Assembly: GCA_013821605.1 (NCBI GenBank)
Contig: JACDGP010000045.1
Location: 1-38,024, forward strand
Source of the DNA: Herpetosiphonaceae bacterium
GTDB taxonomy: Bacteria > Chloroflexota > Chloroflexia > Chloroflexales > Kallotenuaceae
Length of the DNA: 38,024 nucleotides
Direction: 5' to 3'
Part shown: one piece after another, positions 1 through 38,024 of the stretch
How positions within the stretch are numbered: position 1 is the stretch's first letter
Layout of the letters: the number at the start of each line of letters is the position of its first letter
Notes under the pieces: model-generated
Database searches by the model: none
What the model was told of the DNA's origin: nothing
The model's input: only the letters and a program-made list of their open reading frames with translations
Translations under genes and position numbers: made by a program

Positions 1-1067
1 TTAATCTCGTAATTACCGGCTAAACTCAGCCGGTCGAGGTTGGCAGTGCCGACCGTTGACCAAATGCCATCAATCGTCGCCGTCTTGGCATGAATCATTG
101 CGTCCTTGTAACCAAAAATGCGGACGCCGTGGCTCAAGCACTGCTTAAAGAAGCCACGTGCCAACCAGTCCGCCGTGGGATGGTTGGATTGCCATGGCAG
201 CAACACACGCACATCGACACCCCGGTGCGCTGCCTCGATCAATGCCGCCAGGATCACACGGTCCGGGATAAAGTATGCATTGGTGAGATAAATATGGTCG
301 GTCGCACGCTGGATCGCATCGAGGTACATGCCCCGAATTGGGAAGACCAGCCGGCCCGGATCGTTACGATGCACACGGATTGGATCATGCCATGGACGTG
401 CGGTATTCCAGGCAATCGCAGGTTGTGTGGTACGGTTGGTGTTCCAGAAGTCAACGAAGGCAAAGCCAATGTCAGCTGCCGCCGGGCCTTTCATGCGGAG
501 ATGAGTATCGCGCCACGCTGTTGCGTAGAGGCCACCTATGTTATAGCCGCCCAGGAAGGCAATTTCGTTGTCTACGATCAGCAATTTACGGTGATCGCGG
601 GCATAGCGCCGTGGATCGAAGGCATACCACAGATGCTGCAGCGAGCGGTACTCAATTTTATTGATCGCCCGGGAAAAGCGCTTGAAGCTGGGGCGTACGA
701 CGAGATTGGCGAAGCCATCGAAGATCACATACACCTGTACGCCCGCCGCCGCCTTGCGCTCTAGATGCTCCTTGATGGTCTTCCCGAGCTGGTCGCCTTT
801 CCAAATAAAGGTCTCGAAAAAAATCGTCTCGCGGGCATCGTCGATCGCCCGCAGCATCGCATCATATAAATCCTGTCCATAGACGAAGAGTTGCACCTTA
901 TCGCCTTCTACAATCTCGGGGGCGGGCTCGACATGCGGAAAACTGGCAGGTCGTCGCTTGCGTATAGCACTGCTCGCACTCAAGACTGCGATGATCAGCG
1001 ATTGCGCGGTCAGCAGGCCAGCGCCAAGCCACAAAACAATGCGCCGCCACGTCGGACGAGGATGCAT
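1..1067 (-). CDS. Phospholipase D-like / cardiolipin synthase family protein (3' end beyond window)
   Basis: The reverse strand is open from an ATG at 1067 to the window edge, 355 codons. An AGAAGGAA ribosome site lies just upstream of the ATG. Residues about 8-31 form one membrane anchor (RRIVLWLGAGLLTAQSLIIA). Two HxKx4D motifs define the PLD superfamily: HRKLLIVD (H158, K160, D165) and HAKTATID (H325, K327, D332), the second followed by GTANLDRLSL. The family transfers phosphatidyl groups or hydrolyses phosphodiesters; membrane anchoring and two HKD motifs best fit a bacterial cardiolipin synthase, but the substrate is inferred. The C-terminus is cut off by the window. Confidence 0.88.
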   Translation of the reverse strand, partial: MHPRPTWRRIVLWLGAGLLTAQSLIIAVLSASSAIRKRRPASFPHVEPAPEIVEGDKVQLFVYGQDLYDAMLRAIDDARETIFFETFIWKGDQLGKTIKEHLERKAAAGVQVYVIFDGFANLVVRPSFKRFSRAINKIEYRSLQHLWYAFDPRRYARDHRKLLIVDNEIAFLGGYNIGGLYATAWRDTHLRMKGPAAADIGFAFVDFWNTNRTTQPAIAWNTARPWHDPIRVHRNDPGRLVFPIRGMYLDAIQRATDHIYLTNAYFIPDRVILAALIEAAHRGVDVRVLLPWQSNHPTADWLARGFFKQCLSHGVRIFGYKDAMIHAKTATIDGIWSTVGTANLDRLSLAGNYEI

Positions 1068-1193
1068 ACGAGTTCCTTCTATAGCATGTGATGCTGGCAC
1101 TACCGGTCAGGTGAGCCCCAAGTCTACCATACCATGCCAAAACGAGTAGTATCATGTGTGCAGCGACATCCATCTGAGTGGAGGCTCAGCGCC

Positions 1194-2438
1194 ATGGCGT
1201 ACACTGCAACTACGCGCCTCATCCGGCCGGCAAATTCCAGCCATGCCCGACAGTTGCTCTGGTTCACCTTAATCTTTTTTGTTGTGACACTCACCATCGG
1301 CCTGGGCTGGGATCGACGGTGGCATACCGTGCACACCTTCGATACCTTCTACTCGCCGCCACATCTCTTCACCTACAGCATGATGCTGCTGGCGAGCGCC
1401 CTGGTAGCGAGTATCGCCTTCAGGCCGAGCCTTCGTACGGCTTTCGAGCAAGGACCCGGCACCTCTGTGCGTCTCCCACTGCTCGGCATCGCTATGCCGG
1501 GCTGCTTGGTGCTCCTCGGTAGTGGCTTCGTGATCCTGGCTCTGGCTGGGCTGCTTGACGATCTCTGGCATACCAATTTTGGCCTGGATGAGACTGGTTG
1601 GTCCACACCTCATGCGATGATCGGCTGGGGGCTGCTGGTGATTGCGCTCGGCTTCATCACGTGCCGACTGGCACTACAGCCCAGGGTATATCGTCATAAT
1701 GGAGGAGGGGTTGGGACCAACGCGCCGTTGCCCGTTTGGACTTCCCTGGTTATGAGCGGGCTGTTGATCATCTTTTCCGTGACGCCACTACTAGGCCCAT
1801 TCCATGGCAATAAGTTACCTGCAATGCTCCAATTGATCCGGTTCCTCCCGGTACTGAAGGCCCAGCCGCCCGTTCAGCATACCTACCGCATCTACCTGCA
1901 ATGGAACATTACGCGTACTAACGGCTGGCTTGCACCGCTCGGCGGCTTGTGGGCCGGTGCGGTGTTGGCCGTGCTACGTGGCCTTGACCGGCGGGCGCGG
2001 GTCTGGCTCCTGATCGTGGTGCTGTGGTCGGTATGGAACTTCCTGAGTGACCGTGCTACTGTTCGCAGCTTCGACCGGTATTTCGACCAACATCTAGCGC
2101 TCAACCCGGTAAGCTGGTTACCTTTGCCGTTGCTGCCTGCTGCACTGATGTTGTTCCTCGTCACCGCTGTTGGTTTCCCTGAGAAGTTGGCATGGCCGCT
2201 CGTCGGCATCGTCTTTGCCGTCTGCATCAATCGCTTCTGGGGACCGCATGCCCGCCCGCTCCTCCTGGTGCTCGCTACGGCCTTCACGGCTTGGCTCGGC
2301 GGGCAACTTGGCGACCGTGTAGCACGCATCCTCCGTCGACCAACACACCGGGCGGTGATTGGGCTGGCCTTGGCCGGTGTCGTTGTGCCCCTCATGACCG
2401 GTGTGGTGGATTTATATTTGCGCAAGGTAACGCCGTGA
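1194..2438 (+). CDS. Polytopic membrane protein of unknown function
   Basis: This encodes 414 residues from the ATG at 1194, which has GGAGG about 11 bases upstream; an in-frame ATG at 1134 lacks a good ribosome site. About ten hydrophobic segments are visible, so it is an integral membrane protein. Conserved-looking His/Trp/Asp clusters lie beside membrane segments: WDRRWHTVHTFDTFYSPPH near the start, then LLDDLWHTNFGLDETGWSTPHAMIGW around residues 130-155. Such residues could bind metal or haem, but I recognise no family and assign no reaction. It is convergent with the next gene on the minus strand. Confidence 0.75.
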   Translation: MAYTATTRLIRPANSSHARQLLWFTLIFFVVTLTIGLGWDRRWHTVHTFDTFYSPPHLFTYSMMLLASALVASIAFRPSLRTAFEQGPGTSVRLPLLGIAMPGCLVLLGSGFVILALAGLLDDLWHTNFGLDETGWSTPHAMIGWGLLVIALGFITCRLALQPRVYRHNGGGVGTNAPLPVWTSLVMSGLLIIFSVTPLLGPFHGNKLPAMLQLIRFLPVLKAQPPVQHTYRIYLQWNITRTNGWLAPLGGLWAGAVLAVLRGLDRRARVWLLIVVLWSVWNFLSDRATVRSFDRYFDQHLALNPVSWLPLPLLPAALMLFLVTAVGFPEKLAWPLVGIVFAVCINRFWGPHARPLLLVLATAFTAWLGGQLGDRVARILRRPTHRAVIGLALAGVVVPLMTGVVDLYLRKVTP

Positions 2439-2475
2439 CGTGTCGTGCTGCACATTCCGATGGGCATACAAGCAA

Positions 2476-2982
2476 CTATTGCTCGCCAAATTCCCAGTCA
2501 GCGAGCATCACGAGCGAGTCATAATCCTCTACGAGGTCGGGTGTATAGTCAACGATCAAGGCGCGGGTCGAAACGCGTTCTTCCTGTGGGGTATCACGCA
2601 GCATCCGTTGCACATCGGTCCAGTCCTGCGGACGACCAGCTTGCATTTTAATGAGGGTCAGATACGGGCGTGGCATCACCGGATAGCCCGCAGTATCGCG
2701 GTTGGGATGCGCCAAGGCCTGATCAAGCCAAGGAGCAGTGCTGATCAGGACATCAATGGTGGAGTTGTCGAGACCCTGCACAGAAAATCCACCAATGGAA
2801 AGCGGGCCAGTAATGGTATAGCCGGCTTGGGTGAAAGCATCGCGTGCGGCTTGCTCATCTTCGCTGTGGATCATAATATCCACATCCAGCGTCATGCGTT
2901 CAGGCATGTAGGCGCGCGTCGCTAGCCCACCAACCAGCACCCACGCGATCCCCGCAAGCGGAATATCAGGAATAGGCTGCAC
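2476..2982 (-). CDS. Nucleotidyltransferase-fold protein (AbiEii-like)
   Basis: The core reads WVLVGGLATRAYMPERMTLD followed by VDIMI. This is the GG...R.T.D.D arrangement of the minimal nucleotidyltransferase fold found in AbiEii-type and related proteins. I chose the GTG at 2982 because AGGAG lies seven bases upstream and the core begins soon after, giving 168 aa. The frame is open further upstream, with ATGs at 3099 and 3111 (up to 239 aa), but that extension is arginine-rich and unlike the family. No partner antitoxin gene is obvious. The function could be a toxin-like nucleotidyltransferase or a housekeeping member; this is undecided. Confidence 0.7.
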   Translation of the reverse strand: MQPIPDIPLAGIAWVLVGGLATRAYMPERMTLDVDIMIHSEDEQAARDAFTQAGYTITGPLSIGGFSVQGLDNSTIDVLISTAPWLDQALAHPNRDTAGYPVMPRPYLTLIKMQAGRPQDWTDVQRMLRDTPQEERVSTRALIVDYTPDLVEDYDSLVMLADWEFGEQ

Positions 2983-3151
2983 AGCAGTTCTCCTGCTTAG
3001 GAACTGGTTTGATGAGCCGGTCCCACGTGGTTGACGCCGGATGGCCATCTGAAACAGCTGGCGGGTCCGTGCATAGCGCTGCATATGCTCCTTGGTCATA
3101 GCCAACAGCATACCATAGGAACCATTGCCTGCTCCTTTCGCTGCACGGCGT

Positions 3152-4264
3152 CTACTGGGGCGTAAAGCTGGTTTGGGCATGCTGGCCAGTAGCAAACTCT
3201 ACGTCGACCGTAATAACGGTGCTGCTCGTCACGGGACCAGTCGGAAAGCTGACTGCTGCCTCACCGTTGCTATCTGTCACAGCATCAGTAAACGCATCCA
3301 GCGCCGGATAATGCACGCCGAAGGTTGTCGTGACCCCAGTTAGTGGCGTTTTATTGGTGGTCAAGCGTCCACACACTATCTCCATCATGTTCTGAGCAGG
3401 TTGCGGGAGTGTCACCCACGCCTGGGCTCCATCCTTCACCGCCGGCGCATTTTGGCTGCATCCCGCAGTGGAGACCGCTGTGCCAACACCCGGCGTCGGC
3501 TGCGGTGGAGCTGCCACCGGTGTGCTACTGGGCAACGGCTGAGTTATGGTTGGGGCCGGCGCAAGCGCGATGCTACCCGAACGTAACTCCGCACCTAAAC
3601 GACCGAGCAGTACTTTGAAAGGGTCGGGCTTGTCTGGATGCCATTCGAAGCGCGCCCGTTCGAACCACTGTGTCCACACCGTTTCACCGCTGCTATTGGT
3701 CTCCATTGCTGGCTCGGTCAATGGTAGTCCAAAGAGCGCCAGGCTGCGCGCATAGGCATCGAGGCCAGGCCGCTGGAGCCCATGGGTCTGCCAGTAGCTT
3801 TTGAAGCCCTGCCCATTGTATGGAAAGCCTTGGTCACACACATTATGGCTGGTTTGGGGAAACCACAAACAGTTAGCCTGGGGCCCACCGGCATGCGGCT
3901 CGCTATGCCAATCGCGACCAAGCTGCTGTAGTCGTTCGACACCCAGTCGTCCCAGTAGGATGCCGGGGGCAACCCGGTTTGCCACAACGATATCGGGATG
4001 CAATTCAAAGCGATTGCGTTCGAACCACTGGGTCTGGTATATCTGATCTGTATCCGGATTGGTTGCCAGTGCCGCCAGTGTGAGCGGGAAACCGAAGACC
4101 GGCAAGCCGCCATTCTGCTCCCAAAACTGTTGGAAAGTGCCGCTCAGACAGGGCGACGGGAGCGCGGAGCCTGGATAGCAGGAATCGGCAGCTCTCGTGA
4201 GCTCCGATGGAATGATGATACTGGCAATCAGCAAAGCAACGAGCAGGGCCATGAAATGCCGCAT
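3152..4264 (-). CDS. Secreted protein with two GG..FG.P / WFER.RFE.HP repeats
   Basis: The protein is 370 aa with a clear Sec signal peptide (about residues 1-25, cleavage near TRAA). The mature part starts with FQQFWEQNGGLPVFGFPLT, then WFERNRFELHPD and LLGRLGVERL. A second copy follows: SYWQTHGL, LFGLPLTEP, WFERARFEWHPD and LLGRLGAEL. This tandem is common in exported proteins of Chloroflexota; its role is unknown to me. After a Pro/Thr linker, about 90 C-terminal residues look like an immunoglobulin-like beta domain. The ATG at 4264 has AAGGAT at ribosome-site distance. It lies head-to-head with the gene at 4440. Confidence 0.8.
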   Translation of the reverse strand: MRHFMALLVALLIASIIIPSELTRAADSCYPGSALPSPCLSGTFQQFWEQNGGLPVFGFPLTLAALATNPDTDQIYQTQWFERNRFELHPDIVVANRVAPGILLGRLGVERLQQLGRDWHSEPHAGGPQANCLWFPQTSHNVCDQGFPYNGQGFKSYWQTHGLQRPGLDAYARSLALFGLPLTEPAMETNSSGETVWTQWFERARFEWHPDKPDPFKVLLGRLGAELRSGSIALAPAPTITQPLPSSTPVAAPPQPTPGVGTAVSTAGCSQNAPAVKDGAQAWVTLPQPAQNMMEIVCGRLTTNKTPLTGVTTTFGVHYPALDAFTDAVTDSNGEAAVSFPTGPVTSSTVITVDVEFATGQHAQTSFTPQ

Positions 4265-4353
4265 ACGTGATCCTTATCACTACAGAGAAATGATATATGT
4301 TGCGTCAAACCTACCCAGAGTAAGGCAATTTGCCTGATTCACAAATTGGGGGC

Positions 4354-4382
4354 TTGACACAGAACATATGTTCTTATATACT
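4354..4382 (+). promoter_or_regulatory. Near-consensus sigma70 promoter with LexA-type palindrome in the spacer
   Basis: A perfect TTGACA (4354-4359) is followed by exactly 17 bases and TATACT (4377-4382). The spacer holds the perfect 14-bp palindrome AGAACATATGTTCT (4361-4374). It matches the GAAC-N4-GTTC core of the Gram-positive-type LexA/DinR SOS box, a class also reported for LexA of Dehalococcoides (Chloroflexota). A repressor here would block polymerase. The promoter reads into the gene at 4440. A 7-bp inverted repeat (4326-4332 / 4342-4348) lies just upstream. Confidence 0.75.
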
Positions 4383-4439
4383 GTAAACAGTCCTAAGACG
4401 TATCCAAGCAGTATATACGACACTGAAAGGAGCCCTGGT

Positions 4440-4982
4440 ATGGCTGTCACAAGTCGCGATCTACATAGCAATGCTTCCTTGCGCCGGCAAGTTGTACGCC
4501 CTACTCCGGTTGCACGCGTGTATCCGACGACGGCCCGCCTACCTTATCTGCTGACGTTGCTGCTGTGTGGGTTCGCGTTAATCCTGGTCGGCAATAGTTT
4601 GATCCAGTGGGGTCAAACCAAACTGGACGACATGCGCTATGGTCGCCCGCGCACCACCCATCTGGAAGGCTGGGTCGGCCATAACGAGGCGACCGGCAAC
4701 CAAACGCAGTTCGTCGCCATGAACCTGAACCGGCAAGTCACCGTTTTTGAGATCCCTGGCGGCGATGTGGCTCAGACCCGCACCTTGAAAGGCCCCTATC
4801 TCTTTGGTGCTAACGAAGACCTGACCCCGATCCACCTGCAACTCCAGTATATCAACGACGACAAAGACATCGATCTGGTGATTAACGTCAAAGACGAGCA
4901 AATCATCTATATCAACGACAAGGGCACCTTCCGCTTGATTACCCCGCAAGAGCGTGCCGCATACGAGCAAACTCACCATTAG
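4440..4982 (+). CDS. Single-pass membrane protein, putative SOS-regulated, unknown function
   Basis: The ATG at 4440 has AAAGGAG eight bases upstream, giving 180 aa. The basic N-terminal tail of about 33 residues is followed by one membrane segment (LPYLLTLLLCGFALILVGNS) and an extracytoplasmic domain of about 120 residues. That domain contains a stretch resembling a VCBS/FG-GAP blade (INDDKDIDLVINVKDEQIIY). Its promoter carries a LexA-type palindrome, so induction by DNA damage is a reasonable inference. Small single-TM proteins under LexA are division inhibitors in several bacteria, but no homology to them is visible here. Confidence 0.8.
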   Translation: MAVTSRDLHSNASLRRQVVRPTPVARVYPTTARLPYLLTLLLCGFALILVGNSLIQWGQTKLDDMRYGRPRTTHLEGWVGHNEATGNQTQFVAMNLNRQVTVFEIPGGDVAQTRTLKGPYLFGANEDLTPIHLQLQYINDDKDIDLVINVKDEQIIYINDKGTFRLITPQERAAYEQTHH

Positions 4983-5016
4983 CGCCGGCCTAGCATCGCC
5001 TGTGTCGGGGTAGGTT

Positions 5017-5063
5017 ATACTGCGACCGTTCGCACCGTCAGGTGCTAGGGACGGTCGCAGTAT
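5017..5063 (+). promoter_or_regulatory. Nested hairpin overlapping the DUF58 start codon
   Basis: ATACTGCGACCGT (5017-5029) is perfectly repeated inverted as ACGGTCGCAGTAT (5051-5063). Inside the 21-base loop sits a second inverted repeat, GCACC (5032-5036) / GGTGC (5041-5045). The ATG of the next gene (5062-5064) lies in the right arm, so folding would hide the start codon. No U-run follows. It could be a translational control element, a protein-binding palindrome or a weak terminator. Confidence 0.6.
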
Positions 5064-6291
5064 GTTTAAGCAAGAAACCCTCGCCACCCTCGTTGTGATC
5101 TTTGCGATTGCGCTCATCTTGGGCCAACCGGTCTTGGCCTGGATGCTAGGGCTACTCTTCGTGACCGTGCTGCTTGCAGACCGCTGGAGTAGGTGGAGCC
5201 TAGGACGGGTGCGCTACGAGCGAAGCCTGAGCCAGTCACACGCCTTTGTCGGTGACAAGGTCGTGCTCACCATGCGCGTGGTCAATCCCAAACTCCTCAG
5301 TGTGCCTGGACTACGCTGTAGCGATGTTGTGCCAGCCCGCTTCGATTATGGCACGCCCGTGCTCCCTTCCACCAAATCGAACAGCGTGGTACTCAGTCGT
5401 GGTCTGGCGCTGCGGCCGTATGAAGCCGTGAGCTGGCAGATCGAATTGCAATGCAAGGTACGCGGCCTCCATTTCTTCGGTCCCGTCGAGTTGAGCGCCA
5501 GTGATCCGTTTGGCCTCAACACTACCAGCACCAGCATCGACGCACCCACACGTTTGATCGTCTACCCGCAGCTAGCGAACCTGCCGAACCTCACGCTACG
5601 GCCCCGGCAGCCCATGGGTGATCGTCGCACCCAACGCCAACTGCTGACCGATCCGACCCGTACGATCGGTATTCGTGACTATCAAGCCACCGATCCGTTC
5701 AAAACAATCCACTGGGGTGCAACTGCCCGCCGTGGAGCGTTACAAACCCGCATCTTCGAGCCGAATACCACGCTCGATCTCCTGATCGTGCTTGATCTGG
5801 ATACCTTCGAGCACTATTGGGAAGGTATACACCCCGACTTGATCGAGTATCTGATCAGCGTCGCTGCCACGGCCGCCAGCGCAGCAGAGCGTGGTCAATG
5901 GAACTTCGGCTTATATGCGAATGCTGGATCGGTCGATAGTGAGCAACTGGCCCGCGTTCCATTGGGACGCAGTCCGGCACAACTTGGTGCGGTGCTCGAA
6001 GCTTTGGCTAAACTCGTGCCGTATTCGGTCGTCGGCTTGCCGCAGCTCTTACGCCGCATCGGGAGCGAATTCCCCTGGGGCGCGACGGTGCTGGTGATCA
6101 GCGCTGTGCCATCCCAAGACATGCAGGGGACCTTGCTGCGGCTGGCCGAGCGCGGGCGCAGGGTCCGCTGGTTGTATGGCGGCGATGGGCGGCTGCCGGT
6201 TATACCGGGCGTCGAGGTTGAAGCTCTGCCCTTTGATGCCGCCTGGCAAGCCACGCATATCACGCAAATAACAGTTGACCAAGCTAGGTGA
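5062..6291 (+). CDS. DUF58 domain-containing membrane protein
   Basis: The protein is 409 aa. Two adjacent N-terminal hydrophobic segments (residues about 7-40) are followed by a beta-rich region and the DUF58 signature: GIRDYQATDPFKTIHWGATA then LQTRIFEP (about residues 195-235). A von Willebrand A-like stretch follows, with LLIVLDLDT. DUF58 proteins usually sit beside MoxR-type AAA ATPases; none is nearby. The start codon lies in the arm of a strong hairpin and only a weak AGGGA is upstream, so translation may be controlled. It is followed by a membrane protein 20 bases later, probably in one operon. Confidence 0.88.
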   Translation: MFKQETLATLVVIFAIALILGQPVLAWMLGLLFVTVLLADRWSRWSLGRVRYERSLSQSHAFVGDKVVLTMRVVNPKLLSVPGLRCSDVVPARFDYGTPVLPSTKSNSVVLSRGLALRPYEAVSWQIELQCKVRGLHFFGPVELSASDPFGLNTTSTSIDAPTRLIVYPQLANLPNLTLRPRQPMGDRRTQRQLLTDPTRTIGIRDYQATDPFKTIHWGATARRGALQTRIFEPNTTLDLLIVLDLDTFEHYWEGIHPDLIEYLISVAATAASAAERGQWNFGLYANAGSVDSEQLARVPLGRSPAQLGAVLEALAKLVPYSVVGLPQLLRRIGSEFPWGATVLVISAVPSQDMQGTLLRLAERGRRVRWLYGGDGRLPVIPGVEVEALPFDAAWQATHITQITVDQAR

Positions 6292-6311
6292 GCCTAACGA
6301 GGCATGGTAGA

Positions 6312-7697
6312 ATGAACAAGATGAACTTCCAGTCGTTTGCGTCATCATTGCAACCGCTACGTTGTCTGTTTTACATCGTTGTTGCCGCCTTCGAGTCCAG
6401 CCGGGCCTATTTGGTTATACTGCTGCTGGCAACCCTCTTCGGCCCCAGTCCCGTTAAATGGTTTGCCTTGCTATTGGTCGTCGGCTTCGCTGCCGCAAGT
6501 GCTGCACGCTGGCCAATCGAGGAAATCGGCACGCGCTGGCCGATCAGCATCGCCTTGATCATCGTCACGGTGTGGGCAACCAAGTGGCAAGTGCTGGGCG
6601 GTATCCTGCCCTGGCAAGGCTGGAGCAGGCTACACGAGGTCGAGCTAGGTGGAGTGTATATTACACTCCTAACGACGCTCTGGTGCTGGTGGCGCGGGCT
6701 TAGCCTCCTTGACCATGATCATGGCACGCTGGTGCATACCTTCCGGCGCAGCATCCTGACCGTCGTGATCGGTGGCCTCCTGATCGGGTTAGTCAACGCC
6801 TTCCAGGCCAGCACGTTCCGAGAAGATCGGCCTTTACTGCTCACCGCGGTGGCCATGTTTGGGCTGGCGCTCGTCAGCCTGATCCTGGCACGTCTGGTAG
6901 CCGATGCTGAAGCGGGCGTGATCACTGACCGCTGGCGCTGGCTGCGAAATGGGGTTGGCGTTACATTGCTGTTGCTATTTGTCGGCGTTAGCTGTTTAGC
7001 CCTGTTTTCAGCGAGTGCTGCGAATGTGCTACGAGGCGCCATGGTCGCCATGATGTTGCTGATGCTGATTATTGCGACACCCCTGGTCTGGCTGTTGGCA
7101 CCCATCGGTACCTGGATCGCCAGCCACGCTCGGTCACAGATAACGCCACCGCCACCGCCCGTAGCACCTCCCGATCAAATCCTGCCGGATAGCTCGGCGG
7201 TGCTGAGATATGTGCTCCAAGTTCCGCTGTACCTGATCATCTTGCTGCCCCTAGTCGTCATGATCCTCGCGATCATCTTTTTCCAACGTCGTCGGAAGCA
7301 GGTCGAACTACATGGTGACGAGGCCCACGAGTCGTTGTTCTCGTGGGCAGCTGTAGCCGATGATTTGCGCGGTTTATGGGCGCGACGGCAGACCGGAGGC
7401 CTCCAAGCATTGCTCCAGTCGCTACGTGCTACCGATCCAGCCACCCGCATTCGGCGGCGCTATATCCAGGCACTCCTGCTCGGCGAAGCCGCCGCACATG
7501 GTCGCCAGCTGCAGCAAACGCCGGCGGAGTACCGCCCCGATTTGAGCGCGGCCCTCCCCAATCGGGATGATGCGGTGCAAGCCCTCACTGGCCATTATCA
7601 ACAAGCGCGCTATGCCCCAGCAGCGACCACCGAAGCTGACGCACAGGGGGCTGAAGCCGCCTGGCAAGCGCTTGCTGCAAGAGAGAACCAAGCATGA
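6312..7697 (+). CDS. Membrane protein with C-terminal DUF4129-like domain
   Basis: From the ATG at 6312 the product is 461 aa; a GTG at 6288 overlapping the DUF58 stop is an alternative start. About eight membrane segments fill the first 250 residues, then a Pro-rich loop (PPPPPVAPP) and another membrane helix near residue 310. The cytoplasmic tail has RRRYIQALLLGEAAAHG and an RPDLS/HYQQARYA pattern resembling DUF4129, the tail of TgpA-like transglutaminase proteins. No transglutaminase catalytic core is present. DUF58 plus DUF4129 neighbours are a recurrent pairing. The stop overlaps the next ATG by four bases. Confidence 0.7.
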   Translation: MNKMNFQSFASSLQPLRCLFYIVVAAFESSRAYLVILLLATLFGPSPVKWFALLLVVGFAAASAARWPIEEIGTRWPISIALIIVTVWATKWQVLGGILPWQGWSRLHEVELGGVYITLLTTLWCWWRGLSLLDHDHGTLVHTFRRSILTVVIGGLLIGLVNAFQASTFREDRPLLLTAVAMFGLALVSLILARLVADAEAGVITDRWRWLRNGVGVTLLLLFVGVSCLALFSASAANVLRGAMVAMMLLMLIIATPLVWLLAPIGTWIASHARSQITPPPPPVAPPDQILPDSSAVLRYVLQVPLYLIILLPLVVMILAIIFFQRRRKQVELHGDEAHESLFSWAAVADDLRGLWARRQTGGLQALLQSLRATDPATRIRRRYIQALLLGEAAAHGRQLQQTPAEYRPDLSAALPNRDDAVQALTGHYQQARYAPAATTEADAQGAEAAWQALAARENQA

Positions 7698-9070
7698 CTT
7701 CTGTTTCCCTGCGTAACTGGCTAGGCCTGTTGAGTCTGGCGCTGGCCCTAGTCGCGTGCGGTGCGCCTAATGCGATGCCACAGCAGGTGGTTGTGCCGAG
7801 CGCACAAGCTACGACAACAGCTACGTCGTCGCCGACCACAGCTCCGACGACGCAGGCGCCTACGCTCGTCCCCACGCTCCAATCCACGACCAGTGCGACT
7901 GATACGACGACAGCAACCACGATCCCTACGAATACAGCGACCAATGCCGCGACCACGGCGGATATAACCGCGACGACCGTTGTCTTCGATACTGCGACGG
8001 CCACTATCACTGCGACCGGCACGGCTGTGCCATCACCGACAGCTAGCACTCTACCCGCCACCCCAACCGATGTACCTCCGACGGCACAGTCAACGCCTAC
8101 GCCCGCTCCGCGGGTCAAGGCAACGGCCACGACGGGAGCTAAGCCGGTGGCCGTGGTGCAAAACACGGGTGGCTTGGCACAGGGACCATTGCTGCCGCGC
8201 GGCAGCATCACGCGCCGGCCGTGGATGGTCATGATCGATAATCATCCAGATGCGTATCCGCAATCGGGGATGGATAAGGCGGCGGTGGTCTTTGAAGGTC
8301 TAGCCGAATATGGCATCTCGCGCTATATTGCCACATTTGCCGATGGCTGGACGCCGGATGCGGCACAAATCGGCCCGATTCGTTCAACGCGCTATTATTT
8401 CGCGGAATGGGCCATGGCTTTTCATCCGCTGTATGTACATGCGGGGGGTAGTCCGGACGGACTTGCGCTGGTCCAATCGACCAACCAGCTGATCAACTTC
8501 GATGCGCTCAATCAGCCTACGGGCAGCTATCGCGACAACAGCCGCCTGGCACCGCATAACCTGTATACCTCTTCAGCGTTGCTACGCCAGTTCGCTGCTA
8601 AGCAAGGCATCAGTGGCTCCGATGACGCGAATGTCGGCTATTTGTATGCCAAGCCCGCACCTCTAGCACAGCCCCAAGCGACCACGTTGAACTACTACTT
8701 CCTGGACCAGAATTCGGCGGCCGGCTTTGTGTATAGCCCTGCTCAGAATGTGTATTATCGTAATGTCTTCGGCCATGCCGACATTGACCGCATCACGGGT
8801 GCACAGCTGTGGACCAATAATGTGGTCGTCATGGCGGTGACTGGTGCACGGCGTACTAACGATGAAAAAGCGCGCATCGATCAAAATGTGGTTGGTAGTG
8901 GGCCGGCGCGGATCTTCAAGGACGGCGGATTGATCAACGCGACCTGGGTCAAGAATAGCGCCGCCGGTCCGTTGCGCTTTTATGATGCCGCAGGCAACGA
9001 GATTGTCTTCAGCAGCGGTTCGCTGTGGATCGCCGCGATCCCATCCTTGGACCGGCTCTCCATCCAGTGA
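7694..9070 (+). CDS. DUF3048 (YerB-like) lipoprotein
   Basis: The protein is 458 aa. The signal ends in a lipobox, LVAC|G with C22, so it should be lipid-anchored outside the membrane. Residues about 24-155 form a Thr/Ala/Pro-rich linker. The DUF3048 region then begins with RRPWMVMIDNHPDAYPQSG and continues VVFEGLAEYGISRYIATFAD and IGPIRSTRYYF, as in Bacillus YerB. No biochemical role is established in my knowledge. It is translationally coupled to the upstream membrane protein (ATGA overlap). Confidence 0.9.
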   Translation: MTSVSLRNWLGLLSLALALVACGAPNAMPQQVVVPSAQATTTATSSPTTAPTTQAPTLVPTLQSTTSATDTTTATTIPTNTATNAATTADITATTVVFDTATATITATGTAVPSPTASTLPATPTDVPPTAQSTPTPAPRVKATATTGAKPVAVVQNTGGLAQGPLLPRGSITRRPWMVMIDNHPDAYPQSGMDKAAVVFEGLAEYGISRYIATFADGWTPDAAQIGPIRSTRYYFAEWAMAFHPLYVHAGGSPDGLALVQSTNQLINFDALNQPTGSYRDNSRLAPHNLYTSSALLRQFAAKQGISGSDDANVGYLYAKPAPLAQPQATTLNYYFLDQNSAAGFVYSPAQNVYYRNVFGHADIDRITGAQLWTNNVVVMAVTGARRTNDEKARIDQNVVGSGPARIFKDGGLINATWVKNSAAGPLRFYDAAGNEIVFSSGSLWIAAIPSLDRLSIQ

Positions 9071-9088
9071 GTGTCAAAAGCTAGCAGC

Positions 9089-9913
9089 ATGAGCGAACTG
9101 GTACTGCTTAAACTGGGCGGCTCGGTACTGACCGACAAACGTCGCCCTGAAGCACTCCAAACCGCCGTGCTGCATGACATGGCGCAATCGATCCGGCAAC
9201 TCTTGGAGCAGCATGGCGAGCTACGGCTGGTGATCGGTCATGGGGGCGGCTCCTTCGGTCATCACTGGGCCGCGCGATACGGTACACAACATGGTATTCA
9301 TGATCCTCGGGGCTGGCAAGGGTTTGCACGCGTGCAAGATGCTCAAGGCCGCCTTAATCGGGCAGTCGTGGCGATCTTGATCGAGGCTGGGATCAATGCC
9401 GTCAGTCTCCAGCCATCAGCCGGTGCCATCGCGGCGAGTGGTGTTATCGAGCATTGGGATCTTACCGGCCTCACGGCGATGCTCAGCCACGATTTGGTGC
9501 CGGTGATCTATGGTGATGTCGTCATTGATCGCGACCGCAGTGCTGCCATCATCTCTACCGAGCAGCTTTTCGGCTACCTGGTTCCGCGTCTCAAACCGCA
9601 GCGGCTGGTGCTAGTCGGTGAAGGAGGGGTCTGGACCGCCGACCCCCGTCACAACGCTCAGGCTACGCTCATCCCCACTATCAATCAGCACAATATTGAG
9701 GCCGTGTTGGCCCAAAGCGGTGCTTCGTATGGCGTGGATGTGACGGGTGGCATGGCGAGCAAAGTCGCAACAATGTGGCGGGTCGCACAAGCCACGCCCG
9801 GCCTGACGATCCATTTCGTGGGACCGGGCGCACTCAGGACCGTTTGGGAGCAAGGGGCGAGTGCTGGAACAGTGATGCATTGGGCTGAGACAGACCCAAC
9901 TGCTCCAGACTAA
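9089..9913 (+). CDS. Isopentenyl phosphate kinase (amino acid kinase fold)
   Basis: The enzyme phosphorylates isopentenyl phosphate to isopentenyl diphosphate using ATP. The ATG at 9089 gives 274 aa starting MSELVLLKLGGSVLTDK; a GTG at 9071 is an alternative start. The LKLGGS loop is that of the amino acid kinase superfamily. HGGGSFGHHWA (residues 51-61) carries the glycine-rich loop and histidine diagnostic of IPK rather than glutamate or uridylate kinases, and GVDVTGGMASKV is the expected late motif. IPK is known from Roseiflexus (Chloroflexota), where it works in an alternative mevalonate route. No other mevalonate gene is in the window. It follows the DUF3048 gene closely. Confidence 0.9.
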   Translation: MSELVLLKLGGSVLTDKRRPEALQTAVLHDMAQSIRQLLEQHGELRLVIGHGGGSFGHHWAARYGTQHGIHDPRGWQGFARVQDAQGRLNRAVVAILIEAGINAVSLQPSAGAIAASGVIEHWDLTGLTAMLSHDLVPVIYGDVVIDRDRSAAIISTEQLFGYLVPRLKPQRLVLVGEGGVWTADPRHNAQATLIPTINQHNIEAVLAQSGASYGVDVTGGMASKVATMWRVAQATPGLTIHFVGPGALRTVWEQGASAGTVMHWAETDPTAPD

Positions 9914-9926
9914 AACTGAGCTTAGC

Positions 9927-10628
9927 TCATTCAGCGGCCAGCGTCGTGATCGTCGGCACGCGGTCGAACATCCAAAAGGCGATCGGCATTAACAAGATCG
10001 TGGCATTTAGTGCCCAAGCCGTCAACATCCATAACAGACTAGCCCACGAGCCGATCAGTACAAACCAGATGGCCCGCAACGGCAGCGGAATGCGATTAGG
10101 CTGCTGGACTAGGATTGCACCATTCTGTACTGTAACCCGTGGCGCGGCCGGGGAACGCAGTGTCATGATTTGCGGCACACGATTCAGCATCCACAGACCG
10201 ACTGGCAAAAAGATCAGCGACAGGTTGAACAGCCAGGCAAAGATCGTCCAGACCAAGCCCAACCACCAGCCAATGACAATGAACCAGACGGCACGTAGCA
10301 GCAGATGCACGTTGCCGCTCATCATTGGCAGGGTCACCGATCCAGTTCGCTGTGCCCATGCGGACGCAGCTACAGATGCAGCCAGCGCCGGGGCAATCAT
10401 ACCCGGAGTGGACGTGGCTGTACTGAGCGGGGTCGCACAAAAGACACAGAAACGGGCTCCGGCGGGGTTATTGCGGTTGCAGTTCGGACAGGTGGGGGCC
10501 GGTAGAGAGGCTGCTTGGAGCGTCACGGTGCGGCCCGTCGCTGCAGGGGCTGCGACGAGCGCCGTGCCACAACTGCGGCAAAAACGGGCATCAGAATCAT
10601 TCGGTTGGTCACAATGTGTACAAAGCAT
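9927..10628 (-). CDS. Membrane protein with two zinc ribbons and two YccF-like domains
   Basis: The ATG at 10628 follows AAGGAG by eight bases (a GTG one codon earlier is possible), giving 233 aa. Two N-terminal zinc ribbons are visible: CTHC...CRSC, and CPNC...CVFC around residues 49-67. The second half has two similar membrane units: LLLRAVWFIVIGWWLGLVWT with WMLNRVP, then PLRAIWFVLIGSWASLLWML with WMFDRVP. These match the YccF inner-membrane domain and look like an internal duplication. Function is unknown. It converges on the IPK gene. Confidence 0.82.
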   Translation of the reverse strand: MLCTHCDQPNDSDARFCRSCGTALVAAPAATGRTVTLQAASLPAPTCPNCNRNNPAGARFCVFCATPLSTATSTPGMIAPALAASVAASAWAQRTGSVTLPMMSGNVHLLLRAVWFIVIGWWLGLVWTIFAWLFNLSLIFLPVGLWMLNRVPQIMTLRSPAAPRVTVQNGAILVQQPNRIPLPLRAIWFVLIGSWASLLWMLTAWALNATILLMPIAFWMFDRVPTITTLAAE

Positions 10629-10716
10629 CACGCGTTCTCCTTGGGTCTGGCGCTATGACGTCCCCCGGAGCACGATTGTTGCAAGCATAGTTATTGCAGC
10701 ATGATACTGTAGCCTA

Positions 10717-11139
10717 CTATGCCTCTGGAGTTGTTGCTTCAATTAGCTCCGGATGAGCATTTTCTTCGAGTTCGGGGAGTGATTTCCTGCGCACGCGTGG
10801 GACGGTCCATGCGCCGACTAAAGGCACCAAGCGCACTTCGCCGCGCAGTGCAAAAACCATGCCGGCCACCCAGCCTACGACCAGCACAAGGTAGGTGGCG
10901 ATGACGAGGGAGAACAGCGACAGGCCGATCAGCGGTCCGCCAACTGGGAGCCAGGCACCTGCCCAGGCAATGACCGCCCAAATGAGCGGTGCTCCTACAG
11001 CAGCGACTGCTATCGCGAGCGACTGCCGAGCGTGGAAGACTGCAAACGGGTCATCCCGGCGCGCCAGCAGCACAAACAATGCTCCTGGGATGCTTAATAA
11101 ATAAGCAAAAAATGCCAGATACCGGCTCGACGTGCTCAT
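10717..11139 (-). CDS. DUF4870-like small membrane protein
   Basis: The protein is 140 aa with three to four hydrophobic helices. [14 protein letters not shown] is the hallmark F..HA.QSL motif of DUF4870/Tic20-like proteins. The ATG at 11139 overlaps the stop of the upstream ABC ATPase by four bases, so it is the last gene of the importer operon, although it is not a known transporter part. The C-terminal tail is acidic. Function is unknown. Confidence 0.75.
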
Positions 11140-12155
11140 GCTGCCACCTCGATCCCTCGTAGATCTAACTCTTTCGCGAAATGGCAGCTGGCAAAGTGAT
11201 GGGGCTCAACCTCCACCAGCGCTGGTACCTCCACCTTGCATATATCCTGAGCATATGGACAGCGCGTGTGGAATACACAGCCGGATGGGGGATTGGCCGG
11301 GCTAGGAATATCGCCATGCAGCATGATGCGGTTTTGCTTGATGTCCGGATCGGCTGGTGGAATCGCTGAGATCAACGCTTCAGTGTAGGGATGCAAGGGG
11401 TGTCTCAGCAGGGTCTCGGCTTCAGTCAACTCGACGAGTTTGCCGACATACATGACGGCGATCCGGTCGCAGGTATGCTCAACGACCGAGAGATCATGAC
11501 CAATAAAGATCATGGTCAGGCCCAAGCGCTCCTTCAACTCTTGCAACAGGTTCAGCACCTGCGCCTGCACCGAAACATCCAACGCCGAAACCGGTTCATC
11601 GGCGATGATCAGGCGCGGATTCAGTGCCAGCGTACGAGCCAGGCCGATGCGCTGACGCTGGCCACCCGAGAACTGGTGCGGGTAGCGCTGCATATAGTTC
11701 GGATCGAGGCCGACGCTCTCCATTAATTCCTCAACCGCCTTGTCCAGCTCGCGGTCATGCGCCATGTCGTGGATAACCAACGGCTCGGCAATCAGATCAT
11801 GGACCGTCATGCGTGGGTCAAGCGAACTGAAAGGGTCCTGGAAGATCATCCGCATTTCGCGGCGCAACGGTTTCATTTCGCGCTGGCTGATCTTCGCTAT
11901 GTTGATGCGCTCGCCGGCCTTGGTACGAAACCAAATCTCGCCATCGGTTGGATCGTAGAGGCGCAGAATCGAGCGACCGGCGGTCGTCTTGCCGCAGCCA
12001 CTTTCGCCTACAAGTCCGAGCACCTCCTGCTCACGGACGGCCAAACTAACACCATCGACGGCTTTAACGTGACCTACTACACGCTGGCGGAAACCCTCCC
12101 GAATTGGGAAGTGCTGCTTGAGGTTGTTGACTTCGAGCAGGATGTTTTCGTTCAT
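11136..12155 (-). CDS. Opp/Dpp-type ABC transporter ATP-binding protein (OppF/DppF-like)
   Basis: The second ATPase of the importer, 339 aa. Walker A is [12 protein letters not shown], the signature is FSGGQRQRI, and Walker B is [12 protein letters not shown], followed by IGHDLSVV. The C-terminal oligopeptide-family extension holds four cysteines ([14 protein letters not shown] ... SC), the pattern associated with a 4Fe-4S cluster in some Opp ATPases. The ATG at 12155 is 17 bases after the permease gene; a TTG two codons earlier is an alternative. It should pair with the ATPase at 16822-17871 on the cytoplasmic face. Confidence 0.93.
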
Positions 12156-12172
12156 AAGCAAATTTCAGCGCG

Positions 12173-13312
12173 TCAAACGATCGAATACGGATCGACCGCA
12201 TCACGTAGCCCATCACCGAGAAAGTTAAAGCCGATGACAGCGAGGACAATAAAAGCAGCCGGCCACATCAGCCAAGGATTACTGCTGAGCGTCTGTAAGC
12301 TTTGAGCTTCGCGCATCATAGTGCCCCAGCTTACTAAAGGCTCTTGGATACCAATACCCAGAAAGCTCAGGAAGCTCTCGGACAGGATGATCGACGGAAT
12401 AGTCAGCGTCATGACGACAATAATGTGGCTGAGGCAATTTGGGAACAGGTGCCGGAAGATAATACGTCGATCCGAAGCACCCATCTCTTTCGCAGCCAGG
12501 ATAAAGTCGGTCTCTCGTAGTGCCAGTACGCGGCCGCGGATCTGGCGTGCTAACGGCGTCCAACCCAACAGCGCAAAAATAGCCGACATCGTAATGAAAA
12601 TCAGCGTCTGGCTCCACGTGATCGGAATGACAGCCGCCAGGGCCATCCAGAGCGGTAGTGCCGGGAAGCTTTGCAGAAATTCGATGAAGCGTTGGATCAG
12701 GTTGTCGGTCCAGCCCCCAAAATAGCCAGAAATAATGCCGATCGTTGCACCGACGGCGATAATAATCAAGGTAGCCACGATCGAGAGCGAGAGCGAAATC
12801 TGCGCGCCCATACAGATGCGACCCCACAGGTCGCGTCCAAACTTATCGGTCCCAAGCAAAAAGACGGTCGCACCGCCACTGACTCCATACAGATGCAGTC
12901 GGCTGGGGAAGATCCCAAGCAATTTATAAGGATAACCCTGGACGAAGAAGCTGATCGGTGAAGGATGGCTCAGATCGGGCTGCCAGGTTGGGAGGAACGT
13001 CTTAGCATCAAGCACCTGCTTCTGCGCAAAGATGAATGGGCGCAGGTGGAGCTGTCCGTTCGACGAGATAAAGTACAGCTGTTGTGGTCGCGTGTAGGCA
13101 TATTGCATATTAGGTGTGATCGGATCGGTTGGCGAAAGAAAGTCGGCAAAGATGGCCATGAGCAGCAGCATAATGATCATCAGGCCACCCACAATCGCGA
13201 TCTTGCTCTTGCGGAACTTCCGCCATACGAGCGCACCATAACTTTCGCGCCGGACTTCAGTGACCGGCAACGCGCGAGCTACAGGGATTGGTCGGGTGAT
13301 GACTTGAGCCAT
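12173..13312 (-). CDS. ABC transporter permease, OppC/DppC type, with long external insertion
   Basis: The protein is 379 aa, against about 300 for typical DppC. After the cytoplasmic start and first membrane helix (about residues 40-60) there is an insertion of about 80 residues before [13 protein letters not shown], where the BPD_transp_1 core begins. The ATPase-coupling EAA loop is visible as [20 protein letters not shown]. The start is firm: AAGGAGG overlaps the stop of the upstream permease and lies eight bases before the ATG. The long insertion is seen in Opp-type importers of Thermotoga and Chloroflexota, some of which carry oligosaccharides. Confidence 0.93.
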
Positions 13313-13323
13313 AGTTGCCCTCC

Positions 13324-14319
13324 TTAGTTCAACCGGATGCGCGGATCAAGCACCGACAGGAGTACGTCAGCGATCAGGTTGCCCAGAACCAGCAGTGCGC
13401 CATAGATCAGCAGGAAGCCACCTGACACATAAATATCCTTGTTAAGCAGCGACCCATAAAACATTGGCGCCAATGTCGGCAGACCGAGCACGATCGCTGC
13501 CTCCAGCTCGCCCGCTAACATATACGGCAAGACGGTACCCTGGTACATAATGATCGGGTGAAGTGCGTTTGGCGTCGCATGGCGGTAGATCACCGAGCGC
13601 TCGGTCAGGCCTTTAGAGCGTGCCGTCGTTACATACTGCATGTTTAGTGTGTCGAGCAGGTTGCCACGCATCACCCGCATATTCTGGGCGACACCGCCAA
13701 AGCCGGCTATCACGATTACCGGCCAAACGTGACTGAGGGTGTCCCAGACCTTACCCAACGACCAGGGGGCTAGGGCGTACTGCGCCGAATTGAAGTTTGT
13801 AAAATGTTGCGCGCCGATCTTAAAGGCCAGCCAGTATAGAATCAGCAGCGCTAAAAAGAAGCGTGGAATGGATGTTCCCAGGAAGGAGAGCACGGTTGCA
13901 GCCGTGTCCCCAAGGCTATACTGATGCGTGGCGGCATAGATACCGAGGAAAACGCCGATCAGCGTCGAAATAAGATGCGAAAGCAGCGCTAGTACCAGCG
14001 TGCGTGGCAGGCGCTCAGCGATCAAGGAACCAACGTCACGTTTATAGGCAAAGGAATAGCCGAACTGCCCCTTGGTGACGATATTGGTTACCCAACGCCC
14101 GTACTGCACTAGAACCGGTTGATCAAGACCATACTGCTGGCGAATGGCTGCCGCTTGCCGCTCCGCCTCCTGCTCCGAGACGCCGTTATTCAGCAGATTG
14201 GTCTTGAAGCTGCTCGCGAAGTCGCCCGGTGGCAGTTGAATAATGATGAAGGATACCAGGCTGATCCCGATCATCACCGGAATAGCCGACAGGAGCCGGA
14301 CCACAATAAATCTAAGCAT
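13324..14319 (-). CDS. ABC transporter permease, OppB/DppB type
   Basis: The protein is 331 aa. It begins with the family hallmark [20 protein letters not shown], followed by an extracytoplasmic loop and five more membrane helices. The EAA loop reads [21 protein letters not shown], and the C-terminus [12 protein letters not shown] is typical of DppB. It forms the membrane channel with the OppC-type protein. It is preceded by the binding-protein gene with a 137-base gap that holds a hairpin, and followed 11 bases later by the second permease. Confidence 0.94.
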
Positions 14320-14400
14320 AGATCGCTCCCGACGATAGCTGAACGCCCCCTACGTAGGAGTATAGGTCCACTTTCTCATGACAGGCAGAAAAGGAATATG

Positions 14401-14423
14401 TGGGGGAGACTTCTACTCCCCCA
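14401..14423 (-). terminator. Hairpin between binding-protein and permease genes
   Basis: TGGGGGAG (14401-14408) and CTCCCCCA (14416-14423) form an 8-bp stem with a 7-base loop. On the transcribed minus strand it is followed by a pyrimidine stretch (TTCCTTTTC). It lies between the stop of the binding-protein gene and the OppB-type permease. Such hairpins often lower expression of the permeases relative to the binding protein, by partial termination or by protecting the upstream mRNA. Confidence 0.55.
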
Positions 14424-14456
14424 TATGCACCGTGGCGCGTGAGCGCTCCGGTATTC

Positions 14457-16703
14457 CTACGCCTTATACGTCGGAATGACATTTGGCCGGGTTTCAGGCA
14501 CCTTGCTCTGATCGGCCTGGGCAATCCAGAACTGCTCAGGAATGAAGTTGTCGTAGTCCCACTGGTAGAAGAAGGCAGGACAGCCGATGGGCACGTTCTT
14601 GATCGTCTTGGACATACCTAGACCGTACCGCGAGATGATCACTCCAAGCGTATACACATTCTCGGTATGCAGCTTCTGGTACTGTTTCATCAACTCCTTT
14701 TGCTTCGCGCTGTCCGATTCGGCAGCGAACTTCTGAACTAAGTCGACCATCTGCTTCTCAAAGTCCTGCAACGGCCGGTCGACACCTGCACCCGCGCGAC
14801 TGAAGACCGGCGCCTCAAGTGCAATCGGGGCAATGTCGCGGGAACGTACATTCGGGATGCCCCACTCTTGGCCCATACGGGAGACCTGCATATCCCATTG
14901 ACCATTCGTATTTAGATCGGCCATAGCATTGCCCTGGAGCTGGCGATAATTAACCTGGATGCCGACCTGCTTGTACAGCGCCGATACGGCCTCTGCAATC
15001 GTCCCCACACCTTCAGCATCTTGACCTGCGACCAAGCCGATAACGAGCGGCTGCCCAGCTAGTGGTCCACTAGGCCACTTTAAGATGCCGTTGCTGTCCT
15101 TTTCCTTGAAGCCGAGCTCAGCAAGTAGCGCCTTGGAAGTATCCAGCGAAAATGGGTAATAGACCGTTGATGCGGCATCAAAAAACTGCGAGCCGGGGTA
15201 GAGACCGCCCGGCCAAGCGCGGAAGAAGGGCCCCTCGGCAACTGACTTGGCGATACCATCGCGGTCGATCGCCTGCGTTAGAGCGCGGCGAAACTTGGCG
15301 TCACGGAACAGCTTGCGCAGTTCCTTGGTGCGGTCGTCGGTGGTACCAAAGTTGAGCGACTGGTTGATCAGCAACGAGAAACCCAGCGTCTCTGGTCCCC
15401 ACTCGACGCGGAATACAGCATTCGGATCCTGCGCCTTGGTCGCGACCTCATTGAAGGTCGAGGGATTCTCTACATTGGTATGGTCACAGGCTCCGGCGAT
15501 AACTTTACCGGTACGAACCACACCCGTCGACGCGTGCTCGAAAACTACCTCATCGAGATACGGCAGCTGCTTGCCGCTTTCGTCCACCTTCCAGTAGTAC
15601 GGGTTGCGGCGGAAGATCATCAGCTCGTCGGTCTTGTAATCCACCGGGATCCATGGTCCCATTGTGACGACTGGAAGTGTGTTTGGCGGTAAATCATCCT
15701 GAAACTTCTGGTAGTCGGTATTCTTGTTGTACTTCGGGTGCAGTGGCTTTTGGATATGGGCCGGCGCAACCAAGAAGTAGTTCTCGTTCATGTCGAAGAG
15801 CTTATAGGCCGGCTTCGCAACCGGGAAGGTCCACTTGATGGTGTAGTCATCGACCTTCTCCAGGTTGATATCCTTACCGCCGATCTGCCAGCTGCTCCGC
15901 TTGCTATTTGCTCGGACTACGTTGGGATCAAGAATCAGGTCATTCCAGGTGAACAACACGTCATCGGCGGTGAACGGTTGGCCATCCGACCATTTGATAC
16001 CCTTGACGAGGTTCATAGTTAGGCTCATGCCATCCGAAGACCACTGCCAGTCCTTCGCCAGATTGGGAAGCGGCTCAAGCTTGTCGCCACGCAGCCACAT
16101 CGGCCCCGTCTTAACGAGCTCTTCAACCACGATCGAGTTGATACCGAAATAGCCCTGGCTGACGCCTGCACCCCAGTTCCAGCCTTCAGTTGGTGCAGCC
16201 CAGACATCGCGCAGCACACCGCCATATACTCCGGGACCGTCGGAGAAGAAGGCATTCGGAATAACCTGTGGTGTCTCGGGCAGTCGCTTGTCGACCGAGG
16301 GTAGCTTACCGGCCTGGACCGCCTTGGCGATATAGTCCGGCTCAGAGTACTTGTCGAGCTTTTTATAGACGGCGATCTGGTCGAGATTGAAAAGTTTCGG
16401 CGCTCGACCGCCGGCTATGATCTGACCTTCAGGATACGGGATCGGCCCCTGAACCCCACCGGCAGGGGCAGTGGTTACGTCAGCAGTTGTCGCGGTTACG
16501 CCGACGGCAGTTGCTGCAGCAGCGGCGGTGGTTGCGGCGGTAACAGGGGCGGTGGTGGCGGCACTCGTCGCGGCCCCTGCCGCGGTAGCAGCCGAATCTG
16601 CTGCAGGAGCTGCGGCGGAGCAAGCAGTAAGGACAACAGCACCTGTCCCAACACCAACGAATTTGAGGAACTTCCGACGACTAATTCGCTTCTCGTCATC
16701 CAT
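14457..16703 (-). CDS. Extracellular solute-binding protein, family 5 (Opp/Dpp-type importer)
   Basis: The product is 748 aa, longer than typical family members (about 540-600). The ATG at 16703 has GGAG nine bases upstream; in-frame ATGs at 16709 and 16718 are less likely. The N-terminus combines a twin-arginine motif (SRRKFLK) with a lipobox (VLTAC), suggesting Tat export and lipid anchoring. An Ala/Thr-rich linker of about 55 residues follows. SBP_bac_5 features include LTMNLVKGIKWSDGQPFTAD, DDVLFTWNDL and KFRRALTQAIDRDGIAKSV. It captures substrate for the two permeases. The sequence alone does not fix whether the ligand is peptide or sugar. Confidence 0.93.
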   Translation of the reverse strand: MDDEKRISRRKFLKFVGVGTGAVVLTACSAAAPAADSAATAAGAATSAATTAPVTAATTAAAAATAVGVTATTADVTTAPAGGVQGPIPYPEGQIIAGGRAPKLFNLDQIAVYKKLDKYSEPDYIAKAVQAGKLPSVDKRLPETPQVIPNAFFSDGPGVYGGVLRDVWAAPTEGWNWGAGVSQGYFGINSIVVEELVKTGPMWLRGDKLEPLPNLAKDWQWSSDGMSLTMNLVKGIKWSDGQPFTADDVLFTWNDLILDPNVVRANSKRSSWQIGGKDINLEKVDDYTIKWTFPVAKPAYKLFDMNENYFLVAPAHIQKPLHPKYNKNTDYQKFQDDLPPNTLPVVTMGPWIPVDYKTDELMIFRRNPYYWKVDESGKQLPYLDEVVFEHASTGVVRTGKVIAGACDHTNVENPSTFNEVATKAQDPNAVFRVEWGPETLGFSLLINQSLNFGTTDDRTKELRKLFRDAKFRRALTQAIDRDGIAKSVAEGPFFRAWPGGLYPGSQFFDAASTVYYPFSLDTSKALLAELGFKEKDSNGILKWPSGPLAGQPLVIGLVAGQDAEGVGTIAEAVSALYKQVGIQVNYRQLQGNAMADLNTNGQWDMQVSRMGQEWGIPNVRSRDIAPIALEAPVFSRAGAGVDRPLQDFEKQMVDLVQKFAAESDSAKQKELMKQYQKLHTENVYTLGVIISRYGLGMSKTIKNVPIGCPAFFYQWDYDNFIPEQFWIAQADQSKVPETRPNVIPTYKA

Positions 16704-16821
16704 TGACATAGTCTCCATTGCAATCTGTAAGCATACCTGACTACAAACGTTCTCGTAGCCGCAGAGGATGGCCGACGGTCAAGCTATCGTGGGCGTGCTC
16801 AGGTATCTCCTTCCTCTATAA

Positions 16822-17871
16822 TCATGAACGCCTGTGGAGCCAGCACGCCACCGTATGACCGGGCGCGACCTCCTGTAGCTCCGGGTACTCCTCACGGCAG
16901 ATGTTCATAACAGCAGGACAGCGCGGCGCAAACGGGCAGCCACGGATGTTCTCAGTGGGACTGGGAACCATACCCTTGATCGGCACCAATTGCTTACGCC
17001 CTTTTTTACCTAGGACCGGCACGGAGTTCAGCAGGCCGACCGTATATGGGTGCAACGGGTGGTGAAACAGCTCTCGCACGTTGGCGTATTCTGCGATCTT
17101 GCCCAAATACATCACAGCCACGTCATCGGCCATCTGCGAAACGACGCCCAGGTTGTGGGTGATGATCACGATCGTGGAGCCGAAGTCTTTCTGCAACGTG
17201 CGCATCAAATCAATGATGCGTGCTTGCACCGTTACATCAAGTGCAGTTGTCGGCTCGTCAGCAAGTAGGATCGAGGGGTTACACGACAGCGCCAGTGCGA
17301 TCATGACCCGCTGACGCATGCCACCGCTCAGCTGGTGCGGATGTTCATGGAGACGGCGTCCGGCGTCGGCAATTTGAACCTTTTCCAGCATCTCCAGGGC
17401 ACGACCGAGCGCCTCTTTGTGGCTGACCTTTTGGTGTAGTCGCACTGTTTCAGCAATCTGCGACCCAATCGTATACAGCGGGTTCAAAGAGGTCATCGGC
17501 TCCTGGAACACCATCGCAATCTCGGCGCCGCGGATGCTGCGCATCTTGGCACCCTCCGGGTCGAGCTTGACAATATCGGTCACTTGGCTCGTGCCGTTCT
17601 GACCCTGCTGGAGCAGGATCTGCCCATCCACTATCTTGCCGGGCGGCGACTTGATCAGCCGCATGATCGACATAGCCGTGATACTTTTGCCGCAGCCGCT
17701 CTCACCCACCAGACCCAGGGTCCTGTTGCGATGCAGCGTTAGACTGACGCCGTTGACCGATTTGACCGTAGCGTTTTCAAGCATGAAATAGGTTTTCAGG
17801 TTATTGATCGTGAGCACCGCGTTCGGATCAACGTTGGCGGTCTTCATCCCCGGAGCCGTGCTATTCATCAT
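16822..17871 (-). CDS. Opp/Dpp-type ABC transporter ATP-binding protein (OppD/DppD-like)
   Basis: The first gene of the importer operon, 349 aa. Walker A is [10 protein letters not shown], the signature is LSGGMRQRV, Walker B is ILLADEPTTALD, followed by ITHNLGVV. The C-terminal extension carries CPFAPRCPAVMNIC and a later VACW, the four-cysteine pattern of the family. The ATG at 17871 follows AAGGT by about seven bases. A promoter is visible about 130 bases upstream. The 118 bases between its stop and the binding-protein gene hold an orphan ribosome-site-like GGAAGGAG (about 16804-16815) with no gene after it. Confidence 0.93.
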   Translation of the reverse strand: MMNSTAPGMKTANVDPNAVLTINNLKTYFMLENATVKSVNGVSLTLHRNRTLGLVGESGCGKSITAMSIMRLIKSPPGKIVDGQILLQQGQNGTSQVTDIVKLDPEGAKMRSIRGAEIAMVFQEPMTSLNPLYTIGSQIAETVRLHQKVSHKEALGRALEMLEKVQIADAGRRLHEHPHQLSGGMRQRVMIALALSCNPSILLADEPTTALDVTVQARIIDLMRTLQKDFGSTIVIITHNLGVVSQMADDVAVMYLGKIAEYANVRELFHHPLHPYTVGLLNSVPVLGKKGRKQLVPIKGMVPSPTENIRGCPFAPRCPAVMNICREEYPELQEVAPGHTVACWLHRRS

Positions 17872-17996
17872 TGAATTACCTTGGTGATCTACCGTATGGC
17901 GTGCCGCTATTAGAACGATTACATCATCTCACCCAGGTGTTGGATCACACTGGACCAGCAGGAGGCCTAGTCCAAGATAGGCAATCGATAGCACCG

Positions 17997-18025
17997 ATTA
18001 TAGTTGAATTGGCGACAACCTGCAA
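17997..18025 (-). promoter_or_regulatory. Promoter of the importer operon
   Basis: On the minus strand TTGCAG (18025-18020) is followed by 17 bases and a perfect TATAAT (18002-17997). Transcription would start near 17990 and leave a leader of about 120 bases before the ATPase gene at 17871. This implies that the importer can be transcribed separately from the glycosidase gene upstream. Confidence 0.7.
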
Positions 18026-18048
18026 GCAAGTTAAAACAGTATTAACCC

Positions 18049-18092
18049 GTTCGGCAACACTGCGTTCAAAAATGGCCGCAATGTTGCCGAAC
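18049..18092 (-). promoter_or_regulatory. 16-bp imperfect inverted repeat upstream of the importer promoter
   Basis: GTTCGGCAACACTGCG (18049-18064) is mirrored at 18077-18092 with one mismatch and a 12-base loop; the outer 11 bp are perfect. It lies about 25 bases upstream of the -35 box, a usual place for an activator site. It could also fold in the RNA coming from the glycosidase gene. The binding protein is unknown. Confidence 0.5.
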
Positions 18093-18099
18093 CATAAGC

Positions 18100-18130
18100 T
18101 TGGCCGGGCCAGCTATGATGGCCCGGCCAA
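18100..18130 (-). terminator. GC-rich hairpin after the GH4 gene
   Basis: TTGGCCGGGCC (18100-18110) and GGCCCGGCCAA (18120-18130) form a perfect 11-bp stem with a 9-base loop, starting 24 bases after the glycosidase stop. No strong U-run follows on the minus strand, so termination efficiency is uncertain. Confidence 0.5.
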
Positions 18131-18153
18131 AGGCGCTCAGCTTTGCTCGGCAC

Positions 18154-19716
18154 TCAGTGTCCAGCAGCGACGCGCGTCATCTTGCCTTTATCGGAGGCAG
18201 CAGCATCCGCACGCGCCGCCGCTTTGTCAACGGCCATCTCCTCCACACTTTTGGTTTTGAGCCGCGCCGCGCCGTGCGTTTCACTTAACTGCACCCGCGT
18301 GCCATTCCGTTCCGCTTGCACCAGCCGCTTTTTGGCCGCTTCGATTTCATTGTGGTATTGCGGCAACCACTGTGCCTGCGCCACCAGCATCTCATCCGTA
18401 AGCTGCCATACCTCTTCAGGATTGCAAACGGCGCCCACCAGTGGATCATGTAGCATCGCCTGTTTCAGCAACGTTACGTCGCCGTGGACTGCAGCTTCCA
18501 TCCCCATCTGCTGTACGCGGACGCTTGCCGAGCAGGTTGCGGCACACGCTAGCGAGAGTTCGCCGATGACGGGCATGTTAATACCGGTTCGATCAACATA
18601 GCCCGGAATCTCGATTACACAACCATCGGGCAGGTTCGTAATGTGACCATGGTTAACGACGTTAAAATGGCCGCGGTATATTCGACCAGTTTCCCGTGCC
18701 TCGATGATATAGGAACCATGCTCCTCGCTGCGCGTTGCTTGGGTAAAGCTCGGCGGCTCTTCGGCCAACCAGTTCGGAAAGTCGGTCTCGAACCAATTGC
18801 GCGACTCGGTGCACACGCGCAGGTAGCCGCCCGTCTCGCCGTTGATCCAGTTCGATAAGTCGATCCACTGTCCAATTTCCTCGGGCCGCTTGCGGTACCA
18901 GGGTAGGTACTCGCTCAAGTGTCCGTTTGACTCCGTGCTGTAGTAGCCGAAGCGCTTGAGCACATCAAGGCGTACCTTCTCGGTCTGCTGGAACTGCTCG
19001 ACCGCCGACATCAGTTCATACAGCCGGGGGATGAGATCAATATCGCGCCACTTGGCTTGGACACACCAAGTTTGATGGTTGATTCCGGCAAAGACGACAT
19101 CAACGTCACGCCGGTGGAGTGTGGCGTCCTCAGGCAACATGCCTTCGCGCTTGGCCCACTGCTCAACGGCTCGGGTGATCTGCCAGTGTGCGCCCTGTAC
19201 GCCGTGGCACAGGCCGATTGTGGGCACACCACCATAGAGGTTGCAGGCCCAAGTGTTCATCGCCATGGGATTGGAGTAGTTCAGGAATAATGCGCCCGGT
19301 TTGGCGACCTCGCGGATGTCCCGGCAAATCTCAAGCAGCGCAGGAATCGTCCGCTGTGCATACATAATGCCACCGGCGGAGAGCGTGTCACCAACACATT
19401 GATCCACACCATACTTCAGGGGAATGTCGATGTCGGTCTGAAACGCCTGTAGCCCACCCTGTCGGATCGTACAAATGATGTAGTCCGCGTCGGTGATTAC
19501 AGTGCGTCGGTCGGTCGACGTCGTGACCTGTGCTGGCAGATCGTTTGCAGCTATATCGCGCCGGCAGAGTTGCGCGACCATGTCGAGGTTTTGCTCCGAG
19601 ACGTCCATCAGGGCAAAGGTGGTATCGGTCAGCTCTGGCACTGAGAGAATGTCCCGCATCAGACGGCGGGTAAAGCCGATCGAACCAGCGCCAATCATCG
19701 CGATTTTGAGCGCCAT
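18154..19716 (-). CDS. Family 4 glycoside hydrolase (alpha-galactosidase / alpha-glucuronidase type)
   Basis: GH4 enzymes cleave glycosides by an NAD- and Mn-dependent oxidation-elimination mechanism. The 520-aa protein starts KIAMIGAGSIGFTRRLM, a Rossmann NAD loop. LNYSNPMAMNTWA and CHGVQG follow, with C170 and H171 as metal ligands, then GINHQTW with H214. The four-residue motif after the NAD domain tracks specificity in this family; as I recall, CHSV marks alpha-galactosidases, CHEV alpha-galacturonidases and CHGx alpha-glucuronidases. This protein has CHGV, so a uronic acid substrate is plausible. The start has AAAGAAGG nine bases upstream. It sits upstream of an Opp-type importer on the same strand. 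Confidence 0.88.
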   Translation of the reverse strand: MALKIAMIGAGSIGFTRRLMRDILSVPELTDTTFALMDVSEQNLDMVAQLCRRDIAANDLPAQVTTSTDRRTVITDADYIICTIRQGGLQAFQTDIDIPLKYGVDQCVGDTLSAGGIMYAQRTIPALLEICRDIREVAKPGALFLNYSNPMAMNTWACNLYGGVPTIGLCHGVQGAHWQITRAVEQWAKREGMLPEDATLHRRDVDVVFAGINHQTWCVQAKWRDIDLIPRLYELMSAVEQFQQTEKVRLDVLKRFGYYSTESNGHLSEYLPWYRKRPEEIGQWIDLSNWINGETGGYLRVCTESRNWFETDFPNWLAEEPPSFTQATRSEEHGSYIIEARETGRIYRGHFNVVNHGHITNLPDGCVIEIPGYVDRTGINMPVIGELSLACAATCSASVRVQQMGMEAAVHGDVTLLKQAMLHDPLVGAVCNPEEVWQLTDEMLVAQAQWLPQYHNEIEAAKKRLVQAERNGTRVQLSETHGAARLKTKSVEEMAVDKAAARADAAASDKGKMTRVAAGH

Positions 19717-19733
19717 CAGGTAGACCTTCTTTC

Positions 19734-19754
19734 ATCATATGATCATGTATGATC
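19734..19754 (-). promoter_or_regulatory. Operator-like repeats at the GH4 gene start
   Basis: The minus strand reads GATCATACAT then GATCATATGA, a direct repeat of GATCATA with a 10-bp period. Overlapping palindromes ATCATATGAT (19734-19743) and ATGATCAT (19739-19746) are included. The repeats lie between the predicted transcription start and the ribosome site, as expected for a repressor site. The regulator is not in the window. Confidence 0.5.
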
Positions 19755-19766
19755 TCTTTGTTCGCT

Positions 19767-19795
19767 AGTCTACCGCATTGATGCAGGTACTACAA
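19767..19795 (-). promoter_or_regulatory. Promoter of the GH4 gene
   Basis: On the minus strand TTGTAG (19795-19790) is followed by 17 bases and TAGACT (19772-19767). The match to sigma70 boxes is moderate, but the spacing is ideal and transcription would start just before the repeated operator-like sequence. Confidence 0.45.
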
Positions 19796-19887
19796 CACGC
19801 TTTCATCCGCAACCCAGGATGGTGGCTTAGGGCATGCTATAATCAAACGAACGAAAGTGATTGACTCTGGATTGAGGAACTGTGTAC

Positions 19888-22026
19888 ATGTTAGAGCGAC
19901 TCCATAAAATTCTCGCACGCTCGGGAGTCGCTGCACTCCGTCCCGCCGAGGATATGATTTTAGCCGGACGGGTCACGGTTAATGGTCGTACGGTACGTGA
20001 GCTTGGTGCCCGTGCCGATGCAGAAGTGGATACGATTGCGGTTGACGGTCAAGCGATCACGGTGCCAACCGCAAACGACCCGCACCGCTACTTCATATTG
20101 CATAAACCGGTAGGTGTGATTTCGACCGCCTCGGATCCCGAAGGTCGTCCAACTGTCACACAACTGGTGCCCGACGATGTGCGGGTTTTCCCGGTTGGTA
20201 GGCTAGATGCCGATAGCGAAGGACTGTTGTTGCTGACCGACGATGGTGATCTCGCATATCGGCTGACTCATCCACGCTTTGGCATCGAAAAAGAATATCG
20301 CGTGCTGCTCGATAAAGCTGTGAGTGTCGAAGCGATACGGCAATGGCGCGGCGGCGTCATGCTCCCCGACGGGGAGCAGACTGCGCCGGCCTGGGTTGAA
20401 CTCCTGGACCGCGCTGAGTACGGTGACTGGCTACGGGTTGTCCTGCAGGAAGGCAAGAAACGCGAAATTCGCGAGGTCGCACGACTTCTGGGCTATGATG
20501 TCCGGCGCTTGCTCCGTGTCCGCGAAGGGCCGCTGCTGCTCGACAACCTACCAGTTGGGACATGGCGCGCCTTAAGCGCCGACGAAGTTGAAACGCTGCG
20601 CCGCTATACGCAGCACGTACCGTCGCGCGAAGCCGACGAAGCACGGGAGTCCCTTATGTCCGACCCAGAGCGCGGTCCGCGTCGCCTACGTATCGTGCGC
20701 AAGCCGCAACGTCCAGCTCAGATAGCTAATCCTTCAACCCCTGCCAACCTGCCAGACGCTATCTCCGATCAGTTTCAGGAACAGGCCGTGCAGGAGGCAC
20801 AACCTCCTATGCAAGAGGCAGGAACTGCCACGCCAGAACCACGACCCATTGCCCAGGCGGTACGTCCTGCACGTACACGCTTTGATGATCGAGCAGCACC
20901 ACGCGGCGATGAGCGTGGCTTTCAACTCCCGCCGCCGGCACGCGGTAACGAGCGGAGTGAGCCGGGCAGGATGAGCAATGCGGATCGTCCAGGTGGGCGA
21001 ACGTTTGATCGGGGGCCGCAACGCTCCGATGCGCGCCCGAATGACCGGCCCCCTAACAATGGACCGCAACGCTCTGATCGGCGTCCGGCTGACCGGCCTT
21101 ATACGAATGCTCCGCGCTCCGATGCGCGCCCGAATGATCGTCCCTATAATCCACAGCGCGATAACGGCTTTGCCAACCGGCAGCGCAATGATGAGGCGCG
21201 TGGTGGACCGGGAAGCTACGAGCAACGGCCACCGCCACGCCGTGACGACCAACCACCACGTTTTCCCGAGCGCGGTGGGCCACAGCGTGGTTTCGGCTCA
21301 CGCAGCGCTGATGGCGGAGGTTCCTTCGATAATCGCCAAGGTGACATGGGTGGCCCTGGACGCAGTGAAGCTCCCCGTGGGGCGCAACCGCCTTTTGGCC
21401 GGCGTGATGACCAGCAACCACGTGGCTTCGGTGGGCCATCGAATGGGCCACGCCGTGAAGGTGGCTACGGGCAGCGCCGACCGGAGGGGCCACCTGACGC
21501 GCAGGGGCAAGATCGGCAGCCACGCTTTTCAAACGAATCTGCGCCATCCCCAGGCCGTGGTATTCGCGATTTCAGTAACCGAAGTAGCTTTGATCGTCGC
21601 GGTCCTGCACCCCGTAGCGGCTATGGTTCTCGTCCACCGCAACGCCCTGACGACCGGCGCAACGAGGGCAGTTCCGGTCGGCCAGGGGGCTACCCGGCAC
21701 GCGGGACACAGCGTCCTGCTGACCGGCGTAACGATGATCGTTCACGCGGTTTCGGTGAACGGCCGAGCGGACCAAATCGTTTTGAGGCGGATCGTGGCAA
21801 CTTCGAGCGACGTGATGAGCACCCCGGCGGCTTCAACGAACGGCCGAGCGGACCACGTAGCGGGAGCAGTTCACGATTCGGGGGTCCATCGCGTGGTAGC
21901 AGCAGCAACCGCTTCGGCGGCCCAGCGCGTGGAGGGAGTGGTGGGAGCCGCTTTGGTGGTGGCACTTCGCGCTCTGGCCCGTCCCGTGGTCCTAGCTCTG
22001 GTCCCCGGCGGCGTAAAAACGGGTAG
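19888..22026 (+). CDS. RsuA/RluB-family pseudouridine synthase with long disordered Arg/Gly-rich tail
   Basis: The enzyme converts specific uridines of rRNA to pseudouridine. The ATG at 19888 has GAGG ten bases upstream; a GTG two codons earlier is possible. The product is 712 aa. Residues 1-60 are an S4 RNA-binding domain. The catalytic domain has RYFILHKPVGVIST and GRLDADSEGLLLLTDDG with the expected catalytic D107, then EGKKREIREVARLLG. It ends near residue 245, the full usual length. The next 465 residues are low complexity: repeated RPNDRP/RSDARP units, ERPSGP repeats, and a C-terminal SSSRFGGPSRGSSSNRFGG-type RGG-like region. The DNA keeps this frame open throughout, so the tail is real coding sequence. 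Confidence 0.9.
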   Translation: MLERLHKILARSGVAALRPAEDMILAGRVTVNGRTVRELGARADAEVDTIAVDGQAITVPTANDPHRYFILHKPVGVISTASDPEGRPTVTQLVPDDVRVFPVGRLDADSEGLLLLTDDGDLAYRLTHPRFGIEKEYRVLLDKAVSVEAIRQWRGGVMLPDGEQTAPAWVELLDRAEYGDWLRVVLQEGKKREIREVARLLGYDVRRLLRVREGPLLLDNLPVGTWRALSADEVETLRRYTQHVPSREADEARESLMSDPERGPRRLRIVRKPQRPAQIANPSTPANLPDAISDQFQEQAVQEAQPPMQEAGTATPEPRPIAQAVRPARTRFDDRAAPRGDERGFQLPPPARGNERSEPGRMSNADRPGGRTFDRGPQRSDARPNDRPPNNGPQRSDRRPADRPYTNAPRSDARPNDRPYNPQRDNGFANRQRNDEARGGPGSYEQRPPPRRDDQPPRFPERGGPQRGFGSRSADGGGSFDNRQGDMGGPGRSEAPRGAQPPFGRRDDQQPRGFGGPSNGPRREGGYGQRRPEGPPDAQGQDRQPRFSNESAPSPGRGIRDFSNRSSFDRRGPAPRSGYGSRPPQRPDDRRNEGSSGRPGGYPARGTQRPADRRNDDRSRGFGERPSGPNRFEADRGNFERRDEHPGGFNERPSGPRSGSSSRFGGPSRGSSSNRFGGPARGGSGGSRFGGGTSRSGPSRGPSSGPRRRKNG

Positions 22027-22036
22027 CGTCAATCTT

Positions 22037-22737
22037 TCAATTGGCGGTTACGGGTTGGCAGAGGATTGCTACTGGCCGTGACACTACCTGTGTTAAGATG
22101 ACGGTCATCGCATGCTCGCCTACCAGCCGCAGTTGCTTTTCGAGCCACTGTGGATCAATGGGCGAGCCGCGCTTTTTAACGACCACATGCCCGACATTCA
22201 TGCTCCGCAACCGACTCCGCAGCTGCTTCAGGTTGAATGGCAATGTTTCGATCACTTCGAAGACCCGCGCAAAGGGCGTGAATCGCAAGCTGTCGCTGGT
22301 TAAAAACGCGATCTGTGGATCGATCTGGGCTGCATCAAGCAGATGGGCTAGTTGCTGAACGAGATGCGCCCGGATCACCGCGCCGTCTGGTTCGTAGACG
22401 TAGCGCAGTGGCGCGCCGACCGGTACCACTGGTACTGCCGCAAAGTGCAGGATGGCAGCAGCCGGTAATACCGTTGCCGTACGGCTGCCTTGCTTTAATT
22501 GCCCAAACCACAACACTGCTTCCTTGACCTCACCACCAAGCGAAACAACTTCGACCTCACAATCCCAGGGTAATGCGTCGTAATCGATTCCTGGTGCTAC
22601 TTTGACGCCCATGCCTTTAGCCTGCGGCAACCAGCGCTCGATCGTCCGTAGAGGTGGGCTATAATCGTCGGGGTTGAAGCTGCGGCGCTCGCCAGTGCGC
22701 CGGGCTGGGTCGAAGAAGACGGCGGCGCGAGCATGAG
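22037..22737 (-). pseudogene. THUMP-like methyltransferase, C-terminal part (after frameshift)
   Basis: This is the downstream half of a gene broken by a one-base shift near 22739. In this frame the protein continues AHARAAVFFDPARRTGERRS, then DDYSPPLRTIERWLPQ and KGMGVKVAPGIDYDALPWDC. The rest is the THUMP-like C-terminal domain, with LGGEVKEAVLWFG, FEVIETLPFNLKQLRSRLR and NVGHVVVKKRGSPIDP. Adding one base to the CCCC run at 22742-22739 joins it to the N-terminal part and yields 391 aa, a normal family length. An ATG at 22630 could only start a truncated product. It converges on the pseudouridine synthase gene. Confidence 0.8.
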
Positions 22738-23211
22738 CGGGGCAGTGGTCACATCGGCCAGCAGGAAGTTCGTCCGGTCAGCTACGCCATAAATCTCAGC
22801 ATTCACCTCGGCCATCCGCAAGCGTACCGCATCACGGTCAACGCCGGTGACGGCCACACCTACCTGAGCTAACGCCAGCAGATCACCTCCCACACTGCAG
22901 CACAGGTCGGTTGCACTGCCCCACTCTCGGTAACGCGCGGCACGATGATGTGCAACGGCTTCACCCGAGGCTTGTTCTAAAGCTTCGCGTGTCCAATACA
23001 GCTCTGCGCCGCGCTGAAACTTGACCCGCGCTCGTTCCCGTAACACAGCCATTTCAAGCGCATCTGTGGCGAGTTCTGCGGAATACTGCCGCCGTAGCTC
23101 GCCTACTGTCCTCAACCGCGCTGCTGGACTGAGATCGAGGCTTTGCGCTACATGCAGGGCAGTCTGACCGGTCGGCGTCAGCAGTTGATTAAAGCGTTCT
23201 ACGGTCAACAT
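22597..23211 (-). CDS. Class I SAM-dependent methyltransferase, N-terminal part (frameshifted gene)
   Basis: The ATG at 23211 opens a 204-aa frame. About 155 residues are methyltransferase-like: an N-terminal helical region, then ATDLCCSVGGDLLALAQVGV, a variant of the SAM-binding glycine loop, and VTGVDRDAVRLRMAEVNA. After LLADVTTAP the frame runs into unrelated Ser/Ala-rich residues and stops, while the true continuation lies in another frame. The family (methyltransferase plus THUMP-like domain) probably modifies RNA, but its target is not established in my knowledge. The break is either an assembly error in a short homopolymer or a real inactivating mutation. Confidence 0.78.
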   Translation of the reverse strand: MLTVERFNQLLTPTGQTALHVAQSLDLSPAARLRTVGELRRQYSAELATDALEMAVLRERARVKFQRGAELYWTREALEQASGEAVAHHRAARYREWGSATDLCCSVGGDLLALAQVGVAVTGVDRDAVRLRMAEVNAEIYGVADRTNFLLADVTTAPLMLAPPSSSTQPGALASAAASTPTIIAHLYGRSSAGCRRLKAWASK

Positions 23212-23356
23212 CCCTGTATCATTGCTGCTCCATAGTACATGGGTCCCGCATCCGCCCTAACTGCTACAACGCACTCAATCACCGCCATTGCCTAGATAGA
23301 TTATGGCACACAACCACTATACTTGGCCTTAGTCCGGCTTCCAGGAGCGCGACCAT

Positions 23357-24742
23357 ATGACAAATTTTCCACTACGCGATTTTGCGACTGCCTCGCCGTA
23401 CAACAAGGTGGCAGCTGGCAACCCATCCGAAGCAGCCACCATCAGTGCCCCACCCGAACCAACCTCCATCGAAGCTACCGGCCTTGGTATTGGCTTTCTC
23501 AGTGAATTAGTTCTCAAGCATATTTATTTTGCCGGCATGGTCACCGGCCAGCATTTGGCCGATAACCTCAAGTTGCCATTCCTCAACGTCATCGATAAGG
23601 TTCTGACCTTTCTCAAGGAAGAAGAGTACGTCGACATTATTGGCTCTGAGGGCGGCTTTTATGAGCGTTCGTTTCAATATGTGATTACCCCTAAAGGGCG
23701 GATCAAGGCGCACGAAGCGATTGACCGGTCGCAATATGCCGGTGCAGCGCCCGTCCCACTCGATGCCTACCTGGACGCCGTTAAGCAACAAACGTTGGGC
23801 GAAATGGTGATCGATCAGGCTGCCATTCGGCATGCCTTCGTGGGCTTAGTTGTTAACGACCAGCTACTGGACCAGGTCGGGCCCGCTGCTAACTCAGCCC
23901 GCTCGTTGTTCTTGTATGGGCCGCCAGGCAACGGTAAAACCACCATAGCCGAAGGTATTGCGCGGATTCTGAAGGGCCATGTCCTGGTTCCCTATGCTAT
24001 TGAGATCGACGGGCAGGTTATCAAGATGTTTGACCCGCTCAACCACACCGTTGCCGAGGCTGACTCGGCCGATGATGCCGCTCTGTTTACGCCGGTCAGT
24101 CTACTGGGCCAGCGGGAGCCGGAGCGCAAAGACGGGCGTTGGATAGTTTGCAAGCGTCCGGTGGTTGTAGTGGGCGGTGAGTTGATCTTGGCGCAGCTTG
24201 AGTTAATCTTCGACCCTATCGCCAAAATTTACGAAGCTCCGTACCAGATGAAGGCCAACGGCGGCTTGTTTTTGATCGATGATTTTGGTCGCCAGCAGTG
24301 CCGTCCACAGGATTTGCTGAATCGCTGGATCGTGCCGTTGGAAAAGAAGGTCGATTACCTGGCGTTACAGACCGGTAAGAAGCTCGCTATTCCATTCGAT
24401 GTGCTGATCGTTTTCTCGACGAACCTTGATCCCAAGCAGTTAGTTGACGACGCGTTTCTGCGCCGGATCCGCCACAAGATCGAAGTGCCGAATCCGTCGG
24501 CCAATGAGTACCGCGATATCTTCCGCCTCGTGTGTAAAGGCAAAAACATCCCCTATAGCGATGATGGTCTGCGCTACTTGATCCAGGAACACTATCTGAA
24601 GGTGAGCCGTGAACTGCGCTGTTGCCATCCCCGTGACCTGTGCGATCAGATTCTGGACGAGGCGAAATACCGTGGCATCGGCCCTCAGATGAGTAAAGAA
24701 TTATTAGATCGTGCCTGCGACGCATATTTCGTCAAACTATAA
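23357..24742 (+). CDS. AAA family ATPase with N-terminal winged-helix region, linked to CpaF
   Basis: The protein is 461 aa; AGGAG lies before the ATG at 23357 and a TATACT -10 box at 23318-23323. Residues about 45-130 look like a winged helix (VTGQHLADNLKLPFLNVIDK ... YVITPKGRIKAHEAI). The AAA module follows with Walker A GPPGNGKTT near residue 188, Walker B GGLFLIDDFG near 302 and sensor-1 IVFSTNLDP. The arginine-rich FLRRIRHKIEVP segment is typical of MoxR/RavA-like ATPases. It is followed 33 bases later by cpaF, so it may regulate or assemble a Tad-type pilus or secretion system. This role is inference from the neighbour. Confidence 0.85.
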   Translation: MTNFPLRDFATASPYNKVAAGNPSEAATISAPPEPTSIEATGLGIGFLSELVLKHIYFAGMVTGQHLADNLKLPFLNVIDKVLTFLKEEEYVDIIGSEGGFYERSFQYVITPKGRIKAHEAIDRSQYAGAAPVPLDAYLDAVKQQTLGEMVIDQAAIRHAFVGLVVNDQLLDQVGPAANSARSLFLYGPPGNGKTTIAEGIARILKGHVLVPYAIEIDGQVIKMFDPLNHTVAEADSADDAALFTPVSLLGQREPERKDGRWIVCKRPVVVVGGELILAQLELIFDPIAKIYEAPYQMKANGGLFLIDDFGRQQCRPQDLLNRWIVPLEKKVDYLALQTGKKLAIPFDVLIVFSTNLDPKQLVDDAFLRRIRHKIEVPNPSANEYRDIFRLVCKGKNIPYSDDGLRYLIQEHYLKVSRELRCCHPRDLCDQILDEAKYRGIGPQMSKELLDRACDAYFVKL

Positions 24743-24775
24743 ACCGGGAGCTTGGTTCCCGCTTGAGGTAGCATT

Positions 24776-26218
24776 ATGTCCCTACTCAAACGAATCGGTG
24801 CCGACGCACCGCCACCCCTACCGTCCGTCACGCCGGCCAATGTACTACCGGCGCCAGGAGCAGCGCCAGCACCTATGGTTGGTACCGGTCCACTTGCCCC
24901 GGTCGTCGGACGCTCAACAAACGTTGCGGGTAGCGATGCCGAGCAGGACAAAATGCTCGATCTATCGCTCCAGATCACTGACCGTATTCTGGCCTCACTT
25001 GGCACCCAAACCAAACTTGAGCATACGGCTGAAAGCGAGCAGATGCTAACGAATTCTTTCGCCACCATCTACCGTCAAACGGGTGTCGCACTTGGAGCAG
25101 ACCAAGTCAAGCAGTTGTACCAAATGGTCTTGAGCGAAATCTTTGGCTTTGGACCGATTGATAGCTTACTCAACGACGATGCCGTTACAGAAGTCATGGT
25201 CAACGGCCCGCGTATGGTCTACGCCGAGCGTAGAGGCAAGGTGGCCCTCAGCGATATTACGTTTCGGGATAACGACCATGTCTTGAAGATTATTGACCGC
25301 ATTATTCGTCCACTCGGCCGGCGTGTTGATCGTAAGCAACCCTATGTCGATGCCCGTTTGCCAGATGGCTCGCGCGTGAATGCAATTATCCCCCCCTGCG
25401 CGATCGACGGGCCGACGATCACTATTCGCAAGTTCACGAAAAACAAGCTCCAGGTCGAAGACCTCATCCGCTTCGGCTCGATGACCCGCGAAATGGCCGA
25501 TTTCCTGCACGCCTGCGTGCGCTCGCATCTCAATATTGTTGTTTCAGGTGGTACCGGCTCGGGTAAAACGACGCTGTTGAATGTCTTATCGAACAATATC
25601 CCAGAAATCGAGCGTGTGATTACGATCGAGGACTCGGCCGAGCTTAAATTGGCGGGAGAGCATGTTGTCCGGCTCGAAGCTAAGCCGGCCGAGATCGACG
25701 GGAGCGGCAAGGTCTCGATCATGGACCTGGTCGTTAACTCGCTCCGTATGCGTCCCGACCGCCTAGTCATCGGCGAAGTCCGCGACGGCGCCGCCTTTTC
25801 GATGCTCCAGGCCATGAACACCGGTCATGATGGCTCGCTAACTACGCTGCATGCCAACACACCCCGTGACGCGATTGCACGTATGGAAACGATGTGCATG
25901 ATGGCCGGTATGGATATGCCGGTTGATGTCATTCGTGCCCAAATCGCCTCGGCGATTCACCTCATCGTGCAGCAGACTCGCCTAGCCGATGGCTCGCGTA
26001 AGATCAGCATGATCACCGAAGTCCAGGGGCTGGAAAGCGGCACTGTCGTACTCCAAGATATCTTCAAGCTCGATGAAAAAGGCCGCACACCCGACGGGAG
26101 GGTCATCAGCGAGATGAAGCCGACCGGCGTGCGTCCCAAGTTCACCGACAAGCTCGAAGCCGCCGGGTTCAAGCTGCCACCCTCGATCTTCGGTGCGATG
26201 GCCCCCGGACGGCACTAG
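24776..26218 (+). CDS. cpaF: CpaF/TadA-family secretion ATPase
   Basis: The protein is 480 aa and powers assembly of Tad/Flp pili in related systems. A Pro/Ala-rich N-terminus (about 60 residues) precedes the family's two-domain body. IFGFGPIDSLLNDDAVTEVM and MVNGP mark the N-terminal domain, Walker A is SGGTGSGKTTLLN (about residue 257), and the Asp box is RVITIEDSAELKL. Walker B is MRPDRLVIGEVRDGAA and the His box is TGHDGSLTTLHANTPRDA. All catalytic elements are present. The usual tadB, tadC and prepilin genes do not follow. The ATG lies about 13 bases after a TTGAGGTAG ribosome site. Confidence 0.94.
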   Translation: MSLLKRIGADAPPPLPSVTPANVLPAPGAAPAPMVGTGPLAPVVGRSTNVAGSDAEQDKMLDLSLQITDRILASLGTQTKLEHTAESEQMLTNSFATIYRQTGVALGADQVKQLYQMVLSEIFGFGPIDSLLNDDAVTEVMVNGPRMVYAERRGKVALSDITFRDNDHVLKIIDRIIRPLGRRVDRKQPYVDARLPDGSRVNAIIPPCAIDGPTITIRKFTKNKLQVEDLIRFGSMTREMADFLHACVRSHLNIVVSGGTGSGKTTLLNVLSNNIPEIERVITIEDSAELKLAGEHVVRLEAKPAEIDGSGKVSIMDLVVNSLRMRPDRLVIGEVRDGAAFSMLQAMNTGHDGSLTTLHANTPRDAIARMETMCMMAGMDMPVDVIRAQIASAIHLIVQQTRLADGSRKISMITEVQGLESGTVVLQDIFKLDEKGRTPDGRVISEMKPTGVRPKFTDKLEAAGFKLPPSIFGAMAPGRH

Positions 26219-26224
26219 ACCATA

Positions 26225-26250
26225 GGTGTGCCAAATTGGAGGAACACACC
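26225..26250 (+). promoter_or_regulatory. Hairpin enclosing a strong ribosome-binding site
   Basis: GGTGTG (26225-26230) pairs with CACACC (26245-26250), and the 14-base loop contains GGAGG (26238-26242) directly before a GTG at 26251. GTGCCA (26228-26233) can instead pair with either of two TGGCAC copies (26259-26264, 26270-26275), so two exclusive folds are possible. This is a candidate leader structure after cpaF. Confidence 0.4.
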
Positions 26251-26403
26251 GTGAAGAATGGCACCCACGTGGCACTTGCCTTATCCGAGAGCACCCGATG
26301 GACTATGGTTAACCAGTACCAAAGTACTCCATTCAAAGCTCTCACGACGCGGTATAGTATAAACATCAGCCACGTGAAGTTCGTCACAAGCTTAGATGGC
26401 TGA
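26251..26403 (+). CDS. Possible 50-aa small protein after cpaF
   Basis: A GTG at 26251 with GGAGG eight bases upstream opens a frame starting MKNGTHVALALSESTRWTMV and ending at TGA 26401-26403. It shows no membrane segment or known motif. The strong ribosome site is the only support, and the peptide could be a remnant of a lost gene of the cpaF operon. The remaining intergenic DNA to 26526 shows a TGGTTAACCA palindrome (26306-26315) and a TATAGT-like -10 box but no other gene. Confidence 0.25.
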   Translation: MKNGTHVALALSESTRWTMVNQYQSTPFKALTTRYSINISHVKFVTSLDG

Positions 26404-26526
26404 CTTACTTGTGGGGCCATGACGCTCCATAATGCATTGGCATAGCCACCCCCCACGCAGCGGGAACGTAGCTTCGGCTCCAGCACATGCTGGTTCACAG
26501 AGCTATTACCTCTACCAAGGAGTAGT

Positions 26527-27435
26527 ATGAAACCTCGACGTTTCATGGTTCTAGTGTTGGTGACCATCTTCTGTACCTCTTTCGGCTCCCTGCAGCGCGC
26601 CCACGCCGACACGCCCTGGAGTGGGCTCACGGATTACACTATCCGGGTCGCTGGCTATCAACGCACCTATCATGTGCACGCTCCCACGTCCTACGACGGT
26701 ACGACACCATTGCCACTGGTCGTCGCTGTGCATGCCTCCCACGATAACGGTCCGAATATGGCCGGTCTCACTCACTTCAATGATGTCGCTGACAGCAATG
26801 ACGTCATCGCGACCTATCCAGATGCGCTCAATGGTGTGTGGAATACCGATGGGAGTGCTCCGCAGGATGACTTCGACTTTATCTCAGCTATGATCCAGGA
26901 GATGCATAGTACCTTCGCGATTAATGACCACCAGATCTACGCGATGGGCTTCTCCAATGGTGGTGAGATGACCGAGGAGTTGGGCTGTACCCTTAGTTCG
27001 CAGTTCGCCGCCATTGCCTCTGTTTCCGGTCATATGTCTAGCACCTATCCCTGTCCGCTCCAACATCCGATGCCCTACCTTACCTTTCATGGAACAGCTG
27101 ACATACTATGGTCATATAACGGCTGGGCCGGCCTCAGAGATGGCAAGCACTTGATGGGCGCGGTCGATGCCGAAAATAAATGGGCGTCGCTCGATTCCTG
27201 CAGCGGCTCGACCACGACCACGAATTTACCGGACGTGGTCCCCACCGATGGGACGACGGAGCAACTCAGCATCATTGGCAAGTGTGCCAGTGGTGTCCAG
27301 ACACAGCTCTATACCATCATCAATGGTGGCCACACCTGGCCCGGCGGTCAGCCTTTGTCGTGGTTTGGGCTGACGAGCCAGGACATTGATGCCAGCACGC
27401 TGATCTGGCAATTCTTTGCCCAGTATCAGGATTGA
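26527..27435 (+). CDS. Secreted PHB depolymerase / feruloyl-type esterase (alpha/beta hydrolase)
   Basis: The protein is 302 aa with a Sec signal peptide (about residues 1-28, ending RAHA). The ATG has AAGGAG six bases upstream. YHVHAPTSYDGTTPLPLVVA matches the start of the LpqC/PHB-depolymerase family. The nucleophile motif is GFSNGG (S143), with HGTAD (D192) and GGHTWPGG (H269) completing the triad. The family cleaves esters of polyhydroxybutyrate, feruloylated sugars or similar polymers outside the cell. There is no substrate-binding domain, so the true polymer cannot be named. C-terminal cysteines may form disulfides. Confidence 0.88.
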   Translation: MKPRRFMVLVLVTIFCTSFGSLQRAHADTPWSGLTDYTIRVAGYQRTYHVHAPTSYDGTTPLPLVVAVHASHDNGPNMAGLTHFNDVADSNDVIATYPDALNGVWNTDGSAPQDDFDFISAMIQEMHSTFAINDHQIYAMGFSNGGEMTEELGCTLSSQFAAIASVSGHMSSTYPCPLQHPMPYLTFHGTADILWSYNGWAGLRDGKHLMGAVDAENKWASLDSCSGSTTTTNLPDVVPTDGTTEQLSIIGKCASGVQTQLYTIINGGHTWPGGQPLSWFGLTSQDIDASTLIWQFFAQYQD

Positions 27436-27493
27436 ACAGTTCCGAGTTCATTATGTAGCGAAATGAGGGGGATTGCCTCTCACACTCAATAAT

Positions 27494-27865
27494 TCAGGTC
27501 GCTGGGGCGGCAGACATCCAGGTGGCCGCCCAAGTACTGATCTCGCGCACGACACGTTCCAGGTCACGACCGGCCGGCGTCAGTTCATACTCGACTCTGA
27601 CCGGTGAGGTCGGCAATACACGGCGGGTGACCAGCCCCTCTGTTTCCAACTCGCGGAGGCGCTGAGATAGCGTCGGATCCGAGAGGCCAGGAATGACGCC
27701 CAGAATCTCGTTGAAGCGATGAGGTCCGGTCAGCAGCACGCGGAGGATCACGCCCATCCAGCGCCGGCCCAGGACGTTGATCGCCCGTGCATACTGCGGG
27801 CAGAACTCGGTTAGTGCTTCGGCCTCGTGCGTATGACCTGCTTCATATACATTATCGGTCTTCAT
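27494..27865 (-). CDS. HxlR-family transcriptional regulator
   Basis: The protein is 123 aa, a normal length for this winged-helix family. The core reads AINVLGRRWMGVILRVLLTG, then HRFNEILGVIPGLSDPTLSQ, LRELETEGLVTRRV and VEYELTPAGRDL. A cysteine near the N-terminus (FCPQY) sits where many HxlR proteins carry the redox- or aldehyde-sensing Cys. It is divergent from the YceI gene with a shared 185-base control region, so it may regulate itself and yceI. AGAGGTGA precedes the ATG. Confidence 0.92.
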   Translation of the reverse strand: MKTDNVYEAGHTHEAEALTEFCPQYARAINVLGRRWMGVILRVLLTGPHRFNEILGVIPGLSDPTLSQRLRELETEGLVTRRVLPTSPVRVEYELTPAGRDLERVVREISTWAATWMSAAPAT

Positions 27866-27911
27866 GTTATTTATTCACCTCTCCGGTAGACGAGACCTTG
27901 CTGCGTACTAC

Positions 27912-27938
27912 CAACTTCTTTCCTACAATCAACTTCTT
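27912..27938. promoter_or_regulatory. 18-bp-spaced direct repeat in the hxlR-yceI control region
   Basis: CAACTTCTT occurs at 27912-27920 and again at 27930-27938, just upstream of the -35 box of the yceI promoter. Tandem sites with this spacing suit a dimeric regulator such as the adjacent HxlR protein. This is inference only. Confidence 0.35.
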
Positions 27939-27951
27939 CTTATTTGCCTAC

Positions 27952-27980
27952 TTGACAAAGACAGCCGGATGGAGTACGCT
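27952..27980 (+). promoter_or_regulatory. Promoter of the yceI gene
   Basis: A perfect TTGACA (27952-27957) is followed by 17 bases and TACGCT (27975-27980), a moderate -10 box. Transcription would begin near 27987, leaving about 64 bases of leader with AGCATG repeated just before the AGGAG ribosome site. Confidence 0.6.
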
Positions 27981-28050
27981 TGAGTAGAAGGCAATAAAGT
28001 TTTGCTTGGCAAGAGTAGTATAGCATGTTTAGCATGCAGGAGCACGCACT

Positions 28051-28617
28051 ATGCAATGGACCATAGACGCCGCCCATTCCGCCGTTGACTTTTCCGTGCG
28101 ACACATGATGATTTCAACCGTTCGCGGCAGTTTTGCGAAATTCTCGGGCACCGTTAACATCGACGAAGCCGATCCGACGCGTTCGTCGGTGGACGTGCAA
28201 ATTGATGCTGCGAGTATCGATACGCGCGATGCACAGCGCGATGGCCATCTCCGCGGCCCAGATTTCTTCGATGTTGAGAAGTACCCCACCCTGACCTTCA
28301 AGAGCAAGCGCGTCGAGCGCCACGGTGAAAGCCACGCGAAGATCACCGGTGACCTGACGATTCGCGACGTGACGCGGGAAGTTGTGCTAGACACCGAGTA
28401 TAATGGTCAGGCGAAAAGCCCTTGGGGGACCACCAGCGCCGGCTTCGAGGCCCAAACCAAAATCAACCGCAAGGACTGGGGCCTGACCCATAATGCTGTG
28501 CTGGAAACGGGCGGCGTGCTCGTGGGTGATGAGATCAAGATCGCGATTCAGGTCGAAGTTGTCAAGCACCCAGAGGAAGCCGAGAAGCTGGCGGCGGAGC
28601 AAACTGCTGCCTTGTAG
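28051..28617 (+). CDS. YceI-family lipid-binding protein
   Basis: The protein is 188 aa. The fold signature is clear: WTIDAAHSAVDFSVRHMMIS, DVQIDAASIDTRDAQRDGHL, then FFDVEKYPTLTFKS and IRDVTREVVLD, and WGLTHNAVLETGGVLVGDEI. YceI proteins form a beta-barrel that binds isoprenoid or fatty-acyl lipids. There is no signal peptide, so this copy should be cytoplasmic, unlike E. coli YceI. AGGAG lies eight bases before the ATG. It is divergent from an HxlR regulator, a recurrent pairing. Confidence 0.93.
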   Translation: MQWTIDAAHSAVDFSVRHMMISTVRGSFAKFSGTVNIDEADPTRSSVDVQIDAASIDTRDAQRDGHLRGPDFFDVEKYPTLTFKSKRVERHGESHAKITGDLTIRDVTREVVLDTEYNGQAKSPWGTTSAGFEAQTKINRKDWGLTHNAVLETGGVLVGDEIKIAIQVEVVKHPEEAEKLAAEQTAAL

Positions 28618-28651
28618 CTAACCGGCGGCTTGATGGATTGCCCCGATTCTT

Positions 28652-28684
28652 TGGTCCCCGTTCAATACATTTGAACGGGGACCA
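28652..28684. terminator. Strong hairpin between convergent genes
   Basis: A perfect 14-bp stem (28652-28665 with 28671-28684) encloses a 5-base loop: TGGTCCCCGTTCAA, loop TACAT, then the complement. It lies 34 bases after yceI and 36 bases before the stop of the convergent gene. It probably terminates both; the following ATTCATT is only modestly U-rich. Confidence 0.75.
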
Positions 28685-28720
28685 TTCATTGCTCCGTCTG
28701 TGCTTGCATGCGGTATTTGG

Positions 28721-29026
28721 TCACATCTGGAAGGGGGCGTGGGGCTTAGCGAACTTAATCTTGATCTTTTCAACGAATTGCTGCAGCCGTTTGTTGAGTT
28801 GCTGCCAGTCGTAGCTCTCGAAGAGTTTACGGGCGGCAGACATACTCGGCATATAGCCCGAAACCACCATCTCCGGGTCGGAGCCGGCGACGGTATACCA
28901 GACTTCGTTGATTTGCATGCCCAAGGCACCGAGCGTCGGGGCCAGTTCCCCAACCGCAAACTCGATGTATTCTTGTTGTTTGCCTTCCTGAATATTCCAG
29001 GTCAGGATTACCTTTATTCTTGCCAT
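28721..29026 (-). CDS. Small conserved-looking protein, possibly dimeric alpha-beta barrel
   Basis: The protein is 101 aa: it starts MARIKVILTWNIQEGKQQEY and continues IEFAVGELAPTLGALGMQIN. The beta-alpha-beta pattern with a WNI...EGKQQEYIEF start resembles monooxygenase/NIPSNAP-like ferredoxin-fold proteins, but I cannot name a family with certainty. It lies downstream of the thiolase gene on the same strand, separated by 88 bases of heptamer repeats. No catalytic motif is evident. Confidence 0.7.
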   Translation of the reverse strand: MARIKVILTWNIQEGKQQEYIEFAVGELAPTLGALGMQINEVWYTVAGSDPEMVVSGYMPSMSAARKLFESYDWQQLNKRLQQFVEKIKIKFAKPHAPFQM

Positions 29027-29055
29027 CGCTTAAATTGTAACACGGAACGAGCAAC

Positions 29056-29113
29056 GAGTGCTGAGTGCTGAGGCAAGTTAATCCACTCAGTCCTCAGTCC
29101 TCATTGCTCAGTC
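29056..29113. repeat. Heptamer repeat patch beside the thiolase stop
   Basis: GAGTGCT is repeated twice plus GAG (29056-29072). CTCAGTC then occurs four times with one degenerate copy (29086-29113), ending one base before the thiolase stop codon. The two blocks are roughly complementary and can fold. A related 12-mer, GAGCAATGAGGA, is found at 32805-32816 beside the pdxH stop and here on the minus strand. Confidence 0.6.
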
Positions 29114-29114
29114 C

Positions 29115-30296
29115 TTACGCCAGATTCTCAAAGATGCCGGCGGCACCCATACCACCGCCGATACACATCGTAACCAGCCCATAACGTCCCTGGCGTGCTT
29201 GGAGCTCGTTGAGCAACTGCACCGTTAGCTTCGCACCCGAGCAACCTAGGGGATGTCCAAGTGCAATCGCGCCGCCATTGACGTTGGTGCGGTCAAGGGG
29301 CAGTCCCAGCTCGTTGATGATCGCCAGTGCTTGGGCTGCAAACGCCTCATTGAGTTCGATCAGATCGAGGTCTTCGATGTTGAGTCCAGCCAGCTTGAGG
29401 GCCTTGGGAATCGCTGCGATCGGGCCGATGCCCATGACTTCGGGCGGTACGCCGGCGACGGCGAACGAAACAAAGCGTGCCAGCGGCTTTAGGCCTAGCT
29501 GCTGGGCACGTTCACCACTCATAAGCATCACCGCTGCCGCGCCATCGCTGGTTTGTGACGAGTTGCCCGCCGTCACACTGCCGCGTGCAGCAAAGACCGG
29601 TTTGAGCTTGCCTAAGATTTCGACCGATGTATCCCGTCGCGCACCTTCGTCGGTATCGAAGGTGAAGTGCTTGTTTTGCAACTGGCCGCTTTCGTCCACC
29701 GTATTGAGATCCACTTCCAACGGCACGATCTGCTCTTTGAACTTGCCGGCTTGAATTGCGTTGACCGCGTTCTGATGCGAGCGGAAGGCAAACTGGTCCT
29801 GGGCTTCGCGGCTGATCTTGTATTGCTTGGCTACGTTTTCGGCGGTCAAGCCCATCCCGATATAGACTTCTGGATGGATCTCGGCCAGAGTAGGGTTCGG
29901 CGCGAAGACGTTGCCGGACATCGGCACCATGCTCATGCTTTCGGTGCCGCCGGCAATAATGACATCGGCCATGCCGGTCATGATTTGTTGCGCACCCTGC
30001 GCAATCGTTTGTAAGCCACTGGAGCAAAAGCGATTCACGGTTTGGGCGGGGACCTTATGGGATAGCCCCGCCCGCAGTGTGGCGATGCGCGCGATATTGA
30101 GTCCTTGCTCGGCCTCCGGCATGGCACAGCCCAGCACCACATCGTCGATGGTTTCGGGGTCAAGGCCCGGTGTCCGATCCACTAAGGCCTTGATGACGGT
30201 GGCCGCCATATCGTCGGGACGTACCGTTCGTAATGAGCCTTTATGTGCACGTCCAACGGCGGTACGCACACCGGCCACAATAACTGCATCTTGCAT
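29115..30296 (-). CDS. fadA: Acetyl-CoA C-acyltransferase (3-ketoacyl-CoA thiolase)
   Basis: The enzyme catalyses the last step of beta-oxidation, splitting 3-ketoacyl-CoA with CoA. It is 393 aa, the usual length. The nucleophile loop is [12 protein letters not shown], and the later motifs are [20 protein letters not shown] and [14 protein letters not shown] with the second catalytic Cys. [10 protein letters not shown] is also present. The start has AAGGAG upstream. It lies 15 bases after the fadN-type gene, so the two form an operon covering hydration, oxidation and thiolysis. Confidence 0.95.
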
Positions 30297-30311
30297 GGGT
30301 TTCGCTCCTTC

Positions 30312-32735
30312 TTAATTACGTAATGGTTTACCGGTTTGCAGCATTGCACCGATCCGTTCCTGGGTTTTGGGCTCTTTCATCAGCTCGACGAAGGCGGCAC
30401 GCTCCAGGTCAAGAATATATTGTTCGCTGACCCACTGCGGGGCTGAGAGATCGCCGCCGCACAACACGTGCGCAAGCTTGCGGGCGATCAGGGCATCATG
30501 TTGCGAGATATAGGCGGCCCGCTGCATTTGGTCGATGCCGATGAGGAGCGCGGCCTTGCCTTTACTGCCGAGGGCGTAGATCGGTGTCCCCCTGGCCGGG
30601 ACGCGGTAGCCTTCTGCCACGAGCTCAAGCGCGAGCTGTTTGGCTTCGCCGATCAACAGGGCTTTATTCATCACGATCCGGTCGGCAGGATCGAAGAAGC
30701 CTTGATCGCGGGCACCGGCGGCCGACTCGCTGACTTGGGCCAGCGCAATCGTTTCGAAGACCTTTTGCACATGCGGCAGGGCGTCCGTCTCCGGCGTGTG
30801 CATATGGGGCGCGACGACCCGCCGGAGCAACTCTTTGCAGCCACCACCCGCCGGGATCAAGCCTACGCCCAGCTCTACCAGGCCTATATAGGTTTCACCG
30901 GCGGCACACACGCGTGCCCCGGCCATTGTTACCTCGGCTCCGCCACCTAGCACGCGCGCAAATGGCGCAGTTACAACCGGCTTGGGTGCGTAGCGGAAGG
31001 CCATCAACAAATCTTGGAGCTGCTTCGTGGCTTGCTCAACCAGTTCGAAGTGACCGCCCTGAATCGCACCGATGAATAGCCCGAGGTTAGCGCCGACACA
31101 GAAGTCGTTGCCCTGGTTGGCGATTACCAACGCCTGATAGTCGTCCTCACCTAGCAGTTTAAGCGCGGCCATCCCGAGTTCGGCAATTTGGGGATCGAGC
31201 GAGTTGGCTTTGGAGTGGAATTCGAGGCACAGTACACCATCGTCCAGGTCAAGGATACTGGCCGAATCGTTGCGTTGGAGTTCCTGCGCAGTGCCGTGTA
31301 ATTCGTGCAGCACAAGGGCGTTGGCCGGGCGTTCGAGCGGAAGATAGCCGCCTTTGGCCTGGTCATAAACCCCAACCACGCGGTTGCCGGTATGTTGGTA
31401 AAAGGAGTCGATGCCTTGGTCCAGCATCTGCGTGACCCAGGGCGCAACGGCGATGCCGGCGCTTTGCATGCGTTGCGCCGTCGTCCGGACCCCCAGCATA
31501 TCCCACATCTCAAAAGGACCAATATCGGTGCCGAAGCCCCAGCGCATGGCGTTGTCAACATCGGCCAGGCTGTCGGCGATCTCGGGGACGCGCCGCGCGG
31601 CATAGCCCAGGATCGGCAAGGTCGTGTTAATAATGTAATCGCCGGCTCGGTCGCCCGCGCCCTGCGCGAAGATCGCCCGCAACCGTTCGCCCAAATTCTC
31701 GGTCTTGCGTACCTGGCCTACCAGATCGAAACGCACCTTGCGGGGCGGCTCATATTCACCGGTCTGGTAGTTATAGGCCTGAAACTCGGTCGAGCCGTCT
31801 GCTGCCTTGACCTTCTTGTAAAAGCCGCTGCCGGTTTTGTTGCCTAGTGCCTTGCGCTGCACGAGATCGTTCATCACCGCCGGCACCTCGAACGAGGCAC
31901 GCGACTCGTCTTCCGGTACCGCGTCATAAAGGTTCTTGGTGACATGCGCCATCACGTCGATGCCGACGAGATCACCCAGCCGGAAGGTGCCGGTTTTCGG
32001 GTTGCCGATCAGCGGCCCCGTTAGCGCATCGACCTCTTCGACGCTATAGCCGTGCTCAAAGGCATAGGTCATACGCGCTTGGCCCACCAGCGCCCCGATG
32101 CGGTTGGCAATAAAGTTGGGCCGGTCTTTGGCGATCACCACGCCCTTGCCCAGGGTGTGCTCGGCGAAGTCACGCATAAAGGCCAGCACAGCCGGATCGG
32201 TGTCGGCGGTCGGGATGATTTCGAGCAGGCGCATATAGCGCGGCGGATTGAAAAAGTGTGTGCCCAGAAAGTGTTGGCGGAAGCTCGGGCTGCGGCCTGC
32301 AGCGATCTCCTTGATCGGGATGCCGGAGGTGTTCGATGAGATGATCGAGTTGGTTTTACGGATCGCGTCGATGCGCTCCATCAGCTGCTGCTTTGGCGCG
32401 CGCTGCTCGACGATGACCTCGATGATCCAATCTGCCTCGCGGAGCCGGTCGAAGTCGTCTGTGAGGTTGCCGGTCCGCACAAGTTTGGCGGCAGCGGGGG
32501 TGAACAAGGCCGCTGGCTTGCCCTTAACCTGCCGTTCCCATAAGCCATTAACGATGCGATTGCGTACAGCTTTGCTGGTGAGCGTCAGTCCTTTCGCCTG
32601 TTCCTCAGGCGTTAGTTCGGTTGGTGCCATATCCAGCAAGGTGACGGGCAAGCCTACACTCGCTGCCAGGGCTGCTATGCCGCCCCCCATGGTTCCCGCA
32701 CCGATCACCGCGACATGATTGATCCTAAAGGACAT
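30312..32735 (-). CDS. fadN: 3-hydroxyacyl-CoA dehydrogenase / enoyl-CoA hydratase, FadN type
   Basis: A two-function beta-oxidation enzyme of 807 aa. The order is dehydrogenase first: VIGAGTMGGGIAALAA (NAD loop), SSNTSGIPI, GTHFFNPPRYMRLLEI and GKGVVIAKDRPNFIANRIG. A second 3HCDH C-terminal-like domain follows around residues 370-450. The crotonase domain begins near 490 (LDLDDGVLCLEFHSKANSLD) with GNDFCVGANLGLF and GGGAEVTMAG as the oxyanion-hole regions. This order and length match Bacillus FadN, not E. coli FadB. AAGGAG precedes the ATG at 32735. The upstream DNA has a TACAAT-like -10 box. Confidence 0.93.
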   Translation of the reverse strand: MSFRINHVAVIGAGTMGGGIAALAASVGLPVTLLDMAPTELTPEEQAKGLTLTSKAVRNRIVNGLWERQVKGKPAALFTPAAAKLVRTGNLTDDFDRLREADWIIEVIVEQRAPKQQLMERIDAIRKTNSIISSNTSGIPIKEIAAGRSPSFRQHFLGTHFFNPPRYMRLLEIIPTADTDPAVLAFMRDFAEHTLGKGVVIAKDRPNFIANRIGALVGQARMTYAFEHGYSVEEVDALTGPLIGNPKTGTFRLGDLVGIDVMAHVTKNLYDAVPEDESRASFEVPAVMNDLVQRKALGNKTGSGFYKKVKAADGSTEFQAYNYQTGEYEPPRKVRFDLVGQVRKTENLGERLRAIFAQGAGDRAGDYIINTTLPILGYAARRVPEIADSLADVDNAMRWGFGTDIGPFEMWDMLGVRTTAQRMQSAGIAVAPWVTQMLDQGIDSFYQHTGNRVVGVYDQAKGGYLPLERPANALVLHELHGTAQELQRNDSASILDLDDGVLCLEFHSKANSLDPQIAELGMAALKLLGEDDYQALVIANQGNDFCVGANLGLFIGAIQGGHFELVEQATKQLQDLLMAFRYAPKPVVTAPFARVLGGGAEVTMAGARVCAAGETYIGLVELGVGLIPAGGGCKELLRRVVAPHMHTPETDALPHVQKVFETIALAQVSESAAGARDQGFFDPADRIVMNKALLIGEAKQLALELVAEGYRVPARGTPIYALGSKGKAALLIGIDQMQRAAYISQHDALIARKLAHVLCGGDLSAPQWVSEQYILDLERAAFVELMKEPKTQERIGAMLQTGKPLRN

Positions 32736-32822
32736 ACAGTGCTCCTTCGCACATCATATACTAGGGTGCTGATCTTTATTGTAGCAGGCTGGCAGCATAG
32801 TAACGAGCAATGAGGATGGGGG

Positions 32823-33461
32823 CTAGGGTGCGAGCCTTTCGGTCACCCACGTGCTGTCCTGGCTGCGGCGGTAGCGCAGGCGGTCATGGAGGCGGCTCGG
32901 ACGACCCTGCCAGAACTCGATGGTATGGGGCACAACCCGGAAGCCACCCCAGTGCGCCGGTCGTGGTACAGGGCCGTCGCCGTAGGTGGTAGTGTAGGCT
33001 GCGAGCCGTTGTGCAAGCAGTTCGCGGTCGGCAATCACCTGGCTTTGCGGGGAGGCCCACGCGCCGAGCCGGCTGCCAAGAGGTCGACTATTGAAATATG
33101 CGTCCGACTCTGCCGCCGTGACGCGTTTTACCTCACCTTCGATGCGGACTTGGCGCTCCAGGCCTGACCAGTAGAAGGTCAAGGCCGCACGCGGATTAAC
33201 TGCCAGTTCGTGGCCTTTGCGGCTTTCATAATTCGTATAAAAGACGAAGCCGTTGGCATCAAAGCCTTTCAGTAGCACCATGCGAGCGGAGGGTACGCCC
33301 GCCAAGGTGGCGGTGGCCAGTGTCATAGCGGTTGGCTCGGGAAGTTGCGCGTCGAGCGCCTGGTCAAGCCAGATGCGAAACTGGCTGAATGGATCGGCAG
33401 CCAGATCTGCCTCGGTCAGGCCACGCTGGGTATATTCTTTACGAAGGTCGGCGATTGCCAT
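32823..33461 (-). CDS. pdxH: Pyridoxamine 5'-phosphate oxidase
   Basis: The enzyme is FMN-dependent and makes pyridoxal 5'-phosphate from the pyridoxamine or pyridoxine phosphate. It is 212 aa, the family length. Motifs include [78 protein letters not shown], and the C-terminal [20 protein letters not shown] with RLHDR. GGAAGG precedes the ATG at 33461; this ribosome site lies within the end of a histidine-kinase remnant. Confidence 0.95.
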
Positions 33462-33463
33462 GC

Positions 33464-33560
33464 TATTTCCTTCCTGGGAAGTTCAAACCAAAACGTGCTG
33501 CCATGGCCAACCGTGCTCGCCACGCCGACGCTGCCATACATATCTTCGACCACAATCCAG
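33464..33560 (-). pseudogene. Histidine kinase C-terminal remnant
   Basis: The minus strand just upstream of pdxH encodes VVEDMYGSVGVASTVGHGST followed by FWFELPRKE. This is the final G2 box of a sensor kinase ATPase domain (usual form: GG.I.V.S..G.GS.FWFELP). Only about 30 codons match; nothing upstream in the same frame looks like kinase, and the rest of the 246-base gap carries no gene. It is probably the relic of a deleted kinase gene. Confidence 0.6.
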
Positions 33561-33707
33561 TTGCAGTGTACCATGTACCTATCGCACAATAAGTCAGGTT
33601 CATGCTCAGACATAGGTCTAGATGTGCTACCATTCGTTCACTCTTCGATCAGGCTGTTCTTCATCGCCAGCATAGTGGAGCGCGCAAACGTGCTCCGAGG
33701 TAGTGTT

Positions 33708-35777
33708 ATGACGTGTGGCATTCACCTCAGTTGTGGTGCGTTGCTGCTGCAACTGCTGGGGATCGGGCTCTCTAATGGCGCGATCATCGCGCTTAATGCA
33801 ATCGGCGTGACGCTGGTCTATGGTGCTGTACGTACCATCAACTTTGCTTACGGTGACTTGTTTGCGCTGACGACGGTGCTTGTGACGTCTGTTATTGGCG
33901 GGCTCGGCCTCCATGCCGGTGTGCACCCGCTGCTCTTGATCGCCGGACTTGGGCTGGCGGTCGCGGTGGCGATGGGCTTTGGTATGCTGCTTAACCTGGG
34001 CATCGAGCAAACCGCATTTCGCCCGTTCCGCTCACGGGCGCGCCAGATACCGTTGATCGCGAGCATAGGATTGTCATTTATCCTGTTCCAGGTAGCCTTG
34101 ATCTGGCGCACGATCCAGGTTGGTTTCGGCGCGCCAGACCATCATAGCGATGTTGATCACGTGGCCGATGTGCCCCACGGGAGTATTCCCGAGCTGTTGC
34201 CCAAGGTCAATCTAGTGCGGGCTACCGGCCTCAAGCTTGACGTGTCGTATACGCTCAAAGACCTGCTGGTCCTGTTGCTGGCCGTTGGGCTGGCCTTGCT
34301 GGTCAGTTGGTACCTACGCTCGACCCGCTCGGGGCGCTCATTGCGGGCCTGTGCCCAAGACCCAGAGCTCGCCGAATTATGTGGCGTCAATCGCGAGGCG
34401 GCGATCCGGCTGACCTTCGCGCTGGGTGGTGCGTTAGCTGGCATCGCCGCCTTTATCTTCGCCATGTACTACAACCGGCCCTTTGGCCAGCACGGTGCTC
34501 AAAGTGGCTTGATCGCCTTTGCCGCAGCGGTACTCGGTGGCATTGGTAGTCCCATTGGGGCGCTGCTCAGTGGCTTGTTATTCGGCGTATTGTCGTCCTT
34601 TAGCGACTTCTTTTTGCAAACGCAGTGGACGCCCGTACTCGTGCTGCTGATCTTGATCGTTCTGCTGGTGCTACGACCCACCGGTATTAGCGGCGCAGAG
34701 CGCGGTGATCAACTGTCTGAAGGGGCACTGGGCGCGGTGGCTAGTAACCGGCCTAGTGGCGGTTTGCGTCGTCGCTGGCTGACCGGTGTGATGCTCATCC
34801 TCGGCTTCGGCTATCCATTGCTTGATCGGGTCTGGCACCTGAATGAGCAGAGCGTTATGACCAGCATCATGATCTTCGCCCTGCTGGCATTGGGCCTCAA
34901 TATCCTGCTCGGCCTGGCGGGCTTGCTGGATCTTGGCTATGCCGCGATCTTTGCGATCGGGGGCTATACCTGCGCGCTCGTCACGGACCGGTATGGTCAT
35001 CTCGCCAGCGTGCTGCCCGGCCCGGTCGATTTCTTGATCGTGCTGGTCGTGTGTGCGCTGGTTGCGGGCTGCTTTGGCATCGTTAATGGGGCGCTTACGC
35101 TGCGCCTGCGTGGCGACTACCTGGCGATCGTAACACTGGCGTTCGGCCAGCTTGTGCCACAGGTTGCCGTGAATCTTGACCAGTTGACCGGCGGCGTCCA
35201 AGGGATCTCGGCACTGCCGGCACCCCGCCTATTTTCCTATCCACTCCAAAGCCCGGTCCAGCGCTACTACCTGGCACTGGCCGTCGTGTTGCTGATCGCG
35301 CTGGCCAGCCAACGGCTGATCCGCTCACGGATTGGGCGTGCCTGGGCTGCCTTGAGCGCCGATGAGGCCGCCGCACTTAGTTGTGGTGTCCCGCTCCGCA
35401 CGAAGCTGGTCGCCTTTATCCTGGGGGCAGGGGTCGCCGGCATTGCCGGGGCGTTGTTTGCCAGTATCTTTAGCTATGCTAATACCGACCAGTCCGACTT
35501 CACCATCTCGGCTACGGTGCTGGCAATGGTCATCATTGGCGGAGCCGGCAGTGTGCGTGGTGCTGTGATTGGCGCATTCCTGATTACGGGCTACGACCAG
35601 ATCCTCATTCCGCTCCTCGGTGACTGGGTCCAACGCCTCAGCCAGAGTGGTGGGAGGCAACTGTTGGGGGCCTTCGACGTACGAACCTTAAGCTACGGTT
35701 CGTTCGGTCTGGCGCTGTACCTCACTGTCTTGCTGCGTGGGCGTCGCCAACCTGCACGAGTTGAGGTGAGTACATGA
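33708..35777 (+). CDS. Fused branched-chain amino acid-type ABC permease (LivH-LivM)
   Basis: The ATG at 33708 has GAGG seven bases upstream, giving 689 aa; longer readings of the frame run into the pdxH region and are not credible. Residues about 1-320 are LivH-like: GLSNGAIIALNAIGVTLVYG, RTINFAYGDLFAL, LRACAQDPELAELCGVN and FAAAVLGGIGSPIGALLSG. Residues about 350-689 are LivM-like: LALGLNILLGLAGLLDLGYA, LRLRGDYLAIVTLAFGQL and MVIIGGAGSVRGAVIGAF. Each half is a usual full permease. No ATPase or binding protein is adjacent, so partners must be elsewhere. The substrate (branched amino acids, urea or others) is undetermined. Confidence 0.88.
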   Translation: MTCGIHLSCGALLLQLLGIGLSNGAIIALNAIGVTLVYGAVRTINFAYGDLFALTTVLVTSVIGGLGLHAGVHPLLLIAGLGLAVAVAMGFGMLLNLGIEQTAFRPFRSRARQIPLIASIGLSFILFQVALIWRTIQVGFGAPDHHSDVDHVADVPHGSIPELLPKVNLVRATGLKLDVSYTLKDLLVLLLAVGLALLVSWYLRSTRSGRSLRACAQDPELAELCGVNREAAIRLTFALGGALAGIAAFIFAMYYNRPFGQHGAQSGLIAFAAAVLGGIGSPIGALLSGLLFGVLSSFSDFFLQTQWTPVLVLLILIVLLVLRPTGISGAERGDQLSEGALGAVASNRPSGGLRRRWLTGVMLILGFGYPLLDRVWHLNEQSVMTSIMIFALLALGLNILLGLAGLLDLGYAAIFAIGGYTCALVTDRYGHLASVLPGPVDFLIVLVVCALVAGCFGIVNGALTLRLRGDYLAIVTLAFGQLVPQVAVNLDQLTGGVQGISALPAPRLFSYPLQSPVQRYYLALAVVLLIALASQRLIRSRIGRAWAALSADEAAALSCGVPLRTKLVAFILGAGVAGIAGALFASIFSYANTDQSDFTISATVLAMVIIGGAGSVRGAVIGAFLITGYDQILIPLLGDWVQRLSQSGGRQLLGAFDVRTLSYGSFGLALYLTVLLRGRRQPARVEVST

Positions 35778-35845
35778 GGTGGAAGGTGATGAAATCGGTT
35801 TTTGGAGATCCAGCGGTGCTACAATAATGACTGATGTTCAGCCTA

Positions 35846-35855
35846 TATCTAGATA
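35846..35855. promoter_or_regulatory. Palindrome upstream of the toxin-antitoxin pair
   Basis: TATCTAGATA is a perfect 10-bp palindrome 10 bases before the antitoxin ATG, partly overlapping its AGAGG ribosome site. A TACAAT -10-like box lies at 35819-35824. Autoregulation by the antitoxin is the likely use, by analogy to other TA operons. Confidence 0.4.
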
Positions 35856-35865
35856 GAGGTTTTCC

Positions 35866-36114
35866 ATGTCGAACACAGTCATTGTGAGTTATGATGGACA
35901 TGTCTTGCACCCTGAGACACCCTTAGATCTTGAAACTAATATCCGCTATCGTGTCACAATTACGCCGCTGGAGGCCGGTTCAACCCGTGATGCGTGGGAC
36001 GTTTTAGACGAACTTGCTGGTACCGTGGAGGCACCTCCAGACTGGTCAAGCGAGCATGACCATTATTTGTATGGGGTTCCTAAACGGGCGCTTGGAGAAA
36101 ATCGTAACTCGTGA
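35866..36114 (+). CDS. Antitoxin of a PIN-domain TA pair (DUF104-like)
   Basis: The protein is 82 aa. The N-terminal half (VIVSYDGHVLHPETPLDLET) followed by YRVTITP resembles the AF2212/DUF104 antitoxin beta-strand motif YdG.VL.P..PLdL..g....V. The acidic, flexible C-terminal half would wrap the toxin. It overlaps the next gene by four bases (GTGA), typical for TA operons. Codon use is more AT-rich than that of neighbouring genes, which suggests transfer. Confidence 0.75.
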   Translation: MSNTVIVSYDGHVLHPETPLDLETNIRYRVTITPLEAGSTRDAWDVLDELAGTVEAPPDWSSEHDHYLYGVPKRALGENRNS

Positions 36115-36530
36115 TTAAGTCGAGATTCTTTGTCGATACATTGTTTGTACAAGCACTTTTGAATCGCCAAGACCAGCATCACCTGCAGGCGGTTGCCTTT
36201 ACTCCTCAGTTAAGGAGCGCAGCAGAGGTCTGGGTGACTGAGGCTGTGTTGGTAGAGATTGGCAATGCGTTGAGTACGATCAATCGGGCTGGTGCGGCCA
36301 ACTTTATTCGTGGCTGTTACGAAACGCCCAACATTCGTGTGGCGATTGTAGATACCGACTTACTTAAGCGGGCAGTAGAACTGTATGGGGCAAGACTCGA
36401 TAAAGGCTGGGGACTGACCGATTGTATCTCCTTTGTAGTTATGAAAGACCAAGGTCTGATTGAGGCTATCACAGCTGATGTTCATTTTCGGCAAGCGGGC
36501 TTCACTCCAGTGCTTCTGGATAATCCTTAG
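36111..36530 (+). CDS. PIN-domain toxin (VapC-like ribonuclease)
   Basis: The 139-aa protein starts at GTG 36111. All four PIN acidic residues are present: D9 in RFFVDTLF, E49 in AVLVEIGNAL, D104 in GLTDCISF and D123 in ITADVHFRQAGF. It should be an Mg-dependent RNase held inactive by the upstream antitoxin. The pair lies alone between the Liv-type permease and a YbaK-type gene. It looks intact. Confidence 0.88.
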   Translation: MIKSRFFVDTLFVQALLNRQDQHHLQAVAFTPQLRSAAEVWVTEAVLVEIGNALSTINRAGAANFIRGCYETPNIRVAIVDTDLLKRAVELYGARLDKGWGLTDCISFVVMKDQGLIEAITADVHFRQAGFTPVLLDNP

Positions 36531-36568
36531 CTGAACTTTTGCAATGATGAGGAGCACGATCATAATTT

Positions 36569-37039
36569 ATGCATCCAACTGCTGAACGTATTCAACAGGT
36601 TCTCCACGACCTCGGCGTTGAGACGCAGGTGGTCGAGTTTACCGAAAGCACCCGTACTTCCGCTGATGCCGCTGCAGCTATTGGCACGACCGTCGGTCAG
36701 ATTTGTAAGTCAATCGTCTTCGCCGTCGATGGCAGCCCTCTGATGGTCATGGCCAGTGGCGTGAATCGGATTGATACTACGAAAGTAGAACAAACGATTG
36801 GCAAGCTGCTTGGTAAAGCGAATGCAGCGTTTGTGCGCGATAAAACTGGCTTTGCAATTGGCGGCGTGCCGCCGGTCGGTCACCTGGAGCGCTTCCCGAT
36901 CTTTGTCGACCGCGATTTGTTGCAATACGACATCATCTATGCTGCCGCCGGCACCCCGAATACGATCTTCCCAATCAGTTCTGCCGACTTGGTGCGCGTC
37001 ACAGGTGCAACCGTGCTCGATTGCCGGGTGGATGGATAA
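36569..37039 (+). CDS. YbaK/EbsC-family aminoacyl-tRNA deacylase
   Basis: The protein is 156 aa. The family removes wrongly attached amino acids from tRNA, often Cys or Ala from tRNA-Pro. Visible motifs are TRTSADAAAAIG, ICKSIVFAVDG with the conserved lysine, AGTPNTIFPIS and the GFAIGGVPPVGH signature. The ATG at 36569 is 38 bases after the PIN gene and has GAGGAG at a slightly long distance. The exact tRNA specificity cannot be read from the sequence. Confidence 0.92.
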   Translation: MHPTAERIQQVLHDLGVETQVVEFTESTRTSADAAAAIGTTVGQICKSIVFAVDGSPLMVMASGVNRIDTTKVEQTIGKLLGKANAAFVRDKTGFAIGGVPPVGHLERFPIFVDRDLLQYDIIYAAAGTPNTIFPISSADLVRVTGATVLDCRVDG

Positions 37040-37063
37040 GGCAGCATATCAGGCCGCCTCAAC

Positions 37064-37250
37064 CTACCGGTCTAGTTTCGTTGCGAAAATGTAGCCGCGC
37101 TCGCTCTGGTGCTCCATCTCCGGATATGGCGCGCGTTCAATGACCTCATCGATCTCGAAGCCGGCCGTTTGCAGATACCCTACCATAGAATGTAACCAAC
37201 TGCTCTGCACTACAATAAAAGGAATGCGATGAATCGCCGCCGCGTGCAGA
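37064..37250 (-). pseudogene. SAM-dependent methyltransferase C-terminal remnant
   Basis: The minus strand reads SWLHSMVGYLQTAGFEIDEV followed by IERAPYPEMEHQSERGYIFA and TK, then LDR and a stop at 37064. GYL..AGFEI.EV.ER.PYP..E.QS.R.YIFA.K is the typical end of small class I methyltransferases. The frame is closed by a TAG only about 25 codons upstream of the similarity, so the SAM-binding domain is missing. It fills the gap between the YbaK and lipoprotein genes and is likely a decayed gene. Confidence 0.6.
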
Positions 37251-37322
37251 TTGTTCGCAGTTTCTGTGTGGCCGGGCGGCTGGTTCTACGCTACAGCACG
37301 CGTTCAATGAAGGAGTATGCCG

Positions 37323-37799
37323 ATGCGCCCCTGCCGTTTCATTCCCATGCTGCTGGCCCTGCTGTGCGCCGCCACCTTGATCTCGTGTAGCACCGGCCGT
37401 CGCACGCTCAGCAAAACGACCGATACTCAGAGCTCGACGTTCAGCAGCGATGCCGACAAAATTGCCTTTGTCGAACACTATTGCACGCTTGCTTCGCCGC
37501 TCATCACGACCGAGTTTCACATTGTGTATCACGACAACGAATCGGGTCGCGTGCCTGGCCCGTCTGATTGGGATATGCAGGTGCTCATGCTGGTACGACC
37601 TCAAGATGCGCCGCGCTGGACGAATGGCATGCTGCATGTTCCAGCGCAGCACATTGATCTTGCCTGGGGCTATGTGCTGCTACCGCCCGATCCACGCTGG
37701 ATGATCACGTCGCAACCAGTCGTGTATGAGCGGTCGGGCGTGATCGTGGCTGTGTTTGAGCGGGAAGGCATCATATTCAAGCGCGTGTGGACGACCTGA
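37323..37799 (+). CDS. Small lipoprotein of unknown function
   Basis: The ATG at 37323 has AAGGAG seven bases upstream; another ATG two codons earlier is too close to it. The 158-aa product has a signal peptide ending in a lipobox, TLISC|S with C22. The mature domain of about 115 residues is mixed alpha/beta with several Trp and Tyr and no recognised motif. It is followed by a strong hairpin. Confidence 0.75.
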   Translation: MRPCRFIPMLLALLCAATLISCSTGRRTLSKTTDTQSSTFSSDADKIAFVEHYCTLASPLITTEFHIVYHDNESGRVPGPSDWDMQVLMLVRPQDAPRWTNGMLHVPAQHIDLAWGYVLLPPDPRWMITSQPVVYERSGVIVAVFEREGIIFKRVWTT

Positions 37800-37812
37800 A
37801 ACATCACCATCA

Positions 37813-37860
37813 TCACCACACTCGTACAGCCTGCGTAGCCATGCTGTACGAGTGTGGTGA
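37813..37860 (+). terminator. 18-bp perfect hairpin after the lipoprotein gene
   Basis: TCACCACACTCGTACAGC (37813-37830) is exactly inverted at 37843-37860 with a 12-base loop, starting 13 bases after the stop. A second, 8-bp hairpin follows (37869-37876 / 37889-37896) with a run of A in its loop, so on the minus strand it provides a U-run. Both fit a terminator region, possibly bidirectional. Confidence 0.65.
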
Positions 37861-38024
37861 CTCCTTCGCTCATCCACATAAAAAAGGTTGGATGAGGCAG
37901 CTAGCCGCTCTGGGGCTACAATGTGCGCAGATACTGGTAGAGCGTCTGTATGGTTCTCCTCGGTCAGCACCCCACGGTTCCAGCTGATCCTACCCGTCGA
38001 CGGTGTTGGAGACGGTCATGCCGA

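Follow-up and report, generated by a model that had tools for sequence, protein, structure and literature searches.

LexA boxes and SOS-induced inhibitors with a single transmembrane (TM) segment are both known kinds of element, and the architecture of inhibitors of the YneA/SosA type has been described previously (PMC13396833, PMC6851548). Division arrest or adaptation of Chloroflexota after DNA damage appears to be undescribed in the searchable literature, and a literature search on Chloroflexota LexA regulons returned no study of the gene considered here. A Dehalococcoides paper of 2002 reportedly described a Chloroflexota LexA that binds sites of the GAAC-N4-GTTC class, and occupation by LexA of the space between the -35 and -10 hexamers is the textbook way to shut off a strong promoter. 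We analyzed a stretch of 38,024 nucleotides from a Herpetosiphonaceae bacterium, hereafter the window, in which a site of this class lies within the promoter of a gene for a small protein predicted to cross the membrane once. The features of the locus are the following:

4354-4359, + strand: -35 hexamer TTGACA, from the sequence and a promoter scan; TTGAC is kept in the promoters of homologues
4361-4374, no strand assigned: LexA-type SOS box AGAACATATGTTCT in the promoter spacer, scoring 17.6 bits with a matrix from recA and lexA sites of relatives only
4362-4373: core of the SOS box, GAACATATGTTC, read from the sequence
4377-4382, + strand: -10 hexamer TATACT, from the sequence and the scan; TATA(A/C)T is kept in homologues
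4426-4432, + strand: probable ribosome-binding site AAAGGAG, from the sequence
4440-4982, + strand: predicted single-pass membrane protein of 180 aa (paralogue A), from homologues, alignment and an AlphaFold model (pLDDT 86)
4539-4607, + strand: predicted TM segment, about residues 34-56, a hydrophobic stretch in the predicted helix 30-67, N-terminus inside, with a basic N-terminal tail
4653-4937, + strand: predicted extracytoplasmic beta domain, residues 72-166, from eight predicted strands, FG-GAP_3 and Foldseek

The sequence-only reading had described a TTGACA-N17-TATACT promoter whose spacer is nearly filled by a perfect palindrome, and direct reading of the sequence confirmed this: the 17-nt spacer (4360-4376) contains the perfect 14-bp palindrome. 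With 11 of 12 matches, this is the sole promoter-like site found by the promoter scan in 4200-5200; since shuffled sequence yields 0.9 sites of equal quality, the promoter alone is not significant. The 14-mer is present once in the window and in 0 of 100 shuffles. Because the bare core GAACN4GTTC occurs about as often as chance predicts (1 in the window versus 0.6 expected) and was found not to be enriched across the host genome (65 occurrences versus 107 for the reversed pattern), the core by itself proves nothing and was not used as evidence. In the 5.88-Mb genome, the 12-bp core sequence occupies just two places, the promoter described here and a position about 45 bp ahead of mraZ. It is the combination of core and promoter context that is non-random and highly specific.

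One full-length LexA is encoded in the host genome (contig C204, 176.7 bits). Its promoter bears cGAACAGGTGTTCa / ACGAACAGGTGTTCAC 100 bp upstream of the gene, just past a plausible -10 hexamer, and host recA (contig C178) bears GCGAACAGACGTGCTA 132 bp upstream; among relatives, G[AC]AC-N4-GT[TG]C stands at a similar position in 30 of 36 recA genes, mostly as CGAAC-N4-GTGCTA. The box in the window agrees in class with these lexA and recA sites, which upholds the earlier assignment of GAAC-N4-GTTC to LexA, and it sits inside the 17-bp spacer, where it would be placed to block the promoter. When the host regulon was sampled with sequence patterns, further sites were found upstream of mutS (at 36 bp), of a DUF5131 gene (51 bp) and of a DUF6504 gene (41 bp). 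With the matrix derived solely from recA and lexA promoter sites of relatives, control windows had a median of 1.0 bit, and the best scores upstream of homologues of the window gene far exceeded those of controls (Mann-Whitney p 1.5e-24); the genomes are related and not independent, so this p value overstates the case, while the direction is clear. In families f3 and f4, most lexA promoters lack the strict box and carry degenerate boxes instead. From operator class and placement, it is very likely that the window gene is under LexA control.

Several other loci of these genomes drew our attention. The box upstream of mraZ, which heads the division and cell-wall cluster, directly follows the MraZ TGGGG repeats (host contig C211, L002 1501-1512) and is intact or slightly degenerate in six of six f1 genomes and in G012 and G038 (loci including L263, L265, L258 and L267); a LexA box upstream of mraZ has a precedent in gut Firmicutes, and binding by B. 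subtilis LexA has been shown (PMC3998124). A 74-aa orphan on host contig C16 (L019:973-1197) consists of the LexA DNA-binding domain only (PF01726, E 8e-15), without the peptidase domain, and is a possible competitor of LexA at its sites; similarly short matches to this domain were found in G002, G004 and G005. Across Chloroflexales families, a gene for a DUF6504-like protein of about 95 aa lies behind a promoter with a LexA site in its spacer (host contig C214, L061:1554-1781; L316, L325-L327) and is apparently another SOS gene, of obscure function. The DUF5131 (phage Gp37/Gp68-like) gene, with TAGAACTTACGTTCTA as its site (host contig C81, L227:518-1282), is a likely further LexA target. Short proteins without a Pfam match, sharing a pattern like FLMWYDDxxKxTxAxKIxxAxxAYxxRF, are encoded behind SOS-type promoters at L312:1158-1460 and L324:966-1217. 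In two genomes, a single open frame of 715-732 aa matches recA in two separate pieces (G011:C60:15407-17404 and G047:C74:57105-59102), suggestive of an intein near RecA position 200.

Of 50 homologues, 36 have the strict box in the 270 bp upstream, compared to none of 172 equal-sized control windows elsewhere in the same loci, and in 26 of 42 cases, spread over four families, it lies inside the promoter spacer. The composite pattern TTGAC-N2-3-GAACN4GTTC-N2-4-TATA has 62 matches, distributed over 39 of the 60 order-level genomes, whereas the reversed control pattern gave no match in the 60. Exactly two of these promoters are in the host, before the window gene and before its paralogue on contig C159. 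About half of the 30 composite-promoter loci that were read precede a member of the window-gene family, most others precede the DUF6504-like gene, and one, in G050, precedes lexA. Paralogue A genes of the Roseiflexus type have lost the strict box, and one apparent loss, in G011, is explained by a transposase-like gene that separates the family gene from the box promoter. The box is thus kept upstream of orthologues at the same position in the promoter, as the sequence-only reading required. Given this conservation and the match to the host lexA and recA sites, its suggestion that the product is an unrecognised damage-response protein has good support as far as regulation is concerned.

The coding sequence 4440-4982 proved to be correctly placed, evident by the start MAVTSRDL, which homologues keep as MAVTS[RK]xL, and by AAAGGAG at 4426-4432; a longer open reading frame from 4368 was rejected as the gene, as it begins inside the SOS box. 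In the AlphaFold model, the basic residues 1-33 lead into the helix 30-67, and the beta region 72-166 has pLDDT values mostly above 90. This predicted topology makes the product a predicted envelope protein. Invariant stretches of the alignment include RYG, GPYL and TP, and the beta domain contains a loop of the DxNxDGxxDL type that is degenerate in the window protein. The earlier remark that the protein lacks visible homology did not stand: it is part of a large, unnamed family in which 40 of 45 members match FG-GAP_3 weakly (best E 4.3e-7), the window protein itself reaching 13.2 bits (E 0.14) against a Pfam cut-off of 26.9. Of 60 order-level genomes, 59 have homologues, usually a pair of paralogues, and relatives in sequence records come from Chloroflexales bacterium ZM16-3, Oscillochloris sp. 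ZM17-4, Roseiflexus sp. and Herpetosiphonaceae. The family also extends to f24, a distant Chloroflexota family whose copies have longer N-termini and number 4-8 per genome, with the strict box just upstream of 7 of 18 copies. A search of PDB sequences returned no relative, and the best Foldseek match, the two-bladed lectin RSL, is weak (E 0.013) and was taken as a hint of fold only. RSL trimerises into a propeller, and a trimeric propeller assembly of the window protein is a guess. The protein is a member of an uncharacterised family with an ectodomain that is weakly FG-GAP/propeller-like.

The host paralogue, termed paralogue B (C159: 4070-3531), is 50% identical to the window protein and has a box, GAACAAGCGTTC, about 65 bp upstream. 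It heads a conserved operon of three genes with 1-bp gaps. Second in the operon comes a glucosaminidase-like protein with a TM anchor, whose PF01832 match (E 1e-4) stays below the cut-off, and third an M23 peptidase (E 5.6e-22). In 18 loci the B copy has the glucosaminidase-like gene behind it, and the HES motif of the encoded enzyme is invariant. Most copies of the M23 protein, the host's included, have HxD instead of the usual HxH, so the activity of the host peptidase is unsure. The hydrolase genes adjoin paralogue B only and not the window gene. Genes downstream of the window gene (DUF58, DUF4129 and DUF3048) were weighed as possible co-regulated partners but dropped, since f1 relatives do not keep them next to the gene.

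We infer a mechanism in which, without damage, LexA bound to the spacer operator would block RNA polymerase; RecA filaments would then provoke LexA self-cleavage, the promoter would fire, and the single-pass membrane protein would be made, its short conserved tail (MAVTSRxL) staying in the cytoplasm and its compact beta domain facing outward. During the SOS response the protein would most likely work at the envelope, where it would probably slow or reshape septal or wall synthesis until repair is finished, and the SOS-controlled paralogue would do likewise beside its co-transcribed glucosaminidase-like protein and M23 peptidase. A role of the window protein at the cell wall is probable, by analogy, because of the operon partners of the paralogue and a layout common with YneA, ChiZ, SosA and DivS; a delay of division proper, brought about in the manner of YneA or SosA, is plausible but tentative on the same analogy. 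A broader reading, which we hold to be rather unlikely, is that propeller-ectodomain membrane proteins and SOS-induced hydrolases (the glucosaminidase and M23 types) form an unnamed kind of checkpoint effector that holds or remodels the septal wall during DNA repair, across nearly the whole of the Chloroflexales and in one further Chloroflexota group, with LexA perhaps acting through mraZ as well.

That the palindrome arose by chance in an unrelated promoter might be thought from the bare core, which is expected 0.6 times per window and lacks genome-wide enrichment, but the constant placement of the box in four families and at both paralogues, together with zero control matches, has already refuted this. 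Another repressor could instead own the operator, for example one of the ArsR/SmtB type with GAACA-N2-TGTTC sites, which AGAACATATGTTCT appears to resemble as well; the flanks are moreover A/T, versus C/G in the Bacillus LexA site. This is very improbable, given that the matrix built from recA and lexA promoter sites alone recovers the palindrome and that a promoter of the same composite pattern precedes lexA in G050; in the loci of relatives, no conserved regulator gene was found beside the window gene.

A different kind of alternative accepts LexA control and assigns the ectodomain to adhesion, sensing or general envelope stress rather than to division or the wall. FG-GAP-like domains are often adhesion modules, the model weakly matches the blades of the RSL lectin, and the f24 copies are numerous, none of them neighbouring a wall hydrolase in the loci examined. 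The conserved operon of the paralogue, with its two genes of wall-hydrolase type, argues against it, and a single TM segment with an ectodomain is the usual layout of Gram-positive SOS division inhibitors (PMC6851548). We consider adhesion, sensing or stress a possible but less favored function, and retain as the probable reading a LexA-controlled envelope protein that slows or reshapes septal or wall synthesis in the SOS response.

Among the collections of RegPrecise 3.0 are one for Chloroflexi and one for LexA (PMC3840689), so that the LexA regulatory prediction may already be present there; in the literature searched, we found no description of the protein family, its ectodomain or the coupling to wall-hydrolase genes in Chloroflexota. 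The family offers an order-wide candidate with a strong operator for linking the SOS response to wall hydrolases in this phylum, and the promoter signature is precise enough for reading the SOS regulon from sequence in these little-studied bacteria.

Compared to the Gram-positive LexA box CGAACRNRYGTTCG, the host box has the same GAAC-N4-GTTC core and a middle that fits RNRY, whereas the preferred flanks here are (T/C)AGAAC...GTTC(T/G) and the recA sites are asymmetric (CGAAC-N4-GTGCTA). With FG-GAP/VCBS repeat proteins (PF13517), the family shares the DxNxDGxxDL loop, beta blades and the weak matches of most members, but the window protein falls below the Pfam cut-off, has only about two blades and is membrane-anchored. 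The proposed resemblance to SOS division inhibitors stood in its architecture, the predicted single TM segment (AlphaFold helix 30-67, basic N-terminal tail) followed by an extracytoplasmic C-terminal domain, and gained from the hydrolase operon of the paralogue; it did not extend to a LysM domain or to a place beside lexA, which is on contig C204 while the window gene is on C145. SosA of S. aureus and DivS of C. glutamicum are alike in having a single TM segment, an extracytoplasmic C-terminus, no LysM and SOS control, the last predicted for the window protein; SosA, however, is a protein of 77 aa whose gene adjoins lexA, whereas the protein here has 180 aa and a folded domain, and its gene is not linked to lexA. 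YneA of B. subtilis and ChiZ of M. tuberculosis have LysM, whereas Pfam matched neither LysM nor another known wall-binding domain in the window protein, and no sequence similarity to either was found. The window protein further differs from both in its larger beta ectodomain and in belonging to a family with two SOS-controlled paralogues, and is like them in its predicted LexA control, one N-terminal TM segment and an extracytoplasmic C-terminal domain. ChiZ is itself reported to be a wall hydrolase; here, the hydrolases are encoded beside paralogue B.
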